NCBI GenBank assembly: GCA_017541885.1
Contig: JAFXYF010000005.1
Span: forward strand, 71,835-135,834
DNA from: Bacilli bacterium
Lineage (GTDB): Bacteria > Bacillota_I > Bacilli_A > RF39 > UBA660
Length of the DNA: 64,000 bases
Reading direction: 5' to 3'
Of this stretch, positions 1 to 64,000 are shown one piece after another (within the stretch, counting starts at the first letter, position 1; each line of letters begins with the position of its first letter). A model generated the notes under the pieces. The model worked only from the letters and a program-made list of their open reading frames with translations, searched no databases and was not told the DNA's origin. Made by a program: the position numbers and the translations under genes.

Positions 1-723
1 CCTTCTTATCAAGTATCTATTAAAGCATATGGTACTGAGAGTAAGGATGATAAAGGTTACTTTAAACCTAGCCCTATTATTTCTCCAATTTATGGTATTT
101 TAGATAAGAACTATAAAAAAGAGGATGTAGTTAGTAAGAAAGAAATTCATATTACTTCTAGCTATGCTAAAACTAATATGAATGTTGATGATATTCGTAA
201 TAAAGCATATGGAAGAAGAACTACTGAAGAGGTTGCGGAAGAGCCTGCTCCAGTAAAAAGACCAATAGAGGATGTATTTGAAGTAGATCATTCTGAAGAT
301 GAAAATCTACTTGTTGATTTAACTGATGAGAAGAAACCTGAAGTTAAAGAGATAACTGTTGGTGATGCGATGGAATATTATCATGACTTAGGTCTTGAGT
401 ATAATGTAGATTATGTTGATGCAAGTAATAAAAATGCTCCACAACCTAAATCTGATGATTTAGAGGAGGATATTAAGGATACAATTGATAATACTACTGA
501 GGAAGAACCTGTAATAGAAAGAACTATGGAGATTCCTCAAGAAGAAGTTACATCTCCACCTACTACACCTGTAGTAGAAGAAAAGAAGGAAGAACCTGTA
601 GTAGAAGAAAAAGTTGAAGAAAAGAAAGAAGAAGAGGTAAAAGAAGAGACTTCTTCAACACTTGATGATGATGACAACTTATTCGACTTAATTGATTCTA
701 TGTATAAGGATGAAGATAATTAG
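1..723 (+). CDS. Acidic-tailed protein, 5' end missing
   Basis: The reading frame is open from the first base of the window to the TAA at 721-723 (240 codons), so the true start lies upstream and the ATG at 178 is probably internal. Residues 20-38 of the visible part carry a conserved-looking segment (YFKPSPIISPIYG, then LDKNY). A short basic stretch follows (KAYGRRT), then a long low-complexity tail rich in Glu, Val and Pro with near-repeats of EEPVVEEK. The protein ends in an acidic/hydrophobic tip, NLFDLIDSMY. There is no membrane segment in the visible part. It lies 14 bp before a DUF948-like gene and is probably co-transcribed with it. I do not recognise the family; an envelope or division adaptor is only a guess from the neighbours. 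Confidence 0.75.
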   Translation, partial: PSYQVSIKAYGTESKDDKGYFKPSPIISPIYGILDKNYKKEDVVSKKEIHITSSYAKTNMNVDDIRNKAYGRRTTEEVAEEPAPVKRPIEDVFEVDHSEDENLLVDLTDEKKPEVKEITVGDAMEYYHDLGLEYNVDYVDASNKNAPQPKSDDLEEDIKDTIDNTTEEEPVIERTMEIPQEEVTSPPTTPVVEEKKEEPVVEEKVEEKKEEEVKEETSSTLDDDDNLFDLIDSMYKDEDN

Positions 724-737
724 AAAGGAGAGAGGAT

Positions 738-1037
738 ATGGAAGTATTTCAAAATGTGTTTTTACCAGTCATATTATATATAGTTGCAATCATATTATTA
801 ATTGTCTTAATCGTAGTAGCAATTCGTTTACTAAAGATTTTAGATAAGGTTGATAAACTAGTAGATAATATAGACGATAAAGTTAATACTTTTAATACTG
901 CATTTGATGTTATTAAAAGAGCAAGTGATGGTATTTCAAGTATAACTGATAACTTTGTTTTTGCAGCTACTACTGCAATTTCAAAGATATTTGGTAAATT
1001 TAAAGGAAAATATGATGAGGAGGAAAATTATGAGTAA
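738..1037 (+). CDS. DUF948-like membrane protein
   Basis: A 99-residue protein with one strong N-terminal membrane helix (about residues 9-31, very rich in Ile, Leu and Val). An amphipathic, probably coiled-coil segment with DKVDKLVDNIDDKV follows, and a short basic then acidic C-terminus. This is the layout of DUF948 family proteins, which commonly lie beside YtxH proteins, as here. An AAAGGAGAGAGG ribosome site precedes the ATG. The stop overlaps the next start by 8 bp, so translation is probably coupled. Molecular function unknown. Confidence 0.8.
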   Translation: MEVFQNVFLPVILYIVAIILLIVLIVVAIRLLKILDKVDKLVDNIDDKVNTFNTAFDVIKRASDGISSITDNFVFAATTAISKIFGKFKGKYDEEENYE

Positions 1038-1428
1038 ATCAGGAATTGGAAAATTTGTTGCAGGAGCTGCTATTGGTTTAGGACTTGGAGTTTTATTCGC
1101 ACCTAAATCAGGAGAAGATACTAGAAAGGAATTAAAAGCTAAATTAGATGAGCTAATTGAACAAGCTAAGAAAGTAGATATTGAAGAAGTTAAGAAAAAT
1201 ATCACTAGAAGAGTTGAAGATATTAAAATGGAATTAGTTGATCTTGATAAAGAAAAAGCTTTAGAGATTGCTAAAGAAAAGGGAGAAGAATTAAAAGAAA
1301 AAGCTCAAGAATTAGTTGAGTATGCTAAAGAAAAAGGAACTCCTGCTTTAAAGAAAGCTGCTAATGATGTATTAGATAAAGTTGTAAAAGTATCAAAAGA
1401 CACTCAAAAGAAATTAGCTACTAAATAA
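1030..1428 (+). CDS. YtxH domain general stress-type protein
   Basis: 132 residues from the ATG at 1030, which overlaps the end of the upstream gene and is preceded by GAGGA. The N-terminus has the YtxH signature: a short Gly/Ala-rich hydrophobic helix (GKFVAGAAIGLGLGVLFAP) followed by KSGEDTRKELK. The rest is a long charged amphipathic helix built of KEKGEELKEKAQEL-like units, as in YtxH and LEA-like proteins. Members are tied to general stress in Bacillus; the biochemical role is not known. A terminator follows immediately, so this is the last gene of its operon. A longer in-frame upstream ATG at 955 would sit inside the previous gene and has no reason to be used. Confidence 0.88.
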   Translation: MSKSGIGKFVAGAAIGLGLGVLFAPKSGEDTRKELKAKLDELIEQAKKVDIEEVKKNITRRVEDIKMELVDLDKEKALEIAKEKGEELKEKAQELVEYAKEKGTPALKKAANDVLDKVVKVSKDTQKKLATK

Positions 1429-1454
1429 AAAAGTCAAACCTTTGACTTTTTTTA
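1427..1454 (+). terminator. Intrinsic terminator after ytxH-like gene
   Basis: AAAAAGTCAAA pairs with TTTGACTTTTT across a tiny loop and runs into a T tract. It closes the first operon. Confidence 0.85.
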
Positions 1455-1483
1455 TTATGCATGATATAGTATTCATGTAATTT

Positions 1484-1512
1484 TTGTTGATCTATATATT
1501 AGTAGATTATAT
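1484..1512 (+). promoter_or_regulatory. Candidate promoter of the T-box operon
   Basis: TTGTTG at 1484-1489 and TTATAT at 1507-1512 with a 17-bp spacer, placed just upstream of the T-box leader. The match to the vegetative consensus is moderate; position is the main support. Confidence 0.5.
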
Positions 1513-1514
1513 AT

Positions 1515-1684
1515 TTGTTTATAGAGACTTAGTGGTTGGTGAAAACTAAGAGAATATATTAATTGAAATACAATATAGGGAGAAAAAACGTTAACTGCGT
1601 TAAAGTTAAGAGTGCATGTATATACATGAATTAAGGTGGTACCGCGATAATTCGTCCTTAGATGAATTTTCGCGTTTTTTTATT
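1515..1684 (+). promoter_or_regulatory. Tyrosine T-box leader
   Basis: The conserved T-box element AAGGTGGTACCGCG is at 1633-1646, followed by the antiterminator partner and CGTCCTT. The competing terminator pairs the CGCGATAATTCGTC arm with GATGAATTTTCGCG and ends in seven T residues (to about 1683). Upstream, GGTTGGTGAAAAC belongs to Stem I. A TAC triplet at 1569-1571 (context GAAATACAA) is the likely tyrosine specifier, which fits tyrS downstream. Uncharged tRNA-Tyr would stabilise the antiterminator and switch on the CYTH gene and tyrS together. Confidence 0.95.
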
Positions 1685-1699
1685 ATAAGGAGGGATTTT

Positions 1700-2239
1700 A
1701 TGCATACTGAGTATGAGGTTAGAGTTCTTGAGATTGATACAGAGAAAATTATTAAGAAATTGGAAGAACTACATGCTACATTTCTTTGGGATAAAATACA
1801 AAGAAGATATGTTTATGATTTAAAACCTGCAGAAGAGAATAGATGGATTAGACTTAGAACTAATGGAGAAAAGTCTACTTTAACTATTAAAAATGTAGCG
1901 ACTTCTAATATTGATGGTACGCAAGAATTAGAAATAGTAGTTGATGATTTTGATAGAACTCATTTATTACTTAAAGAATTAGGTTATGAATCTAGAAGTT
2001 ATCAAGAAAATAGAAGAATACAATATGATTTAAATGGAGTAGAGATTGATATTGATACATGGCCTAAGATGCCTACTTATATGGAAGTAGAAGGGTCATC
2101 TGAAGATGCTGTATATCATGCACTTGATGTACTTGGAATTAGTAGGGAAGAATGTACTAGTTTAGATGTTGAGAGTCTATATTATAAATATGGAATCGAT
2201 ATTAAAAATATAAAAGAATTAAAGTTTGAGGAGGAATAA
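1700..2239 (+). CDS. CYTH domain protein (CyaB/triphosphatase-like)
   Basis: 179 residues from the ATG at 1700, preceded by AAGGAGGG. An upstream in-frame ATG at 1616 lies inside the T-box and can be discarded. The N-terminal ExExK signature of the CYTH superfamily is present as E-Y-E-V-R (residues 4-8, Lys replaced by Arg). Later strands carry the usual charged pattern: RRYVYD, WIRLRTNG, STLTIKN, QELEIVVDDF, and EIDIDTWP near the end. CYTH enzymes hydrolyse or cyclise triphosphates (thiamine triphosphate, inorganic triphosphate, ATP); which substrate is used here cannot be read from sequence. It is co-transcribed with tyrS (2-bp gap) under a Tyr T-box. Confidence 0.88.
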   Translation: MHTEYEVRVLEIDTEKIIKKLEELHATFLWDKIQRRYVYDLKPAEENRWIRLRTNGEKSTLTIKNVATSNIDGTQELEIVVDDFDRTHLLLKELGYESRSYQENRRIQYDLNGVEIDIDTWPKMPTYMEVEGSSEDAVYHALDVLGISREECTSLDVESLYYKYGIDIKNIKELKFEEE

Positions 2240-2241
2240 AT

Positions 2242-3474
2242 ATGACATTTTTTGAAGAATTACAATGGAGAGGCTTAATTAAAGATATGGCTGGTGAGGA
2301 TATCGCTGATAAATTAAATAATGAGAAGGTTACTTTTTACTGGGGAACTGATCCTACAGCAGATAGTTTACATTTAGGACATTATTCTAGTTTAATTACT
2401 GCGAAGAGATTAGCTAAATATGGACATCATCCTATACTACTTTGTGGAGGAGCTACTGGACTAATTGGAGATCCTAGACCTACTGCAGAGAGAGAAATAA
2501 TTTCTAAAGAAAAATTAAATGAAAATTTAGAGGGAATTAGAGCTCAAGTTAATAAAATATTTAATGGAGAAGCAGAAGTTGTTAATAACTATGATTGGTT
2601 TAGAGGATATGAATTTACTGATGTACTTAGAGACATTGGTAAATATATTACTGTTAACTATATGCTAGATAAAGATATTATTAGACGTAGATTAGAGACT
2701 GGTATTACTTTTGCAGAATTTGCTTATATGTTAATTCAAGGATATGATTTCTTATGGTTATATGAAAATAAGAATTGTATTATGCAAGTAGAAGGATCTG
2801 ATCAATGGGGTAATATTACTACTGGAATTGACTTAATTAAGAAAAAGACTGGAAAAGATGCTTATGCATTTACTATGCCTTTAGTTCTTGATAGATTTGG
2901 TAATAAATTTGGTAAGAGTGAGGGTAATGCTTTATGGTTAGATGAGAATAAGACTTCTTCTTATGAATTATACCAATACTTAATAAATGTAGATGATGAG
3001 ATGGTTATTGATTACTTAAAAATCTTTACATTCCTTAGTGTTGAAGAGATTCTTGAGTTAGAGAGAAAGCATAAAGAGAATCCTGAACTTAGAGAAGCTC
3101 ATAAAGCATTAGCTCACGAAATAATTCGTGATCTACATGGGGAAGAGAGTTACTTAGAAGCAGTTAGAATTAGTGAAAGTTTATTTAGTGGAGATATTAA
3201 GAACTTTACTTCTAAAGAAGTAGAAATGGCATTTAAAGGATTAGATTCATTTGATGTTAGTGAAGACGCAAATGTAGTTGATTTACTTGTTAATAGTGGA
3301 GTATGTTCTAGTAAGAGAGAAGCTAGAGAGTTTATTACTAATGGATCTATTACTATTAATGGAGATAGAGTTACTGATTTAGAATTTGTTCTTACTAAAG
3401 ATAAATGTATTGATTCTAAATATGTAGTAATTCGTAGAGGAAAGAAAAAATATTATATTGGAATTTATAAATAA
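2242..3474 (+). CDS. tyrS: Tyrosyl-tRNA synthetase
   Basis: 410 residues, the normal length for a bacterial TyrRS, a class I synthetase that charges tRNA-Tyr. The HIGH motif appears as HLGH (residues 44-47). The tyrosine and tRNA pocket region VEGSDQWGNITTG is intact, and the KMSKS loop is KFGKS around residue 225. The C-terminal part is an S4-like RNA-binding domain (VNSGVCSSKREAREFITNGS). An AGGAGG site overlaps the end of the CYTH gene. Expression is expected to follow tRNA-Tyr charging through the upstream T-box. Confidence 0.98.
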   Translation: MTFFEELQWRGLIKDMAGEDIADKLNNEKVTFYWGTDPTADSLHLGHYSSLITAKRLAKYGHHPILLCGGATGLIGDPRPTAEREIISKEKLNENLEGIRAQVNKIFNGEAEVVNNYDWFRGYEFTDVLRDIGKYITVNYMLDKDIIRRRLETGITFAEFAYMLIQGYDFLWLYENKNCIMQVEGSDQWGNITTGIDLIKKKTGKDAYAFTMPLVLDRFGNKFGKSEGNALWLDENKTSSYELYQYLINVDDEMVIDYLKIFTFLSVEEILELERKHKENPELREAHKALAHEIIRDLHGEESYLEAVRISESLFSGDIKNFTSKEVEMAFKGLDSFDVSEDANVVDLLVNSGVCSSKREAREFITNGSITINGDRVTDLEFVLTKDKCIDSKYVVIRRGKKKYYIGIYK

Positions 3475-3502
3475 AAGGGAATAGTACTATTTCCTTTTTT
3501 TA
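3474..3502 (+). terminator. Terminator after tyrS
   Basis: AAAGGGAATA and TATTTCCTTT pair around GTAC and are followed by T residues. Confidence 0.85.
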
Positions 3503-3542
3503 TTTAAAATGATAGAATTAATATAGAGTAGGAGGCATTACT

Positions 3543-4742
3543 ATGAATAGAAGAAAAATACAACAACTTAAGACTATTTCATTTATTTGTATTGTTATAT
3601 TAATATGTGAACTTTGTTATATTGGATATAGAGTTTTATATCATAGTGAGAAATCTGTTTACTTTGAGGGAATTAATGCGGTTATATCTACTAATAATTC
3701 TTATGTTGCTGTTGGTAGTAATAATGATAATGATAATCATTATGAGAAAGCAAAAATTTCTTTTTATAATTTGAGTAGAGAAAAGGTTTTTGAAAAACTT
3801 TATAATGTTGGTTATAACAGCTCTTTCTTTGGAGTAGCTGTTGATGGAGAAGATGTTATTGTAGTTGGTAGTTATGAAAAAGAAGAGAAAGATCATAAAG
3901 ACTCTATTAGACGTGCTTTAATCGTTAAATATGATTCTATTGGAAATATTGTATTTGAAAAAGATTTTGGTTTATTAGATAATTCTAAATTTACTAGTAT
4001 TGTTGTAGTTGGAGAGAATTATTATGTTACTGGTCAAAGTATTTATCGTAATACTAGAGTTGGTAATAAAGAAGGTGGAGCAATACTTGCTAAATACAAT
4101 AAAGATGGAGAATTATTATGGTATAAAACTTATGGAAGTAGTAAAAGTTCTATCTATAATGATTTAGTTGTTGTGGATAATTATATTTATACTGTTGGAA
4201 CTGATGATAATTATATTGGTGTAATAGTTAAATATGATTTAGAGGGAAACTTTATTACTTATAATGATTATCGAACTACTGATTCTATTGGATTTAGTGG
4301 AATTGTTTCTACTCCTAAAGGAATATATGTAAGTGGTGCTTTAAGAAGAGAAAAAGATGATAATGATGCGATGATTGTTTGGTATAACTATGATTGTCGT
4401 TATATTGATCAAGTTGTTTATACAGGGGAAGGAATTGAAAGATTTAATAAACTTATATTTGATGATCAAAATCATTTAATTGCGATAGGAACACAAGCTA
4501 CAGCTCAAGAAGATGTTGGAATTACTGAGTACAATTATGATGGTATTATTGCTAAATACGATTTAGATTTAAAGAAAATAGATTTAGTTAATTATGGAGC
4601 TGATAGAGATGATTATTTTACTGATATTATGCTTGATCAAGGCGAGTATGTAGTTGTTGGTTATTCTTTCTATGATGAAGGAAGTTATATGAGTAAGTTT
4701 ATTCGTTATAGTAAAGCTTTGAAAGTATTAGGAGTAGAATAA
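3543..4742 (+). CDS. Membrane-anchored beta-propeller-like protein
   Basis: 399 residues with one N-terminal signal anchor (about residues 12-30), so the bulk should face outside. The rest consists of about seven imperfect blade-like repeats of 45-50 residues. Each has the pattern VVGS..., then IVKYDxxGNIVFEKDFG or LAKYNKDGELLWYKTYG. This Asp-x-x-Gly plus Trp/Phe-x-Lys-x-aromatic-Gly pattern is typical of beta-propeller repeat families. No catalytic motif is visible. It has its own ribosome site (AGGAGG) and its stop overlaps the following phosphatase start (TAATG). Likely a surface or periplasm-like binding protein; ligand unknown. Confidence 0.7.
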   Translation: MNRRKIQQLKTISFICIVILICELCYIGYRVLYHSEKSVYFEGINAVISTNNSYVAVGSNNDNDNHYEKAKISFYNLSREKVFEKLYNVGYNSSFFGVAVDGEDVIVVGSYEKEEKDHKDSIRRALIVKYDSIGNIVFEKDFGLLDNSKFTSIVVVGENYYVTGQSIYRNTRVGNKEGGAILAKYNKDGELLWYKTYGSSKSSIYNDLVVVDNYIYTVGTDDNYIGVIVKYDLEGNFITYNDYRTTDSIGFSGIVSTPKGIYVSGALRREKDDNDAMIVWYNYDCRYIDQVVYTGEGIERFNKLIFDDQNHLIAIGTQATAQEDVGITEYNYDGIIAKYDLDLKKIDLVNYGADRDDYFTDIMLDQGEYVVVGYSFYDEGSYMSKFIRYSKALKVLGVE

Positions 4743-5275
4743 TGAAAGTTACTTTAATAAGACATGGACAAACAGAAGAGAATTATTTAAAGAGATTACA
4801 GGGTAGAAGTAATTGTTTATTAAATGATACTGGTAGAAGACAAGTTCTTAGATTAAAAAATAAATTAAGTGCTTTAAATTATGATTTGTGTTTTACTTCT
4901 CCATTAATTAGATGTTTTGAGACTGCGATTGTTATTGTAGGAGATAGAACAGAGATAATTAGAGATGATCGTTTAATTGAAAGAGATATGGGTGAAATGG
5001 AAGGAAGACCTGTAGAAGAGTATAATGCTTTTACTTTTTGGGATTATAAAAGAAATAGGTCTGATTATGGAGTGGAACCTATAAGAGACATGATTGGGAG
5101 ATGTAGTGAATTTCTAGAAGAGATTAAAGAAAAATACCCTGATAAGAGTATTATGATTGTGACTCATGGAGGTCCATATAGAGCTCTTCGTCATTTACTA
5201 AAAGGAGATAAATTAGAAGGCAATTTACTTGATGGAAAGATAGAAAACTGTTCTTGTGAAGAATTTGAAATATAA
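4742..5275 (+). CDS. Histidine phosphatase family protein
   Basis: 177 residues. The RHG motif of the phosphoglycerate mutase-like superfamily is at the N-terminus (LIRHGQTEEN, catalytic His at residue 8). The second conserved His is in VTHGGPYRAL, and the Arg/Glu pair is present (SPLIRCFETA, ERDMGEMEG). Proteins of this size and form are usually phosphatases (CobC/PhoE/GpmB-like) rather than glycolytic mutases. Its start overlaps the preceding stop by one base, suggesting coupled translation. Substrate not predictable. Confidence 0.9.
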   Translation: MKVTLIRHGQTEENYLKRLQGRSNCLLNDTGRRQVLRLKNKLSALNYDLCFTSPLIRCFETAIVIVGDRTEIIRDDRLIERDMGEMEGRPVEEYNAFTFWDYKRNRSDYGVEPIRDMIGRCSEFLEEIKEKYPDKSIMIVTHGGPYRALRHLLKGDKLEGNLLDGKIENCSCEEFEI

Positions 5276-5303
5276 AAAAAAGAACTCATATGAGTTCTTT
5301 TTA
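5274..5303. terminator. Bidirectional terminator between phosphatase gene and rpsD
   Basis: Perfect palindrome AGAACTCATATGAGTTCT flanked by A and T tracts, so it can end transcription from both sides. Confidence 0.9.
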
Positions 5304-5320
5304 TTATACTTATTTTAATT

Positions 5321-5923
5321 TTACTTGTTGTAGAATTCAACGATTAATGCTTCATTGATATCTGCATTAAGTTCATTTCTTTCAGGCATTCTAACGTAAG
5401 TAGCTTCCATTTTTCCTTCATCGTAATTGATGAATTCAACTCTCTTAGTTACTTTAGATAATGCTTCACCAACAACTTTTAAGTTCTTGTCATCATCTTT
5501 AAGTGAGATAACATCTCCTGGTTTAACTCTGTATGATGGAATATTAACTTTCTTTCCATTAACAGTTACATGTCCGTGATTAACTAATTGTCTAGCTCCA
5601 CGACGTGTAGCAGCAAAACCAATACGATATACTAAGTTATCTAATCTAGATTCAAGTAATCTTAAGAAGTTTTCACCGTTAGATCCCTTCATTTTACAAG
5701 CTTCATCAAAAGTCTTTCTGAATTGTCTTTCATTTACACCATACATGAAACGAACTTTTTGTTTTTCTTTTAATTGATTACCATAATCTGATAATTTACC
5801 TTTACGATCATTTCCATGTTGTCCTGGTCCATATGGACGACGAGCTAATTCTTTACCAGTTTCAGTAACTGAGAATCCAACACGACGAGCTTGTTTATAA
5901 CTAGGTCCTGTATATCTTGCCAT
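5321..5923 (-). CDS. rpsD: 30S ribosomal protein S4
   Basis: 200 residues, full length. The N-terminal part has [10 protein letters not shown] and the S4 RNA-binding domain includes [16 protein letters not shown] and [27 protein letters not shown]. It is a primary 16S rRNA-binding protein for small-subunit assembly. It is monocistronic, with a strong promoter and a roughly 160-nt leader, as expected for the autoregulated rpsD of Firmicutes. Base and codon use are less AT-extreme than in neighbouring genes, as is usual for highly expressed genes. Confidence 0.99.
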
Positions 5924-6081
5924 AATAATTCTCCTTTCCTCTTATTACAAAATCTTTGAGGAGGATTGGTCATAAACTAGGGAGTTTTTCTTCTTCTTTC
6001 ACTAAACAGCATTGCTACTTGATTTGTGATTTGAAAAACACGTTAATTTATTCCAAATCCCGCTGTTTCAAGGAATTTGCA
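5924..6081 (-). promoter_or_regulatory. rpsD leader, probable S4 autoregulatory element
   Basis: The minus-strand transcript between the promoter and rpsD is long and structured. AAACAGC (6062-6068 on plus) can pair with GCTGTTT (6004-6010), enclosing a second helix of GATTTG with CAAATC. Nearer the gene, a CCTCCTC stretch (about 5959-5965) can pair with the GAGGAAAGGAG ribosome site, giving a way to hide it. S4 of Bacillus represses its own translation through such a leader; that this leader binds S4 is inference from position and pairing. Confidence 0.7.
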
Positions 6082-6087
6082 GTTTTA

Positions 6088-6116
6088 ATTATATGAAAAA
6101 AATGGCTTAATGTCAA
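6088..6116 (-). promoter_or_regulatory. Strong vegetative promoter of rpsD
   Basis: On the minus strand, TTGACA (6111-6116) and TATAAT (6088-6093) are both perfect consensus hexamers with a 17-bp spacer. Start of transcription should be near 6081. Confidence 0.9.
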
Positions 6117-6218
6117 GAATTTGTTGTATTTTATACGTTTACTTAGGAAAGTTTTGTCAAAATTGTAGAAAAATGTATGCGTATTGTGTTAAAATATTAT
6201 TAGAATTGAGGTGAGTAT

Positions 6219-7931
6219 ATGCAAGGACAATTTCTTATTATTGGTTCTGTTGTCGCAATATGTCTTGTGATTGTTATTGTTATACTTCACTTTGTTAAAA
6301 GAGCAGAGATTAATTTCTATAAGAATAAGCTTAAAAAGTTAGAGATTGCTAGAAATCAGATTGCATCTACTCCAGTATTACTAGAATTAAGTAAAGTAGA
6401 ACCTATCATTAAGAATGACAAGATGGAAGAGAAGTATACTGAATGGCAAGATAAGTTTACTTATATTAAAGAAAAACGTTTATCAGTTATTGATGATATG
6501 TTAATTGATCTTGATGTTTTTGTTGAAAAAAGAGATTATAAAAATTGCATTATAAGAATTGCTAAAACAGAGATTGAAATATATAAAGTAAGAGAATCTG
6601 CTGAACACTTACTTGATCAGATTAAAGATATTACTTTGAGTGAGGCTAAATATAGATCTATTGTTACTAAGTTAAAAACAAAATATCGTTCTTTAAATAA
6701 AGAATTTAATGAACATCGTGAATTATATGGAATCATGCAAGAGTCTATTGATTTACAACTTGAAAATATTGAGAAGAGATTCTTAGACTTTGAAAAAGTA
6801 ATGGAAGCTAATGATTATAATGAAGTGGTTCATGTATGTAAGGCATTAGATAATTTGATTGATCATATGGAGATTCTTATTAAAGAGATGCCTGATGTAC
6901 TTCTTATGATTCAAACTGTTATTCCTAATAGAATGAAAGAAGTAGAATCTACTTATAAAGAAATGGTTGAGAAGGGATTCGTACTTGATTATTTAAATAT
7001 TGAATATAATATTGAAGAATCTAAAAAGAACTTAGAGAGAATACTTGATAAAGTAAAAGTTATTAATCTTGAAGGATGTATGTTTGATTTAAAAACAATG
7101 TTAGAGTACTATGATTCTTTATTCATTGATTTTGAAAAAGAACGTCTATCTAGAAAGGTATATGAAGAAGTATCTAAAGATTTTTCTAAGAGATTAGAGA
7201 AGACTAATAAACTTGTTAGTGATGTATATGATCAATTAGATGATATTAAGAGTATGTATGATTTAAGCGATGATGATATTGGTATTATTCATGATGTAAA
7301 TAAAACTCTTGTTATGATAAATGATGATCATAAGAAAATGATTCAAAAAGAAGAAGCTAAATCTTGTCCTTATTCTATGTTAAATGAAGAGGTTGAAACA
7401 TTAACTAATCGTTTAACTAATATGGAAGTAGATTTTGATCAAGCTTTAAAATCATTAGGTAATATGTATGATGATGAAGTACGTGCTCGTGAACAATTAG
7501 AAGAGATTCAAGGAATACTTAAAAATTGTAAGAATGAGATTCGTACATATAAATTACCTGTAGTATCTGATGTTTATTTTGTACAATTAGGTGAAGCTCA
7601 AGATGCAGTTATGGAAGTTATACATGAACTTGAACAAAAACCAATTGTTATTAAAACATTAAATACTAGAGTAGATACTGCAAGAGACTTAGTATTAAAA
7701 TTATATAATACAACTAATGAAATGATTCATAATGCAGAGTTAGCAGAGAGATGTATTGTTTATTTAAATAGATTTAGATCTACTTATGATGGAGTTAATA
7801 GTTCTTTAGATGATGCTGAAGAGAAGTTTAATAAAGGAGATTATAGAGAAGCATTAGAATGCTCTATAAAAGCTACTTCTTTTATTGATGAAAATATATA
7901 TGGAAAGTTGAAGGGTGTTTATGAGAAATAA
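6219..7931 (+). CDS. ezrA: Septation ring formation regulator EzrA
   Basis: 570 residues, the usual EzrA length. It has one N-terminal membrane helix (about residues 5-25) with a very short outside tail, followed by an all-helical cytoplasmic region of spectrin-like coiled coils. The segment after the helix (YKNKLKKLEIARNQIASTP) and the C-terminal LNRFRSTYDGVNSSLDDAEEKF match the family pattern. EzrA binds FtsZ, limits Z-ring formation to mid-cell and links division to wall synthesis. The ribosome site is GAGGTGAG. The next gene starts within its last codons. Confidence 0.93.
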   Translation: MQGQFLIIGSVVAICLVIVIVILHFVKRAEINFYKNKLKKLEIARNQIASTPVLLELSKVEPIIKNDKMEEKYTEWQDKFTYIKEKRLSVIDDMLIDLDVFVEKRDYKNCIIRIAKTEIEIYKVRESAEHLLDQIKDITLSEAKYRSIVTKLKTKYRSLNKEFNEHRELYGIMQESIDLQLENIEKRFLDFEKVMEANDYNEVVHVCKALDNLIDHMEILIKEMPDVLLMIQTVIPNRMKEVESTYKEMVEKGFVLDYLNIEYNIEESKKNLERILDKVKVINLEGCMFDLKTMLEYYDSLFIDFEKERLSRKVYEEVSKDFSKRLEKTNKLVSDVYDQLDDIKSMYDLSDDDIGIIHDVNKTLVMINDDHKKMIQKEEAKSCPYSMLNEEVETLTNRLTNMEVDFDQALKSLGNMYDDEVRAREQLEEIQGILKNCKNEIRTYKLPVVSDVYFVQLGEAQDAVMEVIHELEQKPIVIKTLNTRVDTARDLVLKLYNTTNEMIHNAELAERCIVYLNRFRSTYDGVNSSLDDAEEKFNKGDYREALECSIKATSFIDENIYGKLKGVYEK

Positions 7932-8535
7932 TAAAGGATTTGGAAGAACAGAAGTTATGATTATATTAGTACTTGCTTTAGTTTTATTTGCTGGTGGTGC
8001 TTATATGATTTTAGGTGGTGCTAATAATCAAAAGTTTACTACAATGAAAGAAAATGGTTGGAATTTTTCAAAGACAGTTGCAACTAATATTTCTTCATTT
8101 CATTATTCTCAAACAGTATATTTAGAAGAAGCAATGGATGAAGGTTTATTTAAGGATATGAAGAATCCTTTTGGTAAAGGTAATTGTGATGGTTCAGAGT
8201 CTAGAATAGATACAATTGATGGTAAACCTTATGTTACATTTAAGTGTGGTGAATATCTAATTGATAAATCTACTTTTGATGATAGAACTATTATTCCTAT
8301 CTATAAAGTAAGTGATTGGACAGAAGAAAAACCTGAAGGAGATAATGTAGAAGAAAGAGTTCTATATAACTGTTTAGATGGTGGAAAAGAACTATTTGAT
8401 AAATATAATGAAGAATTATATATGGTTTATCTATATAATAAAGAGTTTGGAGAAGATGCATATTTCTCTAAAGATATGACTATGTGTGAGGTAGTTACTA
8501 AAACATTCTATCGTACTAAAGAAGAAGTAAAATAA
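7921..8535 (+). CDS. Prepilin-like membrane protein
   Basis: 204 residues from the ATG at 7921, with AAGGG 5 bp upstream. A GTG at 7915 directly abuts that site and is less likely. The N-terminus reads NNKGFGRTEVMIILVLALVL: a basic leader, Gly then Phe, and Glu at +5, then a hydrophobic helix. This is the class III signal of type IV pilins and pseudopilins, normally cut by a prepilin peptidase. The mature part has four or five Cys residues (NCDG, FKCGEY, LYNCLDG, MTMCEV) and no pilin family domain that I recognise. It overlaps ezrA by 11 bp. No peptidase or pilus ATPase is in the window. Confidence 0.72.
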   Translation: MRNNKGFGRTEVMIILVLALVLFAGGAYMILGGANNQKFTTMKENGWNFSKTVATNISSFHYSQTVYLEEAMDEGLFKDMKNPFGKGNCDGSESRIDTIDGKPYVTFKCGEYLIDKSTFDDRTIIPIYKVSDWTEEKPEGDNVEERVLYNCLDGGKELFDKYNEELYMVYLYNKEFGEDAYFSKDMTMCEVVTKTFYRTKEEVK

Positions 8536-8559
8536 ATAAGTCGAAAGACTTATTTTTTT
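8535..8559 (+). terminator. Terminator after the ezrA operon
   Basis: AATAAGTC-GAAA-GACTTATT stem with a stable GAAA tetraloop, then T residues. Confidence 0.9.
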
Positions 8560-8610
8560 ATAGATATTTTTAACTTAATATGATAAAATATGCATGTTGG
8601 AGGGGTACTT

Positions 8611-9795
8611 ATGAACCGAGTTATATTAATAAAATATGGAGAGTTATCTACTAAGAAAGGTAATCGTAATTTCTTTATTAATACATTACATAGATCAGTT
8701 GTTTCTAAATTAAAGAATTATAATGTATCAATTCATAAAGATAGAGCTAGAATGACTGTTATGTTTGATGATAAAGATTTAGATGATATAAAGAGTATTA
8801 TTGATAAGATATTTGGTATTCATACTTATCATATTGCGACTGTATGTGAATCAGAGGATACTTCAATACAAGAGACATTATTAGAAGTAATTAGAAAAGA
8901 AACTTTTAATACTTTTAAAATTGATGTTAGACGTAGTAATAAGAATTTCCCTATTCATAGTCAAGATTATAATAGAGTATTAGGTGGATTATTACTTAAG
9001 AATATAGATGGGATCAAAGTAGATGTACATAATCCTGACTTATGGATTAATGTAGAGATAAGAGATGATCATACTTATATCTATTACAATTCATATGAAG
9101 GTTCTGGAGGATATCCTGTAGGAACTCAAGCTAAGGGTATGTTAATGCTTAGTGGAGGTATTGATTCACCTGTTGCTGGATATTTAGCAATGAAGAGAGG
9201 AGTAGAACTTGAAGCAGTATATTTTGAGGCTGTTCCTCATACTAGTTTAGAGGCTCGTGAGAAAGTTGTCTCTTTATGTAAAAAATTATCAAGTTATACT
9301 GACAAGATTAATTTACATGTTGTAAATTTTACTCCAATACAAGAGTCTATTTATAAGTATTGTAGAGATGATTATTGTATTACTATTATGCGTAGAATGA
9401 TGTATCGAATAATGGAGAAAATTGCTAAGAAATATCATGGATTAGTTATTGTTAATGGTGAGAGTATTGGACAAGTTGCTTCTCAAACATTGACTAGTAT
9501 GTCTGTAATTAATGGGGTTACTAATATGCCTGTAATACGTCCTGTTGCGTGTTTAGATAAATTAGAGATAATTGATATAGCTCGTAAAATTGACACGTAT
9601 GAGACAAGTATTTTACCTTATGAAGATTGTTGTACAGTGTTTGTACCTAGACATCCTGTAATAAATCCTAAGGAAGATATTTGTGTTAAAGAAGAAGAAA
9701 GATTTGATTATATGCCAATGCTAGATGAAGCAGTAGAATCTTTAAATACAATTGTTGTAACAAGTGATGATAAAGAATACAGTGATATTTTATAG
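8611..9795 (+). CDS. thiI: tRNA 4-thiouridine synthase ThiI
   Basis: 394 residues from the ATG at 8611 (GGAGGGG 6 bp upstream; the in-frame ATG at 8590 lies before that site). The order is an N-terminal ferredoxin-like plus THUMP region, then a PP-loop adenylase domain with SGGIDSPVAGYLAMKRG, then GESIGQVASQTLTSM and YEDCCTVFVPRHP. There is no C-terminal rhodanese domain, as in Bacillus ThiI, so sulfur should come directly from a cysteine desulfurase. It makes s4U at position 8 of tRNA. The sufS-type gene at 55.7 kb is one possible sulfur donor. It ends upstream of the SASP gene with no clear terminator between them. Confidence 0.96.
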   Translation: MNRVILIKYGELSTKKGNRNFFINTLHRSVVSKLKNYNVSIHKDRARMTVMFDDKDLDDIKSIIDKIFGIHTYHIATVCESEDTSIQETLLEVIRKETFNTFKIDVRRSNKNFPIHSQDYNRVLGGLLLKNIDGIKVDVHNPDLWINVEIRDDHTYIYYNSYEGSGGYPVGTQAKGMLMLSGGIDSPVAGYLAMKRGVELEAVYFEAVPHTSLEAREKVVSLCKKLSSYTDKINLHVVNFTPIQESIYKYCRDDYCITIMRRMMYRIMEKIAKKYHGLVIVNGESIGQVASQTLTSMSVINGVTNMPVIRPVACLDKLEIIDIARKIDTYETSILPYEDCCTVFVPRHPVINPKEDICVKEEERFDYMPMLDEAVESLNTIVVTSDDKEYSDIL

Positions 9796-9842
9796 TATAA
9801 ATTAATGATTTACTTCCAAACTAATACTAGGAGGTGAATCAA

Positions 9843-10058
9843 ATGCCAAAGAAAAATAATGCTTCTATGAAAGTTAAGACACCTGGAGCAAAAAAATCAG
9901 TAGAAAACATGAAGTATGAAATTGCTAATGAATTTGGTGTTAATTTAGGAGCAACTGCTTCTAGCCGTGATAATGGTATCGTTGGTGGTGAAATGACTAA
10001 AAGATTAGTTGCTAATGCTAAAGGTAAGAAAAAACGTAAATCTAAAAAAAGTAATTAA
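9843..10058 (+). CDS. Alpha/beta-type small acid-soluble spore protein
   Basis: 71 residues from the ATG at 9843, which sits 9 bp after AGGAGGTG; the GTG at 9834 is part of that site. The core MKYEIANEFGVNLGA...SRDNGIVGGEMTKRLV is the alpha/beta SASP signature, including the EIA-x-E site that the Gpr protease cleaves at germination. SASPs coat spore DNA and protect it from UV and heat. The core is flanked by unusually basic ends: MPKKNNASMKVKTPGAKK in front and a Lys/Arg-rich tail, GKKKRKSKKSN, behind. It is followed by a strong terminator. In B. subtilis such genes are sigma-G dependent; no convincing sigma-G site is visible here. Confidence 0.93.
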   Translation: MPKKNNASMKVKTPGAKKSVENMKYEIANEFGVNLGATASSRDNGIVGGEMTKRLVANAKGKKKRKSKKSN

Positions 10059-10060
10059 TA

Positions 10061-10089
10061 AAAAAAGATAGATTTTATCTATCTTTTTT
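10061..10089 (+). terminator. Terminator after the SASP gene
   Basis: AAAAAAGATAGAT and ATCTATCTTTTTT form a 13-bp symmetric stem around TTT. It could act in both directions. Confidence 0.9.
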
Positions 10090-10158
10090 CTTTGGCTTTT
10101 ATTGCTTTTTTTAGGTTTTTGTGGTACTTTAAGTGTGTTACGAAAAGGAGATGTATGT

Positions 10159-11358
10159 ATGAAATTTTTATGTGTTAATGCTGGTAGTAGTTCTTTAAAA
10201 TTTCAATTATTTGAAATGCCTGAAGAAAAAGTTATAATCAGTGGTTATATTGAAAAAATTGGTTTTCCTGATTCATTTTGGAATACTAAAATTAATGGAG
10301 AAAAAATAAGAGGAGAAAAATACTTACAAAATCATACTGAAGCTGTTGATGTTATGTTAGAAGAAATTTTAAAATACAAAGCAGTTGAAGCTTTAGATGA
10401 AATTAAAGGTATTGGACATAGAGTACTTCATGGTGGAGAAAAATATAGTGATTCAGTATTTATTGATGATCAAGTTGTACAAGATATTAAAGATTTAACT
10501 AAACTTGGACCTCTTCATCATCCTGGAAATTTAGCAGGAATTGAAGCTATGCAAAAAGCTTTACCTGGTGTTCCAAATGTTGCAGTTTTTGATACTGCTT
10601 TCCATCAAACTATGCCTCCAGTAAATTATATGTATCCAGTTCCATATGAATGGTATGAAAAATATGGAGTACGTAAATATGGATTCCATGGAACAAGTCA
10701 TAAGTATATTACTGAGACTATGAAGAAAATGTTAGGTAAAGATGATGTTAACCTAATCATTTGTCACGTAGGTAGTGGTGCTTCTATTAGTTGTATTAAA
10801 GATGGTAAATGTTTTGATACTACTATGGGTCTTACTCCGCTTGATGGATTAATGATGGGTACTCGTTGTGGTTCTATCGATCCTTCAATTATTGAATATG
10901 TTTGTAAAGAAACTGGTAAGAGTGTATCAGAAATTACAAATGATTTAAATAAGAAGAGTGGATTAATGGGTATCTGTGGATTTAATGATAATAGAGATGT
11001 TGAGAAAGCTATCGCTAATGGTGATGAAAGAGCTAAACTAGCACTTGATATGTATGTAGATATTATCAATAGATATATTGCAGAATATTATATTGAATTA
11101 GATGGTAATGTTGATGCAATGGTTATGACTGCTGGAGTTCTTGAAAATGGTAGTGAAACAAGAGAAGCTATTCTTACTAAATTAAAACCAATTGGTATTG
11201 AACTTAATAAAGAAGTTAATGATAGAATTGCTGGATTTAAAGAGATTCATGAAGGATGCATTACTACTCCTGAATCTAAGATCCCAGTATATGTAGTACC
11301 TACTAATGAAGAAATTATGATTATTAGAGATACTTATAAATTAGTTAGTCAACAATAA
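10159..11358 (+). CDS. ackA: Acetate kinase, copy 1 (divergent)
   Basis: 399 residues from the ATG at 10159, behind AAAAGGAG. It is an ASKHA-fold kinase with NAGSSSLKF at the N-terminus, GHRVLHGGEKYS, FDTAFHQTMPP, KYGFHGTSHKY and PTNEEIMI at the C-terminus. It interconverts acetate plus ATP and acetyl phosphate. Compared with the copy at 13.6 kb, the nucleotide-site loop reads CHVGSGAS instead of HxGNG, and GTRCGSIDP replaces GTRSGDxDP, so two usually invariant positions differ. The active-site Arg of GTR is kept. It is a single-gene unit with its own terminator. It may have altered substrate preference. Confidence 0.93.
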   Translation: MKFLCVNAGSSSLKFQLFEMPEEKVIISGYIEKIGFPDSFWNTKINGEKIRGEKYLQNHTEAVDVMLEEILKYKAVEALDEIKGIGHRVLHGGEKYSDSVFIDDQVVQDIKDLTKLGPLHHPGNLAGIEAMQKALPGVPNVAVFDTAFHQTMPPVNYMYPVPYEWYEKYGVRKYGFHGTSHKYITETMKKMLGKDDVNLIICHVGSGASISCIKDGKCFDTTMGLTPLDGLMMGTRCGSIDPSIIEYVCKETGKSVSEITNDLNKKSGLMGICGFNDNRDVEKAIANGDERAKLALDMYVDIINRYIAEYYIELDGNVDAMVMTAGVLENGSETREAILTKLKPIGIELNKEVNDRIAGFKEIHEGCITTPESKIPVYVVPTNEEIMIIRDTYKLVSQQ

Positions 11359-11359
11359 T

Positions 11360-11383
11360 AAAAAGCTCGAAAGGGCTTTTTTT
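11360..11383 (+). terminator. Terminator after ackA copy 1
   Basis: AAAAAGC pairs with GCTTTTT around TCGAAAGG, followed by T residues; a rather short stem. Confidence 0.7.
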
Positions 11384-11466
11384 CTTTGTAAATTTACGAT
11401 TTTATAAGACTTTTCTCGTTGACTTTATACTTTTATAATTATTTAATTATAATAGAGGTGAAATAT

Positions 11467-12483
11467 ATGGCAAACATACTTGTAACAGCTGCATTACTTC
11501 CTATTATTGCATTATGTTTCTTTATTTATACAAAAGATAAGACTTCTGAACCTAAAGGGTTACTTGCACTTATTTTCTTTTTAGGGTTGTTTTCTGTTGT
11601 TCCTGTAGTAGTATGTGAGCTTGTATTTGACTATGTTTTTCCTGAGAAAAGTGTTTCTGGCTTTATTCTAACTTTTATACATACTTTCTTTGGAGTAGCT
11701 CTTATTGAAGAATTTTTTAAATGGTTAATTACTAAATTTATTGGTTATAATAATAAAGAATTTGATGAAGTATTTGATGTTATTGTCTATGCAGTATTTG
11801 CATCACTTGGATTTGCTTGTTTTGAGAATGTTTTATATGTACTTCAACTTGGTCTAGTAAATGCTATATTTAGAGCATTACTTGCAGTTCCTGGACATAC
11901 TTGTTTTGCTATTTCTATGGGTTATTTCTTTTCAAAAGCTAAAGTTGGACAAATTAATGGTAATAAAAAAATATATCATAAAAATTTAATATTAAGTTTT
12001 CTTGCACCTATTTTCTTACATACTATGTATGATTCATTATTATTCATTGTTGGTGACAATTTAGAAACTTCTGCATTATTACAATTAGTTCCATTTTTGA
12101 TATTCTATATAATTATGGTAATTGTTTGTTTTATTACTGTTGATAAGGTTGCTAGAGTACAACAAAACTTAACTACTAATATTGAAAATGGAAGTATTGC
12201 GGTTAGTAATCAAGGATATATTTATTATAATGCTCCTACTAATCCTGTAACTGTTCCTGAGACTGTACCTGAAACAGTTCCTGATACGACTCCAGTGGAA
12301 GTATTAGATGAGAATGGTAATGGAGTATTTCCTGATAAACCTGTTGAAATACCTACTACTCCTAAAACTACTGCTCCTGTTGTATCTCAAGAGAAAGTGG
12401 AAATTCCTCATGTATGTTTAGTTTGTGGTAGAGCTATTTATAATGAGAATTATTGTCCTAGATGTGGATTTAAACTAAAATAA
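11467..12483 (+). CDS. prsW: PrsW-type intramembrane protease with C-terminal zinc ribbon
   Basis: 338 residues from the ATG at 11467, preceded by GAGGTGAA. About eight membrane helices carry the PrsW/CAAX-type glutamic protease motifs: ALIEEFFKWL (EExxK), ACFENVLYV (FENxxY), VPGHTCFAI and FLHTMYDSL (HxxxD). A Pro/Thr/Val-rich linker with repeated PETVP leads to a C-terminal zinc ribbon, CLVCGRAI...YCPRCGFKLK. PrsW in Bacillus makes the first cut in the anti-sigma factor RsiW. The added zinc ribbon is not part of the classical enzyme. No sigma/anti-sigma pair is adjacent, so the substrate is unknown. Confidence 0.88.
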   Translation: MANILVTAALLPIIALCFFIYTKDKTSEPKGLLALIFFLGLFSVVPVVVCELVFDYVFPEKSVSGFILTFIHTFFGVALIEEFFKWLITKFIGYNNKEFDEVFDVIVYAVFASLGFACFENVLYVLQLGLVNAIFRALLAVPGHTCFAISMGYFFSKAKVGQINGNKKIYHKNLILSFLAPIFLHTMYDSLLFIVGDNLETSALLQLVPFLIFYIIMVIVCFITVDKVARVQQNLTTNIENGSIAVSNQGYIYYNAPTNPVTVPETVPETVPDTTPVEVLDENGNGVFPDKPVEIPTTPKTTAPVVSQEKVEIPHVCLVCGRAIYNENYCPRCGFKLK

Positions 12484-12504
12484 AGTAGCAATTGCTACTT
12501 TTTT
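12483..12504 (+). terminator. Terminator after prsW
   Basis: AAGTAGCAATTGCTACTT palindrome followed by T residues; it begins at the stop codon. Confidence 0.85.
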
Positions 12505-12542
12505 GTTTTATAATTATGTTAGTAAGATATAGGAGGTGCTCT

Positions 12543-13547
12543 ATGAAAAAAAGAAAGAAAACATTAATATTTGGAATAGTACTATTATTCATATTTTTAG
12601 GAATAGGTTATGCTTATTTAACTACAACGCTTTCTATTAATGGGGTTACTGATGTAGATGCAAATAACTGGGATGTTTATTTTGATAATGTTAATGTAAC
12701 AACTGGATCTGTTACTGGAGAACAAGAAATAGAAGCTCCAACAATAACAAGTGATACAGAAGTAGAATATCATATAAGACTTAAAGAACCCGGAGAATTT
12801 TATGAGTTTACTATTGATGCGAAGAATGATGGTACAATTGATGCAATGATTGAGACTATTACTAAAAAAGTAAATGGTGGAACAACAATACCTGCATATT
12901 TAAATTATACTATTACTTATGTAGATAATTTACCTGTTTCGGAAAATCATTTACTTGCACATGAATCACTTGAAACATATAAGGTAAGAGTAGAATATAG
13001 AAGTGATATTAATCCGAGTGACTTACCATCAACAGCGCAATCACTAACTTTATCATTTGGAGTAGAGTATGTACAGTCTAATAGCAATGCTTATGCTGTA
13101 GGAGATTCAACAACAGTTTATTCAATAAGCAATATTGAAAGTCAGGAGGGCTCTTCTATTCCTAGTGGAATCACACTTTATTCGACAGCAGCAGAGGTAA
13201 GAGCAGCATCTTCTAATAGCCCACTATATTTAAAACATATTATTAACAATAGAAAAATAGTTGAGAGTTACGTAGAATTTGTAGTAACTCCTGAAATGGT
13301 GAGTGCACATCCAGAAATGACTGCTGGGACTTATTCTGTAAGGGGAGTAGGTTCACCACATTCACCTTATAATATTGCTATTTTAAATGAAGCATTCGAT
13401 GCATCTAATTGTTTTGATAGTTCTGTTTATTTTTGCGCTATTTCTGGGCTTGCTGTAGGTGTTGATTATGATGGAAATGTTTATGCATATAATGATGATT
13501 GGTCATGTGAAGTTTATGCAGATGGTAGTTCATATTGTGAGCAATAA
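12543..13547 (+). CDS. Exported camelysin/TasA-like protein
   Basis: 334 residues from the ATG at 12543 (AGGAGGTG upstream). A basic start (KKRKKT) and a hydrophobic stretch ending GIGYAYLTTTLSINGVTDV look like the signal of camelysin/TasA-type proteins handled by SipW-like peptidases. The next 170 residues are beta-rich with a DUF-like layout (NWDVYFDNVNV, EYHIRL, YEFTIDAKNDGTIDAMI). The C-terminal third is different, with four Cys (NCFD, YFCAI, WSCEV, SYCEQ) and a pseudopilin-like finish. It is exported, with role unknown; TasA homologues form biofilm or spore-associated fibres. Terminators on both sides make it monocistronic. Confidence 0.68.
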   Translation: MKKRKKTLIFGIVLLFIFLGIGYAYLTTTLSINGVTDVDANNWDVYFDNVNVTTGSVTGEQEIEAPTITSDTEVEYHIRLKEPGEFYEFTIDAKNDGTIDAMIETITKKVNGGTTIPAYLNYTITYVDNLPVSENHLLAHESLETYKVRVEYRSDINPSDLPSTAQSLTLSFGVEYVQSNSNAYAVGDSTTVYSISNIESQEGSSIPSGITLYSTAAEVRAASSNSPLYLKHIINNRKIVESYVEFVVTPEMVSAHPEMTAGTYSVRGVGSPHSPYNIAILNEAFDASNCFDSSVYFCAISGLAVGVDYDGNVYAYNDDWSCEVYADGSSYCEQ

Positions 13548-13565
13548 TTTTGTTAATTGAATAAT

Positions 13566-13590
13566 AAAAGTAGTTAAAAGCTACTTTTTT
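13566..13590 (+). terminator. Terminator after the camelysin-like gene
   Basis: AAAAGTAG and CTACTTTT pair around a 7-nt loop, then T residues. Confidence 0.85.
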
Positions 13591-13642
13591 TATTATTTAA
13601 TTTATAGTATAATAGTTATATATTTAGGAGTGTGGTTACTAT

Positions 13643-14827
13643 ATGAAGATTATATCCATCAATTGTGGAAGCAGTTCCTTAAAGTTTAGTTTATTTGAAA
13701 TGCAAGATGAGAGTGTTTTAATATCTGGTAATTTTGAAAGAATTGGATCTGATGGTAGTTGTTATACAATTAAGTATAATGGACAAAAAATAACTGAAGA
13801 ATTACCATTGGAGACTCATACTGATGCAGTTAAAATACTTTTAGATAAATTAATTGCTTTAGAAGTAATTAGATCTTTAGATGAGATTAAAGGTGTAGGA
13901 CATAGAATTGTTCATGGAGGAAGTAAATATAGTGAGTCTTGCTTTGTTACTGATCAAGTAATGGCTGATATCGAAGTGTTTAAAGATTTTGCTCCTCTAC
14001 ATAATCCTGCTCATTTACTTGGAATTAAGGCTTTTAAAGAAGCTTTACCTGATGTACCAATGGTAGTTGTATTTGATACAGCTTTCCATCAAACTATGGA
14101 TGAAGTTACATATAGATATCCTGTTCCATATCATTGGTGTAATGATTATGGAGTTCGTAAATATGGAGCTCATGGAACTAGTCATAGATATATAGCTCAA
14201 ACTGTTAGAGATATATTAAAAAGAGATGACTTTAAATTAATTAGTTGTCATATTGGTAATGGTGGTTCTATTACAGCTATTAAAGATATGAAATGTGTTG
14301 ATACTAGTATGGGATTTACTCCTTTAGCTGGTATTATGATGGGTACTCGTTCTGGAGATGTTGATCCTTCTATTATTCCTTACATTATGGAAAAAGAGGG
14401 TAAAAATGCTAGTGAGGTTATTGATGATTTAAATAAGAACAGTGGCGTTTATGGAATGAGTGAATACAGTCATGATTTAAGAGATATAGTTTTAAAATGT
14501 GAAGAGGGAGATCCTAAAGCTATACTTGCTAGAGATAAATATGTTCAAAGAATTGTTGATTATATTGCTCAATATTATGTTCTTCTTGAGGGATGTGACT
14601 TGATAGTATTTACTGCTGGTGTAGGAGAAAATAATACAGCTATTAGAGAAGAAATTTGTAAGAAGTTAGCTTGTTTAGGAGTTGAACTTGATTTAGAGAA
14701 AAATAAGATTCGTGGAGAAGTAGCAGAAATTAGTTCTGATAAGTCTAAAATTGTTGTTTATACAATGCCAACTAATGAAGAATTAATGATTGCTAGAGAT
14801 ACATTAAATTTAATTAAGAATAGATAG
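13643..14827 (+). CDS. ackA: Acetate kinase, copy 2 (canonical)
   Basis: 394 residues. All expected motifs are present: NCGSSSLKFSLFE, GHRIVHGG, FDTAFHQTM, KYGAHGTSHRY, CHIGNGGSITAI, GTRSGDVDPS and PTNEELMIARDT. It is clearly paralogous to the gene at 10.2 kb but keeps the standard HxGNG and GTRSGD loops. It converts acetyl phosphate to acetate with ATP gain in mixed-acid fermentation. It is the first gene of a run with nrnA (10-bp gap), engB and a membrane protein. No phosphotransacetylase is in the window. Confidence 0.96.
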   Translation: MKIISINCGSSSLKFSLFEMQDESVLISGNFERIGSDGSCYTIKYNGQKITEELPLETHTDAVKILLDKLIALEVIRSLDEIKGVGHRIVHGGSKYSESCFVTDQVMADIEVFKDFAPLHNPAHLLGIKAFKEALPDVPMVVVFDTAFHQTMDEVTYRYPVPYHWCNDYGVRKYGAHGTSHRYIAQTVRDILKRDDFKLISCHIGNGGSITAIKDMKCVDTSMGFTPLAGIMMGTRSGDVDPSIIPYIMEKEGKNASEVIDDLNKNSGVYGMSEYSHDLRDIVLKCEEGDPKAILARDKYVQRIVDYIAQYYVLLEGCDLIVFTAGVGENNTAIREEICKKLACLGVELDLEKNKIRGEVAEISSDKSKIVVYTMPTNEELMIARDTLNLIKNR

Positions 14828-14837
14828 GAAATGATTC

Positions 14838-15773
14838 ATGTATAATGAAGTGGTTAGTAAAATAAAAGAGTTTGATACTATTGTTATTGCTAGACATATT
14901 GGAGTTGATCCTGATGCACTTTGTAGCCAATTAGCTTTAAGAGATGCAATTAAGTTAACATATCCTGATAAAAAGGTTTTAGCAATTGGTACTGGTAGTA
15001 GTAAATTCTTACATATTGGGAAGTTGGATCGATTAGAAAAATTAGAGAATGCTCTACTAATTATTACTGATACTCCTGATTTAAAAAGAGTAGATAGTAT
15101 GGATTTTTCTTGGGGAGCATATTCTATAAAAATAGATCATCATCCTTTTATTGAGAAGTTTTGTGATTTAGAAATTATTGATGATGAAAAATCATCTGCT
15201 TGTGAGATGATTTTAGATATGATTCTTACTACTGAATTAAAATGGGATAGTAATATTGCTGAACTTCTTTATATGGGAATTGTATCTGATTCTAATAGAT
15301 TCTTATTTGGATGTAGTTCTAATACATTTTTAGCTGTATCTAGACTATTAAATATGTATCCAATGGATTTGGGTAAGACTTATGAAAAACTTTATCTAAG
15401 ACCTTTAAATGAGGTTAGATTAGAAGGGTATATTTCATTAAATATGACTGTTACTCCTAACAAACTTGGATATATTGTAATTAGAGATGATGTTATTAAT
15501 CAATTTGGTGTAGATAGTGCATCTGCTGGAAATATGATTAATGACTTTAATCATATAAAAGAAGTAGTTGTTTGGGCAACTATTACTGAAGATATTAAAA
15601 ATGATCAATATCGTGTGTCTGTGCGTTCGCGTGGACCTGAAATTAATAAAGTGTGCGAAGCCCATCATGGTGGTGGACATAAATATGCATGTGGAGTTAA
15701 AGCAAAATCTTTAGATGATGCACTTGCAGTTATGAAAGATTTAGATGCTTTACTTGAAGAATATAATTCTTAG
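14838..15773 (+). CDS. nrnA: DHH/DHHA1 phosphoesterase, NrnA-like
   Basis: 311 residues. The DHH domain has HIGVDPDA (metal-binding HxxxDxD), ITDTPD, IDHHPF and GIVSDSNRF. The DHHA1 domain ends in the substrate loop HHGGGHKYACGV. NrnA-type enzymes degrade 2-5 nt RNA to mononucleotides and dephosphorylate pAp. Some relatives cleave cyclic dinucleotide products (pGpG, c-di-AMP), and this cannot be excluded. The start is preceded by AGGAAATGATTC, a weak ribosome site, so translation may depend on the upstream gene. Confidence 0.88.
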   Translation: MYNEVVSKIKEFDTIVIARHIGVDPDALCSQLALRDAIKLTYPDKKVLAIGTGSSKFLHIGKLDRLEKLENALLIITDTPDLKRVDSMDFSWGAYSIKIDHHPFIEKFCDLEIIDDEKSSACEMILDMILTTELKWDSNIAELLYMGIVSDSNRFLFGCSSNTFLAVSRLLNMYPMDLGKTYEKLYLRPLNEVRLEGYISLNMTVTPNKLGYIVIRDDVINQFGVDSASAGNMINDFNHIKEVVVWATITEDIKNDQYRVSVRSRGPEINKVCEAHHGGGHKYACGVKAKSLDDALAVMKDLDALLEEYNS

Positions 15774-15784
15774 AAGGTGATATA

Positions 15785-16369
15785 ATGGTAATCAAAGATG
15801 CGAGTTTAGATATTATTGCGACTCGTCGAAGTCAATATCCTGACGATGGTAAACCAGAATTTTTATTAGTAGGAAGAAGTAATGTTGGTAAGAGTAGTTT
15901 TATAAATGCTATTCTTTCTAGAAATAATCTTGCTTATATTTCATCTAAACCTGGAAAAACACAAACATTAAATTTCTATTCTGTTAATGATAAATTTTAC
16001 TTAATTGATGTTCCTGGATATGGATATGCAAGTACTGATAAAAAGACTCAAACTAAGTTTGGTTTAATGATTGAAGAATATCTTGAAAAAAGAGAAGAAT
16101 TAAAAAGAGTATTCTTACTAGTAGATTTTCGTCATACACCAACTGAAGATGATTTACTTATGTATAACTTTTTAAAGTATTATGATTTACCTGTTACAGT
16201 TATAGCAACTAAGGCGGATAAAGTAGGGGGAAGCAAGAAAGAAAAGAACTTAAAAGATATACTTCGTACAATGGATTTAGCAATGGGAGATGACTTAGTA
16301 GTTTTCTCTAGTGTTACTAAATTGGGAGTAAAAGAAGTTTTACAAAAGATTGAAGATTTAATTCAATAA
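15785..16369 (+). CDS. engB: Ribosome biogenesis GTPase YsxC/EngB
   Basis: 194 residues, typical length. G1 is GRSNVGKSS, G2 lies around the KPGKTQT stretch, G3 is DVPGYGYA and G4 is TKADK, all in order. It is a TRAFAC-class GTPase essential for 50S subunit assembly in Bacillus. The ribosome site AAGGTGATATA directly follows nrnA (11-bp gap). Confidence 0.96.
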   Translation: MVIKDASLDIIATRRSQYPDDGKPEFLLVGRSNVGKSSFINAILSRNNLAYISSKPGKTQTLNFYSVNDKFYLIDVPGYGYASTDKKTQTKFGLMIEEYLEKREELKRVFLLVDFRHTPTEDDLLMYNFLKYYDLPVTVIATKADKVGGSKKEKNLKDILRTMDLAMGDDLVVFSSVTKLGVKEVLQKIEDLIQ

Positions 16370-16384
16370 AAAGAGGTGGTTTTC

Positions 16385-17092
16385 TTGAATACTAGGAGAA
16401 AATTTGTTTATATATTTTGTTTTATATTATTAAATGCATTTTTAGTAGTTGGATTTTTAGTTATTAGAGATGCAACATCTATTAATAAACTTAGAAAAGA
16501 GGTTAATGAACTTACTAAGTTAGATGTAACTAAAGATCGTTATAATCGTAAGATTAAAACTACTGGTAAATATGCATTAGTAGAATCTTCTATTAAAGAT
16601 TACTTAGATGGTTATGCATTAGAAGTACAACAAGCTACTGCTTTAATGCATGATCCACAATTATCTAAGATTCTATCTTATGATAATTATTTAGAGGATG
16701 GACCAGATTTTAAGAATTCCATTGCTTATTTAGAAGAATCTAAAGAGAAGTTTAATGATCAAATAGATGCTTTAGTATATGATTTAGAGGAAGAACAAAT
16801 AATGAATCATATTTATGAACGTACTAAAGATGAATATTATGTTGATCTATATCATGAATTAATGTTTGATGATGATATGCGTGATGGATTAAATGAATCT
16901 AAAGAATTATTTCAACAAACTAGATCTAAGATGAATAATGTATATGATGTAAGTCTAGAAGTATTAAATTTCTTAAAGACTTATAATGATTCTTGGGAAT
17001 TAGATAATGGTGAAATTAAGTTTAAGACTAATGATTTACGTAATTACTATGATACATTAATTGCTAAATTAGATACGAAAAAAGATGCTTAG
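16385..17092 (+). CDS. Membrane-anchored helical protein of unknown function
   Basis: 235 residues starting at TTG 16385, which sits 7 bp after AGAGGTGG; the GTG at 16376 is part of that site. One N-terminal membrane helix (about residues 9-27) is followed by a long, charged, mainly helical domain without cysteines. The protein ends in the terminator stem. It has no family that I recognise. It lies in the same run as engB and is convergent with spoIVA. Confidence 0.72.
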   Translation: MNTRRKFVYIFCFILLNAFLVVGFLVIRDATSINKLRKEVNELTKLDVTKDRYNRKIKTTGKYALVESSIKDYLDGYALEVQQATALMHDPQLSKILSYDNYLEDGPDFKNSIAYLEESKEKFNDQIDALVYDLEEEQIMNHIYERTKDEYYVDLYHELMFDDDMRDGLNESKELFQQTRSKMNNVYDVSLEVLNFLKTYNDSWELDNGEIKFKTNDLRNYYDTLIAKLDTKKDA

Positions 17093-17102
17093 GCATCTTT
17101 TT
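17078..17102. terminator. Terminator shared by the 16.4-kb gene and spoIVA
   Basis: AAAAAAGATGC-TTAG-GCATCTTTTT. The stem contains the last codons and stop of the plus-strand gene and abuts the end of spoIVA. Confidence 0.85.
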
Positions 17103-18564
17103 ATATTACTATTGTTATTACATTGTTTGATCCTTTATTAATTACTTTTGTTAAAGTGTTTTGTAATTTAAATCTTATGTTATCTGGCATAAGATTTATT
17201 TTTGATTGAATACCTTCTTGGACTATTGAGTCTAGACTTCTTCCAAATATTTCACTTTTCCAAATATCATTATCATTCTTTGTTAAATAATCAATTAATT
17301 CTTTTGATTGGACTTCACTACCTATAATTGGTTCAAAGGTAGATTCAACATCTACTTTAATCATATGAATGGATGGGGCAACTGCTTTTAGTTTTACTCC
17401 ATATCTTGTTCCTTGTTTAATTATTTCAGGTTTATCTAATTTCATATCTTCTATAGATGGAGTAGCAATTCCATATCCTGTTTGTTTAACCATATTTAAT
17501 GCATACTTTAATGTATCATATTCTTTTTTTGCTTCTTGATATTCTTGAAGTAGGGATAATAAGTCTGCTTTTGTTTTTATATCTTTATGAATTAAATCAT
17601 TTAAAACTTCTTGATATAAATTATCTGGACTAGATAGATTTATTGTGATTGTTCCTGAAGAGGTGTCTACATCTGATAAATAACATTTCTCGATGTATTC
17701 ATTTTTTAGAAATGTTTCTGTTATTTTTTCTACATCTCTTATTTTATCTATTTCAATTACACTTTCTTTTATTGATTCTATATATGACTTTTTAACTTTA
17801 TGATTTGGATTTAATATAGCAATCCATTCTGGCATATTTACTTTTACTTCTAATACTGGGAATTCATATAGTGCTTCTCTTAGAATATTATACATATCTT
17901 TTTCTGTCATTGTATCTATACTAATAGGTAATACAGGTACTTGATATTGTTCTTCTAAACTTTTTCTTAATTCATCTACTTCTGGAGTATTAGGATGAGT
18001 TGAATTTAATACTATAATAAATGGTTTATTTATACTTTTTAATTCTTCTATTACTCTTTTTTCTGCTTCTACGTAGTCTTCTCTTTTAAAGTCTCCAATT
18101 GATGAATCTGTTGTGACTACTATACCTATTGTAGAGTGTTCTTTTATTACTTTTTCTGTACCTATTTCTGCTGCTTCTGTGAAGGGTATTTCTTCTGTAT
18201 ACCATGGTGTTTTTACTAGTCTTGGTCCATTTTCATCTGTTGCCCCTATAGCATTAGGTATCATATATCCTACACAATCAATTAATTTAATTTGGCAAGT
18301 AAAGTCATCTATTTTTATTTTTGCAGGATTGGTTGGGATGAATTTAGGCTCTGTAGTCATAATAGTTTTACCTGATGCACTTTGAGGTACTTCATCTAAA
18401 GTTCTTTTCTTTTCAAATTCATCTTCCATATTAGGTACCATTAGTGTTTCTACTACTTTTTTAATAAATGTTGATTTACCTGTTCTAACGGCACCGACTA
18501 CTCCTAAATAAATATCTCCGCCACTTCGTTTGGCGATGTTTTTTATTATGTCTTTTTTTTCCAT
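17101..18564 (-). CDS. spoIVA: Stage IV sporulation protein A (spore coat ATPase)
   Basis: 487 residues, near the 492 of Bacillus. The N-terminal TRAFAC-type ATPase domain has Walker A GAVRTGKST (residues 24-32), the SASGKTIMTTEPKF segment, DCVGYM and an NSTHP specificity loop. The middle and C-terminal domains end in NTLTKVINKGSNNVITIVI, close to the conserved SpoIVA tip that contacts SpoVM. SpoIVA polymerises on the outer forespore membrane using ATP and forms the coat basement layer. It is a strong marker of true endospore formation. The ribosome site is AAGGAGAG. It lies in the same der-to-HU neighbourhood as in Bacillus. Confidence 0.98.
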   Translation of the reverse strand: MEKKDIIKNIAKRSGGDIYLGVVGAVRTGKSTFIKKVVETLMVPNMEDEFEKKRTLDEVPQSASGKTIMTTEPKFIPTNPAKIKIDDFTCQIKLIDCVGYMIPNAIGATDENGPRLVKTPWYTEEIPFTEAAEIGTEKVIKEHSTIGIVVTTDSSIGDFKREDYVEAEKRVIEELKSINKPFIIVLNSTHPNTPEVDELRKSLEEQYQVPVLPISIDTMTEKDMYNILREALYEFPVLEVKVNMPEWIAILNPNHKVKKSYIESIKESVIEIDKIRDVEKITETFLKNEYIEKCYLSDVDTSSGTITINLSSPDNLYQEVLNDLIHKDIKTKADLLSLLQEYQEAKKEYDTLKYALNMVKQTGYGIATPSIEDMKLDKPEIIKQGTRYGVKLKAVAPSIHMIKVDVESTFEPIIGSEVQSKELIDYLTKNDNDIWKSEIFGRSLDSIVQEGIQSKINLMPDNIRFKLQNTLTKVINKGSNNVITIVI

Positions 18565-18586
18565 AATTCTCTCCTTATTTCAATTA

Positions 18587-18594
18587 AGTATATG
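18587..18594 (-). promoter_or_regulatory. Sigma-E-like -10 element of spoIVA
   Basis: On the minus strand CATATACT fits the mother-cell sigma-E -10 pattern CATAYANT, 22 bp before the ATG. The spacer and upstream terminator leave no recognisable -35, so this rests on the -10 and on the known sigma-E control of spoIVA. Confidence 0.45.
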
Positions 18595-18603
18595 TTTAAG
18601 CTA

Positions 18604-18631
18604 AAAAAAAAGAACTAGTGTTCTTTTTTTA
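18604..18631. terminator. Terminator upstream of spoIVA
   Basis: AGAAC-TAGT-GTTCT stem flanked by A and T runs; it ends the unit of the zinc-ribbon gene and isolates spoIVA. Confidence 0.8.
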
Positions 18632-19576
18632 TTTATAAGATATAGATTTAATAATAATACTTTTTATCTCATTACAAGCATCTTTCTCACTTGAATCAAA
18701 TCTCATTTCATAGATTCTATTATCATCTTTATATTTCATTAAATAGAAATCTTGATAAGCATTTGTTTTTTCAAATGATCTTTGTAGCCATATAACTTTA
18801 TTTATTTCTACTTCTTTAATATCACTTTGTCTATATTTATTATGATTATTTGATATATCTACTAAATATTCTTCTTCATTTTTAGTCATATATTGACTAT
18901 AAATAGTTATATAACATTTCTTTTTATTCTTTTCATATGAGAAATGTTGATAGTTATTATAATTTGTTTTTATTTCTGCTTCTTTTGGAATAAAATAACT
19001 TAAATAATTGTTTTCTATAGAGTCTTTTGTAGCTTTGTCCATTGTTTTTATACCTTTAGATTGAAGTAGGGCAAGAATTATAAAATATAATAATATAATT
19101 AATATTATTAATCCAATATTTGTAGTGGGACTTGTTTGCTTTAGTTTTAATAATAATTCTTCTTTTGATAATTCTTGATTTTTCTTTTTTATTCTTTTTA
19201 TACTTGTTTTTACTTCTTCTAAATAATAATTATTAAAATTAATACCTAAATATAAATTAAAACATACTCTAAATATTATTCCTATATCTGGAGGTAGATA
19301 TTGATAAGACAAAATATAAATAACTAGAATTATAAAACTTTGAGCAAATAGTTTTCTATATAATAAATAGAATGGTCCTAGAAGTATTGCGAAGATTGAT
19401 ATTTTCTTTTCAAAAAGACTTATATCATCTCCTAAATAAGCGTTTAGATATTCATCATTTTTTATTTCTTTATTATACGAAAAACCCCAATTTTTATTGG
19501 AGTTTATTTTTTGACCGCATTTATTGCAATACTTTGCGTCTTCTTCTAGTTCATTTTTACATTTTGTACAAATCAT
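18629..19576 (-). CDS. Zinc-ribbon membrane protein
   Basis: 315 residues. The N-terminus is a zinc ribbon with two CxxC knuckles (CTKCKNEL, YCNKCGQ). Three or so membrane helices follow (FAILLGPFYLLY, FIILVIYILSY, LIILIILLYFIILALL), then a soluble C-terminal domain of about 140 residues, rich in Tyr, Asn and Lys (YITIYSQYMTKNEEEYLVDI, YEMRFDSSEKDACNEI). This layout resembles many Firmicutes zinc-ribbon membrane proteins with no known activity. It lies 5 bp after the repeat-protein gene, so the two are probably co-expressed next to spoIVA. Confidence 0.72.
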   Translation of the reverse strand: MICTKCKNELEEDAKYCNKCGQKINSNKNWGFSYNKEIKNDEYLNAYLGDDISLFEKKISIFAILLGPFYLLYRKLFAQSFIILVIYILSYQYLPPDIGIIFRVCFNLYLGINFNNYYLEEVKTSIKRIKKKNQELSKEELLLKLKQTSPTTNIGLIILIILLYFIILALLQSKGIKTMDKATKDSIENNYLSYFIPKEAEIKTNYNNYQHFSYEKNKKKCYITIYSQYMTKNEEEYLVDISNNHNKYRQSDIKEVEINKVIWLQRSFEKTNAYQDFYLMKYKDDNRIYEMRFDSSEKDACNEIKSIIIKSISYK

Positions 19577-19581
19577 TATTT

Positions 19582-21015
19582 TTAACCTCTTTTAGGAGCT
19601 ATTTGTTTTACGATTATATTTATATGACAACTTTCATTTTCTAATCCTTTGATTAGATCTACATCTTCTTCTGCAATCTCTTCATAGATTTCACCATTTA
19701 CTTTAATTCTATGAGGATTATCAATATAGAATCCTAATTCATTTAATATTTCATGGGCAATGAATAATTGTCCATTATTATTACAGATTAAAATATCATA
19801 ATCTTTTTTATTTACAACATATGTGTCAGCAATAATTATTTTTTTATCTATAAAGTGGAATAAATCATTTTCTGCTATTTCATAGCAAGGTTTATTCATA
19901 ATAGTATCTACTATTTGATCTCTTTGGCCGATTTCTTCTACTGGGATATATAATTTACCAGTGTTTGTATCTTTGTAGATTAATACTGTGCCTTGTTTTG
20001 TAGTAGTATGTTTTTCATAATAAGGCATTACTCTATCTCTGAAAGGTATTACTCTATCTCTGAATGGTATTACTCTATCTCTAAAAGGAATTATTCTATC
20101 TATGTATGGCATTACAATATCTTTAAACTCTTCTTTATTGAATGGTTTTGCGATTTTATTGAATTCTTTTTCTTCGTAAGGCATAACTTTTTCAAATAAA
20201 TTCTTTCTTTGTTTGAATTCATAGATTTGATCTACTACTTTATTAACAACATCTTCTTGTGGGAATTCTACTTTAGGAAAATCTTCTTTTTTTAGAGTAG
20301 TTGGTTTTAATAATTGTTCTACTCCATGATAATTTAATTCCTTTTCCACCTCTTTTAGTTCGTTTTCTGTTATTGAATAACAATTATAGCCATTTAAGAG
20401 AGTTGGAGTACCTTCAATTTCAATTCCATGACTTTTTAACATCTCATATACGTTTCTTCTAACATAATATTTTTTTGTTTGATAATCATAATAATATTCA
20501 AATAAATACTCAGCTGGTTTTATTTCATCATTTAATGCTACTTCTACTATTTTTCTTTTGAAGGCAACTTTATCTTTCTTTGTTTCTTCTTCTATTTTTT
20601 CTAGATCTTCTTCAGTTACATTACAACATGTTGTACCATTGATTGTTCTTTTACTTTTTGGTTCAATATTGTAACGTTGACATGTATTTTCAGTTACGTA
20701 TAGTTTGTTATCGTGATTAGTATCTTTATATACAGTGAAAGATAGAACTAACTGTAAATCAAAGATAGTTACTATATTTGGAATTAGATGAACTGCTTGT
20801 TCAGCTGATTCTTTATCGATAATTTCTAGGTCTTCTTCTGTTATTTTGTAGCATAAATTATCTTTTATTGTTTTATAGTCTTCTCTATCTCCTATATTAA
20901 AATGATCACATAGTTCTTTTATTATGTATAATCCATTTGATGTTTTATAGACATCATAAAAAGCAGTATCACGAATACCGTTTTCTTCTATTTCCCTTTT
21001 TAATTCTTCTTTCAT
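19582..21015 (-). CDS. Five-repeat protein of unknown function near spoIVA
   Basis: 477 residues with no signal peptide or membrane helix. It is built from five diverged repeats of about 55-80 residues. Each starts with a Tyr-rich hairpin (VYKTSNGLYI, VYKDTNHDNKLYV, YYDYQTKKYYV, IYKDTNTGKLYI, ILICNNNGQLFI) and ends with a Cys/Tyr plus acidic helix (CYKITEEDLEII, CCNVTEEDLEKI, CYSITENELKEV, CYEIAENDLFHF, YEEIAEEDVDLI). Between repeats 3 and 4 is a separate stretch of short units, IPFRDRV repeated. I do not recognise a family. The place between spoIVA and spoVIF suggests a spore coat or cortex role, which is inference. Confidence 0.8.
   Translation of the reverse strand: MKEELKREIEENGIRDTAFYDVYKTSNGLYIIKELCDHFNIGDREDYKTIKDNLCYKITEEDLEIIDKESAEQAVHLIPNIVTIFDLQLVLSFTVYKDTNHDNKLYVTENTCQRYNIEPKSKRTINGTTCCNVTEEDLEKIEEETKKDKVAFKRKIVEVALNDEIKPAEYLFEYYYDYQTKKYYVRRNVYEMLKSHGIEIEGTPTLLNGYNCYSITENELKEVEKELNYHGVEQLLKPTTLKKEDFPKVEFPQEDVVNKVVDQIYEFKQRKNLFEKVMPYEEKEFNKIAKPFNKEEFKDIVMPYIDRIIPFRDRVIPFRDRVIPFRDRVMPYYEKHTTTKQGTVLIYKDTNTGKLYIPVEEIGQRDQIVDTIMNKPCYEIAENDLFHFIDKKIIIADTYVVNKKDYDILICNNNGQLFIAHEILNELGFYIDNPHRIKVNGEIYEEIAEEDVDLIKGLENESCHINIIVKQIAPKRG
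20022..20115 (-). repeat. 21-bp tandem repeat inside the five-repeat gene
   Basis: About four copies of a 21-bp unit (plus-strand core TTACTCTATCTCTGAAAGG) encode the heptad IPFRDRV, with VMPYIDR and VMPYYEK variants at the edges. The third and fourth units carry base changes, so it is slowly decaying or under selection for the peptide. Confidence 0.85.
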
Positions 21016-21050
21016 CTTTCTACGCTCCCTACTATAATTTATTATATAAT

Positions 21051-21080
21051 AAAAAAGACTATAAATAAATAGTCTTTTTA
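21051..21080 (-). terminator. Terminator after spoVIF
   Basis: AAAAGACTA and TAGTCTTTT pair around TAAATAAA with flanking A and T runs; it overlaps the end of spoVIF and separates it from the repeat-protein gene. Confidence 0.85.
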
Positions 21081-21314
21081 AAACATTTTATCAATATTTT
21101 TTGGTACTTTGTCATTTATTATGGCATTTACAATTTTATCTTCTTTTTCTTTTGATACTGTTTTACCTGTGATATTTCCTAATTCATTTATTATTTCTCT
21201 AATTGTTTTTTCGTCTTTTATATTTTTTTGTAGTTTACTTGCGAGAGATAAAATTGTGTCTTTCTTTACACTTGTTTTTTTCTCAATATTATTAAATAGA
21301 CTATCTTTAAACAT
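21078..21314 (-). CDS. spoVIF: Stage VI sporulation protein F
   Basis: 78 residues, close to the usual size. The pattern FNNIEKKTSVKKDTILSLASKLQ, then DEKTIREIINELG and VSKEKEDKIVNAIINDKVP, matches the SpoVIF family. In Bacillus SpoVIF acts late in the mother cell, supporting GerR-dependent coat assembly. The ribosome site GGAGG lies inside the terminator stem of the upstream gene. It is its own unit, closed by a terminator. Confidence 0.9.
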   Translation of the reverse strand: MFKDSLFNNIEKKTSVKKDTILSLASKLQKNIKDEKTIREIINELGNITGKTVSKEKEDKIVNAIINDKVPKNIDKMF

Positions 21315-21350
21315 AAAAAAACCTCCACTTTATTATATGCGGAGGTTTTT
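21314..21350 (-). terminator. Terminator of the der operon, overlapping spoVIF start signals
   Basis: On the minus strand AAAAACCTCC pairs with GGAGGTTTTTTT around a 14-nt loop. The descending arm is also the spoVIF ribosome site, and the T run reaches the spoVIF ATG. Confidence 0.85.
21332..21339 (-). promoter_or_regulatory. Sigma-E-like -10 in the terminator loop before spoVIF
   Basis: The loop reads CATATAAT on the minus strand, an exact fit to CATAYANT. A start 6-8 nt downstream would produce an RNA lacking the 5' arm of the hairpin, leaving GGAGG free. No clear -35 was found. Confidence 0.5.
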
Positions 21351-21351
21351 C

Positions 21352-21597
21352 TTATTTTCTTTTTCCTAATTGATTACACATTTTATTGAATTCATCCATA
21401 TTGATTAAACCTTTATTTAATCTATCTTGTAACATAGCAAATGCTCTGTCATTCATTTCATCTTTACTCATAACATTAGTATGTTGCATTACACGATTGT
21501 TTTGCATAATTCTTTCTGAGTCACTTAATGGATTTCCTTCACTACTTTTAATGAAGCTATTCTTTGGTTGTAGGTTTGTATTCTTTCCTATTATCAT
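21352..21597 (-). CDS. Small SHOCT-like protein
   Basis: 81 residues. The first half is polar and probably disordered. The last 30 residues (AFAMLQDRLNKGLINMDEF, then NKMCNQLGKRK) have the short SHOCT-type helical hairpin with an L.KG.I...EF pattern. The ATG overlaps the der stop by 4 bp (ATGA), so it is translationally coupled to der. Function unknown. Confidence 0.75.
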   Translation of the reverse strand: MIIGKNTNLQPKNSFIKSSEGNPLSDSERIMQNNRVMQHTNVMSKDEMNDRAFAMLQDRLNKGLINMDEFNKMCNQLGKRK

Positions 21598-22904
21598 TCT
21601 TCTTCTCCATTTCTGTTTTTAAATTGTAATACAATTGGTGTTCCTCCAAAATCAAAGTTTTCTCTTATTTTATTTTCTAGATATCTTTCATATGAGAAGT
21701 GTACTAAACCTTTACTATTAACTCTAAATGTAAATTTAGGTGGTTTTGTACCTGTTTGTGATGTGAAGTATATTTTTAATCTTCTTCCTTTATATGATGG
21801 AGGTAGATTTAATTGATATGCTTCTTGAATCATTTCATTTAAAATACTTGTTTTTACTATTCTATTAATATTTTCATTTACTTTAACTATTTCTGGCATT
21901 AAAGTATGAATTCTTTTCTTTGTTAGTGCACTTAAGAAGACAATTGGTGCATATGGAGCAAATTGAAATTCTGCTCTCATAAGTTTTTCAAATTCTTGAA
22001 TAGTAGTGTCTTTTACTTTATCCCATTTGTTTACTACAAAGATTAATCCTTTACCTCTTTCAATAGCATAACCAGCGATATGTTTATCGTGTTCCATTAT
22101 ACCTTCTTCAGCATTTATTACTACTAAGCAAATATCTGATCTATCTATTGATTTTAAAGATCTAAATAAACTATATTTTTCTACACTTTCAAATACTTTA
22201 CCTTTTTTTCTCATTCCGGCAGTATCAATTACAACATATTCTTCATTATTATATTTTAATACTGAGTCAATTGAGTCTCTTGTTGTACCTGCAATATTTG
22301 ATACAACAACTCTTTCTTCATTTAATAGAGCATTTGTTAGTGAACTTTTACCAACATTAGGTCTACCAATAATAGAGAATTTTACTCTATCATCAACTTG
22401 TTCTTCTTGTTCATGAAAGTTCATTGTAATTGCTTCCATTAATTCAATATATCCAGTATTATGAATTCCACTTATTGGAATGTAAGTATCAAAACCTAAT
22501 TCATAAAAATCATAGATGTTATTTTGTGCTTCTTTAACATCCATTTTATTAATTGCGACTATAACAGTTTTATCTGTTCTTCTTAAAATATCTCTTACAA
22601 TAAGATCGTTTGCAGTTAATCCTTCTTTTCCATCTACAATGAAGACTACAATATCTGCTTCATTAATGGCAATTTCTGCTTGCATTTTAATTTCTGTATT
22701 AAAGTCCATTTTAGAAGCATCTATTCCACCTGTATCTATTAAATAGAATCTTTTCTTATTATAATTAGCTTCTTGATAGATTCTATCTCTTGTTACTCCT
22801 GGAATATCTTCTATAATGGATACTTGTTTTCCAACTATTTTATTAAATAGGGTAGACTTTCCAACATTAGGTCTTCCAACTAACGCAACAGTAGGTAATT
22901 TCAT
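21594..22904 (-). CDS. der: Ribosome assembly GTPase Der (EngA)
   Basis: 436 residues with two tandem G domains. The first has GRPNVGKSTLFN (about residue 9), DTGGID and NKMD. The second has GRPNVGKSSLTN (about residue 181), DTAGMRKKG and NKWD. A C-terminal KH-like domain (PPSYKGRRLKIYFTSQTG, HFSYERYLENKIRENF) follows. It is essential for 50S maturation. GGAGGGG precedes the ATG. In Bacillus der lies a few genes from spoIVA and hbs, as here. Confidence 0.98.
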   Translation of the reverse strand: MKLPTVALVGRPNVGKSTLFNKIVGKQVSIIEDIPGVTRDRIYQEANYNKKRFYLIDTGGIDASKMDFNTEIKMQAEIAINEADIVVFIVDGKEGLTANDLIVRDILRRTDKTVIVAINKMDVKEAQNNIYDFYELGFDTYIPISGIHNTGYIELMEAITMNFHEQEEQVDDRVKFSIIGRPNVGKSSLTNALLNEERVVVSNIAGTTRDSIDSVLKYNNEEYVVIDTAGMRKKGKVFESVEKYSLFRSLKSIDRSDICLVVINAEEGIMEHDKHIAGYAIERGKGLIFVVNKWDKVKDTTIQEFEKLMRAEFQFAPYAPIVFLSALTKKRIHTLMPEIVKVNENINRIVKTSILNEMIQEAYQLNLPPSYKGRRLKIYFTSQTGTKPPKFTFRVNSKGLVHFSYERYLENKIRENFDFGGTPIVLQFKNRNGEEE

Positions 22905-22927
22905 AGTATCCCCTCCAATTCAGCAAT

Positions 22928-22933
22928 ATTATA
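22928..22933 (-). promoter_or_regulatory. Extended -10 promoter of der
   Basis: Minus strand TATGCTATAAT: a perfect TATAAT with TGn extension. TTTAAA 17 bp upstream is a weak -35. Confidence 0.6.
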
Positions 22934-22996
22934 GCATAAACTTGTAAAGTTTTAAAGAATTTTTCGTTTGTTCTACATTGTGTTTCTAAATAATGC

Positions 22997-23002
22997 TATA
23001 AT
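22997..23002 (+). promoter_or_regulatory. Extended -10 promoter of the 23.0-kb membrane gene
   Basis: AATGCTATAAT, again TGC plus TATAAT, divergent from der. No good -35. Confidence 0.55.
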
Positions 23003-23022
23003 TATGATAAGAAGGTGATTGG

Positions 23023-23844
23023 ATGTCTCAAGACGAAAATATTATTAAATGGTATGAAAGTGGAGATATTATTACTTCATTTATCATTATCACAATTTTA
23101 GCGGCTATATTTTGTAGTCAATCTTTTGCAGTTGTGGGAGATAGTGATTTCTCAATATTTACGAGTGTTATCAACCATAATGCATTGTACTTAGTTGTAC
23201 TTGTATACTTTGTATTTTTAAAGACTAAGTTTGGTAAGAAGTATTTTAATTATTTGAATGCTGCTTTGATCTTTTTATACTTTATATCTACAGTTACTTC
23301 TGTACTTACTCTTGCTCAATCTTTTTCATTAAATACTATTATTGGATTTTTTAAAGATTTAGTATTACTTGTTTATTTAGTTCATACTATGTTTAGAGAT
23401 ACTAGAGTATGGAAAGATTTAAAGCTTGGAAAATCTCCTTTTAATGAGATTAAAAATGATAGTTATTATTATGCATTAATTGTATTAGTAGTTGTACATT
23501 TAATAGTTAATCTTATTTCTACTGTAGTAGTTAGTGGTTTATTTGTATCAATACTTGATGCATTATACTTATTATTATTTGGTCGTTATATTTATCTATA
23601 TCGTGAATATTTAGATTATCATGAGTTAGATGCTCATAATGATGGCAATTTTGATTCAGTTAGAAAAGATATTGATGAGGTACTTGATAAGACTGATGTT
23701 GATGATAAGATTAAAGATGCAGCTGATACTGTTAAAAAGAAGACTAAAGAGGTTTTAGATAAAACTGATATTGATGAAAAAATTGTTGATACTGCAAAAA
23801 AGGTTAAGAAAAGAGTAACTAAAAAGAAAGGAGAGGATGAATAA
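23023..23844 (+). CDS. Polytopic membrane protein with duplicated charged tail
   Basis: 273 residues with about five membrane helices in the first 190 residues. A soluble tail contains a direct duplication of about 23 residues (EVLDKTDVDDKIKDAADTVK and EVLDKTDIDEKIVDTAKKVK), ending in a Lys-rich tip. The tail repeats resemble helical LEA/YtxH-like segments. No known family. The start (GAAGGTGATTGG before ATG) is clear. Its stop overlaps the next ATG (TAATGG). Confidence 0.75.
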   Translation: MSQDENIIKWYESGDIITSFIIITILAAIFCSQSFAVVGDSDFSIFTSVINHNALYLVVLVYFVFLKTKFGKKYFNYLNAALIFLYFISTVTSVLTLAQSFSLNTIIGFFKDLVLLVYLVHTMFRDTRVWKDLKLGKSPFNEIKNDSYYYALIVLVVVHLIVNLISTVVVSGLFVSILDALYLLLFGRYIYLYREYLDYHELDAHNDGNFDSVRKDIDEVLDKTDVDDKIKDAADTVKKKTKEVLDKTDIDEKIVDTAKKVKKRVTKKKGEDE

Positions 23845-24182
23845 TGGATTTATTTGATGAGATTCATAAAGTAAAACAAGACTTTCCTAAGAAAAAGGTT
23901 ATTACTGATGAGTTAAATAAACAGTCTTTTAACTTTTATCAAGGATTTGCAATTACATTATTTGTTGTTTTATTCTTTTTAGGTATATTTTTAGGTAACT
24001 TATTTGCTACTTGTCAGGCTTCATCTTATTTCTCTTCTGATGAGTGTTTAGTTACAGAATTTAACTTTTCTTTAATGATTGTTGTATGGTTTGCTGGCTT
24101 CTTAGTGTCAACATTTATCTATGCAATTGGTCATATTATTGAATTACTTAAGGATATTGACGATAAATTAACGAAAAAATAG
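23844..24182 (+). CDS. Small two-helix membrane protein
   Basis: 112 residues with two membrane helices (about 32-52 and 78-98) separated by a Cys-containing loop (ATCQASS...DECL). It has a charged N-terminus and an acidic C-terminal helix. It overlaps the preceding stop by one base, with GGAGAGG upstream, so the pair is an operon. No family recognised. Confidence 0.75.
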   Translation: MDLFDEIHKVKQDFPKKKVITDELNKQSFNFYQGFAITLFVVLFFLGIFLGNLFATCQASSYFSSDECLVTEFNFSLMIVVWFAGFLVSTFIYAIGHIIELLKDIDDKLTKK

Positions 24183-24238
24183 TCAAATTTAGATGTTAAA
24201 TATTGCAATTTAAAAGAATTCGTGATAATTTTAATATG

Positions 24239-24262
24239 TAAGCATAACATGCTTTATGCTTA
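24239..24262 (+). repeat. Inverted repeat upstream of the HU gene
   Basis: TAAGCATAA-CATGCT-TTATGCTTA: perfect 9-bp arms with a 6-nt centre, ending 26 bp before the HU ATG. No T run follows, so it is not a terminator. It could be an operator or a 5' UTR hairpin. Confidence 0.75.
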
Positions 24263-24287
24263 GTAAATTTATGGGAGGTATAATATT

Positions 24288-24560
24288 ATGAAGAAAGTTG
24301 AATTAGTAGAAGCAGTTGCAAAAGCAACTGGATTAACTAAAGCTGATTCTACAAGAGCTATTGATGCTACTTTTGCTGCTATCACAGGAGCATTAAAGAA
24401 AGGTGACAAAGTTCCTCTAGTTGGATTTGGTACTTTCGCAGTTTCTAAGAGAGCTGCTCGTGAAGGACGTAACCCAAGAACTGGTGAAACTGTTAAAATA
24501 GCTGCTAGAAAAGCTGTTACTTTCAAAGCAGGATCTGCTTTAAAAGACGCTGTAAACTAA
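24288..24560 (+). CDS. hup: DNA-binding protein HU
   Basis: 90 residues, the standard HU length. The helical dimer body (KKVELVEAVAKATGLTKADS) is followed by the DNA-embracing arm with GFGTFAVSKRAAREGRNPRTGE and the IAARKAVTFKAGSALKDAV end. HU is the main nucleoid protein; in Bacillus the gene (hbs) lies directly beside spoIVA, and here it is within 6 kb. It has GGGAGG upstream and an intrinsic terminator downstream. Codon use is less AT-extreme, in line with high expression. Confidence 0.98.
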   Translation: MKKVELVEAVAKATGLTKADSTRAIDATFAAITGALKKGDKVPLVGFGTFAVSKRAAREGRNPRTGETVKIAARKAVTFKAGSALKDAVN

Positions 24561-24573
24561 TTTAGTTTATTAT

Positions 24574-24604
24574 AAAGAACCTTAAAAATAAGGTTCTTTT
24601 CTTT
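24574..24604 (+). terminator. Terminator after HU
   Basis: AAAGAACCTT-AAAAAT-AAGGTTCTTT followed by T residues. Confidence 0.9.
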
Positions 24605-24639
24605 TGTTTTATGATATAATTTGAATAGGTGGTGATTGG

Positions 24640-25689
24640 ATGTTAGATATTGCTTTAAAACTACTTAAAGAAATGACTAAACATTCTTATAAAGCATATA
24701 TCGTTGGAGGATTTGTAAGAGATCATGTTTTAGGTATAGAATCTAATGACATAGATATTACTACTAATGCCACACCAAAAGAAATTAAAGAATTATTTGA
24801 AGATAGTTGTTTACCTAATGATGATTATGGATCTGTAATTGTTTTAAAAAAGGGAGTAAGATTTGATATTACTACTTTTAGAGAAGAGAAGGATTATGAG
24901 GATCATCGTAAACCTGGAGTAATTCAATATATTGATGATTTATATCCTGATTTACTTAGAAGAGACTTTGTTATTAATACTTTATGTATGGATGATAATG
25001 GTAATATTATTGATTATTTAGGTGCACAAGAAGATATAGATAAAGGTATTATTAGAACTGTTGGAGATGCTAGAAATAAGTTTACTGAAGATAGTTTAAG
25101 AATACTTAGAGCTATTCGTTTTGCGACAATACTGGATTTTGAATTGAGTGAAGAAGTAATTGAAGCTATTCGTGAAACTAAAGAATTTGTAAAAGATCTT
25201 TCTTATACTCGTAAAAAGGAAGAACTTGATAAGATATTTAATAGTCCTAATAGAGATAAAGGTATACAATTATTACTTGATTTTAAATTAGATGAAGAAC
25301 TTGAATTATATAATTTAGATAAAGTATTAGGATTAGATGTTGCTAGTTCAATTGATATATGGAGTGTACTAGATGTATCTCCTAAATATCCTTTCCATAA
25401 AAGTGAATTAGAGTTAAAAAATAATATTCATAAAGCGATGGATTTAAATAATTTAGATCCAATGGCTTTATATACATATGGTTTATATGTTAATAGTTGT
25501 GCTGGAAGAATGAAGGGACTTGATGTTAAAAATATTACTGAGAGATATATTAATCTTCCTATTCATAGTAAAGAAGAAGTTGATATTAGTGCAGAAACTA
25601 TTATGAGACTATTGGATAAAGAACCTGGAAAATATTTAAAAGATATCTATGATGATGTTTTAAGAGAAATACTATATAGTAGATTATAA
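24640..25689 (+). CDS. cca: CCA tRNA nucleotidyltransferase
   Basis: 349 residues, class II nucleotidyltransferase fold. The N-terminal head has GGFVRDHVLG and the metal-binding DIDITT. Next come LLRRDFVINTL (RRD motif B) and the neck region RILRAIRFA. It adds or repairs the 3' CCA of tRNAs. It is somewhat short in the tail domain compared with the ~400 residues of Bacillus Cca, and no HD domain is seen. The ribosome site is AGGTGGTGATT. A poly(A) polymerase role cannot be fully excluded by sequence alone. Confidence 0.92.
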   Translation: MLDIALKLLKEMTKHSYKAYIVGGFVRDHVLGIESNDIDITTNATPKEIKELFEDSCLPNDDYGSVIVLKKGVRFDITTFREEKDYEDHRKPGVIQYIDDLYPDLLRRDFVINTLCMDDNGNIIDYLGAQEDIDKGIIRTVGDARNKFTEDSLRILRAIRFATILDFELSEEVIEAIRETKEFVKDLSYTRKKEELDKIFNSPNRDKGIQLLLDFKLDEELELYNLDKVLGLDVASSIDIWSVLDVSPKYPFHKSELELKNNIHKAMDLNNLDPMALYTYGLYVNSCAGRMKGLDVKNITERYINLPIHSKEEVDISAETIMRLLDKEPGKYLKDIYDDVLREILYSRL

Positions 25690-25744
25690 AATAAATGTGA
25701 TAAAATTAGTCATTATATTATAAAGAAATATAAGGAGTGATTAA

Positions 25745-27013
25745 ATGAAAAGAAATATTAAATTAATAATTGTTCTATTATTAATGGTAATGTGTGTACC
25801 AGTATTTGCTTTAGAACATAAGACTTCTGAACTTATTGAAGTTGGAGAGAGTGCTACTGTTGAGACTGATATGTTTACTTATACTGAGTTTACTTATTCA
25901 CCTGAAGTTAAGGGAGAAACTTATGGTAGATTCACTTTTAGTAATATTACTAATAAGGCTTCTAAAAAAGTACCTATTAGTATTGATTTATTAGTATTTG
26001 ATTCTAATAAGAAGAATATTGGTTTTGTTACTTATTGTACTGAACAAGATTATGATGGAGATTATGCTCAAAGATCATTGGGTATTGGTAAATCTACTCC
26101 TTTCTATATTGATGTAACTAGTAAGTATTTTGCTGGTGGAGCTGGACCAATGGATGTTGCGTATTTTGCAGTACTTGATGAGAATCCTTATTGTCATGTT
26201 GGTGGATATGATAAGTATTCTGGATTAACTATGGAACAGATAGCAGCAGGATTTGTTGTTACTGATACAGAAGATGGAGAAGAAAAGATTAGTTTTGATG
26301 TTGGAGCTTTATCTGAATTATTATCTGCTGGTTTAATAGTTATTGTTATTACTGTGTTAGTATGTATTGGTATATTTGTATTTATTGGTACTATTTTAAA
26401 TGCTTTAAATAAGAGAATGTTTGCAACTACTACTCCTCTTGCATATTTACCTATCGCAAATGGATATGTAGCTGTTAAGCTTGCTTTTGGACAAAAAGCT
26501 GCACTTATCTTTGTAATTGCTTATTTTATTACTTCTGCTATGATGGTAGTTAATATTTTAGGTTTCTTATTCTATATAGTTTCATTTATTAATAGTGTTG
26601 CTTTTATAATTGATATTATTAAGTTAATTACTAAGAAATATGATTTGTGTTATATGGAACCATTTACTACTCAGAATGTTGCTGTTGGAGGTACATTTAG
26701 TTTGAAACATGGTACTGTACCTGTTGATGAAGAAAAAGAAGGAAAGTTTATTTCTCCAAAAGATGATACTGAAGAAGAGATTATTATTGATGAGCCTGAG
26801 ACTGTAGATTTAAGTTTTCAATCTAATAATGATGGCTTTATTGAGACTGATAGTGGTGGAGATAGCTTTAGTTTTGATGCAGAGGATTTTAGTGCTAGTA
26901 GAAAAGAAGAATCATTACTTGATGATGATATTCCTGCACCACCAAAAGAGCCTGTAGAGAATAAAGAAAATAATCAAGAAGGAGAGTCTGATTTAATGAA
27001 TCTATTTAAATAG
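25745..27013 (+). CDS. Exported/membrane protein with acidic cytoplasmic tail
   Basis: 422 residues. A signal peptide (about 1-22, ending PVFA) precedes an outside domain of about 165 residues with three Cys. About four membrane helices follow (SAGLIVIVITVLVCIGIFVF; ALIFVIAYFITSAMMVV; VNILGFLFYIVSFINS). A long acidic, Ser-rich tail ends in DLMNLFK, echoing the NLFDLIDSMY end of the first protein in the window. The GFCxxD-like membrane part may resemble DUF5684-type proteins, but I cannot assign it. It is probably a surface protein; function unknown. Confidence 0.72.
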   Translation: MKRNIKLIIVLLLMVMCVPVFALEHKTSELIEVGESATVETDMFTYTEFTYSPEVKGETYGRFTFSNITNKASKKVPISIDLLVFDSNKKNIGFVTYCTEQDYDGDYAQRSLGIGKSTPFYIDVTSKYFAGGAGPMDVAYFAVLDENPYCHVGGYDKYSGLTMEQIAAGFVVTDTEDGEEKISFDVGALSELLSAGLIVIVITVLVCIGIFVFIGTILNALNKRMFATTTPLAYLPIANGYVAVKLAFGQKAALIFVIAYFITSAMMVVNILGFLFYIVSFINSVAFIIDIIKLITKKYDLCYMEPFTTQNVAVGGTFSLKHGTVPVDEEKEGKFISPKDDTEEEIIIDEPETVDLSFQSNNDGFIETDSGGDSFSFDAEDFSASRKEESLLDDDIPAPPKEPVENKENNQEGESDLMNLFK

Positions 27014-27026
27014 ATTCTCTTTTTTT
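26998..27026 (+). terminator. Terminator after the 25.7-kb gene
   Basis: GAATCTATTTAAATAGATTC palindrome overlapping the stop codon, then CTC and T residues. Confidence 0.8.
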
Positions 27027-27080
27027 GCTTTAAAAACGTGAATATGATAAACTATAGTTAATATTTGGAGGTGATAAGGC

Positions 27081-27764
27081 ATGAAAAGTTCTAGATTAAT
27101 AGAAATATTTAGAGATGGTAATCTTGTAGTGCCTATATACTTACTTAAAAATTATAAGGATTTAAAACTTGAATTAAATGAATTTATTTATTTAATGTAT
27201 TTATATAATAGAGGAGACAATCTATTGTTTGATCCTAATACTTTTGCGAAGGAATTAAATATGGATCTTACTGAGATTATGGAACTTACTAGTAAACTAA
27301 CTGAGAAGGGATTTATTAGTGTAGAAGTATCTAAAAATGAAAAAGGATTTATGGAAGAGGTTGTTATTTTAGATAACTTCTATAATAAATTAAAGATGTA
27401 TTTACTTGATGATCTTAATAAAGAAGAAGAAAAAGCTAAGGATAATACTGATATTTTTGAAGTTATTGAAAAAGAATTTGGTAGAACTTTAAGTTCTATG
27501 GAATATGAGATTATTAAAGCTTGGAGAGATAGTAATATTAGTGATGAGCTTATTACTGAGGCTTTAAGAGAAGCTGTATTAAACGGAGTTAATAATTTAA
27601 AATATATTGATAAGATTCTATATGAGTGGGGTAAAAAAGGTATAAAGACTGCTAAAGATGTAGAAGATAATAGAAAAAAGAGAAGAGCTCAAATGGAAAA
27701 GAATAAAGATACTGATAGTGATGTTGATTTGGGTGTTTTAGATGGATGGCTTGATGATGAATAG
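27081..27764 (+). CDS. dnaD: DnaD-family replication initiation protein
   Basis: 227 residues. The N-terminal winged-helix-like domain (FIYLMYLYNRGDNLLFDPN, LNMDLTEIMELTSKLTEKG) is followed by the DnaD C-terminal domain with FGRTLSSMEYEIIKAWRDS and LKYIDKILYEWGKKGI. The C-terminal tip is Lys/Asp-rich. DnaD helps load the replicative helicase at oriC and at restart sites. It is followed by nth with overlapping frames, the same dnaD-nth pair as in Bacillus. Confidence 0.95.
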   Translation: MKSSRLIEIFRDGNLVVPIYLLKNYKDLKLELNEFIYLMYLYNRGDNLLFDPNTFAKELNMDLTEIMELTSKLTEKGFISVEVSKNEKGFMEEVVILDNFYNKLKMYLLDDLNKEEEKAKDNTDIFEVIEKEFGRTLSSMEYEIIKAWRDSNISDELITEALREAVLNGVNNLKYIDKILYEWGKKGIKTAKDVEDNRKKRRAQMEKNKDTDSDVDLGVLDGWLDDE

Positions 27765-28383
27765 AGTAGGAGAATACTTAGATTTATTATTTCCTGATCC
27801 TAAATGTGAACTTATATATCATAATGATTATGAGTTACTTATGGCTATTGTTTTAAGTGCTCAAACTACTGATAAAAGAGTTAATACTGTTACTCCTATT
27901 ATATTTAGTAAATATAAAGACCTTAAAAGCCTAAAAGAAGCCCCTTTAGAGGACTTAGAAGTAATACTTAGACCAATTGGTTCATTTCGTAAGAAAGCGT
28001 CTTATATTAAGGAAATAGCTACTTTATTAGATAATAATTATAATGGTATTGTTCCTAAGGATAGAGATGTTTTAATGACTTTTCCTGGGGTAGGTAGAAA
28101 GACTATTAATGTCTTCTTAAGTGAGTATTATGGAGAGAATACTATAGCAGTAGATACTCATGTAGAAAGAGTCTCTAAACGTCTTAAAATAGCATCTAGA
28201 AATGATGATGTATTAAAAGTAGAAAAGAAATTAATGAAATATTTTCCTAAGGAAGAGTGGGGTAAGAGGCATCTACAATTAGTCTTATTTGGAAGGTATT
28301 ATTGTAAAGCAATTAAACCAGAATGTGAGAATTGTATAATAAAAGATATTTGTTTTGAAAAGAAAAAAAATATTCGTTCATGA
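27742..28383 (+). CDS. nth: Endonuclease III
   Basis: Up to 213 residues. HhH-GPD glycosylase with LSAQTTDKRVN, the helix-hairpin-helix FPGVGRKTINV carrying the catalytic Lys, and the catalytic Asp in VDTHVERVSKRL. The 4Fe-4S cluster loop has four Cys near the C-terminus (YYCK, PECENC, DICF). It removes oxidised pyrimidines from DNA. The start is uncertain: ATG at 27742, 27754 or 27757 all lie inside dnaD, and the two later ones give more usual overlaps. It ends in a TGA stop, evidence for the standard code. Confidence 0.96.
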   Translation: MDGLMMNRVGEYLDLLFPDPKCELIYHNDYELLMAIVLSAQTTDKRVNTVTPIIFSKYKDLKSLKEAPLEDLEVILRPIGSFRKKASYIKEIATLLDNNYNGIVPKDRDVLMTFPGVGRKTINVFLSEYYGENTIAVDTHVERVSKRLKIASRNDDVLKVEKKLMKYFPKEEWGKRHLQLVLFGRYYCKAIKPECENCIIKDICFEKKKNIRS

Positions 28384-28399
28384 GAACGAATATTTTTAT
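28365..28399. terminator. Bidirectional terminator between nth and the PBP gene
   Basis: AATATTCGTTC-ATGA-GAACGAATATT, 11-bp perfect stem flanked by A and T runs. It overlaps the end of nth. Confidence 0.92.
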
Positions 28400-28413
28400 T
28401 TTATTTAATTATA

Positions 28414-31140
28414 TTATTTACAAGAGTTTGTTGCTTCATCGAATGTTTTAGTTGTATCTGTACATTCACATTTCTTAGTTGCGGTATTTAATGGAGCTTC
28501 TGCTGGACAATTTGGAAGAGGTGCTTCCTCTACAATTGAAGCAGTAGCAGCATTACTTTGAACATCTGTGTAATTCTTGTATGTTGCGATTACTTTGTAA
28601 TCTCCATATGGACTTGATGGAATAAATGTATATGATGTTTTATCTGTCCAATCAAGTAATGTACCATCTTTATAAACATTATAACCGAATGTTCCGTGAG
28701 CAGGGTTTGCGATAACTCCTGGATCAACAGCATTCCATGTAAGTGTAACTCTATTTCCTGATTTAGTTGCTTTAAAGTTTCCTGGAGCAGGTAATTTGTA
28801 ATTTACTGTGTAGTATTCAGTAGGTTCATAACCTTTCTTGAAGAACTCAGTAATTGATTCTGTTCCTGGAATTGCAAGTTTAGCAGGATTACTTCCTTTA
28901 GCAACTGCTACTTGAACAACGCTTGATGGTTGAACAAATGCTGAACGATTTGCTTCCATAGCACCAGCAGATACATAAGCATTAAATAAATGGTCTTTGG
29001 CGATTGTTGCTGGAATGTTATGTAAGATATATCCTTGAGCAATTTGATCTTTAGTTAAACTATCATATCCATACCACATTCCTATAACTGTCTTAGTTGA
29101 GTAACCAACTACCCATGAGTCTCTTACTGCATCCCATGGCATGTTGTAATCTGACATTGTTTTATCATCATAGTTTGTAGTACCAGTTTTACAAGCTACA
29201 TTATGAGGTGTACCACCAGATAAGCTAACGTTTTGTAATACACTTGAAATCATAAATGCAGTAGCATCAGACATTACTTGTCTTCTTACTGGTTTATATT
29301 CAACTTCTTCTTTTGATTGTCTATAAATTATTTTATTTACTGCGTGTGGTTCATTATAATATCCTCCATTTGAGAATGCAGCATATGCAGCAGCCATTTG
29401 TAATGGAGATACACCAGTGAAGGCTCCGATTGAGTGAGCTTCATGGATTGTATATGGCTCATGAGTGTCTCCAGGTTCATTTGGATTAACACATTTATCT
29501 GTTTCTAAATCATAATCATAACCTTTAGCACAAATTTCAGGTTCAATACCTAATCCTGTAACAAATTTTCTCTTCTTAGAATCTTCTACTTGTTGGAATG
29601 CTTTTAAGGCTGGAATGTTACGTGATTGTGATAATGCAGTTCTTAATGTAATAGTACCGAAGTATCCACCATCCCAGTTTTTAATTGATCTTCCACCTGT
29701 ATATGTATAAGGTGAATCATCAAATAATTGATATGTTGACCAATTGTTGAATTCAATTCCTGGACCATAATCGAATAATGGTTTTGCGGTAGATCCTGGT
29801 TGTCTTCTGATATCAGTAGCAAAATTGAATTGATCGATTGTTCCATTACTTCTTGAACGAATATTACGACCATTACCAATTGCCCATACTTTACCAGTTT
29901 CTGAATCAAGTACTGCTACACCAGATTGTACTAAATCATCTTTCCATGTATAGTTTTGTCCAGCAAGTACTGCGTTAACTCCGTTTTGTCTTCCTCTATC
30001 TAAGTTTGTATAAACTAATAATGGAGTTGTATAAGGATTTACTCCAAAACGATCTTTTAATTCATCTACGACATAATCAATATATCCTTGATATGGATTT
30101 TCTGAAACAAATGAAGCATTTGCAGTTAATGTTTCAACTGGAATGCTATTTGCAATTTCTTCTTCTTCAGCTGTTATATATCCGTGTCTTCTCATTAGTT
30201 TTAATACTGTTGCACGTCTACCAGCTGCATTTTCTGGATTAGTTGTAGGTTTAAATGCATTTGGTGATTTAAACATACCAGCAAGTATTGCAGCTTCACT
30301 TAAGTTAAGATCTGTAACACTCTTACCAAAGTAAGTAATAGATGCTTCTTGAACACCATAAGTATTTCCACCTAAGAAGTGGTTATTAACATAGAACTCT
30401 ATAATTTCTTCTTTTGAATATTCTTTTTCAAGTTTAAATACTGCTAGATAAATATCTTCAAACTTACGAGTAACACCTTCAACACCTGAAGTTTTTTCTC
30501 CATATTTATCTGTGAAACTGTTTTTAACAACTTGCATTGTTAATGTAGAAGCACCACCGGCACCAGAGTTACCAGCAACTTGTCCAAGGAATGCTTTTAA
30601 GAAACGAGGAGCATCAAATCCATTATGTTGATAGAATCTTGCATCCTCTGTAGCAATTATTGCATCTACTAGAGATTCAGGTAATTGTTCATATTTTACT
30701 TTTTCACGATTTTCTTCACCGATCTTAGCAAATTCATTACCATCTTTATCATAGATTCTTGAAATTTCAATTGTATTTAACTTAGCATTTTCATATTTAG
30801 GATCTGCTTTACTCTTAACATATACCATAAATGCACAGAAGGCACTTAAGCAGATAATACCAATTGTTAATCCAAAGATTAGTAATAAACTAATAATCTT
30901 TCTTCTTCTACTTTTATTTTTAACTTTTCCAATTAGGAATCCAATTCCATAAACTACAAATAGTAGAAGTGCTACAACAATTGTTAGTTTTAATCCTAAA
31001 AATTGGTAACTACCAAATAATACTGCAAAGGTGAATAATGCAAGTAATAGCATTGATCCAGTATGCTTTAATTTTATTTTCTTTCTTGTCTTAGGCTCGT
31101 ATGTTTTCTTAACCTTTCTTTTTACTTCTTTTTTACCCAT
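28414..31140 (-). CDS. ponA: Class A penicillin-binding protein (PBP1-type)
   Basis: 908 residues from the ATG at 31140 (TGGAGG 9 bp upstream; a TTG at 31155 is part of that site). A very basic cytoplasmic start and two or three hydrophobic segments come first. The GT51 glycosyltransferase domain has EDARFYQHNGFD, GASTLTMQVVKN and KEEIIEFYVN. The transpeptidase domain has SxxK as PGSTAK (about residue 447), SRN, and KTGTT (about 648). Residues 783-872 form an FN3-like domain, and the end is a short 4-Cys module. It polymerises and cross-links peptidoglycan. It overlaps recU by 8 bp, the conserved recU-ponA pair of Bacilli. Confidence 0.96.
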   Translation of the reverse strand: MGKKEVKRKVKKTYEPKTRKKIKLKHTGSMLLLALFTFAVLFGSYQFLGLKLTIVVALLLFVVYGIGFLIGKVKNKSRRRKIISLLLIFGLTIGIICLSAFCAFMVYVKSKADPKYENAKLNTIEISRIYDKDGNEFAKIGEENREKVKYEQLPESLVDAIIATEDARFYQHNGFDAPRFLKAFLGQVAGNSGAGGASTLTMQVVKNSFTDKYGEKTSGVEGVTRKFEDIYLAVFKLEKEYSKEEIIEFYVNNHFLGGNTYGVQEASITYFGKSVTDLNLSEAAILAGMFKSPNAFKPTTNPENAAGRRATVLKLMRRHGYITAEEEEIANSIPVETLTANASFVSENPYQGYIDYVVDELKDRFGVNPYTTPLLVYTNLDRGRQNGVNAVLAGQNYTWKDDLVQSGVAVLDSETGKVWAIGNGRNIRSRSNGTIDQFNFATDIRRQPGSTAKPLFDYGPGIEFNNWSTYQLFDDSPYTYTGGRSIKNWDGGYFGTITLRTALSQSRNIPALKAFQQVEDSKKRKFVTGLGIEPEICAKGYDYDLETDKCVNPNEPGDTHEPYTIHEAHSIGAFTGVSPLQMAAAYAAFSNGGYYNEPHAVNKIIYRQSKEEVEYKPVRRQVMSDATAFMISSVLQNVSLSGGTPHNVACKTGTTNYDDKTMSDYNMPWDAVRDSWVVGYSTKTVIGMWYGYDSLTKDQIAQGYILHNIPATIAKDHLFNAYVSAGAMEANRSAFVQPSSVVQVAVAKGSNPAKLAIPGTESITEFFKKGYEPTEYYTVNYKLPAPGNFKATKSGNRVTLTWNAVDPGVIANPAHGTFGYNVYKDGTLLDWTDKTSYTFIPSSPYGDYKVIATYKNYTDVQSNAATASIVEEAPLPNCPAEAPLNTATKKCECTDTTKTFDEATNSCK

Positions 31141-31732
31141 TATGTTTACCTCCAATTAGTTCATCGATTATTTTTAAATAATCAATTCGCGGTGTATATC
31201 CATCTTTAATTAAATAACCTTCTTGTTTAAAGAAGTCTACAGGTATTGACTTCTTACTTGTTTCTTCCATATACTTTAATAATTTTTCTGTTGTTAATAA
31301 AAAAGTCATATTTAAAGTTGTGAATCTAACAATTAAAAATGATATTCCGTTATGTTTATTTATATTCTTTAAATGTTCTATTTGATGGGGATGAATGTTA
31401 TTTAGAGCAAAAGATGTTTTACTAATTGTTTCTTTTGCTTCAAAGTCAATGTAATAACCATTATACAAACCGTTATAGTCGGTTGTTGATGGAATTGTGA
31501 AGTATGCTTCTTTTATTACTGCTTTATCTCTAGAAGGATAATCTACTTTTACTATTTTTATAGGTGTAGGTTTTTTATAAATGTATGCTTTATCTATATC
31601 TCTATAGTACTCATTAGTTACATTTAATTCTCCTTCTAAGGTCATACCTCTATTTTTATGACTCAAATTACTATCATTTGTTGATTTGGCTTTAGTTGTG
31701 ATATTTTTTTTAATACCATTAGGATAGTTCAT
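31133..31732 (-). CDS. recU: Holliday junction resolvase RecU
   Basis: 199 residues from the ATG at 31732 (AGGTGATGAG upstream; the earlier in-frame start at 31747 precedes it). Motifs are NRGMTLEGELN, the metal-site region STTDYNGLYNGYYIDFEAKE, and HPHQIEHLKNI. RecU cleaves and biases Holliday junctions and helps chromosome segregation in Firmicutes. It is the first gene of the recU-PBP operon. Confidence 0.96.
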   Translation of the reverse strand: MNYPNGIKKNITTKAKSTNDSNLSHKNRGMTLEGELNVTNEYYRDIDKAYIYKKPTPIKIVKVDYPSRDKAVIKEAYFTIPSTTDYNGLYNGYYIDFEAKETISKTSFALNNIHPHQIEHLKNINKHNGISFLIVRFTTLNMTFLLTTEKLLKYMEETSKKSIPVDFFKQEGYLIKDGYTPRIDYLKIIDELIGGKHNG

Positions 31733-31860
31733 CTCATCACCTATCATTTATTATACTATATAAGATACATTTTTGCACTATTTTTTCATTGGTTTTTATC
31801 TTCTTTTGTCGGATATAAGATTTTTATAAAAATATAGTTTATGATATCTATGGTGATTAG

Positions 31861-31983
31861 ATGAATTTCATTGAAATTAGTATGGTTTTGAATAAAATGA
31901 TTGATAATACTCGCATTATTATGATAGACTTAGAGGTATCTCGTTTAAAGAACGGGTTATTAATTGACAAAAATAAGCATTAA
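31861..31983 (+). CDS. Possible 40-residue protein between recU and gpsB
   Basis: An ATG at 31861 is preceded by GGTGATTAG, the same ribosome-site form as proven genes here (compare sufS and the 23.0-kb gene). It opens a 41-codon frame that ends TAA at 31983. The peptide is MNFIEISMVLNKMIDNTR, a short linker, then a basic end (LKNGLLIDKNKH); it could form one amphipathic helix. Upstream AT-rich DNA has a TATGAT-like box. No homologue is recognised; existence rests on the start signal and spacing. Confidence 0.5.
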   Translation: MNFIEISMVLNKMIDNTRIIMIDLEVSRLKNGLLIDKNKH

Positions 31984-32018
31984 TGACATAATATTATCGT
32001 AAGGGATTGGTGATTATT

Positions 32019-32381
32019 ATGTATCAAAACAAAATTACTTTAATGCCTCGCGATATCCTTGAGAAAGAATTTAAAATCGATACAAGAGGTTATCGTTTAA
32101 AGGAAGTAGATCAATTTTTAGATATTGTTATAGGTGACTATGAACAATTCTTTGAAATTATTAATAACCTTGAAAAAGAAAAAGCTGATCTACTTGCTGA
32201 AATCATGAATCTTAAACAAGAATTACGCAATTCTAGACTTAGTGCTGAGGTTGCTAATAGTGCTTCTGGAGAAGTTACTAATGTTGATGTTATTCGTAGA
32301 TTATCTCAACTTGAAAAAATGGTTTATGGTTCTAAGGCAACTGATGATGCTACAGAAGAAGAGAATAAAGAAGACAATTAA
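32019..32381 (+). CDS. gpsB: Cell division protein GpsB (DivIVA-like)
   Basis: 120 residues from the ATG at 32019 (GGTGATTATT upstream). The DivIVA-type N-terminal domain has LMPRDILEKEFKIDTRGYRLKEVDQFLD, then a coiled coil, then a C-terminal helical tip (VDVIRRLSQLEKMVYG) like the GpsB trimer domain. GpsB shuttles class A PBPs between side wall and septum; the PBP gene is close by, on the other strand. The same gpsB-rnpB adjacency is found in Bacillus. Confidence 0.95.
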   Translation: MYQNKITLMPRDILEKEFKIDTRGYRLKEVDQFLDIVIGDYEQFFEIINNLEKEKADLLAEIMNLKQELRNSRLSAEVANSASGEVTNVDVIRRLSQLEKMVYGSKATDDATEEENKEDN

Positions 32382-32382
32382 T

Positions 32383-32722
32383 ATATAGACAAACGCTGGA
32401 GTTCTTGAGACTCTTGAGGAAAGTCCATGCTCGCACAGTCTGCGATGACTGTAGTGTTCGTGCTTAGGGAAAAAATAACCTAAGGTAGCTTTGCTAACGG
32501 CGGAAAGTACTTCTAAGTCTTCGGATATGAAGTGCTCCATAAAGTGCCGCAGTGACGATGCTTTTCGAAAGGAAAGAGTGAAACGTTGGTAAACCCCGCG
32601 AGCGAGAAACCCAAATTTGGTAGGGGAGCTCTAACAAGAGAATTGAATTTAGTTAGGGGCTATGTAAATAGCAGATAAATGTTTGTCGCCTGGTAACAGG
32701 TACAGAACATGGCTTATTTATA
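32383..32722 (+). ncRNA. rnpB: RNase P RNA, type B
   Basis: Clear conserved blocks: GAGGAAAGTCCATGCTCGCA near the 5' end, GTAGTGTTCGTGC, ACGGCGGAAAGT, CTTCGGATATG, AAAGTGCCGCAGTGACGA, TGAAACG-TGGTAAACCCC, GCGAGAAACCCAAATTTGGTAGGGG, and ACAGAACATGGCTTA at the 3' end. The 5' AGACAAAC can pair with GTTTGTCG near the 3' end. At about 340 nt it is shorter than the ~400 nt Bacillus RNA, with reduced peripheral helices. Ends are approximate. It is the catalytic RNA that matures the 5' end of tRNAs. Confidence 0.97.
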
Positions 32723-32747
32723 TTTATTGTTTATAATGAGGTGTTGT

Positions 32748-33236
32748 ATGAAGGAATTAGGAGAGTACTTAAAACGAACTAGAATAAGTAATGGTGTCAG
32801 TCTTACCGAAGCATGTGAAGATCTTGACTTCTCAACAACTCAACTAGAAAATATTGAAAGTGGAAATGTAAGAGCTTTTAAAGATGTATATGAGTTAAGA
32901 GATTCAGTTAAGAATTATGCAAAATATTTAGGATTAGATGCTGATAAAGTAGTTGATGAATTTAATGGATTCTTATTTCAACATACTTCTCGTATTTCTT
33001 TAGAAGATATACGTGCTGCACAAAAGAAAAAAGAAGAGTTATTGGAAGAGAAGAGAGTTAAATCTCCTTACACAATAGAACATAAAGAAAGAATTAGCTT
33101 ATGGCCAGTTGTTTCTATATTACTTGCTATTGTTTTTATTACATTGATAGTACTAGTTATTGTTAGTAATATAAATAAACATGAAGATCGTACGGATGAG
33201 TTAAAGTCTTATGTTAGAGAGGAGAGAGTTATATGA
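32748..33236 (+). CDS. RodZ-like helix-turn-helix membrane protein
   Basis: 162 residues from the ATG at 32748 (GAGGTG upstream; the frame's earlier ATG lies in rnpB). The N-terminal Xre-type HTH (LGEYLKRTRISNGVSLTEAC, then LENIESGNVRAF) is followed by a charged linker, a single membrane helix (about 125-148) and a short outside tail. It lacks the long RodZ periplasmic domain. It corresponds to YmfM of Bacillus, which precedes pgsA as here. RodZ links MreB to wall synthesis. The stop overlaps pgsA by 4 bp. Confidence 0.88.
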   Translation: MKELGEYLKRTRISNGVSLTEACEDLDFSTTQLENIESGNVRAFKDVYELRDSVKNYAKYLGLDADKVVDEFNGFLFQHTSRISLEDIRAAQKKKEELLEEKRVKSPYTIEHKERISLWPVVSILLAIVFITLIVLVIVSNINKHEDRTDELKSYVREERVI

Positions 33237-33829
33237 ATTTACCAACTAAAATTACGGTAACAAGACTAATTTTAACTGTAGTAATCCTTGTTTTATTATG
33301 TGTACCTTTTTCAGATTTTGGATTTAATATTCCAAGAACTGACTTTAATGGTGTACAAATACAATGGGAATATATTATTGCAGGTGTTATCTTTATTATT
33401 GCAAGTTTAACTGATTTCTTAGATGGATATCTTGCTCGTAAGAATAATCAAGTAACAGATTTAGGAAAAATGTTAGATGCTATTGCTGATAAAGTATTAG
33501 TTAATCCAATACTAATTGTATTAGCTTATAACAATTTTATTCCAGTTCTTGTACCAGTTATCTACATTACTCGTGATATAGTTGTAGATGCTATTAAGAT
33601 GCAAGCTGCATCTAAAGGTAAAGTTCAAGCTGCTATTAAGTCTGGAAAATATAAAACTGCATGTATGATGGTAGGATTATGTTTAGTTTTCTTCTATAAT
33701 ATTCCTTTCGTATTCTTATCAATACGTGTTGATTGGGGATTATTATATATAGCTTGTATTTTATCAGTAATTAGTGCTTGGGAATACTTTAGTATTAATA
33801 AAGAATTAATATTCTCAAGTGAAAAATAA
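33233..33829 (+). CDS. pgsA: CDP-diacylglycerol-glycerol-3-phosphate phosphatidyltransferase
   Basis: 198 residues, polytopic. The CDP-alcohol phosphotransferase motif is complete: D-x2-D-G-x2-A-R-x8-G-x3-D-x3-D (TDFLDGYLARK, then DLGKMLDAIADK). The N-terminal NLPTKITVTRL is typical of PgsA. It makes phosphatidylglycerol phosphate, the first committed step to PG and cardiolipin. It overlaps the rodZ-like gene (ATGA) and has a terminator downstream. Confidence 0.97.
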   Translation: MNLPTKITVTRLILTVVILVLLCVPFSDFGFNIPRTDFNGVQIQWEYIIAGVIFIIASLTDFLDGYLARKNNQVTDLGKMLDAIADKVLVNPILIVLAYNNFIPVLVPVIYITRDIVVDAIKMQAASKGKVQAAIKSGKYKTACMMVGLCLVFFYNIPFVFLSIRVDWGLLYIACILSVISAWEYFSINKELIFSSEK

Positions 33830-33853
33830 TAATTCAAGAATTATTTGATTTGA

Positions 33854-33888
33854 AAAACTTCTTTTTACTAAGAAGTTTTTTATTTTTC
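33854..33888 (+). terminator. Terminator after pgsA
   Basis: AAAAACTTCTT-TTTACT-AAGAAGTTTTTT, then further T residues. It separates pgsA from recA. Confidence 0.9.
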
Positions 33889-33914
33889 AGTTATTTACAC
33901 TAATTCAAAATATA

Positions 33915-33928
33915 AAAACATTTGTTCG
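33915..33928 (+). promoter_or_regulatory. LexA (SOS) box of recA
   Basis: AAAACATTTGTTCG matches the Firmicutes LexA consensus CGAACATATGTTCG at 11 of 14 positions, including the AAC and GTTCG cores. It ends 8 bp before the recA -35. Confidence 0.75.
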
Positions 33929-33936
33929 AAAAAGTA

Positions 33937-33965
33937 TTGACTTTTTAAAAACAGTTTTATACAAT
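33937..33965 (+). promoter_or_regulatory. recA promoter
   Basis: TTGACT (33937-33942) and TACAAT (33960-33965) with a 17-bp spacer; good vegetative match. Confidence 0.85.
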
Positions 33966-34019
33966 TAGTATGTAAGTTATTTACGAGTATATAATAAATG
34001 GCTGCGAGGAGGAAAACAA

Positions 34020-35048
34020 ATGGCTGTTAGTAAAGATGTTTCTAAAGATAAAGATAAAGCTTTAGAACAAGTATTAAATGATATTGAGAAACAATTCGGT
34101 AAAGGTTCTATTATGAAATTAGGAGAAAATAAACATATGAAGGTTGATGTTGTATCTAGTGGTGTTTTATCATTAGATATTGCATTAGGAGTAGGTGGAT
34201 ATCCTAAAGGTAGAATTATTGAAATATATGGACCAGAGTCTTCTGGTAAAACTACTTTTGCATTACAAGCTATTGCTGAACATCAAAAATTAGGTGGAAG
34301 AGCTGCTTTTATTGATGCAGAGCATGCATTAGATCCAGTTTATGCTGAAAAACTTGGAGTTGATATTGATAATTTATTATTATCTCAACCTGATACTGGA
34401 GAACAAGCTTTAGAAATTTGTGATGCTTTAGTTAGAAGTGAAGCTATTAGTATTGTTGTTATTGACTCAGTTGCTGCTTTAGTTCCACAGGCTGAAATTG
34501 ATGGTGAGATGGGAGATTCTCATGTTGGACTTCAAGCAAGACTTATGTCTCAAGCATTACGTAAATTAAATGGTACTATTAGTAAAACTAATACAACTGT
34601 AATCTTTATTAACCAATTAAGAGAAAAGGTTGGAGTTATGTTTGGTAACCCTGAAACAACTACTGGTGGTAGAGCATTAAAGTTCTATGCTACTATTAGA
34701 TTAGAGATTAGAAGAAGTGAACAATTAAAAATGGGAGAGGGAGTTGTTGGTAATAAAACAACTGTTAAGGTTGTTAAGAATAAAGTTGCTCCTCCATTTA
34801 AATCTTGTGTAGTTGATATTATGTACGGAGAAGGAGTTTCTCGTGAAGGAGAAATCGTTGATTTAGCTAGTGAAGCTGGTATTATGGAAAAGACTGGTGC
34901 TTGGTATGCATATAATGGTGAGAAGCTAGGTCAAGGAAAAGAAAATGTTAAATTAATGTTAAAAGAAAATACAGAACTTCGTGATGAGATTGAACATAAA
35001 GTTAGAGAGTTCTATGATATTGCAGTACCTGCAAAAGATGAAAAATAA
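34020..35048 (+). CDS. recA: Recombinase RecA
   Basis: 342 residues. Walker A is GPESSGKTT, then [43 protein letters not shown], loop L2 [13 protein letters not shown] and the C-terminal DNA-binding region. It forms filaments on ssDNA for strand exchange and triggers LexA self-cleavage. The lysine-rich start ([14 protein letters not shown]) is ordinary for Firmicutes. It is alone in its unit, with a LexA box, promoter and terminator. In Bacillus cinA separates pgsA and recA; here it is absent. Confidence 0.99.
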
Positions 35049-35075
35049 AAGGAATAATTTATTCCTTTTTTTATT
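35046..35075 (+). terminator. Terminator after recA
   Basis: AAAGGAATAATTTATTCCTTT palindrome and T tract. Confidence 0.9.
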
Positions 35076-35127
35076 TGTGGTATGATTATTTTAAGTTTTT
35101 AAACATAAATTATACAGGAGGAGTCTT

Positions 35128-36516
35128 ATGAAAAAACTAAGAGATCTTATTGATTATGATTTAGATTTAAATATTACTGGTATTACAGATGATTCTAGAT
35201 TAGTTAAAGATGGGTTTCTTTTTGTTGCGACAAAAGGATATAATGTAGACCATTTTGATTATATTGATGATGCTATTAAGAATGGTTGTAGTTTTATAGT
35301 ATGTGATAGAGAGTTTAATAAAAACTTTCCACACATTGTTGTGGATAATATATTTGAGACATATATAGAATTGTGTAAAAAATATTATGAAGTAGATCCT
35401 AAAGATTTTTCTTTAATTGGTGTTACTGGTACTGATGGTAAGACTACTACTACAACTATAATAAAAGAATTATTAGAAGAGTGTGCTTATATTGGAACTA
35501 ATGGAGTATGGGTAAATGATATAGAAGAGTCTACTAGTAATACTACTCCTTGTATTAGTGAACTTTATGAAGATTTAAAAATTATTAAAGATAATAATGT
35601 TAATACTGTATCTATGGAAGTATCAAGTGAAGCATTACTTCATGATAGAGTACATGGTTTTATATTTGATGTAGTGTGTTTTACTAATATTACAGGAGAT
35701 CATTTAAATGTACATAAGAGTTTTGATGATTATATAGCTTGTAAAATGAAGTTACTTGATCATGTTAAAGATGATGGATATATTGTATTTAATGGTGATG
35801 ATAATACTTTAAAGATTATTAATAAAAAGAACTCTATATCTTTTGGATTTAATGAAGATAATGATTATGTAATTAGTGATGTTAAATACTTAAAGAGAAA
35901 AACTATTATTACTTTAAGAAACAATGATTTAGAATGGACTATTAATTCTCCTTTTATTGGAGAATATAATGTCTATAATGTAGTTATGGCTTTTATTGTG
36001 GGACATTTGTTTAAAGTAGATGACTGTTTGCTACTTAATAAAATAGAACAACTTAGACCTATAAAAGGAAGATGTGAATTTTTAGATTATGGACAAGATT
36101 TTGATATAGTACTTGATTATGCTCATACTATTAATGGTATTAATTCTATACTTGATACTTTTAGTAATTATGAAACTATTATTACTGTTACTGGTAGTGC
36201 TGGGGGAAGAGAAGTAGAAAAAAGAAGTGTTATTGGTAAGAGTGTAATTGAAAAAAGTGACTTTGCTATATTTACGATGGATGATCCTAGATTTGAGGAT
36301 CCAGATGAGATTATTGATCAGATGGTGGGAGATAATAAAGACTACTATAGAATAGTTGATAGAGAGGATGCTATTAGGTTTGCTTTATCTATTGCTTATC
36401 CTGGAAGTGTTGTTTTAATACTTGGAAAAGGAAGGGATAATTATATGGCAATTAAGGATAAAAAAATTCATTATAATGACTTTGATGTTATTACTAATTA
36501 TTTCAAGAAAGAGTGA
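35128..36516 (+). CDS. murE: MurE-type UDP-MurNAc-tripeptide ligase
   Basis: 462 residues, three-domain Mur ligase. The N-terminal UDP-sugar domain has ITDDSRLVKDGFLFVA, the ATP loop is GVTGTDGKTTT (about residue 96), then NTTPCISEL, SSEALLHDRV, TNITGDHLNVH, DYAHTINGI and KGRDNY at the end. It adds the third residue to UDP-MurNAc-L-Ala-D-Glu. The motif that reads meso-diaminopimelate (DNPR in E. coli) is DDPR here (about residue 384), and the GKGHE loop is GKGRD. Arg is kept but two contacts change, so DAP versus Lys/Orn use is open. It ends in TGA. Confidence 0.92.
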   Translation: MKKLRDLIDYDLDLNITGITDDSRLVKDGFLFVATKGYNVDHFDYIDDAIKNGCSFIVCDREFNKNFPHIVVDNIFETYIELCKKYYEVDPKDFSLIGVTGTDGKTTTTTIIKELLEECAYIGTNGVWVNDIEESTSNTTPCISELYEDLKIIKDNNVNTVSMEVSSEALLHDRVHGFIFDVVCFTNITGDHLNVHKSFDDYIACKMKLLDHVKDDGYIVFNGDDNTLKIINKKNSISFGFNEDNDYVISDVKYLKRKTIITLRNNDLEWTINSPFIGEYNVYNVVMAFIVGHLFKVDDCLLLNKIEQLRPIKGRCEFLDYGQDFDIVLDYAHTINGINSILDTFSNYETIITVTGSAGGREVEKRSVIGKSVIEKSDFAIFTMDDPRFEDPDEIIDQMVGDNKDYYRIVDREDAIRFALSIAYPGSVVLILGKGRDNYMAIKDKKIHYNDFDVITNYFKKE

Positions 36517-36538
36517 TTTTTACACTCTTTCTTTTTCT
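36505..36538 (+). terminator. Terminator after murE
   Basis: AAGAAAGAGTG-ATTTTTA-CACTCTTTCTT stem overlapping the TGA stop, then T residues. Confidence 0.9.
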
Positions 36539-36610
36539 TGACACACCTCTAAAAACAAACTACAATAGAATTAGATTAGAGCTTAATTCTAGTCTAGATG
36601 GAGGAATTAT

Positions 36611-38164
36611 ATGAATAACGTATTATTCTCCATTTTACTTGTTGTTATAGGCCTAATTGTTGGCTATGGTATATCTTTTTTAATTAATTTATTAAGTGGA
36701 AATATGGCATCTAAAAAAGCCGATAAATTAATTGAACAAGCTAAAAAAGATATTGAAAAGTTAAAAAGAGATGCTGCTATTGAGCAAAAAGAAGAAGCTC
36801 ATAAAGCAAAGATGGATTTAGATAAAGAAATTCGTGAAAAGAAAGACGAATTAAAAGAAACTGAAAATAGAATTATGCAACGAGAGGCAAGCATTGATAA
36901 AAGAGAAGAAATGTATCAAAAACGTGAACTTGCTTTAGATGAACGTGAAGGCAAATTAGCTGAAAAAAATGAAGAAATCCAAAATGAAAAAAGTAAAGTG
37001 GAGGAAATAAAAAAAGAACAACTTGATTTACTTGAAAAAATATCTGGTTTTAGTAAAGAAAAAGCTCGTGAATTAGTTATGAGCAAAGTAAAAGAGAATA
37101 TGACTAAGGAGATATCTGAATATATTCGTGAGCGTGAGAATGAAGCTAAGCTTGAAGCTGACAAACAAGCTCGTGAAATGTTAGTTACTTCTATGCAGAA
37201 GTATGCAGCAGATATTGCTAGTGATCAAACTGTAACAGTAGTTGACTTACCTAATGATGAGATGAAAGGTCGTATCATTGGACGTGAGGGTAGAAATATT
37301 CGTACTATAGAAGCAATTACTGGTGTAGATTTAATTATTGATGATACTCCAGAAGCAGTAGTACTTTCTAGTTTTGATCCTTTAAGAAGAGAGATTGCTA
37401 GAGTAACTCTTGAGAGTTTAATTAAAGATGGAAGAATTCATCCTACTCGTATTGAAGAATTATATGATAAAGTTTGTAAAGATATGAAACAAAAGATTAT
37501 TCAATACGGACAAGATGTTACATTTGAATTAGGACTTACTAAGTTTGCTCCTGAATTAATTGAGACAATTGGTAAATTACATTTTAGAACTAGTTATGGA
37601 CAAAATGCTTTACAACATTCAAAAGAAGTAGCAGAGTTATCTGGAATACTTGCTGGAGAAATGGGAGAGAATGTTACTCTTGCTAAAAGAGCAGGACTTT
37701 TACATGACATTGGTAAAGCTATTGATCATGAAGTTGAAGGTTCACATGTTGAGATTGGTGTAGATATTGCTAAGAAGTATCATGAACATGAGGTAGTAAT
37801 TAATGCTATTGCTTCTCATCATGGAGATACTCCTGCAACTAGTGTTATTTCTACTATTGTTGCTATTGCTGATGCTTTATCTGCAAGTAGACCTGGAGCT
37901 AGAAATGATTCATTAGAAAATTATGTTCAAAGATTATCTCAACTTGAAGAAGTTGGTAATACAATTAAAGGTGTTGAAAAGACATTTGCTGTTCAAGCTG
38001 GACGTGAACTTCGTGTAATCGTTAAACCTGATGAAGTAGATGATCTAGAATCACATAGAATTGCTCGTGAAGTTAAGGAAAAGATTGAGGCTAACTTAAA
38101 ATATCCTGGAACTATTAAAATCACTGTTATTCGTGAAACAAGAGCAACTGAAGAAGCTAAATAA
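36611..38164 (+). CDS. rny: Ribonuclease Y
   Basis: 517 residues, the normal length. An N-terminal membrane helix (about 4-24) is followed by a 150-residue Lys/Glu coiled coil, a KH domain ([20 protein letters not shown]) and an HD domain ([27 protein letters not shown]). RNase Y is the membrane-bound endonuclease that starts mRNA decay in Firmicutes. The promoter probably lies in 36540-36600. A terminator follows. Confidence 0.98.
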
Positions 38165-38191
38165 AAAACTTGTAGAAATACAAGTTTTTTT
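38164..38191 (+). terminator. Terminator after rny
   Basis: AAAAAACTTGTA-GAAA-TACAAGTTTTTT; GAAA tetraloop. Confidence 0.92.
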
Positions 38192-38240
38192 GTTTAATAA
38201 GATGTAATGTGTTATGATTATATTGAAGAGAGGTGTTTAT

Positions 38241-39296
38241 ATGAATACAATACCTTATGCAATAGATGCGACTATTACAATAGTTTCATTTATCTTTTAT
38301 TTATTTATTGTTTATGTATATTTTCATAAGAATCCTAGATATAGTATTCGAAATAGAATTTTTAAAAAATACTTAGGATTTGGAATATTTGCATTTTTAT
38401 TTGAAGGTTTATATTTATTATTAATAAAGTTTTCTACTAATAAATTATTAATTGGATTATCTAGAAAATTTTTATTACTATGTTTTGTTGCTTGTGCAAT
38501 ACTTTGGATATTCTATGTATTTATTCTTATATATGAAAAACATAAAGAGGGAGCAAACTTTATTCGTAGAAATTATCATAATATAGAGTTTTATATATTA
38601 TTAAGTATTGTGACTATTACTATAATTGATATATTCTTACCTATTGGTTTTGTTAAAGGAGAAAATGATTTATATTCTTATTTAACTGGAGCAGGACTTG
38701 TATTTAATTCAATACTTGTAATTGTACTTTTCTTAGTACCAATTCCATTTATATTTGCGAAGAGGGATATAGTATCTTGGAAAAGACTTCGCCCTTACTT
38801 TATAAATTTTATATTAGTATTTGGAATGATGTTTTTACTAAATAAATTTCCTACATATTTAATTGAAATGCTTGTATTTACTATGAGTACTTATTTAATA
38901 TATTATCGATTAGAGAATCCTGATATTATATTTGTTCGTAATTCTAAAAAGAATGTAGATAGAATGAGATTGTTAAGAGAAAAATATGGATTCTTATTTA
39001 ATATGTCTCCTGAACTTAGAGATTTATTAAATGAAATTAGTTTTATGAAAGAGAATTATTTAATGGATGGAGCTAGAGTAACATCTAAGAGAAAACAGAA
39101 ATTAGAAACATTAATTAATGATTTTATTAAGAGTAGTGAATTTGGTGTTACTCAACAAACTAATATGGATGAAGATGGAGTAGAAATACTTGATCTAGAA
39201 GAGGAAGTACCTGATGAGATGTTAGTAACAAAAGAGATTTATTCATTAGATGAATTAAAAGAAGTATTAAAAGAGGATAACTTGCCTAAGTGGTAA
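38241..39296 (+). CDS. Seven-helix membrane protein with helical cytoplasmic tail
   Basis: 351 residues from the ATG at 38241 (GAGGTGTTTAT upstream). About seven membrane helices cover the first 230 residues, as in the sensor half of some histidine kinases (HisK_N/7TM-like). The remaining ~120 residues are charged and helical. No H-box or ATPase domain follows, so it is not a kinase by itself. The end of the gene is folded into its own terminator (AGAGGAT/ATCCTCT). No family assigned. Confidence 0.75.
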   Translation: MNTIPYAIDATITIVSFIFYLFIVYVYFHKNPRYSIRNRIFKKYLGFGIFAFLFEGLYLLLIKFSTNKLLIGLSRKFLLLCFVACAILWIFYVFILIYEKHKEGANFIRRNYHNIEFYILLSIVTITIIDIFLPIGFVKGENDLYSYLTGAGLVFNSILVIVLFLVPIPFIFAKRDIVSWKRLRPYFINFILVFGMMFLLNKFPTYLIEMLVFTMSTYLIYYRLENPDIIFVRNSKKNVDRMRLLREKYGFLFNMSPELRDLLNEISFMKENYLMDGARVTSKRKQKLETLINDFIKSSEFGVTQQTNMDEDGVEILDLEEEVPDEMLVTKEIYSLDELKEVLKEDNLPKW

Positions 39297-39312
39297 TCCT
39301 CTTTTTTTTTGA
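39270..39312 (+). terminator. Terminator over the end of the 38.2-kb gene
   Basis: AAGAGGAT pairs with ATCCTCTT around an 18-nt loop that contains the last codons, followed by nine T residues. Confidence 0.75.
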
Positions 39313-39337
39313 GAATAATAATATAGGGGGTGATATT

Positions 39338-39673
39338 ATAGATGTTTATTCATTATGGAATGTAGGAAGATTTATGATAGAAAAGAAAGACAATTGTAAT
39401 AATGTACATAATCTTTGTTCTAACTTTTTATCTTACTATTATGGGAATAGTCATACTTATTCATTATTTCATATACAAATGATGGAGAGACTTTATTCTT
39501 ACTTTCCAATATATTTAGATTCAATGAAAAAGATTTGCTGGAATAGTTATATTGAATTATTAAAATTAAATCCTAAGGAATGTTATTTCTATTTTGGAAT
39601 ATTATTATTTTGTGGGGATAATTATAATGAAATAAAAAACTTAATTGATAGTAATCTCTTTTCTAGAATATAA
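39338..39673 (+). CDS. Orphan DUF1016 N-terminal domain (YhcG-like), unusual start
   Basis: The frame resembles the N-terminal DUF1016 domain of YhcG-type PD-(D/E)XK proteins: W-x-V-G-R-x-M-I-E, then a helix ending ...RLYSYFP, then ICWNSYIELLKLNP (compare LSWSHYxxLLKI), and NEIKNLIDSNLFSRI (compare ELERQIDSLLYERL). It stops exactly where that domain ends; the nuclease domain is missing. GGGGGTGATATT precedes an ATA at 39338, exactly where an ATG would be expected; an ATG at 39374 with AGGAAG upstream would give 99 residues but cut the first helix. So it is either a non-AUG start or a decaying gene. The start given is tentative. Confidence 0.6.
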   Translation: MDVYSLWNVGRFMIEKKDNCNNVHNLCSNFLSYYYGNSHTYSLFHIQMMERLYSYFPIYLDSMKKICWNSYIELLKLNPKECYFYFGILLFCGDNYNEIKNLIDSNLFSRI

Positions 39674-39706
39674 AAAAAGAGACAAATTAATTTGTCTCTT
39701 TCTTTT
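39672..39706. terminator. Bidirectional terminator before RNase J
   Basis: AAAGAGACAAATTAATTTGTCTCTTT, perfect 13-bp arms; serves the DUF1016 fragment and, in reverse, the RNase J gene. Confidence 0.9.
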
Positions 39707-41381
39707 CTCTTTTAATATCTAAGATTACTGGTAGAATAATTGGTTTTCTTCCAGTTAAATCATTAATAAATGGATATAGAGTTTCTGTTATTTCAGCTTT
39801 TAGTGTTGCGAATGTTGTTTTTGGATTTGCAAGAGAAGAAGTTATTACTTGTTCAGCCTTGTTTTCAATTTTATGTATTAGCTCTTCATTTTCATTTACA
39901 AGAATAAATCCTCTTGTAGTAATATTTGGCTTAATTAATAATTCTCTCTTTTTCATATCAACATTTATAATAACTACTAATATTCCATCGTTAGCCATTA
40001 TTTTTCTATCTTTAATAACTGCTCCACCTATTTCACCGATTCTATTACCATCTACATAGATATCTGCTCCTGGTTTAGATTCTCCTCTAGTTAATACATG
40101 ATTTACTAGATTTAGAGTATCACCATTTTTTAAGATAAAGGTATTTTCTTTAGGTATTCCACAGTTAATACCAATATTTGCTTGTTTCTTAAGCATTCTA
40201 TAATCTCCATGGAATGGCATTAAGTATTTTGGTTTAATTAATCTAATCATTAATTTAATTTCTTCTTCATTAGCATGTCCTGATGTATGTAGATCTTGAA
40301 GAACATTATTTGTATAAACTTTTACTCCTTGAAGATAAAGTTTATTGATTGTTTTTGAAATACTTAGGGCATTTCCTGGAATAGCAGATGATGAGAATAT
40401 TACTACATCATCTGGTCTTAATTTAATTTGTTTATGAGTTCCATTAGCTATTCTTGATAGGGCAGCTAGTGGTTCTCCTTGAGTACCAGTACATAGTATT
40501 GCAACTTCATTAGGTTTTAGGTTATTTGCTTCTTCTGGAGATATTAATAATTCTTTATGATCAATATATCCTCCATTTAATGAAATATTTATATTATTTT
40601 CCATACTTCTTCCGAAGATGCATATTTTACGATTGTGTTTGTAGCATGTTTCAAATATATGCTTTACACGATAGATGTTTGATGCAAATGTTGCAATTAT
40701 AATTCTTGAGTTTTTCCATTCATCAAACATTTCTCCTAAAGTTTCATCAACAACAGATTCACTGTTTGAGAAACCTTCGTTTAAAGCATTTGTTGAATCA
40801 CCAATTAAAACATCTACTCCTTTTTCTCCTAAAGTTGCCATTTTGTATAGATCTGCCATTGGTCCAATTGGAGTTAAGTCAAACTTATAGTCTCCAGTTG
40901 TGACAATTCTACCATCAGGGGTATTAATGCTTATTCCATGAGAATCTGGAATTGAGTGTGTTATTCTAAAGAATTCTACTTCTATATCTTTAAATTTTAG
41001 TTTAGTTTGGTCGGTATAAACAAATAAGTTGTCATATCTTATATTTCTATCTTGTAATTTAACTGCGATTAATTCTTTGGCATGATTTGGCGCATAAATA
41101 GCTGGGATATTTACTGTTTGTAGTAAAAATGGAATTCCACCTATATGGTCTTCATGTCCATGCGTAATAAATAAAGCTTTAATTTTATCTTCATTTTCCT
41201 TTAAGAATGTAAAGTCAGGTAAGACATAATCTACACCCATAATTTCACTTTCTGGAAAACTAACACCGGCATCAATAATAATAATCGCGTCGTTATGCAT
41301 TACACAATACATATTCTTTCCGACTTCTCCTAAACCACCTAGAACAATAATCTTTGTTCCTTCTGGTTTTTTATTATTCAT
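39687..41381 (-). CDS. rnjA: Ribonuclease J
   Basis: 564 residues. The metallo-beta-lactamase domain has GGLGEVGKNMY, the metal motif HGHEDHIGG (about residue 73), HSIPDSHG and TGDYKFD. The beta-CASP region has GRSMENNI, CTGTQGEP and SGHANEEEIK, and a C-terminal domain follows. RNase J combines 5'-3' exonuclease and endonuclease activity in mRNA decay and rRNA maturation; with RNase Y (1.5 kb away) it forms the Gram-positive decay core. AAGGAG precedes the ATG. Paralogue type J1 versus J2 is not certain; catalytic residues are intact, favouring J1. Confidence 0.97.
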   Translation of the reverse strand: MNNKKPEGTKIIVLGGLGEVGKNMYCVMHNDAIIIIDAGVSFPESEIMGVDYVLPDFTFLKENEDKIKALFITHGHEDHIGGIPFLLQTVNIPAIYAPNHAKELIAVKLQDRNIRYDNLFVYTDQTKLKFKDIEVEFFRITHSIPDSHGISINTPDGRIVTTGDYKFDLTPIGPMADLYKMATLGEKGVDVLIGDSTNALNEGFSNSESVVDETLGEMFDEWKNSRIIIATFASNIYRVKHIFETCYKHNRKICIFGRSMENNINISLNGGYIDHKELLISPEEANNLKPNEVAILCTGTQGEPLAALSRIANGTHKQIKLRPDDVVIFSSSAIPGNALSISKTINKLYLQGVKVYTNNVLQDLHTSGHANEEEIKLMIRLIKPKYLMPFHGDYRMLKKQANIGINCGIPKENTFILKNGDTLNLVNHVLTRGESKPGADIYVDGNRIGEIGGAVIKDRKIMANDGILVVIINVDMKKRELLIKPNITTRGFILVNENEELIHKIENKAEQVITSSLANPKTTFATLKAEITETLYPFINDLTGRKPIILPVILDIKREKKETN

Positions 41382-41456
41382 AATTTCTCCTTCCTTTTTA
41401 TTTCATAAAGAACTAACGTAAAGATTATACTATAAATAATTTGTTTTGTCTATTAC

Positions 41457-41485
41457 TTGGAATTATTTATTTTTTGTGTTATAAT
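41457..41485 (+). promoter_or_regulatory. mgtC promoter
   Basis: TTGGAA (41457-41462), 17-bp spacer, TATAAT (41480-41485) with TGn extension (TGTTATAAT). Confidence 0.75.
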
Positions 41486-41507
41486 ATGTGCACATTGGGG
41501 TGATTAT

Positions 41508-42215
41508 ATGGATATTAGAGAATTTTTAATACGTATTTCTGTATGTATGTTACTAAGTATTATTATTGGAGTTGAACGTCAATATAGACATGGTTCTGTT
41601 GGCCTTAGAACTAATGCACTTGTAGGTATTGGAGCCTTTTTATTTAACTATGCAACTTTTGGATTTGTAGATCATGATATGAGTAGGATTGCATCAGGAA
41701 TTGTTTCTGGTATTGGTTTCTTAGGTGCTGGAATGATTATTAAGAATAACAGTAAGATAAAGGGACTAAATACTGCAGCAACTTTATGGTGTGTTGCGGC
41801 AATTGGTATTCTTACTTCTATGGGAATGGTAATTGAAGCAAGTGTTGGTACTTTACTTGTTGTACTTTCAAATGTACTTCTTAGATTAATATCATTATTT
41901 ATAATGGAAAAAGTTAAGAAGATGTATAAAGAAAGATGTTCATTAGAAATAGTTTGTGATAAGGATACAGAAGTTATTGTTAGAAATAGTATTAGTAAAT
42001 TTGTTGAGAAGAAACAAATAAGATTAATTGGAATGCAAAAAGATATAGTTGATAAAAATGGGGTTAATTTAAAAGTTGCTTTTTTAACTAGTAGAGTTGA
42101 AGAAGTAGAAGTATTAGTATCTAATATTAGTGCAGAAGTTGGAGTTAGTTCAATTTCTTGGAAACATAGTAAATACTATGATGTTGATATTGAAGATAAT
42201 TCAAATGAAGAATAA
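41508..42215 (+). CDS. mgtC: MgtC/SapB family membrane protein
   Basis: 235 residues from the ATG at 41508 (GGGGTGATTAT upstream). The MgtC core has IIGVERQYRHGSVGLRTNALVG, GIVSGIGFLGAGMIIKNN and GLNTAATLWCVAAIG over about five helices. A C-terminal cytoplasmic ACT-like domain follows. MgtC proteins affect growth at low magnesium and can modulate P-type or F-type ATPases and phosphate uptake; precise role here unknown. Monocistronic, with a terminator. Confidence 0.93.
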   Translation: MDIREFLIRISVCMLLSIIIGVERQYRHGSVGLRTNALVGIGAFLFNYATFGFVDHDMSRIASGIVSGIGFLGAGMIIKNNSKIKGLNTAATLWCVAAIGILTSMGMVIEASVGTLLVVLSNVLLRLISLFIMEKVKKMYKERCSLEIVCDKDTEVIVRNSISKFVEKKQIRLIGMQKDIVDKNGVNLKVAFLTSRVEEVEVLVSNISAEVGVSSISWKHSKYYDVDIEDNSNEE

Positions 42216-42216
42216 T

Positions 42217-42245
42217 AAAGAAGAGTTTATTTCTTCTTTTTATTT
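42217..42245 (+). terminator. Terminator after mgtC
   Basis: AAAGAAGA and TTCTTCTTT pair around a short loop, then T residues. Confidence 0.8.
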
Positions 42246-42272
42246 TGTTATAATATTAGTTAGGTGATTTAC

Positions 42273-43394
42273 ATGGGATTATTTAGTAAAATTAAAAATA
42301 TGTTTAAGTCAACTGAAGAAGAAAAAGTTGATGTAAATGAAGAGATAGAAGAAGTAGAAGAAGATGGACTTAATCCTTTAGCAATAGATCAAGAAGAACC
42401 TGTTGTAGAAGAAAAAGAAGTAGAAGAAAAGAAAGAGAAAAAAGGTCTATTTCATAAAAAAGAAGAAGAGAAAAAATCTGTAAAGGTATATGAAAAGGGA
42501 CTTACTAAATCTCGTCAAGGGTTTGTGTCAAGACTTGCAGATTTGACAAATAGATATAGTAAAGTAACTGAAGAATATTTTGAAGAACTTGAAGAAATAC
42601 TTATCATGGCAGATATTGGTGTAAATACTGTTATGGAGTTTATGGATAGACTTAGAGATAGAGTTCGTAAAGAAAATATTACTGATCCATCAGAATTAAA
42701 AGAAATTATTGTTGATGAATTGTTTATTATTTATGTTAATGATGAAGTGTTAAGTAATAAGATTAACTATAGAGAAGATGGACCTACAATTATTTTATTT
42801 GTTGGGGTTAATGGAGTAGGTAAGACTACTACTATTGCAAAGTTAGCTAATAAAATGATTGATGAAGGTAAGAAAGTACTTATGGTTGGAGCTGATACTT
42901 TTAGAGCTGGAGCAGTTGAACAATTAAAAGAGTGGAGTGTTAAAGTAGGAGCTGGATTCTATGGTAAAGAAGAAAGTGATCCTGCGAGTGTAGTATATGA
43001 TGGAGTAGAACTTGCGAAGAAAGATGGATATGACGTTGTATTAATTGATACTGCTGGAAGACTTCAAAATAAAGTTAACTTAATGAAAGAGTTAGAGAAG
43101 ATTAATAAAGTAGTAGAGAGTTTGGCTGGAGGTTGTGATGAAACACTACTTGTAATTGATGCGACTACTGGACAAAATGGTGTTAGTCAAGCTGTAGCTT
43201 TTAAGGAAATTACTAATGTAACTGGAATTGTTTTAACTAAATTAGATGGTACTGCTAAAGGTGGAATTGTTCTTGCTATTAAAGAGAGTGTTGGAGTACC
43301 AGTTAAATATATTGGTTTAGGTGAAACTAAAGATGACCTACAAGTATTTGATATTGAAAAATATATCTATGGATTATTTAAAGATATGATGTAG
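42273..43394 (+). CDS. ftsY: Signal recognition particle receptor FtsY
   Basis: 373 residues from the ATG at 42273 (TAGGTGATTTAC upstream). The short N-terminal membrane-targeting helix (GLFSKIKNMFKS) is followed by an acidic/basic low-complexity stretch (EEEKVDVNEEIEEVEED ... KKEKKGLFHKK). The NG domain has GVNGVGKTTT, DTFRAGAVEQL, DTAGRLQNK, TKLDGTAKGG and GLGETKDDLQVFD. FtsY docks SRP-ribosome complexes at the membrane. TATAAT preceded by TGT at 42249-42254 is its likely promoter. Confidence 0.98.
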   Translation: MGLFSKIKNMFKSTEEEKVDVNEEIEEVEEDGLNPLAIDQEEPVVEEKEVEEKKEKKGLFHKKEEEKKSVKVYEKGLTKSRQGFVSRLADLTNRYSKVTEEYFEELEEILIMADIGVNTVMEFMDRLRDRVRKENITDPSELKEIIVDELFIIYVNDEVLSNKINYREDGPTIILFVGVNGVGKTTTIAKLANKMIDEGKKVLMVGADTFRAGAVEQLKEWSVKVGAGFYGKEESDPASVVYDGVELAKKDGYDVVLIDTAGRLQNKVNLMKELEKINKVVESLAGGCDETLLVIDATTGQNGVSQAVAFKEITNVTGIVLTKLDGTAKGGIVLAIKESVGVPVKYIGLGETKDDLQVFDIEKYIYGLFKDMM

Positions 43395-43402
43395 GAGGTT
43401 CT

Positions 43403-43687
43403 ATGGAAGATATAGTATATTACAATGAATTATATGATTTATATGGAGAACTTCTTACTGATAAACAAAGAAAATACTTTGAAGATTATTATTTCCATAA
43501 TTTGAGTTTTTCTGAGATGGCAGAGAATTATAATGTAAGTAGAAATGCTGCTTTTAAACAAATTCATATAGTTTTAGATAAGTTAGAAGAGTATGAAAGA
43601 ATCTTACAATTAAAGAAAAAGAGAGAAAAAATAAGAGATTTAGTAAAAGACGCTGATTTATTAAAAAAGATAGAAGATATTTTATAA
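43403..43687 (+). CDS. ylxM: YlxM family helix-turn-helix protein
   Basis: 94 residues. The sigma-70 region 4-like HTH has YDLYGELLTDKQRKYFEDYY, LSFSEMAENYNVSRNAAFKQIH and a C-terminal coiled helix. YlxM is encoded next to ffh in most Firmicutes and stimulates SRP GTPase activity in some cocci. AGGAGG overlaps the end of ftsY (8-bp gap). Here it is separated from ffh by an ATPase gene and a terminator. Confidence 0.95.
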   Translation: MEDIVYYNELYDLYGELLTDKQRKYFEDYYFHNLSFSEMAENYNVSRNAAFKQIHIVLDKLEEYERILQLKKKREKIRDLVKDADLLKKIEDIL

Positions 43688-43698
43688 GTATCTTTTTT
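43663..43698 (+). terminator. Terminator after ylxM
   Basis: AAAAAAGATA and TATCTTTTTT pair around a 16-nt loop spanning the stop codon; moderate stem but a good T tract. Confidence 0.65.
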
Positions 43699-43705
43699 CT
43701 TTTGC

Positions 43706-43734
43706 TTGTAAAATGCATCGAATAATTGTATAAT
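43706..43734 (+). promoter_or_regulatory. Promoter of the HerA-like gene
   Basis: TTGTAA (43706-43711), 17-bp spacer, perfect TATAAT (43729-43734). Confidence 0.8.
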
Positions 43735-43775
43735 TTGTATAGTAGAGTACTATCGAAAGAATAAGAGGGGATAAT

Positions 43776-46202
43776 ATGTTTGATAAGATTACTTACATTA
43801 GTAATGATGGGTGTAATGTAAAATTAAAAGATGGTGTAGATGTTTCCCAAAATTTAATGAACATGCACTTAATTTTTGAGGACGATACAAAGAAGATATT
43901 AGGTGAAGTAGACGACTTGGATGGTAATACATTAAAGGCGCATTTTTTGGGTGAGATTGCAGGTAATAGATTATTAGGTGGTACAATTCGTAAACCTACA
44001 ATGGATGCAACTGTTCGTGTTATCGATAGAAGTGAAATTCCTCTTATTACTGGTACTGACGGAAATGGTTGGATGCCATTAGGTACAAGTCCTTTCTATG
44101 ATGGCTTCCCAGTATTTCTTGATGTTAATAATTTCTTTAGTAACCATTTTGCTATATTTGGTAATACTGGTTCTGGTAAATCTTGCGGAGTATCTAGATT
44201 ATTTCAAAATATGTTCCATGATGAGAGATTAAATCCATATAAAGCAAATATTTTAATCTTTGATTCTTCTGGTGAATATTACAATGCTTTTAATAATTTA
44301 AGTACTATTAATGGTAGATATAATTATAGATTTATTAGTACTAATGAAACTGATGGACAAGGAGAAAAATTAAGACTTCCAGTTTATTTATTAAACAAAG
44401 ATGATTTAGCTTTATTACTACAATGTACATCACATTCTCAATTACCAATAATTGAAAGAATGTTAAAACTTGCATTAGTATTTAGTCAAAATGATATGGA
44501 TTCTAATGCTTATAAAAATCACTTAATTGCAAAAGCAATTATGAGTATTTTATATACAAATGAAACTGCTCCTAATAAGAGAAATGAAATATTCTCTATA
44601 CTAGGATCTTGTTCTACAGATGAATTTAACTTAGAAGCACCTGTACAAGGAATTGGTTATGTTCGTAAGTTTAGAGAGTGTTTCTTGATTGATAATTCTG
44701 GTAATTTCTCTGAGAGAGTTTTACTTACTGAATATGTTAACTCATTTATTAAAGAAGAGTTTGATGATTATGAACCTCATACTGGTGTATTCTATACATT
44801 AGATACATTAGAGAAGGCTTTAAACTTTACTTTAATTAGTGAAGGTTGGTTAAGAAATGAACAAACTTATGGTGACTCAGTTACTTTAAGAGTTAGACTT
44901 CATTCATTAATAGTTGGAGATAATGCTAAATTCTTTGATGTTAAAGAATATGTTTCTTTAGAGACTTATTTATCTTCATTATTAATTCAAGGTGGAAGAA
45001 AATATCAAATCGTTAATATTAACTTAAGTGATATTGATGATGATTTTGCAAAAGTACTTACTAAGATTTATTCAAGATTAGTATTTGATTTTGCGAAGGG
45101 ATTAAAAAATAGAGGTAGTATACCTTTCCATATTATTCTTGAAGAGGCACACAGATATATTCAAGCAGATCATGATAGATTCTTATTTGGATATAATATC
45201 TTTGAAAGAATTGCTAAGGAAGGTCGTAAATACGGAGTAATTTTAGGTATTATTACACAAAGACCTGTAGAATTATCTGATAATGTTATTTCTCAGTGTA
45301 CTAACTTCTTAATATTTAAGATTAACCACCCTATGGATATTAAATATATTCGTGAGATGGTTCCACATATTACAGATGAAATTATTGAAAAACAAAAATC
45401 ATTACAACCTGGAACTTGTTTAGGTTTCGGTTTAGGATTTAAAATACCATTAATTATTAAAATGGAAATGCCTAACCCATCTCCTTTATCAGGAAACTGT
45501 GATGTTGTTAATATTTGGTGTGGAGGATCTACTCCTAAGGCTGAGGTTCCTGAGTCTATTCCTGTTCCAACTACTCCTGTTAGTGAACCTGAGATTCCTA
45601 AAGTAGTTGAACCTGTTCAAGAGAAGAAGGAAGAAGAGATTGAAATAATGGAACCAATTCTTCCTAAAGAAGAACCAATTGAGGTTATGGAACCAACTAC
45701 TCCAAAAGAAGAGATAATTGAAATAATGGATGAACCTAAAGAAAAAGAAGTTGAAGTAATGGATGAGCCTACTGATAGTTTAGAAGCAATGGCTAATAAT
45801 ACTCCTAACTTATTTAGTAATAGTGTTATTGTTCCTGAAAAGAATACTGGGGACATATCTGATTTTATTTCAAATGGAGCTTTACAAGATATAGTTGAAA
45901 CTGAGCCAAATGGTGAGATTGTTTCTTCTGCAGATACAATGGTTGAAGATGTTGTTAATCAAATAGATGATGAAGAAGAAAAGAGTAGTTTTGATGAAGA
46001 TGATGGTAATAAGGCTACTTCATTCTTCCATATGCCTCCTGAGGAGACTACTGAAGAGACACCATTTACACCAGTTGAAGCAGATAAGATTCAACCTGAT
46101 TTTAGTTCTATTGCTAAATTAGATGATGATCCTGTTGATGATGGTGGTAGTGATAGTTCTAATGATTTAATTGCATTAAATCTAGATGGTACAGCTGCAT
46201 AA
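43776..46202 (+). CDS. HerA-like (DUF87) ATPase with acidic repeat tail
   Basis: 808 residues. After a beta-rich start (HAS-barrel-like) come Walker A FGNTGSGKSCG (about residue 127), LIFDSSGEYY, Walker B IILEEAHRYI (about 454), and the sensor region GIITQRPVELSDNVISQCTN. This is the FtsK/HerA hexameric DNA translocase pattern. From about residue 590 to the end the protein is a 200-residue acidic, Pro-rich tail with repeated EIMEP/EVMDEP units. Bacterial HerA proteins often work with nucleases (NurA, Sir2, DUF4297); no nuclease lies next to it. It sits inside the ftsY-ylxM-ffh locus but has its own promoter and terminator. Confidence 0.88.
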   Translation: MFDKITYISNDGCNVKLKDGVDVSQNLMNMHLIFEDDTKKILGEVDDLDGNTLKAHFLGEIAGNRLLGGTIRKPTMDATVRVIDRSEIPLITGTDGNGWMPLGTSPFYDGFPVFLDVNNFFSNHFAIFGNTGSGKSCGVSRLFQNMFHDERLNPYKANILIFDSSGEYYNAFNNLSTINGRYNYRFISTNETDGQGEKLRLPVYLLNKDDLALLLQCTSHSQLPIIERMLKLALVFSQNDMDSNAYKNHLIAKAIMSILYTNETAPNKRNEIFSILGSCSTDEFNLEAPVQGIGYVRKFRECFLIDNSGNFSERVLLTEYVNSFIKEEFDDYEPHTGVFYTLDTLEKALNFTLISEGWLRNEQTYGDSVTLRVRLHSLIVGDNAKFFDVKEYVSLETYLSSLLIQGGRKYQIVNINLSDIDDDFAKVLTKIYSRLVFDFAKGLKNRGSIPFHIILEEAHRYIQADHDRFLFGYNIFERIAKEGRKYGVILGIITQRPVELSDNVISQCTNFLIFKINHPMDIKYIREMVPHITDEIIEKQKSLQPGTCLGFGLGFKIPLIIKMEMPNPSPLSGNCDVVNIWCGGSTPKAEVPESIPVPTTPVSEPEIPKVVEPVQEKKEEEIEIMEPILPKEEPIEVMEPTTPKEEIIEIMDEPKEKEVEVMDEPTDSLEAMANNTPNLFSNSVIVPEKNTGDISDFISNGALQDIVETEPNGEIVSSADTMVEDVVNQIDDEEEKSSFDEDDGNKATSFFHMPPEETTEETPFTPVEADKIQPDFSSIAKLDDDPVDDGGSDSSNDLIALNLDGTAA
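45642..45769 (+). repeat. Imperfect tandem repeat in the HerA-like tail
   Basis: Four units starting EIMEP, EVMEP, EIMDEP and EVMDEP, the first two spaced 39 bp and the third 33 bp apart, joined by PKEE-type linkers. DNA copies are diverged, so the peptide pattern rather than the DNA appears conserved. Confidence 0.75.
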
Positions 46203-46203
46203 T

Positions 46204-46231
46204 AAAAATAGTGATGTTTCACTATTTTTTC
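46204..46231 (+). terminator. Terminator after the HerA-like gene
   Basis: AAAAATAGTG-ATGTTT-CACTATTTTTT. Confidence 0.9.
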
Positions 46232-46232
46232 T

Positions 46233-46260
46233 TTGTATCATAAGGATTTTTTGTTATAAT
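46233..46260 (+). promoter_or_regulatory. ffh promoter
   Basis: TTGTAT (46233-46238), 16-bp spacer, TATAAT (46255-46260) with TGn extension, directly after the terminator. Confidence 0.8.
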
Positions 46261-46277
46261 AATTGATAGGTGATATT

Positions 46278-47585
46278 ATGTTTGAAAGTTTAGGCGATCG
46301 TTTACAAAACGCTATTCATAAAATTAAAGGTTATGGAAAGATTACTGAAGATAATATTTCTGATATGATGAGAGAAATACGTCTTGCTTTACTAGAAGCA
46401 GATGTTAACTATAAAGTAGTAAAAGAGTTTACTAATACTGTAAAAGAAAAGGCATTAGGAGAAGAAGTTGCATCTAGTATTAATCCTGGAGATCTATTCG
46501 TTAAGATTGTTAAAGATGAACTTACTGAATTACTAGGAGGAGAGTCTGAACCTTTAAACTTAAAGGGAGATCCTGCAACACTTATGTTAGTAGGTCTACA
46601 AGGTTCTGGTAAAACTACTACTGCTGGTAAGCTTGCTAATTTCTTAAGAAAGAAACATAGTAAGAAACCTTTACTAGTTGCTTGTGATGTTTATAGACCT
46701 GCTGCAATAGATCAGTTAAAACAATTAGGTAAACAATTAAATATTGAAGTATATGAAGAGGGTAAAAAAGACCCTGTTGAAATATCTAGAAATGCTATAA
46801 ATTATGCTAAAGAAAATAAATTTGACTATGTATTAATAGATACTGCTGGACGATTACATGTAGATGAAGAATTAATGGATGAGCTTGATAATATAAGAAG
46901 TGAAATTAATCCTGATGAAATACTACTTGTAATAGATTCTATGATGGGTCAAGATGCTATTAATGTTATTACTGGATTCCATGATAAATTACCATTAACT
47001 GGAGTAATTCTTACTAAGTTAGATGGAGATACTCGTGGAGGTGTAGCTTTATCAGTTAGACATTTAACTCATGTACCAATTAAATTTATTAGTGTATCTG
47101 AGAAATTAGATGGACTTGATTCTTTTGATCCAGAAAGAATGGCTGGTAGAATTCTTGGAATGGGAGATATTATTTCTCTTGTTGAGAAAGCTACTGAATC
47201 AATTGATGAAAAAGAAGCAGAGAAGACTGCTAAGAGAATGCAAGAAGGTAAATTTGATTTAGAAGATTTCTTATCTACTATGAAACAAATAAAGAAACTT
47301 GGACCTTTAGAGAATCTTATTAAGCTAATTCCTGGGGCAAAGAAAATGGGATTAACTGATGTAAAGATTGATCCAAAACAAATGGCTCATATAGAAGCAA
47401 TTGTTCTTTCTATGACACCTAAAGAAAGAAGAAATCCTGAAATAATAAAAGCTAGTAGAAAGACTAGAATTGCTAATGGTTCTGGTACTTCAGTACAAGA
47501 AGTAAATAAATTACTTCAACAGTTTGATCAAATGAAGAAAATGATGAAACAAATGGGAAATGGTAATATGAAATTACCTTTCTAG
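46278..47585 (+). CDS. ffh: Signal recognition particle protein Ffh
   Basis: 435 residues from the ATG at 46278 (TAGGTGATATT upstream). The NG GTPase domain has GLQGSGKTTTAGKLA, DVYRPAAIDQL, DTAGRLHVD, TKLDGDTRGG and GEKLD-like SEKLDGLDSFD. The Met-rich M domain at the end (MTPKERRNPEII, QFDQMKKMMKQMGNGNMKLPF) binds signal peptides and SRP RNA. The following gene starts 9 bp on. Confidence 0.98.
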   Translation: MFESLGDRLQNAIHKIKGYGKITEDNISDMMREIRLALLEADVNYKVVKEFTNTVKEKALGEEVASSINPGDLFVKIVKDELTELLGGESEPLNLKGDPATLMLVGLQGSGKTTTAGKLANFLRKKHSKKPLLVACDVYRPAAIDQLKQLGKQLNIEVYEEGKKDPVEISRNAINYAKENKFDYVLIDTAGRLHVDEELMDELDNIRSEINPDEILLVIDSMMGQDAINVITGFHDKLPLTGVILTKLDGDTRGGVALSVRHLTHVPIKFISVSEKLDGLDSFDPERMAGRILGMGDIISLVEKATESIDEKEAEKTAKRMQEGKFDLEDFLSTMKQIKKLGPLENLIKLIPGAKKMGLTDVKIDPKQMAHIEAIVLSMTPKERRNPEIIKASRKTRIANGSGTSVQEVNKLLQQFDQMKKMMKQMGNGNMKLPF

Positions 47586-47594
47586 GAGGTTCTT

Positions 47595-48104
47595 ATGAAA
47601 ATAGAGGAAGTATTATTTTATGGAGAAAAGTTTACTAAACCATTGATTGATTTATACAATCATGTTGGTAGTTGTGCATCTTCAGGATATCTAGGAGAAG
47701 AATTAAAAGACTTTAATATTAATTCTAGAGGAGATATATCTTTTTATACTGTTAAAGAAAAAGATGAGATGGAGATTAATTCTGATGTTGTTGTGTATGA
47801 TACAAATATTTTAATTGCAGAGACACAAAAGGGACATGATAATACTAGCTATAGAATGTATTCATGGGATACTAAAGAAATGCAATATGCTTTTATAGAA
47901 TTTGATAATCCCATGGCTATGAGAGATTTCTATAGAGTAATTCCTCGCTTTAATAAAAATCTTTGTGATGATGATATTTCTACTTTATTTCAAGAAATGG
48001 GGCTTAACTTTGAAAGTATTACACAAATAAAATTAAATCAAAAGGTTAATCCTATGGAAGATATGTTTATTGAAGAGGAAGAAGAAAATATAATTAAAAG
48101 ATAA
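47595..48104 (+). CDS. Conserved-looking soluble protein of unknown function
   Basis: 169 residues, no signal or membrane helix, acidic C-terminus (FIEEEEENIIKR). It has one N-terminal Cys (GSCASSGYLG) and a beta-rich middle (SYRMYSWDTKEMQYAFIEF). AGGAGG overlaps the end of ffh, so it is co-transcribed with ffh. It holds the place where rpsP often follows ffh in Bacillus. No family recognised. Confidence 0.75.
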   Translation: MKIEEVLFYGEKFTKPLIDLYNHVGSCASSGYLGEELKDFNINSRGDISFYTVKEKDEMEINSDVVVYDTNILIAETQKGHDNTSYRMYSWDTKEMQYAFIEFDNPMAMRDFYRVIPRFNKNLCDDDISTLFQEMGLNFESITQIKLNQKVNPMEDMFIEEEEENIIKR

Positions 48105-48125
48105 GATGCTATTGCATCTTTTTTT
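48103..48125 (+). terminator. Terminator after the ffh operon
   Basis: AAGATGC-TATT-GCATCTT then T residues. Confidence 0.88.
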
Positions 48126-48172
48126 GTGGAATAAACTTTGATAAAACATATGATATTCTAGGAGGTATTAAT

Positions 48173-48475
48173 ATGTATAGTAGTGAATATTTTCAAAATA
48201 CGAATGAATCTACTATTATGGGAGATAATAATACTGTAAATCAAACTATGGATGTTGATGTAAATATGACAAATACTACTCCTATGAATAGTGGATGTAC
48301 TCGTGAAAGAGTAGTACATAGAACTTTTGTACATGAAGTTCCTCATACTTGTCCAATACATACTAGAGTTATAAATCATCATGTTTATAGACATACTTAT
48401 AAACCTGTATATACTTGTAGTGAAGAGAATGTTTGTAGCAATGTACAGTGTGGTTCTTGTAGCCAATTTAACTAG
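48173..48475 (+). CDS. CotD-like spore coat protein
   Basis: 100 residues. The N-terminal half is Asn/Thr/Met-rich; the C-terminal half is rich in His, Cys, Val and Tyr (VVHRTFVHEVPHTCPIHTR, INHHVYRHTYKPVYTC) with six or more Cys, ending CSNVQCGSCSQFN. This H-x-V/H-x-x-x-H layout resembles CotD-type inner coat proteins. Being short, cysteine-rich and monocistronic in a sporulating genome fits a cross-linked coat component. AGGAGG lies 8 bp before the ATG. Homology is by pattern only. Confidence 0.65.
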   Translation: MYSSEYFQNTNESTIMGDNNTVNQTMDVDVNMTNTTPMNSGCTRERVVHRTFVHEVPHTCPIHTRVINHHVYRHTYKPVYTCSEENVCSNVQCGSCSQFN

Positions 48476-48573
48476 TTGTAAATGGTGTTTGTAAATATTT
48501 GTGTCTAATTGTGTCAGTTTACTTGATAATTTACATTCCATAGTTTAATCTAATAATAGGGAGTGTGATATGA

Positions 48574-48780
48574 ATGATCTATCCATCTATCGATAAATTG
48601 CTTAATATTGTTAATTCGAAATACGAGCTTGTCCATATTGCGGCAAGAAGAAGCAAACAAATAGCAAGAGAAGGATACTTACAAATGCCTGAGTCCGACT
48701 ACAAATGTAAAAAGAATATTGGGAGAGCCCTTGAAGAGGTCTCAGAAGGCCTTATCGAGGTTAAAAATAGAGGAGAGTAA
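48574..48780 (+). CDS. rpoZ: RNA polymerase omega subunit
   Basis: 68 residues. It has MIYPSIDKLLNIVNSKYELVHIAARRSKQIA and KNIGRALEEVSEGLI, the omega signature; the length is typical. Omega binds the beta' subunit and aids polymerase assembly. GGGAGTG precedes the ATG. Base use is less AT-rich than in the flanking genes (for example GTCTCAGAAGGCCTTATCG), which is unusual here. In Bacillus rpoZ follows gmk; that neighbour is absent. Confidence 0.9.
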   Translation: MIYPSIDKLLNIVNSKYELVHIAARRSKQIAREGYLQMPESDYKCKKNIGRALEEVSEGLIEVKNRGE

Positions 48781-48792
48781 TCCTCTTTTTTT
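48769..48792 (+). terminator. Terminator after rpoZ
   Basis: AGAGGA-GAGTAA-TCCTCT then six T residues; overlaps the stop codon. Confidence 0.85.
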
Positions 48793-48819
48793 ATGTTATA
48801 CTTTATATAGGTGAAGTAG

Positions 48820-49569
48820 ATGAAAATTCTTAAGTTTAAAAAGAAAACAAATGGTAAATATAGTATTTTCTTAGATGATGGTAGAGAGTTTGTCTACTAT
48901 GAAGATATTATTCTTAAATATGATTTATTATTAAAAAAAGAAATTGCTGAAGAAAATTTGTTAGAAATACATAATGCTAATCTAGAATATGATGTTTATT
49001 ATGTAGCTTTGAATAGTATTAAATCTAGATATAAAAGTAAATATGAATTAAAACAATGGTTACTCAAAAAAGAATATCCAGAAGAGATGATTGATAAAGC
49101 TATAAAAAAATTAGTTGAACAAAAATATTTAGATGATAGAAATTATGCGAAGAGTTATATATATACACAAATGACTACTTCTTCTCATGGACCTTTACGT
49201 ATTAAGAAAGAATTGCTTGATAAGAAAGTACCTGAAGAGTTTATTGATGAAGAGATGGAAATATATGATACAGATTTACAAACTGAGAAAATTAAGAAAT
49301 TAATTGATAGAGGAATAAAGAGTAATCATACTAGGGGAGGACTTGTATTAAAACAAAAGATTATTAATGATTTAAAGACTCAAGGATATGAATATGAGCT
49401 TATTTCTAAAATAATATCTAGTTATACTTTTTCTAGTGATAAAGATCTTGCGAAGAAAGAATATGATAAACTATATCGAAAATATAGTAGAAAATATGAA
49501 GGTTATGAATTAAAGAATATAATTCGTGAGAAGATGTTTCAGAAAGGATTAGTATATGAAGAAGAATAA
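48820..49569 (+). CDS. recX: Regulatory protein RecX
   Basis: 249 residues with the three-helix RecX repeats: SRYKSKYELKQWLLKKEYPEEMIDKAI, YLDDRNYAKSYI, GPLRIKKELLDKKVPEEFID and LKTQGYEYELISKII. RecX binds RecA filaments and modulates recombinase activity. It is not adjacent to recA here. GGTGAAGTAG precedes the ATG. Its 3' end overlaps the next gene by 14 bp. Confidence 0.92.
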   Translation: MKILKFKKKTNGKYSIFLDDGREFVYYEDIILKYDLLLKKEIAEENLLEIHNANLEYDVYYVALNSIKSRYKSKYELKQWLLKKEYPEEMIDKAIKKLVEQKYLDDRNYAKSYIYTQMTTSSHGPLRIKKELLDKKVPEEFIDEEMEIYDTDLQTEKIKKLIDRGIKSNHTRGGLVLKQKIINDLKTQGYEYELISKIISSYTFSSDKDLAKKEYDKLYRKYSRKYEGYELKNIIREKMFQKGLVYEEE

Positions 49570-50959
49570 GATTATTTTTATATTTTTTCTTGTTTCTTTA
49601 GCAATATTTTCTTTATCTTTCTTTAGAATAGATCCAGATTATTTATGGCATATTAAAGCTGGAGAATATATGCTTAAGAATGGAGTATTAAGACAAGATG
49701 TTTTTTCTTGGAGTGTAGTAGGAGAGTATTGGATGAGTCATGAATGGTTATTTGAAGTAATTATTTATGGACTTAAAAAGATATTTGGAAATTTACATTT
49801 ATTTATATATTGCTTTAGTGGATCTTTAATATTACTTCTTAGTATTTATTTTGGTAATAAAAAAGATATTACTAAGAATCTTATGTTTTCGGTATTATGG
49901 TTTGCTTGCTTTTTATTAGTTGCTTTCTTTATGCAGGGAAGACCTCAAATTATTAGTAATATTCTATTATCTATTAGTTTTTATTTTTTATATGATTTAT
50001 ATAAGAATGAGAATTCTAAAAAGATTTATTTTTTACCATTAATTAGTATTTTATGGGCTAATGTTCATGGAGGATCTAGTAATTTACCTTATTTATTATG
50101 TTTAATCTTTTTAATTGCTGGATCATTTAAATTTAAATATACAAAAATAGAGGCTAAGAGACTTAGTAAGAAACAAGTAATTAAATATTTAAGTGTAATG
50201 CTTTTATGTATGATAGCAGTATGTATTAATATTCATGGAGTAAAGATGTTTATTTATCCATATGAAAATATGCTTGATACTACAATGCTTACTAATATAG
50301 CAGAGTGGAGAAGTACTACTTTATCTGAACTTACACATTATATTTATTTTGTATTTTTAGTATTTATATTATTTATATTTATATTTAGTAAGAAAAGAAT
50401 AAATTTTGTAGATTTTGTAATATTTGCTTTTGTAGCATATTTAGGACTTAAGAGTATTCGTTTTTGGTTTTATACTTATATCATTATGTCTTATATTTTA
50501 TTTGATTATGTTTCTAAGAGAGAAGAAGATAAAGGGAGTTATGAGGGTATATTTATACTTTCTAGTATGTTTATAGTACTATTTATTCTTGGAAATCATA
50601 GTATATTAAAACCTAAGTATGAATTTTTACTAAATAAAAATGATATTGAAGTAATTGAAAATAATAAACCTATTAGATTATTCAATTTATATAATTTTGG
50701 AGGAGATTTGGTTTATCATAGTATTCCAGTATTTATTGATGGTAGAGCTGATTTATATGGTAAATATAATTTCTTAGATTATTTAAATATATCTGATACT
50801 AAGAGTAATTATAAAGATTTGATAGAGTCATATGATTTTGATTATTTACTTGTATTGAAGTATTATCCTATAAATGAATATTTAGAGAATAATGAATTAT
50901 ATGAATTAATATATACTCGAGATGATATTTGTTACTACAAAAAAAGAACTACTCAGTAG
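49556..50959 (+). CDS. Polytopic membrane protein, glycosyltransferase-C-like
   Basis: 467 residues with about 10-11 membrane helices. After the first helix comes DPDYLWHIKAGEYML and WSVVGEYWMSHEWLFEVIIY, a charged loop pattern (D..W..., HEW) seen in GT-C-type/PMT-like membrane proteins and in several uncharacterised families. The C-terminal soluble part holds FIDGRADLYG and KYYPINEY. The activity is a guess; polyprenyl-sugar transfer is possible. It is translationally coupled to recX and ends in a terminator shared with prsA. Confidence 0.72.
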   Translation: MKKNKIIFIFFLVSLAIFSLSFFRIDPDYLWHIKAGEYMLKNGVLRQDVFSWSVVGEYWMSHEWLFEVIIYGLKKIFGNLHLFIYCFSGSLILLLSIYFGNKKDITKNLMFSVLWFACFLLVAFFMQGRPQIISNILLSISFYFLYDLYKNENSKKIYFLPLISILWANVHGGSSNLPYLLCLIFLIAGSFKFKYTKIEAKRLSKKQVIKYLSVMLLCMIAVCINIHGVKMFIYPYENMLDTTMLTNIAEWRSTTLSELTHYIYFVFLVFILFIFIFSKKRINFVDFVIFAFVAYLGLKSIRFWFYTYIIMSYILFDYVSKREEDKGSYEGIFILSSMFIVLFILGNHSILKPKYEFLLNKNDIEVIENNKPIRLFNLYNFGGDLVYHSIPVFIDGRADLYGKYNFLDYLNISDTKSNYKDLIESYDFDYLLVLKYYPINEYLENNELYELIYTRDDICYYKKRTTQ

Positions 50960-50971
50960 TTCTTTTATTTT
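50940..50971. terminator. Bidirectional terminator between the 49.6-kb gene and prsA
   Basis: AAAAGAACTACT-CA-GTAGTTCTTTT palindrome; it includes the last codons on the plus strand and the end of prsA on the minus strand. Confidence 0.88.
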
Positions 50972-51954
50972 GATTCTTTTACACTTTCAATTATTTTATC
51001 CATATATTTTTCATATGCTGATTTAAGTGCTGTGTCATTCCATTTGATTTTGTTTTCTTCACGGTATGCCATTAAAGTTGTGTAGTATACTGTTTTATCT
51101 GCATCTAATTTTTGTTCTTTTAAAGTTTCTTTAATATCATCTTTAACTTCTTTTAATTTCTTTTTATCTTTTTCACCAGTTTTTAAAATGATGTGATATC
51201 CGAATTGTGTTTTAACTGGTTCTTTAGTATATTCATCAACTTTTAATGCTTTAACATCTTCAGCAAATTCTGTAACCATTTCATCTGGTTGGAAGTATCC
51301 TAAGTCTCCACCTTTAGAAGCAGTTCCTTCATCATCTGAATTCTTTTTAGCAAGTTTTGCGAAGTCTTCACCATTTTTAATTTTCTTGATTAATTTTTGT
51401 GCTTTTTCTAAAGCTTTTTTATCAGCTTCTTCTTTTTCTTCATCTGGAGCATCGTTTGCAACATCAACAGCAATTAGGATATGTTTTGCTTCAACTTCTC
51501 CACTGATGTTTTTATTGTAGTAATCTTTAATTTCTTTATCTGTTAAATGATCTTTAATATAATCTTCAACAGCTTGAGTTCTTTTATACTCTAATCTTAA
51601 TTTTTCTTTTAATTCTTTTTCAGATTCTACTCCAAATGATGTTAAAACTTGTTTAAATGTTTCATCGCTATCTCCGTAGTATGATTTAATTTGTTTTATT
51701 TGATCATCTACGTATTTGTCTTCTTCTTCACCTTTTGGATATTTCTTTTCTAATAAACCAGCATCAATCATATCTATTAATACAGCAATATTATCTTCTT
51801 TTATTTCATTGTAATATTCTGTAGCAGTGAATTTTTCACCTTTAACAGATACGGCTACCTTTGACCCATTTTTAACTTCTATTTCTTTTCCGCAACCTGT
51901 AACTAATAATGATAATGCAAGTACTGCACAAGTTACTTTTAATAATTTTTTCAT
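50965..51954 (-). CDS. prsA: Foldase lipoprotein PrsA
   Basis: 329 residues from the ATG at 51954 (GGGAGG upstream; the earlier in-frame start at 51987 lies before that site). Lipoprotein signal with lipobox LLVTGC (Cys about residue 21). The central parvulin PPIase domain (EAKHILIAV, then FAKLAKKNSDDEGTASKGGDLGYF, and KTQFGYHIILKTG) lies between SurA-like N- and C-helices. It is anchored outside and folds secreted proteins and PBPs. It has its own promoter. Confidence 0.95.
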   Translation of the reverse strand: MKKLLKVTCAVLALSLLVTGCGKEIEVKNGSKVAVSVKGEKFTATEYYNEIKEDNIAVLIDMIDAGLLEKKYPKGEEEDKYVDDQIKQIKSYYGDSDETFKQVLTSFGVESEKELKEKLRLEYKRTQAVEDYIKDHLTDKEIKDYYNKNISGEVEAKHILIAVDVANDAPDEEKEEADKKALEKAQKLIKKIKNGEDFAKLAKKNSDDEGTASKGGDLGYFQPDEMVTEFAEDVKALKVDEYTKEPVKTQFGYHIILKTGEKDKKKLKEVKDDIKETLKEQKLDADKTVYYTTLMAYREENKIKWNDTALKSAYEKYMDKIIESVKESK

Positions 51955-51977
51955 GTTTTTCCTCCCGTACATAATAA

Positions 51978-52007
51978 ATAATATCACAATTTTTCATTTT
52001 AAATCAA
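51978..52007 (-). promoter_or_regulatory. prsA promoter
   Basis: Minus strand TTGATT (52002-52007), 18-bp spacer, TATTAT (51978-51983). Confidence 0.65.
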
Positions 52008-52027
52008 TAAATATGGCATATATCATC

Positions 52028-52054
52028 ACATTTTCTATATTTATCCATAGAATA
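52028..52054 (+). promoter_or_regulatory. Sigma-K-like promoter of the YjcZ-like gene
   Basis: AC at 52028-52029, 16-bp spacer, CATAGAATA at 52046-52054, matching the late mother-cell pattern AC-16/17-CATAnnnTA. Start would be near 52062, leaving the ribosome site intact. Confidence 0.6.
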
Positions 52055-52083
52055 CTTTGAAAGAAAAAAAAGGAGGAAAATAT

Positions 52084-52164
52084 ATGCCAAATTGTGGATC
52101 TTCTACAGCAATCGTTTTAGTATTATTTATTCTTTTAATTATTATTCTAGGTTCTTCTATTTAA
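52084..52164 (+). CDS. YjcZ-like sporulation miniprotein
   Basis: 26 residues: MPNCGSSTAIVL, then a single very hydrophobic helix (VLFILLIIILG) and a Ser-rich end. YjcZ-family sporulation proteins are tiny with a Gly/Cys/Ser-rich start and the same FxLIVVLFILLII-type helix. AAAAGGAGG lies 8 bp before the ATG. A sigma-K-like promoter upstream and a terminator directly after the stop support a real gene. Such proteins are found in spores; function unknown. Confidence 0.75.
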   Translation: MPNCGSSTAIVLVLFILLIIILGSSI

Positions 52165-52165
52165 T

Positions 52166-52194
52166 AAAAAAAATACCTTTTTGGTATTTTTTTA
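52166..52194. terminator. Terminator after the YjcZ-like gene
   Basis: AAAAAAAATACC-TTTTT-GGTATTTTTTT; also fits as terminator of the convergent HIT gene. Confidence 0.9.
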
Positions 52195-52584
52195 TTTTAA
52201 TTTATTGAAGATTTTATCTAGATCACTAATTTGATCCTTGTTGTATTGGAAGTCTGCATTATCATTTGGATATCTTGGAATTAAATGAATATGATAATGT
52301 TTTATTTCTTGACCTAATTCATTATTTTGAGCTATTGTTAATCCTTCACAATTAAGTCTTTCTTTTAGTAATGGGAATATTACTTCTTTTATTACTTTTA
52401 GACTATGCATGATTACTTCTTCTTTTGTATCTTTTATGTCTGTCATATGTTCTTTTGGGATTACTAATAAGTGTCCATTAGTCGCAGGATTAATATTCAT
52501 AATTATTTTTATTTGTTCATCTTCAAATACTGTTCTTGATGGAATTTCTCCATCGATTATTTTACAAAATATACAATCTTTCAT
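52192..52584 (-). CDS. hit: HIT family nucleotide hydrolase
   Basis: 130 residues. CIFCKIIDGEIPS with a zinc-binding C-x-x-C at the N-terminus, NPATNGHLLVIPKEH, and the catalytic histidine triad HYHIHLIPRY. HIT/HinT enzymes hydrolyse nucleoside phosphoramidates and acyl adenylates. AAGGAG is upstream. It follows the 52.6-kb membrane protein with a 12-bp gap, probably as one unit. Confidence 0.95.
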   Translation of the reverse strand: MKDCIFCKIIDGEIPSRTVFEDEQIKIIMNINPATNGHLLVIPKEHMTDIKDTKEEVIMHSLKVIKEVIFPLLKERLNCEGLTIAQNNELGQEIKHYHIHLIPRYPNDNADFQYNKDQISDLDKIFNKLK

Positions 52585-52596
52585 CTTTATTCCTCC

Positions 52597-53346
52597 TTAT
52601 TTTTGAAAAGTTATTTTGCTTTCTTTTACTTTATCAGATTCTTTTCCATTCAATATATCACTAATTATTTCTTCTTTATCATTTCTATCTATGAATGATT
52701 CATTGATATTAGATAGAGTAATTGCTTCTGTTATATCATTTTCATTTGTAATACTTATTTCATAATACTTTGGAGTGATATTCTTATCTTTTAAATCTTT
52801 TATTGTTTGGACTATTTCATTTGTAATAGTTTCTTTATTCCAATCTGATATTAATAAATCTTTTTTTATGTAATAGTATCTTATATTAATTATATTATCT
52901 TCTTTTAGAAGAGCTTCTTGCACTTTCTCAGAATATTTATCTAGAGTAGTTATTGCTTTTACTTCACAATCTATTTTATATTTATCTTTAATTTCTTTTT
53001 CTACTTTATTATTTAGATAATTTAGAATTGAATTTCCTTCTACATAATCTTTTTGGTATGTATCAGAATATTCTTTATTTTTATATTGTAATGTGAAATA
53101 CCAATTTTTATTTTTTTTAGATACTATTTTTTGAGTAAAAGTATTGTTTTTATAATTTACTTTATCTTTTTTTATTGTATTTAATAGATCTTCGTAATTA
53201 TCATTTAAATATGTTTCAAATTTCTTTTCTACCTTTACTTTAAAAAGGTCTCCACCTTTTTCATTCATAATAATTAGACCAAATGAAACTATAATGATAA
53301 TTACAAAAATTCCTCTACCAATTAATAGACTATTTTTGTTATTCAT
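52597..53346 (-). CDS. Membrane-anchored protein of unknown function
   Basis: 249 residues. One N-terminal membrane helix (about 9-27, RGIFVIIIIVSFGLIIM), then an outside domain of Lys/Asn/Tyr-rich sequence with mixed alpha-beta pattern (NWYFTLQYKNKEYSDTYQ, YEISITNENDITEAI). No catalytic motif. AGGTGAAGA precedes the ATG. It is upstream of the HIT gene on the same strand. Confidence 0.72.
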   Translation of the reverse strand: MNNKNSLLIGRGIFVIIIIVSFGLIIMNEKGGDLFKVKVEKKFETYLNDNYEDLLNTIKKDKVNYKNNTFTQKIVSKKNKNWYFTLQYKNKEYSDTYQKDYVEGNSILNYLNNKVEKEIKDKYKIDCEVKAITTLDKYSEKVQEALLKEDNIINIRYYYIKKDLLISDWNKETITNEIVQTIKDLKDKNITPKYYEISITNENDITEAITLSNINESFIDRNDKEEIISDILNGKESDKVKESKITFQK

Positions 53347-53422
53347 GATTCTTCACCTGTACTTATTGTACCCTAATAATTATTCTTTTGCAATTTTAAT
53401 AAAAAACATAAAATCTATTGTT

Positions 53423-53451
53423 TTGACAAGAAATGTATGATAAACTTATTA
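53423..53451 (+). promoter_or_regulatory. Promoter of the 53.5-kb acidic protein gene
   Basis: Perfect TTGACA (53423-53428), 17-bp spacer, TTATTA (53446-53451). Confidence 0.6.
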
Positions 53452-53484
53452 GTAGATTAAAGTAGAGTATTGGGTGGTGTTTTT

Positions 53485-55545
53485 ATGAAAATCCAAAGAG
53501 GAATCGTAAAATATAAGGATCGCAATGATATTGTTTGTACTTATGCATTAACAGATGATGGTAAACAATATTACTTTTTAGATGAAACAGATGCTAAGAA
53601 GTTTTCTAATGGAAATCGTATTGCATCTACTGCATTAGTAGAGGCTATTGATCCAATGGCTAAGGCATCTAATGTTGGAGTAATAGATCAAAATGGAGCA
53701 ATAGTTGTACCTTTTGAAAATCGTTCTATTAGACCTGTTAATGACAATGTTATTTTAATTGAAAAAGCTAATCCTACTAGTCAAAGTGTAATTGATGCTA
53801 ATGAGCTTAGAAGTGATCCTACTGCAGCTCAACAATTAGTTTCTACACCAGCCACTATTAAAGATAGAATTAATGCTCAAATGGGAACTGAAGGAAAATA
53901 TATTTTTAATGATCAATTTTCTGAAGCTACTGTTTGTGATATAAATGGTACTAATCTAGTTGGAGGAGAAAGCTATAGTTTTATTAGTAATGCTAATGAT
54001 AAATTATATTTAGCTAAGAATACGGTAGATACTCCAATTAATGAGTTCTCTTTAACTACATATGAGATGTTAGCTCCAGAAGCTATTGATGTTGCTGCTG
54101 CTACTGTTGATCAAAATGTTGTTGAGGATGCTTTACAAGGAAATGCAGAAGAGACAGTTCCAACTGAAGATGTAGTAATGGCATTTGATGATGAAGATTA
54201 TGCATTAAGAATGACTATGAAAGAAAATGAAGAAAAGAAAGAAGAAACACAAGTACCAGATGTAGTAATGGCATTTGATGATGAAGCTTATGCTGCTAGA
54301 CATGCAGAAGTTGCTGAGAATGCTGAAAATACTGATGAAGTTGTTCCAGTAACTGATGAAGTAGTTACTGAAGATGTTGTACCTGTTACTGAAGAAGCAG
54401 TTGAAGCAGTACCTACTGAAGAAGTTGTAACTGATGGGACTGTTCAAGAACCTGCTCCAGAAAATACTGATGCTGTTGAGGATGTTGCAGCTGACTTAAA
54501 TGCATTTGTAAATGGTGCTCCTGCTGAGAATGAAGTAGAAGATACTACTGAGGAAGTAGTTGATACTCCAGAAGAAACAGGAGAAGATACTACTGAAGAG
54601 AATGTAGAAGAAAATAATGAAATTACTACAGATGATGTTGTTGCAGAAAATACTGATAATTTTGTAGTTAACTATGATGATGAATCTGCAAAAGAAGAAG
54701 CTGAGGAAGAATATGAAATGCCTCCTGTTGTAGAAGAGGATGCTAAGAATGAAGTTACTGAGGAAGAAACTAAAGAAGAAGTTGCTGCTCCAGTAGAAGA
54801 AGAAAAACAAGAAGAATCATTCTCTGATCTTGTTAAGGAAATGGAAAAACAAGAACCAGTTGAAGAAAATAAACCTGTTACTATTGATGCTGAAACTGTT
54901 TTAGCAACAGTAGATAGAAATAATAATGGAATTATTGATAGTGATGAAATTATGGTTCCACAAAAAGGAATTGTAAGTAAGACTGAAAATCAGTTATTAT
55001 CAGATATCTTTAATGAACCAGTTAAAGAAACATATGATACTACATATACTAATACTACTGCTGGTTATGATCCAATGTTAGATAGTATGAAAACTGATAG
55101 AATATATGATGGATATGGAACTGGTAATAACATTATGGCTGATGTTGCTAAATCAATGACTGATTTAATGAAACAGAATAAAGATCAAAAAGCTATTATT
55201 GCTCAATATAAAGCTCAAATTACTAGTTTAGAGTCTCAAACTAGAATGATTGCTGAGAAGTTTAAAGATCAATCTATGAGATATGAAGCTTTAGCTGGAA
55301 AACTTCGTTCATTAGATGAAGCTACAGGAAGACTTGAATCTAGAAATCAATTATTAGAGAGTAGAGTTCGTGATCAAGAAAAGATTATTGCTTCTCAAGA
55401 TAGAGAACTTAAATCATTAAGACCTCAAGTTCAAGGAAATCAAGATTTAGTTAGAATTCTTGCTGATGCAAAATCATTATTAGATTCTGATAATAGTTAT
55501 GGATATAATGATGGGGATAGCTATTATAGAGGAAGAGCTGCTTAA
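53485..55545 (+). CDS. Large acidic protein with EF-hand loop and coiled coil
   Basis: 686 residues from the ATG at 53485 (GGGTGGTG upstream). No signal peptide or membrane helix. Residues 1-200 look folded (IVKYKDRNDIVCTYALTDDG, EKYIFNDQF). Two copies of VVMAFDDEDYA/VVMAFDDEAYA follow, then about 220 residues of Glu/Val/Thr-rich low complexity. A canonical 12-residue EF-hand loop, DRNNNGIIDSDE, sits near residue 475, and a C-terminal coiled coil (IAQYKAQITSLESQTRM to QDRELKSLRPQVQ) ends in a Tyr/Gly tip. No family known. It is monocistronic with a good promoter and terminator; perhaps a cytoplasmic scaffold. Confidence 0.82.
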   Translation: MKIQRGIVKYKDRNDIVCTYALTDDGKQYYFLDETDAKKFSNGNRIASTALVEAIDPMAKASNVGVIDQNGAIVVPFENRSIRPVNDNVILIEKANPTSQSVIDANELRSDPTAAQQLVSTPATIKDRINAQMGTEGKYIFNDQFSEATVCDINGTNLVGGESYSFISNANDKLYLAKNTVDTPINEFSLTTYEMLAPEAIDVAAATVDQNVVEDALQGNAEETVPTEDVVMAFDDEDYALRMTMKENEEKKEETQVPDVVMAFDDEAYAARHAEVAENAENTDEVVPVTDEVVTEDVVPVTEEAVEAVPTEEVVTDGTVQEPAPENTDAVEDVAADLNAFVNGAPAENEVEDTTEEVVDTPEETGEDTTEENVEENNEITTDDVVAENTDNFVVNYDDESAKEEAEEEYEMPPVVEEDAKNEVTEEETKEEVAAPVEEEKQEESFSDLVKEMEKQEPVEENKPVTIDAETVLATVDRNNNGIIDSDEIMVPQKGIVSKTENQLLSDIFNEPVKETYDTTYTNTTAGYDPMLDSMKTDRIYDGYGTGNNIMADVAKSMTDLMKQNKDQKAIIAQYKAQITSLESQTRMIAEKFKDQSMRYEALAGKLRSLDEATGRLESRNQLLESRVRDQEKIIASQDRELKSLRPQVQGNQDLVRILADAKSLLDSDNSYGYNDGDSYYRGRAA

Positions 55546-55553
55546 TAGATAAT

Positions 55554-55582
55554 AAAGAAACCAAAAATGGTTTCTTTTTTTT
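55554..55582 (+). terminator. Terminator after the acidic protein gene
   Basis: AAAGAAACC-AAAAAT-GGTTTCTTT and T tract. Confidence 0.9.
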
Positions 55583-55656
55583 GTATTATTATTATAAATA
55601 TGCTAGAATATAAGTGATTTGCACATATACTATATATAGAATAAAGGGTGATTAGT

Positions 55657-56850
55657 ATGAATAGAGAAGATTTTACAATGTTAAATAATAATATTGTTTA
55701 TTTTGATAATGGGGCAACTACTTTAAAACCTAAGTGTGTAATAGATAAAATGAATGCTTATTATTTAGAACATACATCTAATATACACAGAGGAGATTAT
55801 GATGCTGCTGTTAAGACTAATGAATTATATGATAATGTACGTAATATAATAGGTAATTTTATTAATGCAGATCCAGAGTGTTGTATTTATACTAGTGGAG
55901 CAACAATGTCTTTAAATATGGTTGTATTTGGGTATATGAAAAATCATTTAAAGGCTGGAGATGAGGTCCTTTTAAATAAAGGAGAACATGCTTCTAATAT
56001 ATTACCTTGGATCAGATTAAGTGAAGAAATAGGAATTGTCATTAAATATGTACCTTTAGATGAAAACTATGCTTTAACTTTAGATAATATTAAGAAATGT
56101 GTTACTGATAAGACTAAGGTTATTAGTCTTGCTCATGTAACTAATGTTATTGGTGATGTTAGAGATGTAGAATCTATTGGTAAATATTGTCATGATAATA
56201 ATATATTATTTAATGTAGATGGAGCTCAAAGTGTTCCACACTTAAAGGTTGACTTTAAGAATTCTTATATGGATTTTTTGAGTTTTTCTGGACATAAGAT
56301 GTGTGGACCTACTGGAGTAGGTGTATTAGTTGGAAGACGTGAATTACTAGAAGAGATGATGCCATTATGTTACGGTGGTGGAATGAATGCATTTTTTGAA
56401 GATGATAATTCTTATGAATTAAAAGAAATACCAATTAGATTTGAAGCTGGTACTCCTCCAATTGCTGAAGTAATAGGGCTTGGAGAAGCAATCAACTATT
56501 TGATGAGTATTGGAATGGATAAAATACATGCTCATGAAGTAGAACTTAAGAAATATTTAATAGAAAAGATAAAAGATATTCCAAATATTATTTTATATAA
56601 TAAAGATAGTGATAGTGGTATCTTTGCATTTAATGTTGATGGAGTGTTTGCACAAGATGTATCAATATTTTTAAATCATTATAATATTTATGTTAGAGCA
56701 GGTAATCACTGTGCTAAATTATTGAAAGATGAGATAAATATAAAGAATACTGTTCGTGCTAGTATGTATTTTTATAATACATTTGAAGATGTAGATAGAC
56801 TTGTTGAAGCGTTAAAGAATAGTAAAGATATTTTTAAAATAGTACTGTAG
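55657..56850 (+). CDS. sufS: Cysteine desulfurase, SufS-type
   Basis: 397 residues from the ATG at 55657 (GGGTGATTAGT upstream; the GTG at 55648 is part of it). PLP enzyme of class V aminotransferases: FDNGATTLKP, SGATMSLN, GEHASNILPW, DGAQSVPHLKVDF, the PLP lysine in SGHKMCGPTGVGVL, and the catalytic Cys in RAGNHCAK. It takes sulfur from cysteine for Fe-S assembly and, likely, for ThiI. sufU lies 8 bp downstream. sufB, sufC and sufD are not in the window. Confidence 0.94.
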   Translation: MNREDFTMLNNNIVYFDNGATTLKPKCVIDKMNAYYLEHTSNIHRGDYDAAVKTNELYDNVRNIIGNFINADPECCIYTSGATMSLNMVVFGYMKNHLKAGDEVLLNKGEHASNILPWIRLSEEIGIVIKYVPLDENYALTLDNIKKCVTDKTKVISLAHVTNVIGDVRDVESIGKYCHDNNILFNVDGAQSVPHLKVDFKNSYMDFLSFSGHKMCGPTGVGVLVGRRELLEEMMPLCYGGGMNAFFEDDNSYELKEIPIRFEAGTPPIAEVIGLGEAINYLMSIGMDKIHAHEVELKKYLIEKIKDIPNIILYNKDSDSGIFAFNVDGVFAQDVSIFLNHYNIYVRAGNHCAKLLKDEINIKNTVRASMYFYNTFEDVDRLVEALKNSKDIFKIVL

Positions 56851-56858
56851 GTGATTAG

Positions 56859-57299
56859 ATGGATAGTAATTTAAAAAGGGAAATAATGCTTGATAATTAT
56901 CAAGAGCCTTATCATAAAGGATTAATTGATGATGATAGTTATTGTAAGGTTAATACTAGTAGTAAGAGTTGTATTGATAATTTAGACTTTATTATGAAGA
57001 AGAATGGTGATATAATAGAGGACATCCGATTCGATGGAGAGGCATGTGTAATAAGTACATCTGTTTCATCTATTCTTATTCGTAAATTAATTGGTAAAAC
57101 TACTGAAGAAGCAATTAATATTATTACTAATTATAAGAATATGATTGATGAGAAAGAGTATGATGAAGATGTATTAGGTGAATTAAATGCTTATGATGAA
57201 ATATATAAGCAACCTAATCGTAAGAATTGTGCACTACTTCCAGAGATAGCTATTGAAAAATTGTTGGGGGAATTAAAAGATGGAGACAAAAATAATTAA
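56859..57299 (+). CDS. sufU: SufU-type sulfur-transfer protein
   Basis: 146 residues, NifU/IscU-like fold. The order is DNYQEPYHKG, the first Cys and Asp in SCIDNLDFIMKKNG (C-x-D), the second Cys in FDGEACVISTSVSS, and the third in RKNCALLP. These are the zinc ligands that exchange with the SufS Cys in Firmicutes. Its usual CGD motif is CID here, which keeps the ligands. It acts as a sulfur acceptor for SufS. AGGTGATTAG precedes the ATG. It overlaps the next gene by 20 bp. Confidence 0.92.
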   Translation: MDSNLKREIMLDNYQEPYHKGLIDDDSYCKVNTSSKSCIDNLDFIMKKNGDIIEDIRFDGEACVISTSVSSILIRKLIGKTTEEAINIITNYKNMIDEKEYDEDVLGELNAYDEIYKQPNRKNCALLPEIAIEKLLGELKDGDKNN

Positions 57300-57786
57300 T
57301 ACTGAGGATTTAAGACTTGCAAGAATCAAATATTATGATGTAGCACATAATGGTGCAGAGTTATCTGATATTGAAGCTTATGCTTTCTTAAAGAAAACAG
57401 GAGATAGATATGTTAATGTATTTGATATATTAAAAGATTTACCAGTACTTGATCGTTCTATTTATCCAAATGTTATGAGAAATGGAGAAGAATTTGGTAA
57501 TAGATTAATTCATGTTTGTGGTGAATTAAAAGATGGTCCTTGTTATGTAATTGAACCATTTTCTATGAGAGAAGTAATTGGATTTGATTATATTTCAGAA
57601 GAAGAATTAAAAGAATTTGTTTTAAGATCTGATAAATTCTTTGTAGATCGTATTAAGTTAATTGAAGAAGAAACAGGAATGAAACGTATTAAACTTCAAC
57701 CAGTATTAAAGAGTGATGTAGAAAATATGCAAGCTTTTCAAGAGTATATGAATAGAGATACAAATGTAAAAACTTGTTCAAAATAA
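57280..57786 (+). CDS. Unknown third gene of the sufS-sufU unit
   Basis: 168 residues, soluble, two isolated Cys in LIHVCGELKDGPCYVIEPF and one near the end (KTCSK). The N-terminal part includes SDIEAYAFLKKTGDRYVNVFDIL, followed by DRSIYPNVMRNGEEFGNRL. It overlaps sufU, so coupled translation is likely. It is not SufB, SufC, SufD, SufT or an A-type carrier by pattern. Function unknown; a role with Fe-S assembly is suggested only by context. Confidence 0.78.
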   Translation: METKIINTEDLRLARIKYYDVAHNGAELSDIEAYAFLKKTGDRYVNVFDILKDLPVLDRSIYPNVMRNGEEFGNRLIHVCGELKDGPCYVIEPFSMREVIGFDYISEEELKEFVLRSDKFFVDRIKLIEEETGMKRIKLQPVLKSDVENMQAFQEYMNRDTNVKTCSK

Positions 57787-57812
57787 GAAATTCATATGAA
57801 TTTCTTTTTTTA
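57785..57812 (+). terminator. First terminator after the suf unit
   Basis: AAGAAATTCATATGAATTTCTT palindrome, then T residues. Confidence 0.9.
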
Positions 57813-57845
57813 TTTATTAGTGTTTTTACTTTGATTATTTTTACT

Positions 57846-57875
57846 AGAGTAAATTTTTATTTTACTCTTTTTTTT
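57846..57875 (+). terminator. Second terminator-like hairpin before ssb
   Basis: AGAGTAAA-TTTTTAT-TTTACTCT followed by seven or more T residues, 34 bp after the first terminator and about 80 bp before ssb, with no gene between. Confidence 0.75.
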
Positions 57876-57952
57876 GACTTTATTTTAAAGAATTGTCACT
57901 TTGCATAATTATTTTTTATTGATTAAGATAACGCATCGAAAGGAGGTGAGTT

Positions 57953-58291
57953 ATGCTTAATCAAATAGTATTAGTTGGTAGATTAACAAGAGATATTGTT
58001 GTAAATAAGTCAGATAATGGGACTAAAGTTGCGACTATTTCTTTAGCAATTCCTAGAAGTTTTAAAAATGCTGAAGGTACTTATGATACTGATTTTGTTG
58101 ATTGTACTGCTTTTGATATGGTTGCGGAGAATACTAGTGAATACTGTGTAAAAGGAGATATCGTAGGAGTTAAAGGAAGAGTTCAATCAAAATTAGTAGA
58201 AAAAGATGATAAGAAAGAGAATGTATTACAAGTAATATGTGAAAAAGTTACTTTTTTATCTAGTAAGAGTAAAGAAGAGGAGAGTGAATAA
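57953..58291 (+). CDS. ssb: Single-stranded DNA-binding protein, short form
   Basis: 112 residues. OB fold: NQIVLVGRLTRDIVVNKSDNGTKVATISLAIPR, DFVDCTAFDMVAENTSEY, KGDIVGVKGRVQSK and LQVICEKVTFLSS. It is like the short SsbB form of Bacillus (113 aa) and lacks the long linker and the DDDIPF-type acidic tip used to recruit repair proteins; it ends KEEESE. AAGGAGGTGAG precedes the ATG. It is preceded by two terminators and followed by one, so it is alone in its unit. Confidence 0.95.
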   Translation: MLNQIVLVGRLTRDIVVNKSDNGTKVATISLAIPRSFKNAEGTYDTDFVDCTAFDMVAENTSEYCVKGDIVGVKGRVQSKLVEKDDKKENVLQVICEKVTFLSSKSKEEESE

Positions 58292-58296
58292 TAGAC

Positions 58297-58325
58297 AGAC
58301 TGACACTATTTGTCAGTCTTTTTGT
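58297..58325 (+). terminator. Terminator after ssb
   Basis: AGACTGACA-CTATT-TGTCAGTCT plus T residues. Confidence 0.92.
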
Positions 58326-58388
58326 TTGGTTTCTTGCATTTAAATAATCTTTATTGTAAAATTTAGTTATACATTGTGAGGTGTTTTT

Positions 58389-58721
58389 ATGGATAATCTA
58401 GAAGAAATGGCAAGTTTAGATTCTGAACTTGAAGAGGTAATTATTCCTGAAGAGGATAATCGTGAAGATGATGATCAATTAGATGACGTAGTACCTTGTT
58501 CTTATGTTCCAGTTGATTCTACTCAAGGAGTAGCTTATGACATCATGGATACATCTAATGATGGTTTTTATGATGAAGAAGGATATATTCCATCAACTGA
58601 TCCTACTCAGATGGTAGATATTGCTCCTCCAATGGAAAGATCAAATGATGGATTAGAAGAGGTATTTATTCCTGAAGAAGATAATAGACCAGATGATGAT
58701 CAATTAGATGACGTAGTTTAA
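58389..58721 (+). CDS. Acidic miniprotein with internal duplication
   Basis: 110 residues, very acidic, no signal peptide. A 21-residue unit occurs near both ends: LEEVIIPEEDNREDDDQLDD and LEEVFIPEEDNRPDDDQLDD, each finishing DDVV. The middle has Ser/Asp/Tyr-rich sequence with one Cys (VVPCSY). The second copy ends exactly at the stop. GAGGTG precedes the ATG and a terminator follows the stop. No homologue is recognised. Confidence 0.75.
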   Translation: MDNLEEMASLDSELEEVIIPEEDNREDDDQLDDVVPCSYVPVDSTQGVAYDIMDTSNDGFYDEEGYIPSTDPTQMVDIAPPMERSNDGLEEVFIPEEDNRPDDDQLDDVV

Positions 58722-58746
58722 GGAAGTTAATCTTCCTTTTTTTTGT
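58720..58746 (+). terminator. Terminator after the acidic miniprotein gene
   Basis: AAGGAAG-TTAAT-CTTCCTT then T tract. Confidence 0.85.
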
Positions 58747-58786
58747 GTTTTTTTTGTGTTATAATTTTCTTAAGATAGGTGATAAT

Positions 58787-59194
58787 ATGGATATAGTTGT
58801 AAGAAAATATAATGATGCAGATTATGCTATGGTAGATAAACTATTATTTGATTCTTTTGCATACCATAAAGAAAAATTAACTGATACAAGAGTGTATGAG
58901 TATGTTGCTTGTTTAGATAATGTAATAGTTGGTTATTATAATTTAATGGAAGAGATAGATATTATTCGTAATATTAAAATCTATCATGTTGGATATGTTT
59001 GTGTTGATCCTACATATCGTGGACATGGAATTGGTAAAATTATGATGAACTATGCAATAGAGACTGCAAAAGAAAATCATGTTACTCGTATGGAACTTAC
59101 TTCTGGTAATAAGAGAGAAGCTGCTCATAGACTTTATCTTTCTTTAGGTTTTGAAAAGAGAGATACTTCTGTTTTTAGAAAGGAGTTAGTATGA
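58787..59194 (+). CDS. GNAT family N-acetyltransferase
   Basis: 135 residues from the ATG at 58787 (TAGGTGATAAT upstream; a frame start at 58745 is inside the terminator). GNAT motif A is present as YVCVDPTYRGHGIGKIMMNY (Q/RxxGxG/A as RGHGIG), then NKREAAHRLYLSLGFEKRD. It transfers an acetyl group from acetyl-CoA to an unknown amine. It overlaps pdp by 4 bp. The promoter is TGTTATAAT at 58757-58765. Confidence 0.92.
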   Translation: MDIVVRKYNDADYAMVDKLLFDSFAYHKEKLTDTRVYEYVACLDNVIVGYYNLMEEIDIIRNIKIYHVGYVCVDPTYRGHGIGKIMMNYAIETAKENHVTRMELTSGNKREAAHRLYLSLGFEKRDTSVFRKELV

Positions 59195-60417
59195 TTCTAG
59201 ATATTATTAATAAGAAAAGATTAGGTAAAGAGTTAACTTATCAGGAATTAGATTTATTCTTTAATGGTTATTTAAAAGGTGAAGTTGCAGATTACCAAAT
59301 GAGTGCTTTATTAATGGCAATTTGTATTAATGGTATGAGTGATGAAGAGACTTTTGCTTTGACTAAAATATTTATTGATAGTGGTGATGTCTTAGATTTT
59401 AGTGATTTACCTGGAATAAAAGTAGATAAACATTCTACTGGAGGTATTGGAGATAAAACTACTTTAGTTATTGTACCTATTGTAGCAGCTTGTGGTGGTA
59501 CTGTTGTAAAGATGAGTGGTAGAGGATTAGGCTATACTGGTGGAACTATTGATAAGTTAGAGAGTATTCCAGGATATAGAATAGATCTAGAGGAAGATGA
59601 AATAAAAAGACAAGTTTATAATATTGGACTTGTTGTTACTGGACAAACTGCTGATTTAGTTCCAATGGATAAAGTAATTTATGCACTTCGTGATGTTACA
59701 TCAACTGTGTCATCTATTCCACTAATTGCATCATCTATAATGAGTAAGAAAATTGCCTGTGGTGCTGACAAAATAATAATAGATATTAAGGTTGGTAATG
59801 GGGCATTAATTCAAACTAAAGAAGATGCTAAAAAATTATCTAGTTTAATGATTAGAATTGGAGAATTCTATAATAGAGAAGTTAGAACTATTATTAGTGA
59901 TATGAATACTCCTTTGGGTATTACTATTGGTAATAGTCTAGAAGTATTAGAGGCTATTGATGTATTAAGAGGTAAAGAGAAGAAAAATGATTTTGTTAAT
60001 CTTTGTATAGAACTTGCTTCTAATATGGTAAGTATGGCTTTAAGAATTCCTTATGCAGAAGCTGAGATGAAAGTAATGGAATCTATTAAAAATAAAAGTG
60101 CTTATAAGAAATTTGAAGAGATGGTTGAAGCTCAAGGTGGTAAGATTGATAAGATAAAAGTAAGTAACAAAGTACATTTTGTTAAGGCTCCTTGTTCTGG
60201 TGAAATTAAAAAGATTAATGCATTAGAGTGGGGAAAGATATCTCTACATCTTGGGGCTGGTAAGGAAAATATTACTGATAAAATAGATTATACTGTTGGA
60301 ATTAAACTAAATAAACTTCTTGGAGATAAGGTAAAAAAGGGAGATGTACTTGCAACAGTTTACTATAATAAGAAGCTTCCTGAGATTAAAATTGACAATA
60401 TTTACAAATTTGAATAA
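59191..60417 (+). CDS. pdp: Pyrimidine-nucleoside phosphorylase
   Basis: 408 residues, slightly shorter than the ~430 of typical members. The GT3/glycosyltransferase-family-3 N-terminal region comes first, then KHSTGGIGDKTTL (phosphate site), MSGRGLGYTGGTIDKLESIPG, DVTSTVSSIPLIASSIMSKKIA and VGNGALIQT; the C-terminal domain is PYNP-like. It splits uridine, thymidine or deoxyuridine with phosphate. The C-terminal part is a bit reduced. It is translationally coupled to the GNAT gene (ATGA). Confidence 0.95.
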   Translation: MILDIINKKRLGKELTYQELDLFFNGYLKGEVADYQMSALLMAICINGMSDEETFALTKIFIDSGDVLDFSDLPGIKVDKHSTGGIGDKTTLVIVPIVAACGGTVVKMSGRGLGYTGGTIDKLESIPGYRIDLEEDEIKRQVYNIGLVVTGQTADLVPMDKVIYALRDVTSTVSSIPLIASSIMSKKIACGADKIIIDIKVGNGALIQTKEDAKKLSSLMIRIGEFYNREVRTIISDMNTPLGITIGNSLEVLEAIDVLRGKEKKNDFVNLCIELASNMVSMALRIPYAEAEMKVMESIKNKSAYKKFEEMVEAQGGKIDKIKVSNKVHFVKAPCSGEIKKINALEWGKISLHLGAGKENITDKIDYTVGIKLNKLLGDKVKKGDVLATVYYNKKLPEIKIDNIYKFE

Positions 60418-60475
60418 ATAATGTTTGAATTTATAGAAATTATGATATAATTGATTTATAAGGTAAGGTGAATTT

Positions 60476-61723
60476 ATGGAAAAGATTTATGAAGAAAATA
60501 ATGATAAGAAACCAAAAAAATTAAGTTTGTCAATCGTTTTATCATTTGCTGTAGCACTATTTGCAATTGTTTCTTTGATTGCAGTTGGATTTAATCAAAT
60601 CAGTTATGCTGTTCCAAATGATAAATTGACAGTTATTCCAGGACTATACCCAGATCCTTCTGATCCTGATGGTAAAATTCCAGCTGGTATAAATGGTCGT
60701 GGAGACAGTGGAGCTTTATATGTTCCAATGCTATTCTCTGATAGTTCAGATGCATCTACTGCAACTAAACCAGTGTTCTGTATTGAACATGGTATTGATT
60801 ATTCTACTGATGCAGATAATTATCAATCTGACGGAGAAGTATTTGATGATTTAGGACTTGTATATATCTTAAATCAAAGTAAAGTTTTAGGTGGAACTGG
60901 AATTGTTGAAGCTGATAAAAAATATCCAGGTTCAACTGAGACATTATCTGCAGATGATTATAAAGCTGTTGAAACATATGTAACACAAGTTGCTATTTGG
61001 ATGTATATGCATGAACATTATCCTGCTGGAGATTCTAGACATGGTAAACTTGAAGAAAACACTTCTGATGGTGTACCAATGACAATAATTAAAAATAATA
61101 TTACTTTAAAATCTACACGTGATGGTAATACTCGTGCTATTTATTCAGGTAATTTATATAATGAATATGTTAAAAATTTAGTTGAAAAAGCTGGAAATGC
61201 TTCAAACTATAAAACAGTTAAGGCTGCATTAAAATCTTCAAATATTACTTTAAATGAAGATAAAACAGTTTATCAAACTGATAGAATTGATGTAATTGCT
61301 AATCCTTCTTCAGATTTAGTAAATTACTCTGTTGATTTAGAGGGAATTGATGGTGCTTACGTTGTTGATAAGAATGGTAATCGAAAATCTTCACTTGATA
61401 CTTTTGCTCCATCTGATTATTTCTATATCAGAGTTCCTGTAAATAAGGTAACAAATGATAAGAGCACAGTAACTATTACAATTGTTGGTGAGTTCCAAAA
61501 CTATATTGGTGGAGAATATTTCTTATCAAGTGGTAATGCTCAATCAATGGTATCTGTAACAAGCGAGAACTTTAGAATTTACAATAGTTCTTACATTAAC
61601 TTTATGGCAGCACCAGATACTGGTATGACTACTGCACAAACAATTTACTTTATTGGTCTTATTGTATTACTTTGTGGTGTTGGAATTATTTATGCAAATG
61701 CCAAACCTGTTGAAGAAAATTAA
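60476..61723 (+). CDS. Thioester-domain (TQXA) cell-surface protein
   Basis: 415 residues. N-terminal signal peptide (about 17-48, ISYAVP). The thioester domain has the reactive Cys in KPVFCIEHGIDYS (about residue 102) and the partner Gln in YVTQVAIWMYMHEH, the TQxA motif. Ig-like beta-rich domains follow. The C-terminus has the sortase-type motif APDTGM, a hydrophobic helix and a weakly charged tail (NAKPVEEN). Such proteins bind host targets through an internal Cys-Gln thioester and are linked to the wall by sortase. The sortase gene follows with overlapping ends. Confidence 0.93.
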   Translation: MEKIYEENNDKKPKKLSLSIVLSFAVALFAIVSLIAVGFNQISYAVPNDKLTVIPGLYPDPSDPDGKIPAGINGRGDSGALYVPMLFSDSSDASTATKPVFCIEHGIDYSTDADNYQSDGEVFDDLGLVYILNQSKVLGGTGIVEADKKYPGSTETLSADDYKAVETYVTQVAIWMYMHEHYPAGDSRHGKLEENTSDGVPMTIIKNNITLKSTRDGNTRAIYSGNLYNEYVKNLVEKAGNASNYKTVKAALKSSNITLNEDKTVYQTDRIDVIANPSSDLVNYSVDLEGIDGAYVVDKNGNRKSSLDTFAPSDYFYIRVPVNKVTNDKSTVTITIVGEFQNYIGGEYFLSSGNAQSMVSVTSENFRIYNSSYINFMAAPDTGMTTAQTIYFIGLIVLLCGVGIIYANAKPVEEN

Positions 61724-62354
61724 AAGAATTAAAAAGAGCCAGGCATTGCTTATTGGCTCTTTGTTTATTTTTGGGGGAAGTATTGTATTATCTTGGAATT
61801 ATTTATTAACTATGAGAGAACAAGTTTTCTCTGATATGAAGATAGCTATGATGGATCCTGTTCCTGTAGAACAAACTGAACAGACTCCTAATAGTACTAC
61901 TCCAAATAATACTGCTGCTCCACAACATTATGAAGAACAGTATACAATAGATTATAGTAAATACTTTGGTGTTCTTGAAATACCAAAGATTGGATTAAAA
62001 AGGGGATTCTATAACGTTGGGTCGCAATATAATAATATTTCGAGTAATGTAACTTTAGTTAATGGATCAATTCTTCCTTATGAGGGATATGGTAATTTAG
62101 TATTAATGGCTCATTCGGGAGATTCATATATTTCATTCTTTGCATATCTATATAGATTAGGTGGAGGGGATGATTGTTATATAACAATTAATGGAGTTAC
62201 TTATCATTACAAAATAGTTAATATTTATCAAGTAAATAAGAGTGGTGCTATGATTATGGACTTTAATTCACCTAGCCCTACTTTAACACTTGTTACTTGT
62301 ACAAAGGATAATGATAAAGCTCAAACTGTTTATGTTGCAAATTATGTTGGCTAG
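61692..62354 (+). CDS. Sortase with altered active-site arginine
   Basis: About 220 residues; ATG at 61692 or 61698, both inside the upstream gene, with no strong ribosome site, so translation is probably coupled. A basic start (KKIKRIKK) and one membrane helix (FIFGGSIVLSW) are followed by a Pro/Thr/Gln linker. The sortase fold has ILEIPKIGLKRG-like VLEIPKIGL, the catalytic His in LMAHSGDS, and the catalytic Cys in LTLVTCTKDNDKAQTVYVANY. Where other sortases have the third catalytic residue, Arg, this protein has Gln (KAQTVYVA). Its likely substrate is the adjacent APDTG protein. Class unclear (class D-like by size). Confidence 0.9.
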   Translation: MQMPNLLKKIKRIKKSQALLIGSLFIFGGSIVLSWNYLLTMREQVFSDMKIAMMDPVPVEQTEQTPNSTTPNNTAAPQHYEEQYTIDYSKYFGVLEIPKIGLKRGFYNVGSQYNNISSNVTLVNGSILPYEGYGNLVLMAHSGDSYISFFAYLYRLGGGDDCYITINGVTYHYKIVNIYQVNKSGAMIMDFNSPSPTLTLVTCTKDNDKAQTVYVANYVG

Positions 62355-62368
62355 AAGAAGGTGATAAT

Positions 62369-62944
62369 ATGAATTTATCTTTACTTGGGAAATTAGGTGT
62401 TATTTTCAAATATATTTTCTCATCATTCCTATCAATAGAGATGTTCGTTATCAGCCTTCTTTTATTTGTTATTTTAATTTATAACCTTAAAAAGAATAAT
62501 AGAATGGTACAGATTATTGCGATTGGAGTTTATTTAGGATTTGTATTAGGTATATTTATTAGTTATACAACTTATGTTAAGAGTTCATTTGATTCTTTCG
62601 TAAAATGGATTATGAATTATATTTATTTTCCATCTACCATTGTTTATTTCTTTATAATGGTTTTTGTAACAATCTTAATGCTTTATACTTTATTTAGTAA
62701 GAAGTTAAAAATATTTAAAAAGATTGTTAATTATTCTATATTTAGTATTTTATATTTCTTCTTTATGTCATTCTTATCATTATGTGCATATAATTCATAT
62801 GACTTATTAGAGATTACTACTTTATATGAGAATGAAACTATTTTATCGTTGGTACAAATCAGTAATTTATTATTATTTATTTGGTTAATATTTACTGGTT
62901 TCTATCATTTATATGGTTTTTATAAAAAGAAATTTGATAAATAA
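62369..62944 (+). CDS. Polytopic membrane protein beside the sortase
   Basis: 191 residues, about five membrane helices, no charged catalytic loop. GAAGGTGATAAT precedes the ATG, 14 bp after the sortase. It may be part of the same unit as the thioester protein and sortase. I do not recognise a family; it could help sort or insert the surface protein. Confidence 0.75.
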   Translation: MNLSLLGKLGVIFKYIFSSFLSIEMFVISLLLFVILIYNLKKNNRMVQIIAIGVYLGFVLGIFISYTTYVKSSFDSFVKWIMNYIYFPSTIVYFFIMVFVTILMLYTLFSKKLKIFKKIVNYSIFSILYFFFMSFLSLCAYNSYDLLEITTLYENETILSLVQISNLLLFIWLIFTGFYHLYGFYKKKFDK

Positions 62945-62977
62945 AAAAGATTGGTTTTTACCAATCTTTTATTTTTG
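62943..62977. terminator. Bidirectional terminator between the 62.4-kb gene and vanY-like gene
   Basis: AAAAAGATTGG-TTTTTA-CCAATCTTTT. Confidence 0.88.
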
Positions 62978-63854
62978 TTGCATAGTATTCTTCTAAGGTA
63001 ATATTATTATCATGAATATATGTTGCGATGTCTTTACCTACATATCTATAATGCCATGATTCATATGTATATCCTGTTTCATTTTCTTTTCCTTCTGGGA
63101 ATCTTAATATAAATCCATATTCATGAGCATGATCTTTCATCCATAAGAATTCTTTTGTTTTATGAAATTTTGTATAATCTTCTTCTTTGTTATAAACGTC
63201 TACTGCTAGTCCTGTTTGATGTTCTGATTGTCCTGGCCTTCCTGAATAAGTATCTGCTTTTGCTTCTCCATCTTGCTTTTTATATCTATTATATAGATTT
63301 ACTTGATATGTATAACTTCTATATGTTGACATGGCTATTATATTTAAATCTTCTTTTTGAGCAGCTGCAGATAATGATTCAAATGCATCTTTTGCTACAT
63401 TTACCATTCGCATATTACTTAGAGCATACTTTCTATTTATTGTTTGTAGATTGTCTGGGACGTAGTCTTCTTCTAAGTAGTAATATTTATTTACTAAGAT
63501 TTTTTCTGTATTTAGATTCTTTGCTTTTATTTTATATTCATATGGTGTTTGATCTAAATTCATATTTACATTTTTTATTACTTGAGTTAAATCCATACTT
63601 GGATTTTTTTCTTTGTATGATTTATATCTTTCTTTATATTGTTCATTAAAATATTCTAAGTTTTTTACTTCTTCAAATTCATCTTTTTTAGTTTCTTTTT
63701 TTACTTTTATTTCTTTTTCGTTGGGTTTTGTAAATAGTGAGATAATTGCTTGTGTACCTTTTATCATTCCAAAGAAGAAGATAAATAAAATACACAAAAA
63801 GATAAATAGATTTTTCCATTTAACTTTTATTTTCTTCTTTCTAGTGGTACTCAT
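62958..63854 (-). CDS. vanY: VanY-type D-alanyl-D-alanine carboxypeptidase
   Basis: 298 residues from the ATG at 63854 (GGTGATAAT upstream; the in-frame start at 63866 overlaps that site). A basic N-terminus and membrane helix (about 19-38) anchor a linker and an M15 peptidase domain: STYRSYTYQ, GRPGQSEHQTGLAVDV (zinc ligands His and Asp), and the third zinc ligand in ESWHYRYVG. It trims the terminal D-Ala from peptidoglycan precursors or stem peptides. No vancomycin-resistance genes are near, so a housekeeping role is likely. Confidence 0.93.
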   Translation of the reverse strand: MSTTRKKKIKVKWKNLFIFLCILFIFFFGMIKGTQAIISLFTKPNEKEIKVKKETKKDEFEEVKNLEYFNEQYKERYKSYKEKNPSMDLTQVIKNVNMNLDQTPYEYKIKAKNLNTEKILVNKYYYLEEDYVPDNLQTINRKYALSNMRMVNVAKDAFESLSAAAQKEDLNIIAMSTYRSYTYQVNLYNRYKKQDGEAKADTYSGRPGQSEHQTGLAVDVYNKEEDYTKFHKTKEFLWMKDHAHEYGFILRFPEGKENETGYTYESWHYRYVGKDIATYIHDNNITLEEYYATKIKDW

Positions 63855-63943
63855 ATTATCACCCACTTATATAATAGCATTAATTATTCCTTTTTATTCA
63901 TAATTTTTTTCTTCTTTACATATTTAAAGATAGGAGGATTTCT

Positions 63944-64000
63944 ATGAAAAGAATGATAATTGTTTTACTATTCTGTTTATTTTTAGTTCCTAAATTTGGG
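63944..64000 (+). CDS. Start of an exported protein, 3' end missing
   Basis: ATG at 63944 behind GATAGGAGG. The 19 visible codons read MKRMIIVLLFCLFLVPKFG, a signal-peptide-like start. The rest lies beyond the window, so no product can be named. Confidence 0.6.
   Translation, partial: MKRMIIVLLFCLFLVPKFG

Follow-up and report, generated by a model that had tools for sequence, protein, structure and literature searches.

The locus and its transcription

The window, that is the whole stretch of 64,000 nucleotides of DNA that was analysed, carries on its minus strand the gene order der, orf81, spoVIF, a gene for a protein of five repeated modules (the five-module gene), a gene for a zinc-ribbon membrane protein and spoIVA. 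The identities of the two spore neighbours were confirmed by TIGR02836 for spoIVA (1.5e-201) and PF14069 for SpoVIF (1.4e-20). The initial annotation placed the five-module gene between spoIVA and spoVIF and this is correct, but the gene is not directly next to spoIVA because the zinc-ribbon membrane gene intervenes in the minus-strand order. The features of the locus are as follows.

18589-18594, minus strand: CATATA site upstream of spoIVA, from upstream comparison
18629-19576, minus strand: gene for a zinc-ribbon and DUF2628-like membrane protein (Pfam sub-threshold matches to Zn_Ribbon_1 and DUF2628)
19582-21015, minus strand: five-module gene, an open reading frame of 477 aa with an ATG start; 17 further genomes of the genus carry an orthologue at this locus
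21041-21046, minus strand: -10-like TATAAT, 31 nt before the ATG, conserved among orthologues
21050-21079, minus strand: terminator hairpin and T-run (from folding), which separates spoVIF, whose end it overlaps, from the five-module gene

The five-module protein is acidic, with a net charge of -22 and modules of pI 4.5-5.9. No clear membrane segment was found in it (19-residue Kyte-Doolittle maximum 1.7), no signal peptide was noticed on inspection by eye and it has no enzyme signature. The zinc-ribbon membrane gene starts 5 bp past the stop codon, an operon-like spacing, and the two genes are probably co-transcribed. The membrane gene accompanies the five-module gene in several orthologous loci, with or without spore genes, including four genomes that have neither spoIVA nor SpoIIR, and is absent beside many other orthologues. 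It occurs once (L099) without the five-module gene. At the other end of the row, orf81 (21352-21597, minus strand) encodes an 81-aa protein, overlaps der by 4 bp and is conserved at this locus across the genus; its similarities to the SHOCT-like and Vps23-core families are sub-threshold only.

The terminator hairpin of spoVIF has a folding energy of -10.3 kcal/mol (z = -4.5, with none of 200 shuffles as good) and is visible in most orthologous loci. It was not listed by the consensus scan because its stem is poor in G-C pairs. The TATAAT was present upstream of all 18 orthologues, whether or not spore genes were present, at 28-43 nt before the start codon, while shuffles lead one to expect it at about 0.21 per sequence, or roughly one in five. 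The sequence CATANNNT was found in only one of the 18 upstream regions of the five-module gene but in 16 of 17 upstream regions of spoVIF, where TATAAT also occurs inside CATATAAT in 11. Upstream of spoIVA, TATAAT was found in 2/19 and CATA-type sequences were found instead. A weak hairpin and T-run before the CATATA site (18602-18626) was not significant (z = -0.8), and a general promoter scan of the region was uninformative, giving 41 hits where 43.5 were expected. Read from the sequence, the five-module gene is a separate transcription unit with a conserved TATAAT, and no sigma-E/K-type promoter of the kind to be expected for a spore protein was found before it. The Bacillus sigma factors are the basis for reading TATAAT as a sigma-A site and CATA-type sequences as sites of sporulation sigma factors. 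By this analogy, the results suggest sigma-A for the five-module gene and sporulation sigma factors for its spore neighbours.

Modules and linker of the five-module protein

A profile HMM detected five diverged modules of about 65 residues, and a linker with a motif array separates module 3 from module 4. The parts of the protein, all encoded on the minus strand, are listed from the N-terminus; module limits are from the HMM and AlphaFold2.

20773-20958, minus strand: module 1, residues 20-81, order beta-beta-alpha-beta-beta-alpha-beta
20548-20739, minus strand: module 2, residues 93-156
20320-20502, minus strand: module 3, residues 172-232
19993-20307, minus strand: linker, residues 237-341, mostly of low confidence in AlphaFold2, with predicted helices at 254-277 and 294-308
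20015-20187, minus strand: six copies of [VI][MI]P[YF]x[DE], of which five form a tandem array with a unit of 21 bp or 7 residues (TRF and own-genome scan)
19810-19986, minus strand: module 4, residues 344-402
19606-19800, minus strand: module 5, residues 406-470

As the seed of this first profile contained modules from the window, an independent second profile was built from the modules of two giant relatives (described below) and of a relative of about 580 aa, with the window and orthologue sequences left out. The independent profile matched the five-module protein with E = 3.6e-28; taken singly, modules 1-3 were significant while modules 4 and 5 gave weak matches only. AlphaFold2, used with 17 orthologues, predicted well folded modules that are flexibly joined (mean pLDDT 76.5, pTM 0.29), with pLDDT of about 80-95 in the modules and below 50 in most of the linker (residues 241-251, 278-293 and 301-340). 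A single module modelled with 44 relatives was predicted with a pLDDT of 94.3 and showed the same order of strands and helices as given above for module 1. The five diverged modules of the initial annotation are thereby borne out by a profile free of their own sequences and by a shared, confidently predicted fold.

The annotation's further statement that the protein fits no known family has also held. Pfam and NCBIfam gave no match above the curated cut-off for the protein or the module, and searching PDB sequences with the orthologue alignment found no relative. Foldseek gave no E < 0.05 against the PDB (whole model and module) or BFVD (module), and in fact no match below E 0.8; rows for LAGLIDADG and acetyl-CoA carboxylase were judged to be chance. 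VIA-align ranked domains of three groups highest, those of MutS (domain I), XPB and tRNA-splicing endonuclease; its best hit aligned 54 residues at an rmsd of 2.9 with Z 4.3, and all scores were at Z < 5, a level at which the tool warns of a mere common arrangement. No relatives of the five-module protein were found in IMG/VR (alignment A3), INPHARED or PLSDB and a phage or plasmid origin was rejected on these grounds; PHROG matches were scattered, single-member and 5e-6 or weaker. The module is without a family entry in the libraries searched and appears to be undescribed, the modular scaffold itself being a known kind of protein.

The linker is hypervariable among orthologues and repeats the [VI][MI]P[YF]x[DE] motif in several species. 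In the window, TRF gave 4.8 copies of 21 bp at 20022-20122, confirming the embedded IPFRDRV array that had been noticed earlier; the array reads VMPYIDRIIPFRDRVIPFRDRVIPFRDRVMPYYEK. A scan of the own genome with the back-translated motif gave 25 matches (six in the five-module gene, five in the giant and 14 singletons) where the control with the reversed motif gave 10, and the motif was clustered only in the five-module gene and the giant, whose stretch reads VMPYGDIVMPYGDIVMPYVEK...VMPFYDRVIPYVERP. The singleton carriers include a glycosyltransferase-looking large membrane protein and an acidic protein with coiled-coil-like character; each has a single copy and no array. Among the fetched loci, the ORFs of >= 300 aa with at least two copies of the motif were module proteins in 5/5 cases (P = 7.5e-6 against a background of 32 module proteins in 319 ORFs of >= 300 aa), the five being not fully independent because some are mutual orthologues. 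Other orthologues have alternative linker arrays (MPYIDTAPSVVDK, MPYNDxLSTVVDE and KLLGDQNVDIExIK) and some have none at all. The motif is missing from many orthologues (L032, L033, L036, L038 and L039) and is thus not essential to the family. These comparisons suggest that the array may be a docking peptide common to both paralogues, or may merely be an easily expanding repeat that they share. Mimicry of the FtsZ C-terminal peptide by IPFRDR was considered and rejected: the FtsZ of this genome ends in YEVPSFLRNRNY, with a different spacing.

Distribution, giants and the spore genes

The search with the module profile recovered a module family almost confined to one genus of uncultured gut Bacilli. 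The module profile was positive in 29 of the 39 genomes of the genus; outside it, weaker matches came from three genomes of the same family. Just one of these, G119, has a clear relative, a protein of 978 aa that carries a single module together with the C-terminal domain of the giants. A sample of 391 other genomes from across the phylum gave no match. With the full-length five-module protein, matches were found in 22 of 99 relatives, all within the genus of the window. The habitats of related MAGs, where stated, are yak rumen and sheep ileum.

Four proteins of the own genome contain the module, namely the five-module protein, a giant of 1818 aa and two further proteins of 338 aa (L108:6696-7712, with an orthologue in L111) and 146 aa (L109:6934-7374). 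Giants of 950-2300 aa lie beside division and wall genes in the genus, where smaller paralogues also occur. The giant of this genome is located as follows.

L107:12093-17549 (G000:C14 about 202,092-207,548): giant, 1818 aa, with five modules found, a motif array and a C-terminal domain of about 590 residues

It looks cytoplasmic, and about 21 kb separate its gene from ftsZ on the same contig; in a sister genome (L059) its orthologue is clustered with mraW, a PBP gene and a DivIC/FtsL-like gene. The C-terminal domain of the giants, which is without a known family name, was found in 11 of the 148 genera sampled in the family and, within the genus, in 28 of the 39 genomes. In the own genome its profile matched only the giant at C14 and not the five-module gene. 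By these profiles the five-module protein is a member of the module family but not a giant. Module number varies among family members and some lineages have shrunken copies of 153-290 aa. The modules would have expanded inside the genus, probably on the giants, with the five-module gene as an offshoot.

Two spore markers, spoIVA and SpoIIR, were searched over the 39 genomes of the genus and gave closely agreeing results. Six genomes without both spoIVA and spoIIR retain the five-module gene at the der locus (completeness: G003 95%, G008 93%, G010 84%, G015 94%, G022 74%, G026 93%); der is not visible in G026 because the gene copy sits at a contig end. In a tree of six neighbouring genes these genomes form four separate lineages, G003 with G008, G010 with G026, G015 and G022, each with spore-gene-bearing neighbours. 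Some deep nodes of this tree are weak, but support is good for the pairing of G022 with G005, in which the spore genes are present, and for the placing of G010 and G026 inside the clade of the window. By this tree, spoIVA and spoIIR were lost at least four separate times in the genus. At the loss loci (L040, L041, L033, L032, L043 and L050) spoIVA and spoVIF are cleanly deleted and the neighbouring genes stay; the contig of L032 ends just before the five-module gene, so that the spoVIF side is not seen.

Comparison of G003 with G008 gave dN/dS of 0.15 for the modules, 0.23 for the linker and 0.05 for der. The modules are therefore under purifying selection between two genomes that lack both markers, the whole-gene dN/dS being only moderate at 0.2-0.37. 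Conversely, 12 of the genomes inspected have spoIVA and spoVIF at this locus but no five-module gene. The gene was found in 12 of 29 SpoIIR-positive and 6 of 10 SpoIIR-negative genomes, which gives no association with SpoIIR across the 39 genomes (Fisher p = 0.46), although absences are less secure than presences because several of the genomes are incomplete. The gene is thus not restricted to genomes with these spore genes, and the co-occurrence with spoIVA that the initial annotation looked to fails in both directions.

Interpretation

The above results bear directly on the proposal of the initial annotation that the gene encodes a new spore structural protein. If the mother cell made the protein together with SpoIVA, for the spore coat or for another spore structure, this would explain the same-strand position between spoVIF and spoIVA, conserved in the genus where both are present, and the Tyr-rich hairpins and Cys residues would suit a coat protein. 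Against this, six genomes without spoIVA and SpoIIR, from at least four lineages, keep the gene, with a module dN/dS of 0.15 in the tested pair; the 12 spore-gene-bearing genomes above are without it; TATAAT stands upstream in 18/18 cases where the spore genes have CATA-type sites; and paralogues occur in the dcw cluster and elsewhere. A spore-coat role was rejected on distribution, upstream site and selection, and we consider a spore structural function of any kind unlikely. Binding of nucleic acid or of a small ligand by the modules, with the protein acting as a regulator or an RNA- or DNA-associated factor, is similarly improbable. The predicted fold is weakly like that of the MutS domain I, XPB and endonuclease group, with the best Z at 4.3, but all Z scores are below 5, the Foldseek E-values are above 0.8, and modules as acidic as these, in a protein of net charge -22, argue against it.

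A fast-evolving conflict or surface-interaction protein, in phage defence or between bacteria, would account for the restriction to one genus, the patchy presence, the variable number of domains and the hypervariable linker. Given the conserved syntenic position of orthologues at the der/spoVIF/spoIVA locus, the absence of phage or plasmid relatives from the collections searched and of any visible association with mobile elements, and a protein in which neither a clear membrane segment nor a signal peptide was noticed, this is a quite improbable reading. Finally, the gene might be left over from a repeat expansion of the giant and evolve neutrally, without a function of its own. The shrunken copies, one pair of which has a dN/dS of about 0.8 on a poor alignment, are consistent with this; dN/dS of 0.15-0.37 in full-length copies, the TATAAT before all 18 orthologues and the intact frames in the homology-search matches make it very unlikely indeed.

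Our preferred explanation, a tentative one with a little less than an even chance, is that the five-module protein serves vegetative cells as a cytoplasmic scaffold or adaptor and is related to the giant of the division locus. Since relatives without spore genes keep the gene, the protein probably has an everyday use as a scaffold in the cytoplasm and does not form part of the spore. The scaffold reading rests on the acidic beads, the flexible motif-bearing linker, the lack of an enzyme signature, the downstream membrane gene in some species and the paralogue in the division cluster; from these and the upstream site we infer sigma-A use, vegetative expression, a cytoplasmic site, a scaffold function and partners. 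On this reading the protein would be made during vegetative growth and work in the cytoplasm as an acidic string of beads and linker, its modules being lineage-specific interaction modules of about 65 residues. Close to the cell envelope, modules and linker motifs may dock on common partners, of which the giant could be one; in some species the zinc-ribbon membrane protein encoded 5 bp downstream could be another. The function must be dispensable, as 12 inspected genomes of the genus are without the gene at the locus. The link to division is positional only and concerns the giant and not the five-module gene. It is possible, though doubtful, that an undescribed module was multiplied in this one genus of gut Bacilli, giving a family of acidic scaffolds of about 150 to 2300 aa that in some species have a short docking motif in common and that include the giant of the division and wall cluster, and that these form a lineage-specific organiser of the envelope or septum outside sporulation.

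With the five-module gene comes a verified domain family that none of the searched libraries lists, and its position between spore genes clearly shows how a neighbourhood can mislead. The four or more losses of spore genes are natural experiments that separate it from sporulation, and the losses of spoIVA and spoIIR in this genus should be useful for sorting spore from non-spore genes. If the scaffold reading is true, small-genome gut Bacilli carry unrecognised large cytoplasmic scaffolds with a positional link to the division cluster.

Among known systems, SpoIVA and the coat morphogenetic proteins are chromosomal neighbours of the five-module protein where both are present, but they are unrelated in sequence, and the five-module gene has a different upstream site and is kept without spoIVA and SpoIIR. 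The likeness to MutS domain I, the XPB damage-recognition domain and the N-terminal domain of tRNA-splicing endonuclease lies in the predicted fold and is weak (Z about 3-4.3 for 50-63 residues), whereas no sequence similarity was found (2-11% identity in these rows) and the five-module protein is an acidic string of tandem beads without ATPase or nuclease domains. The dcw-cluster giants have the module in common with the five-module protein and are likewise acidic; in the giant of this genome five copies of the module were found, and it also repeats the [VI][MI]P[YF]x[DE] motif in an array, as the five-module protein does. They differ in having N-terminal repeats, coiled-coil-like regions and the C-terminal domain of about 590 residues, none of which the five-module protein has, and this C-terminal domain reaches more genera of the family than the module, which is hardly seen beyond its one genus.
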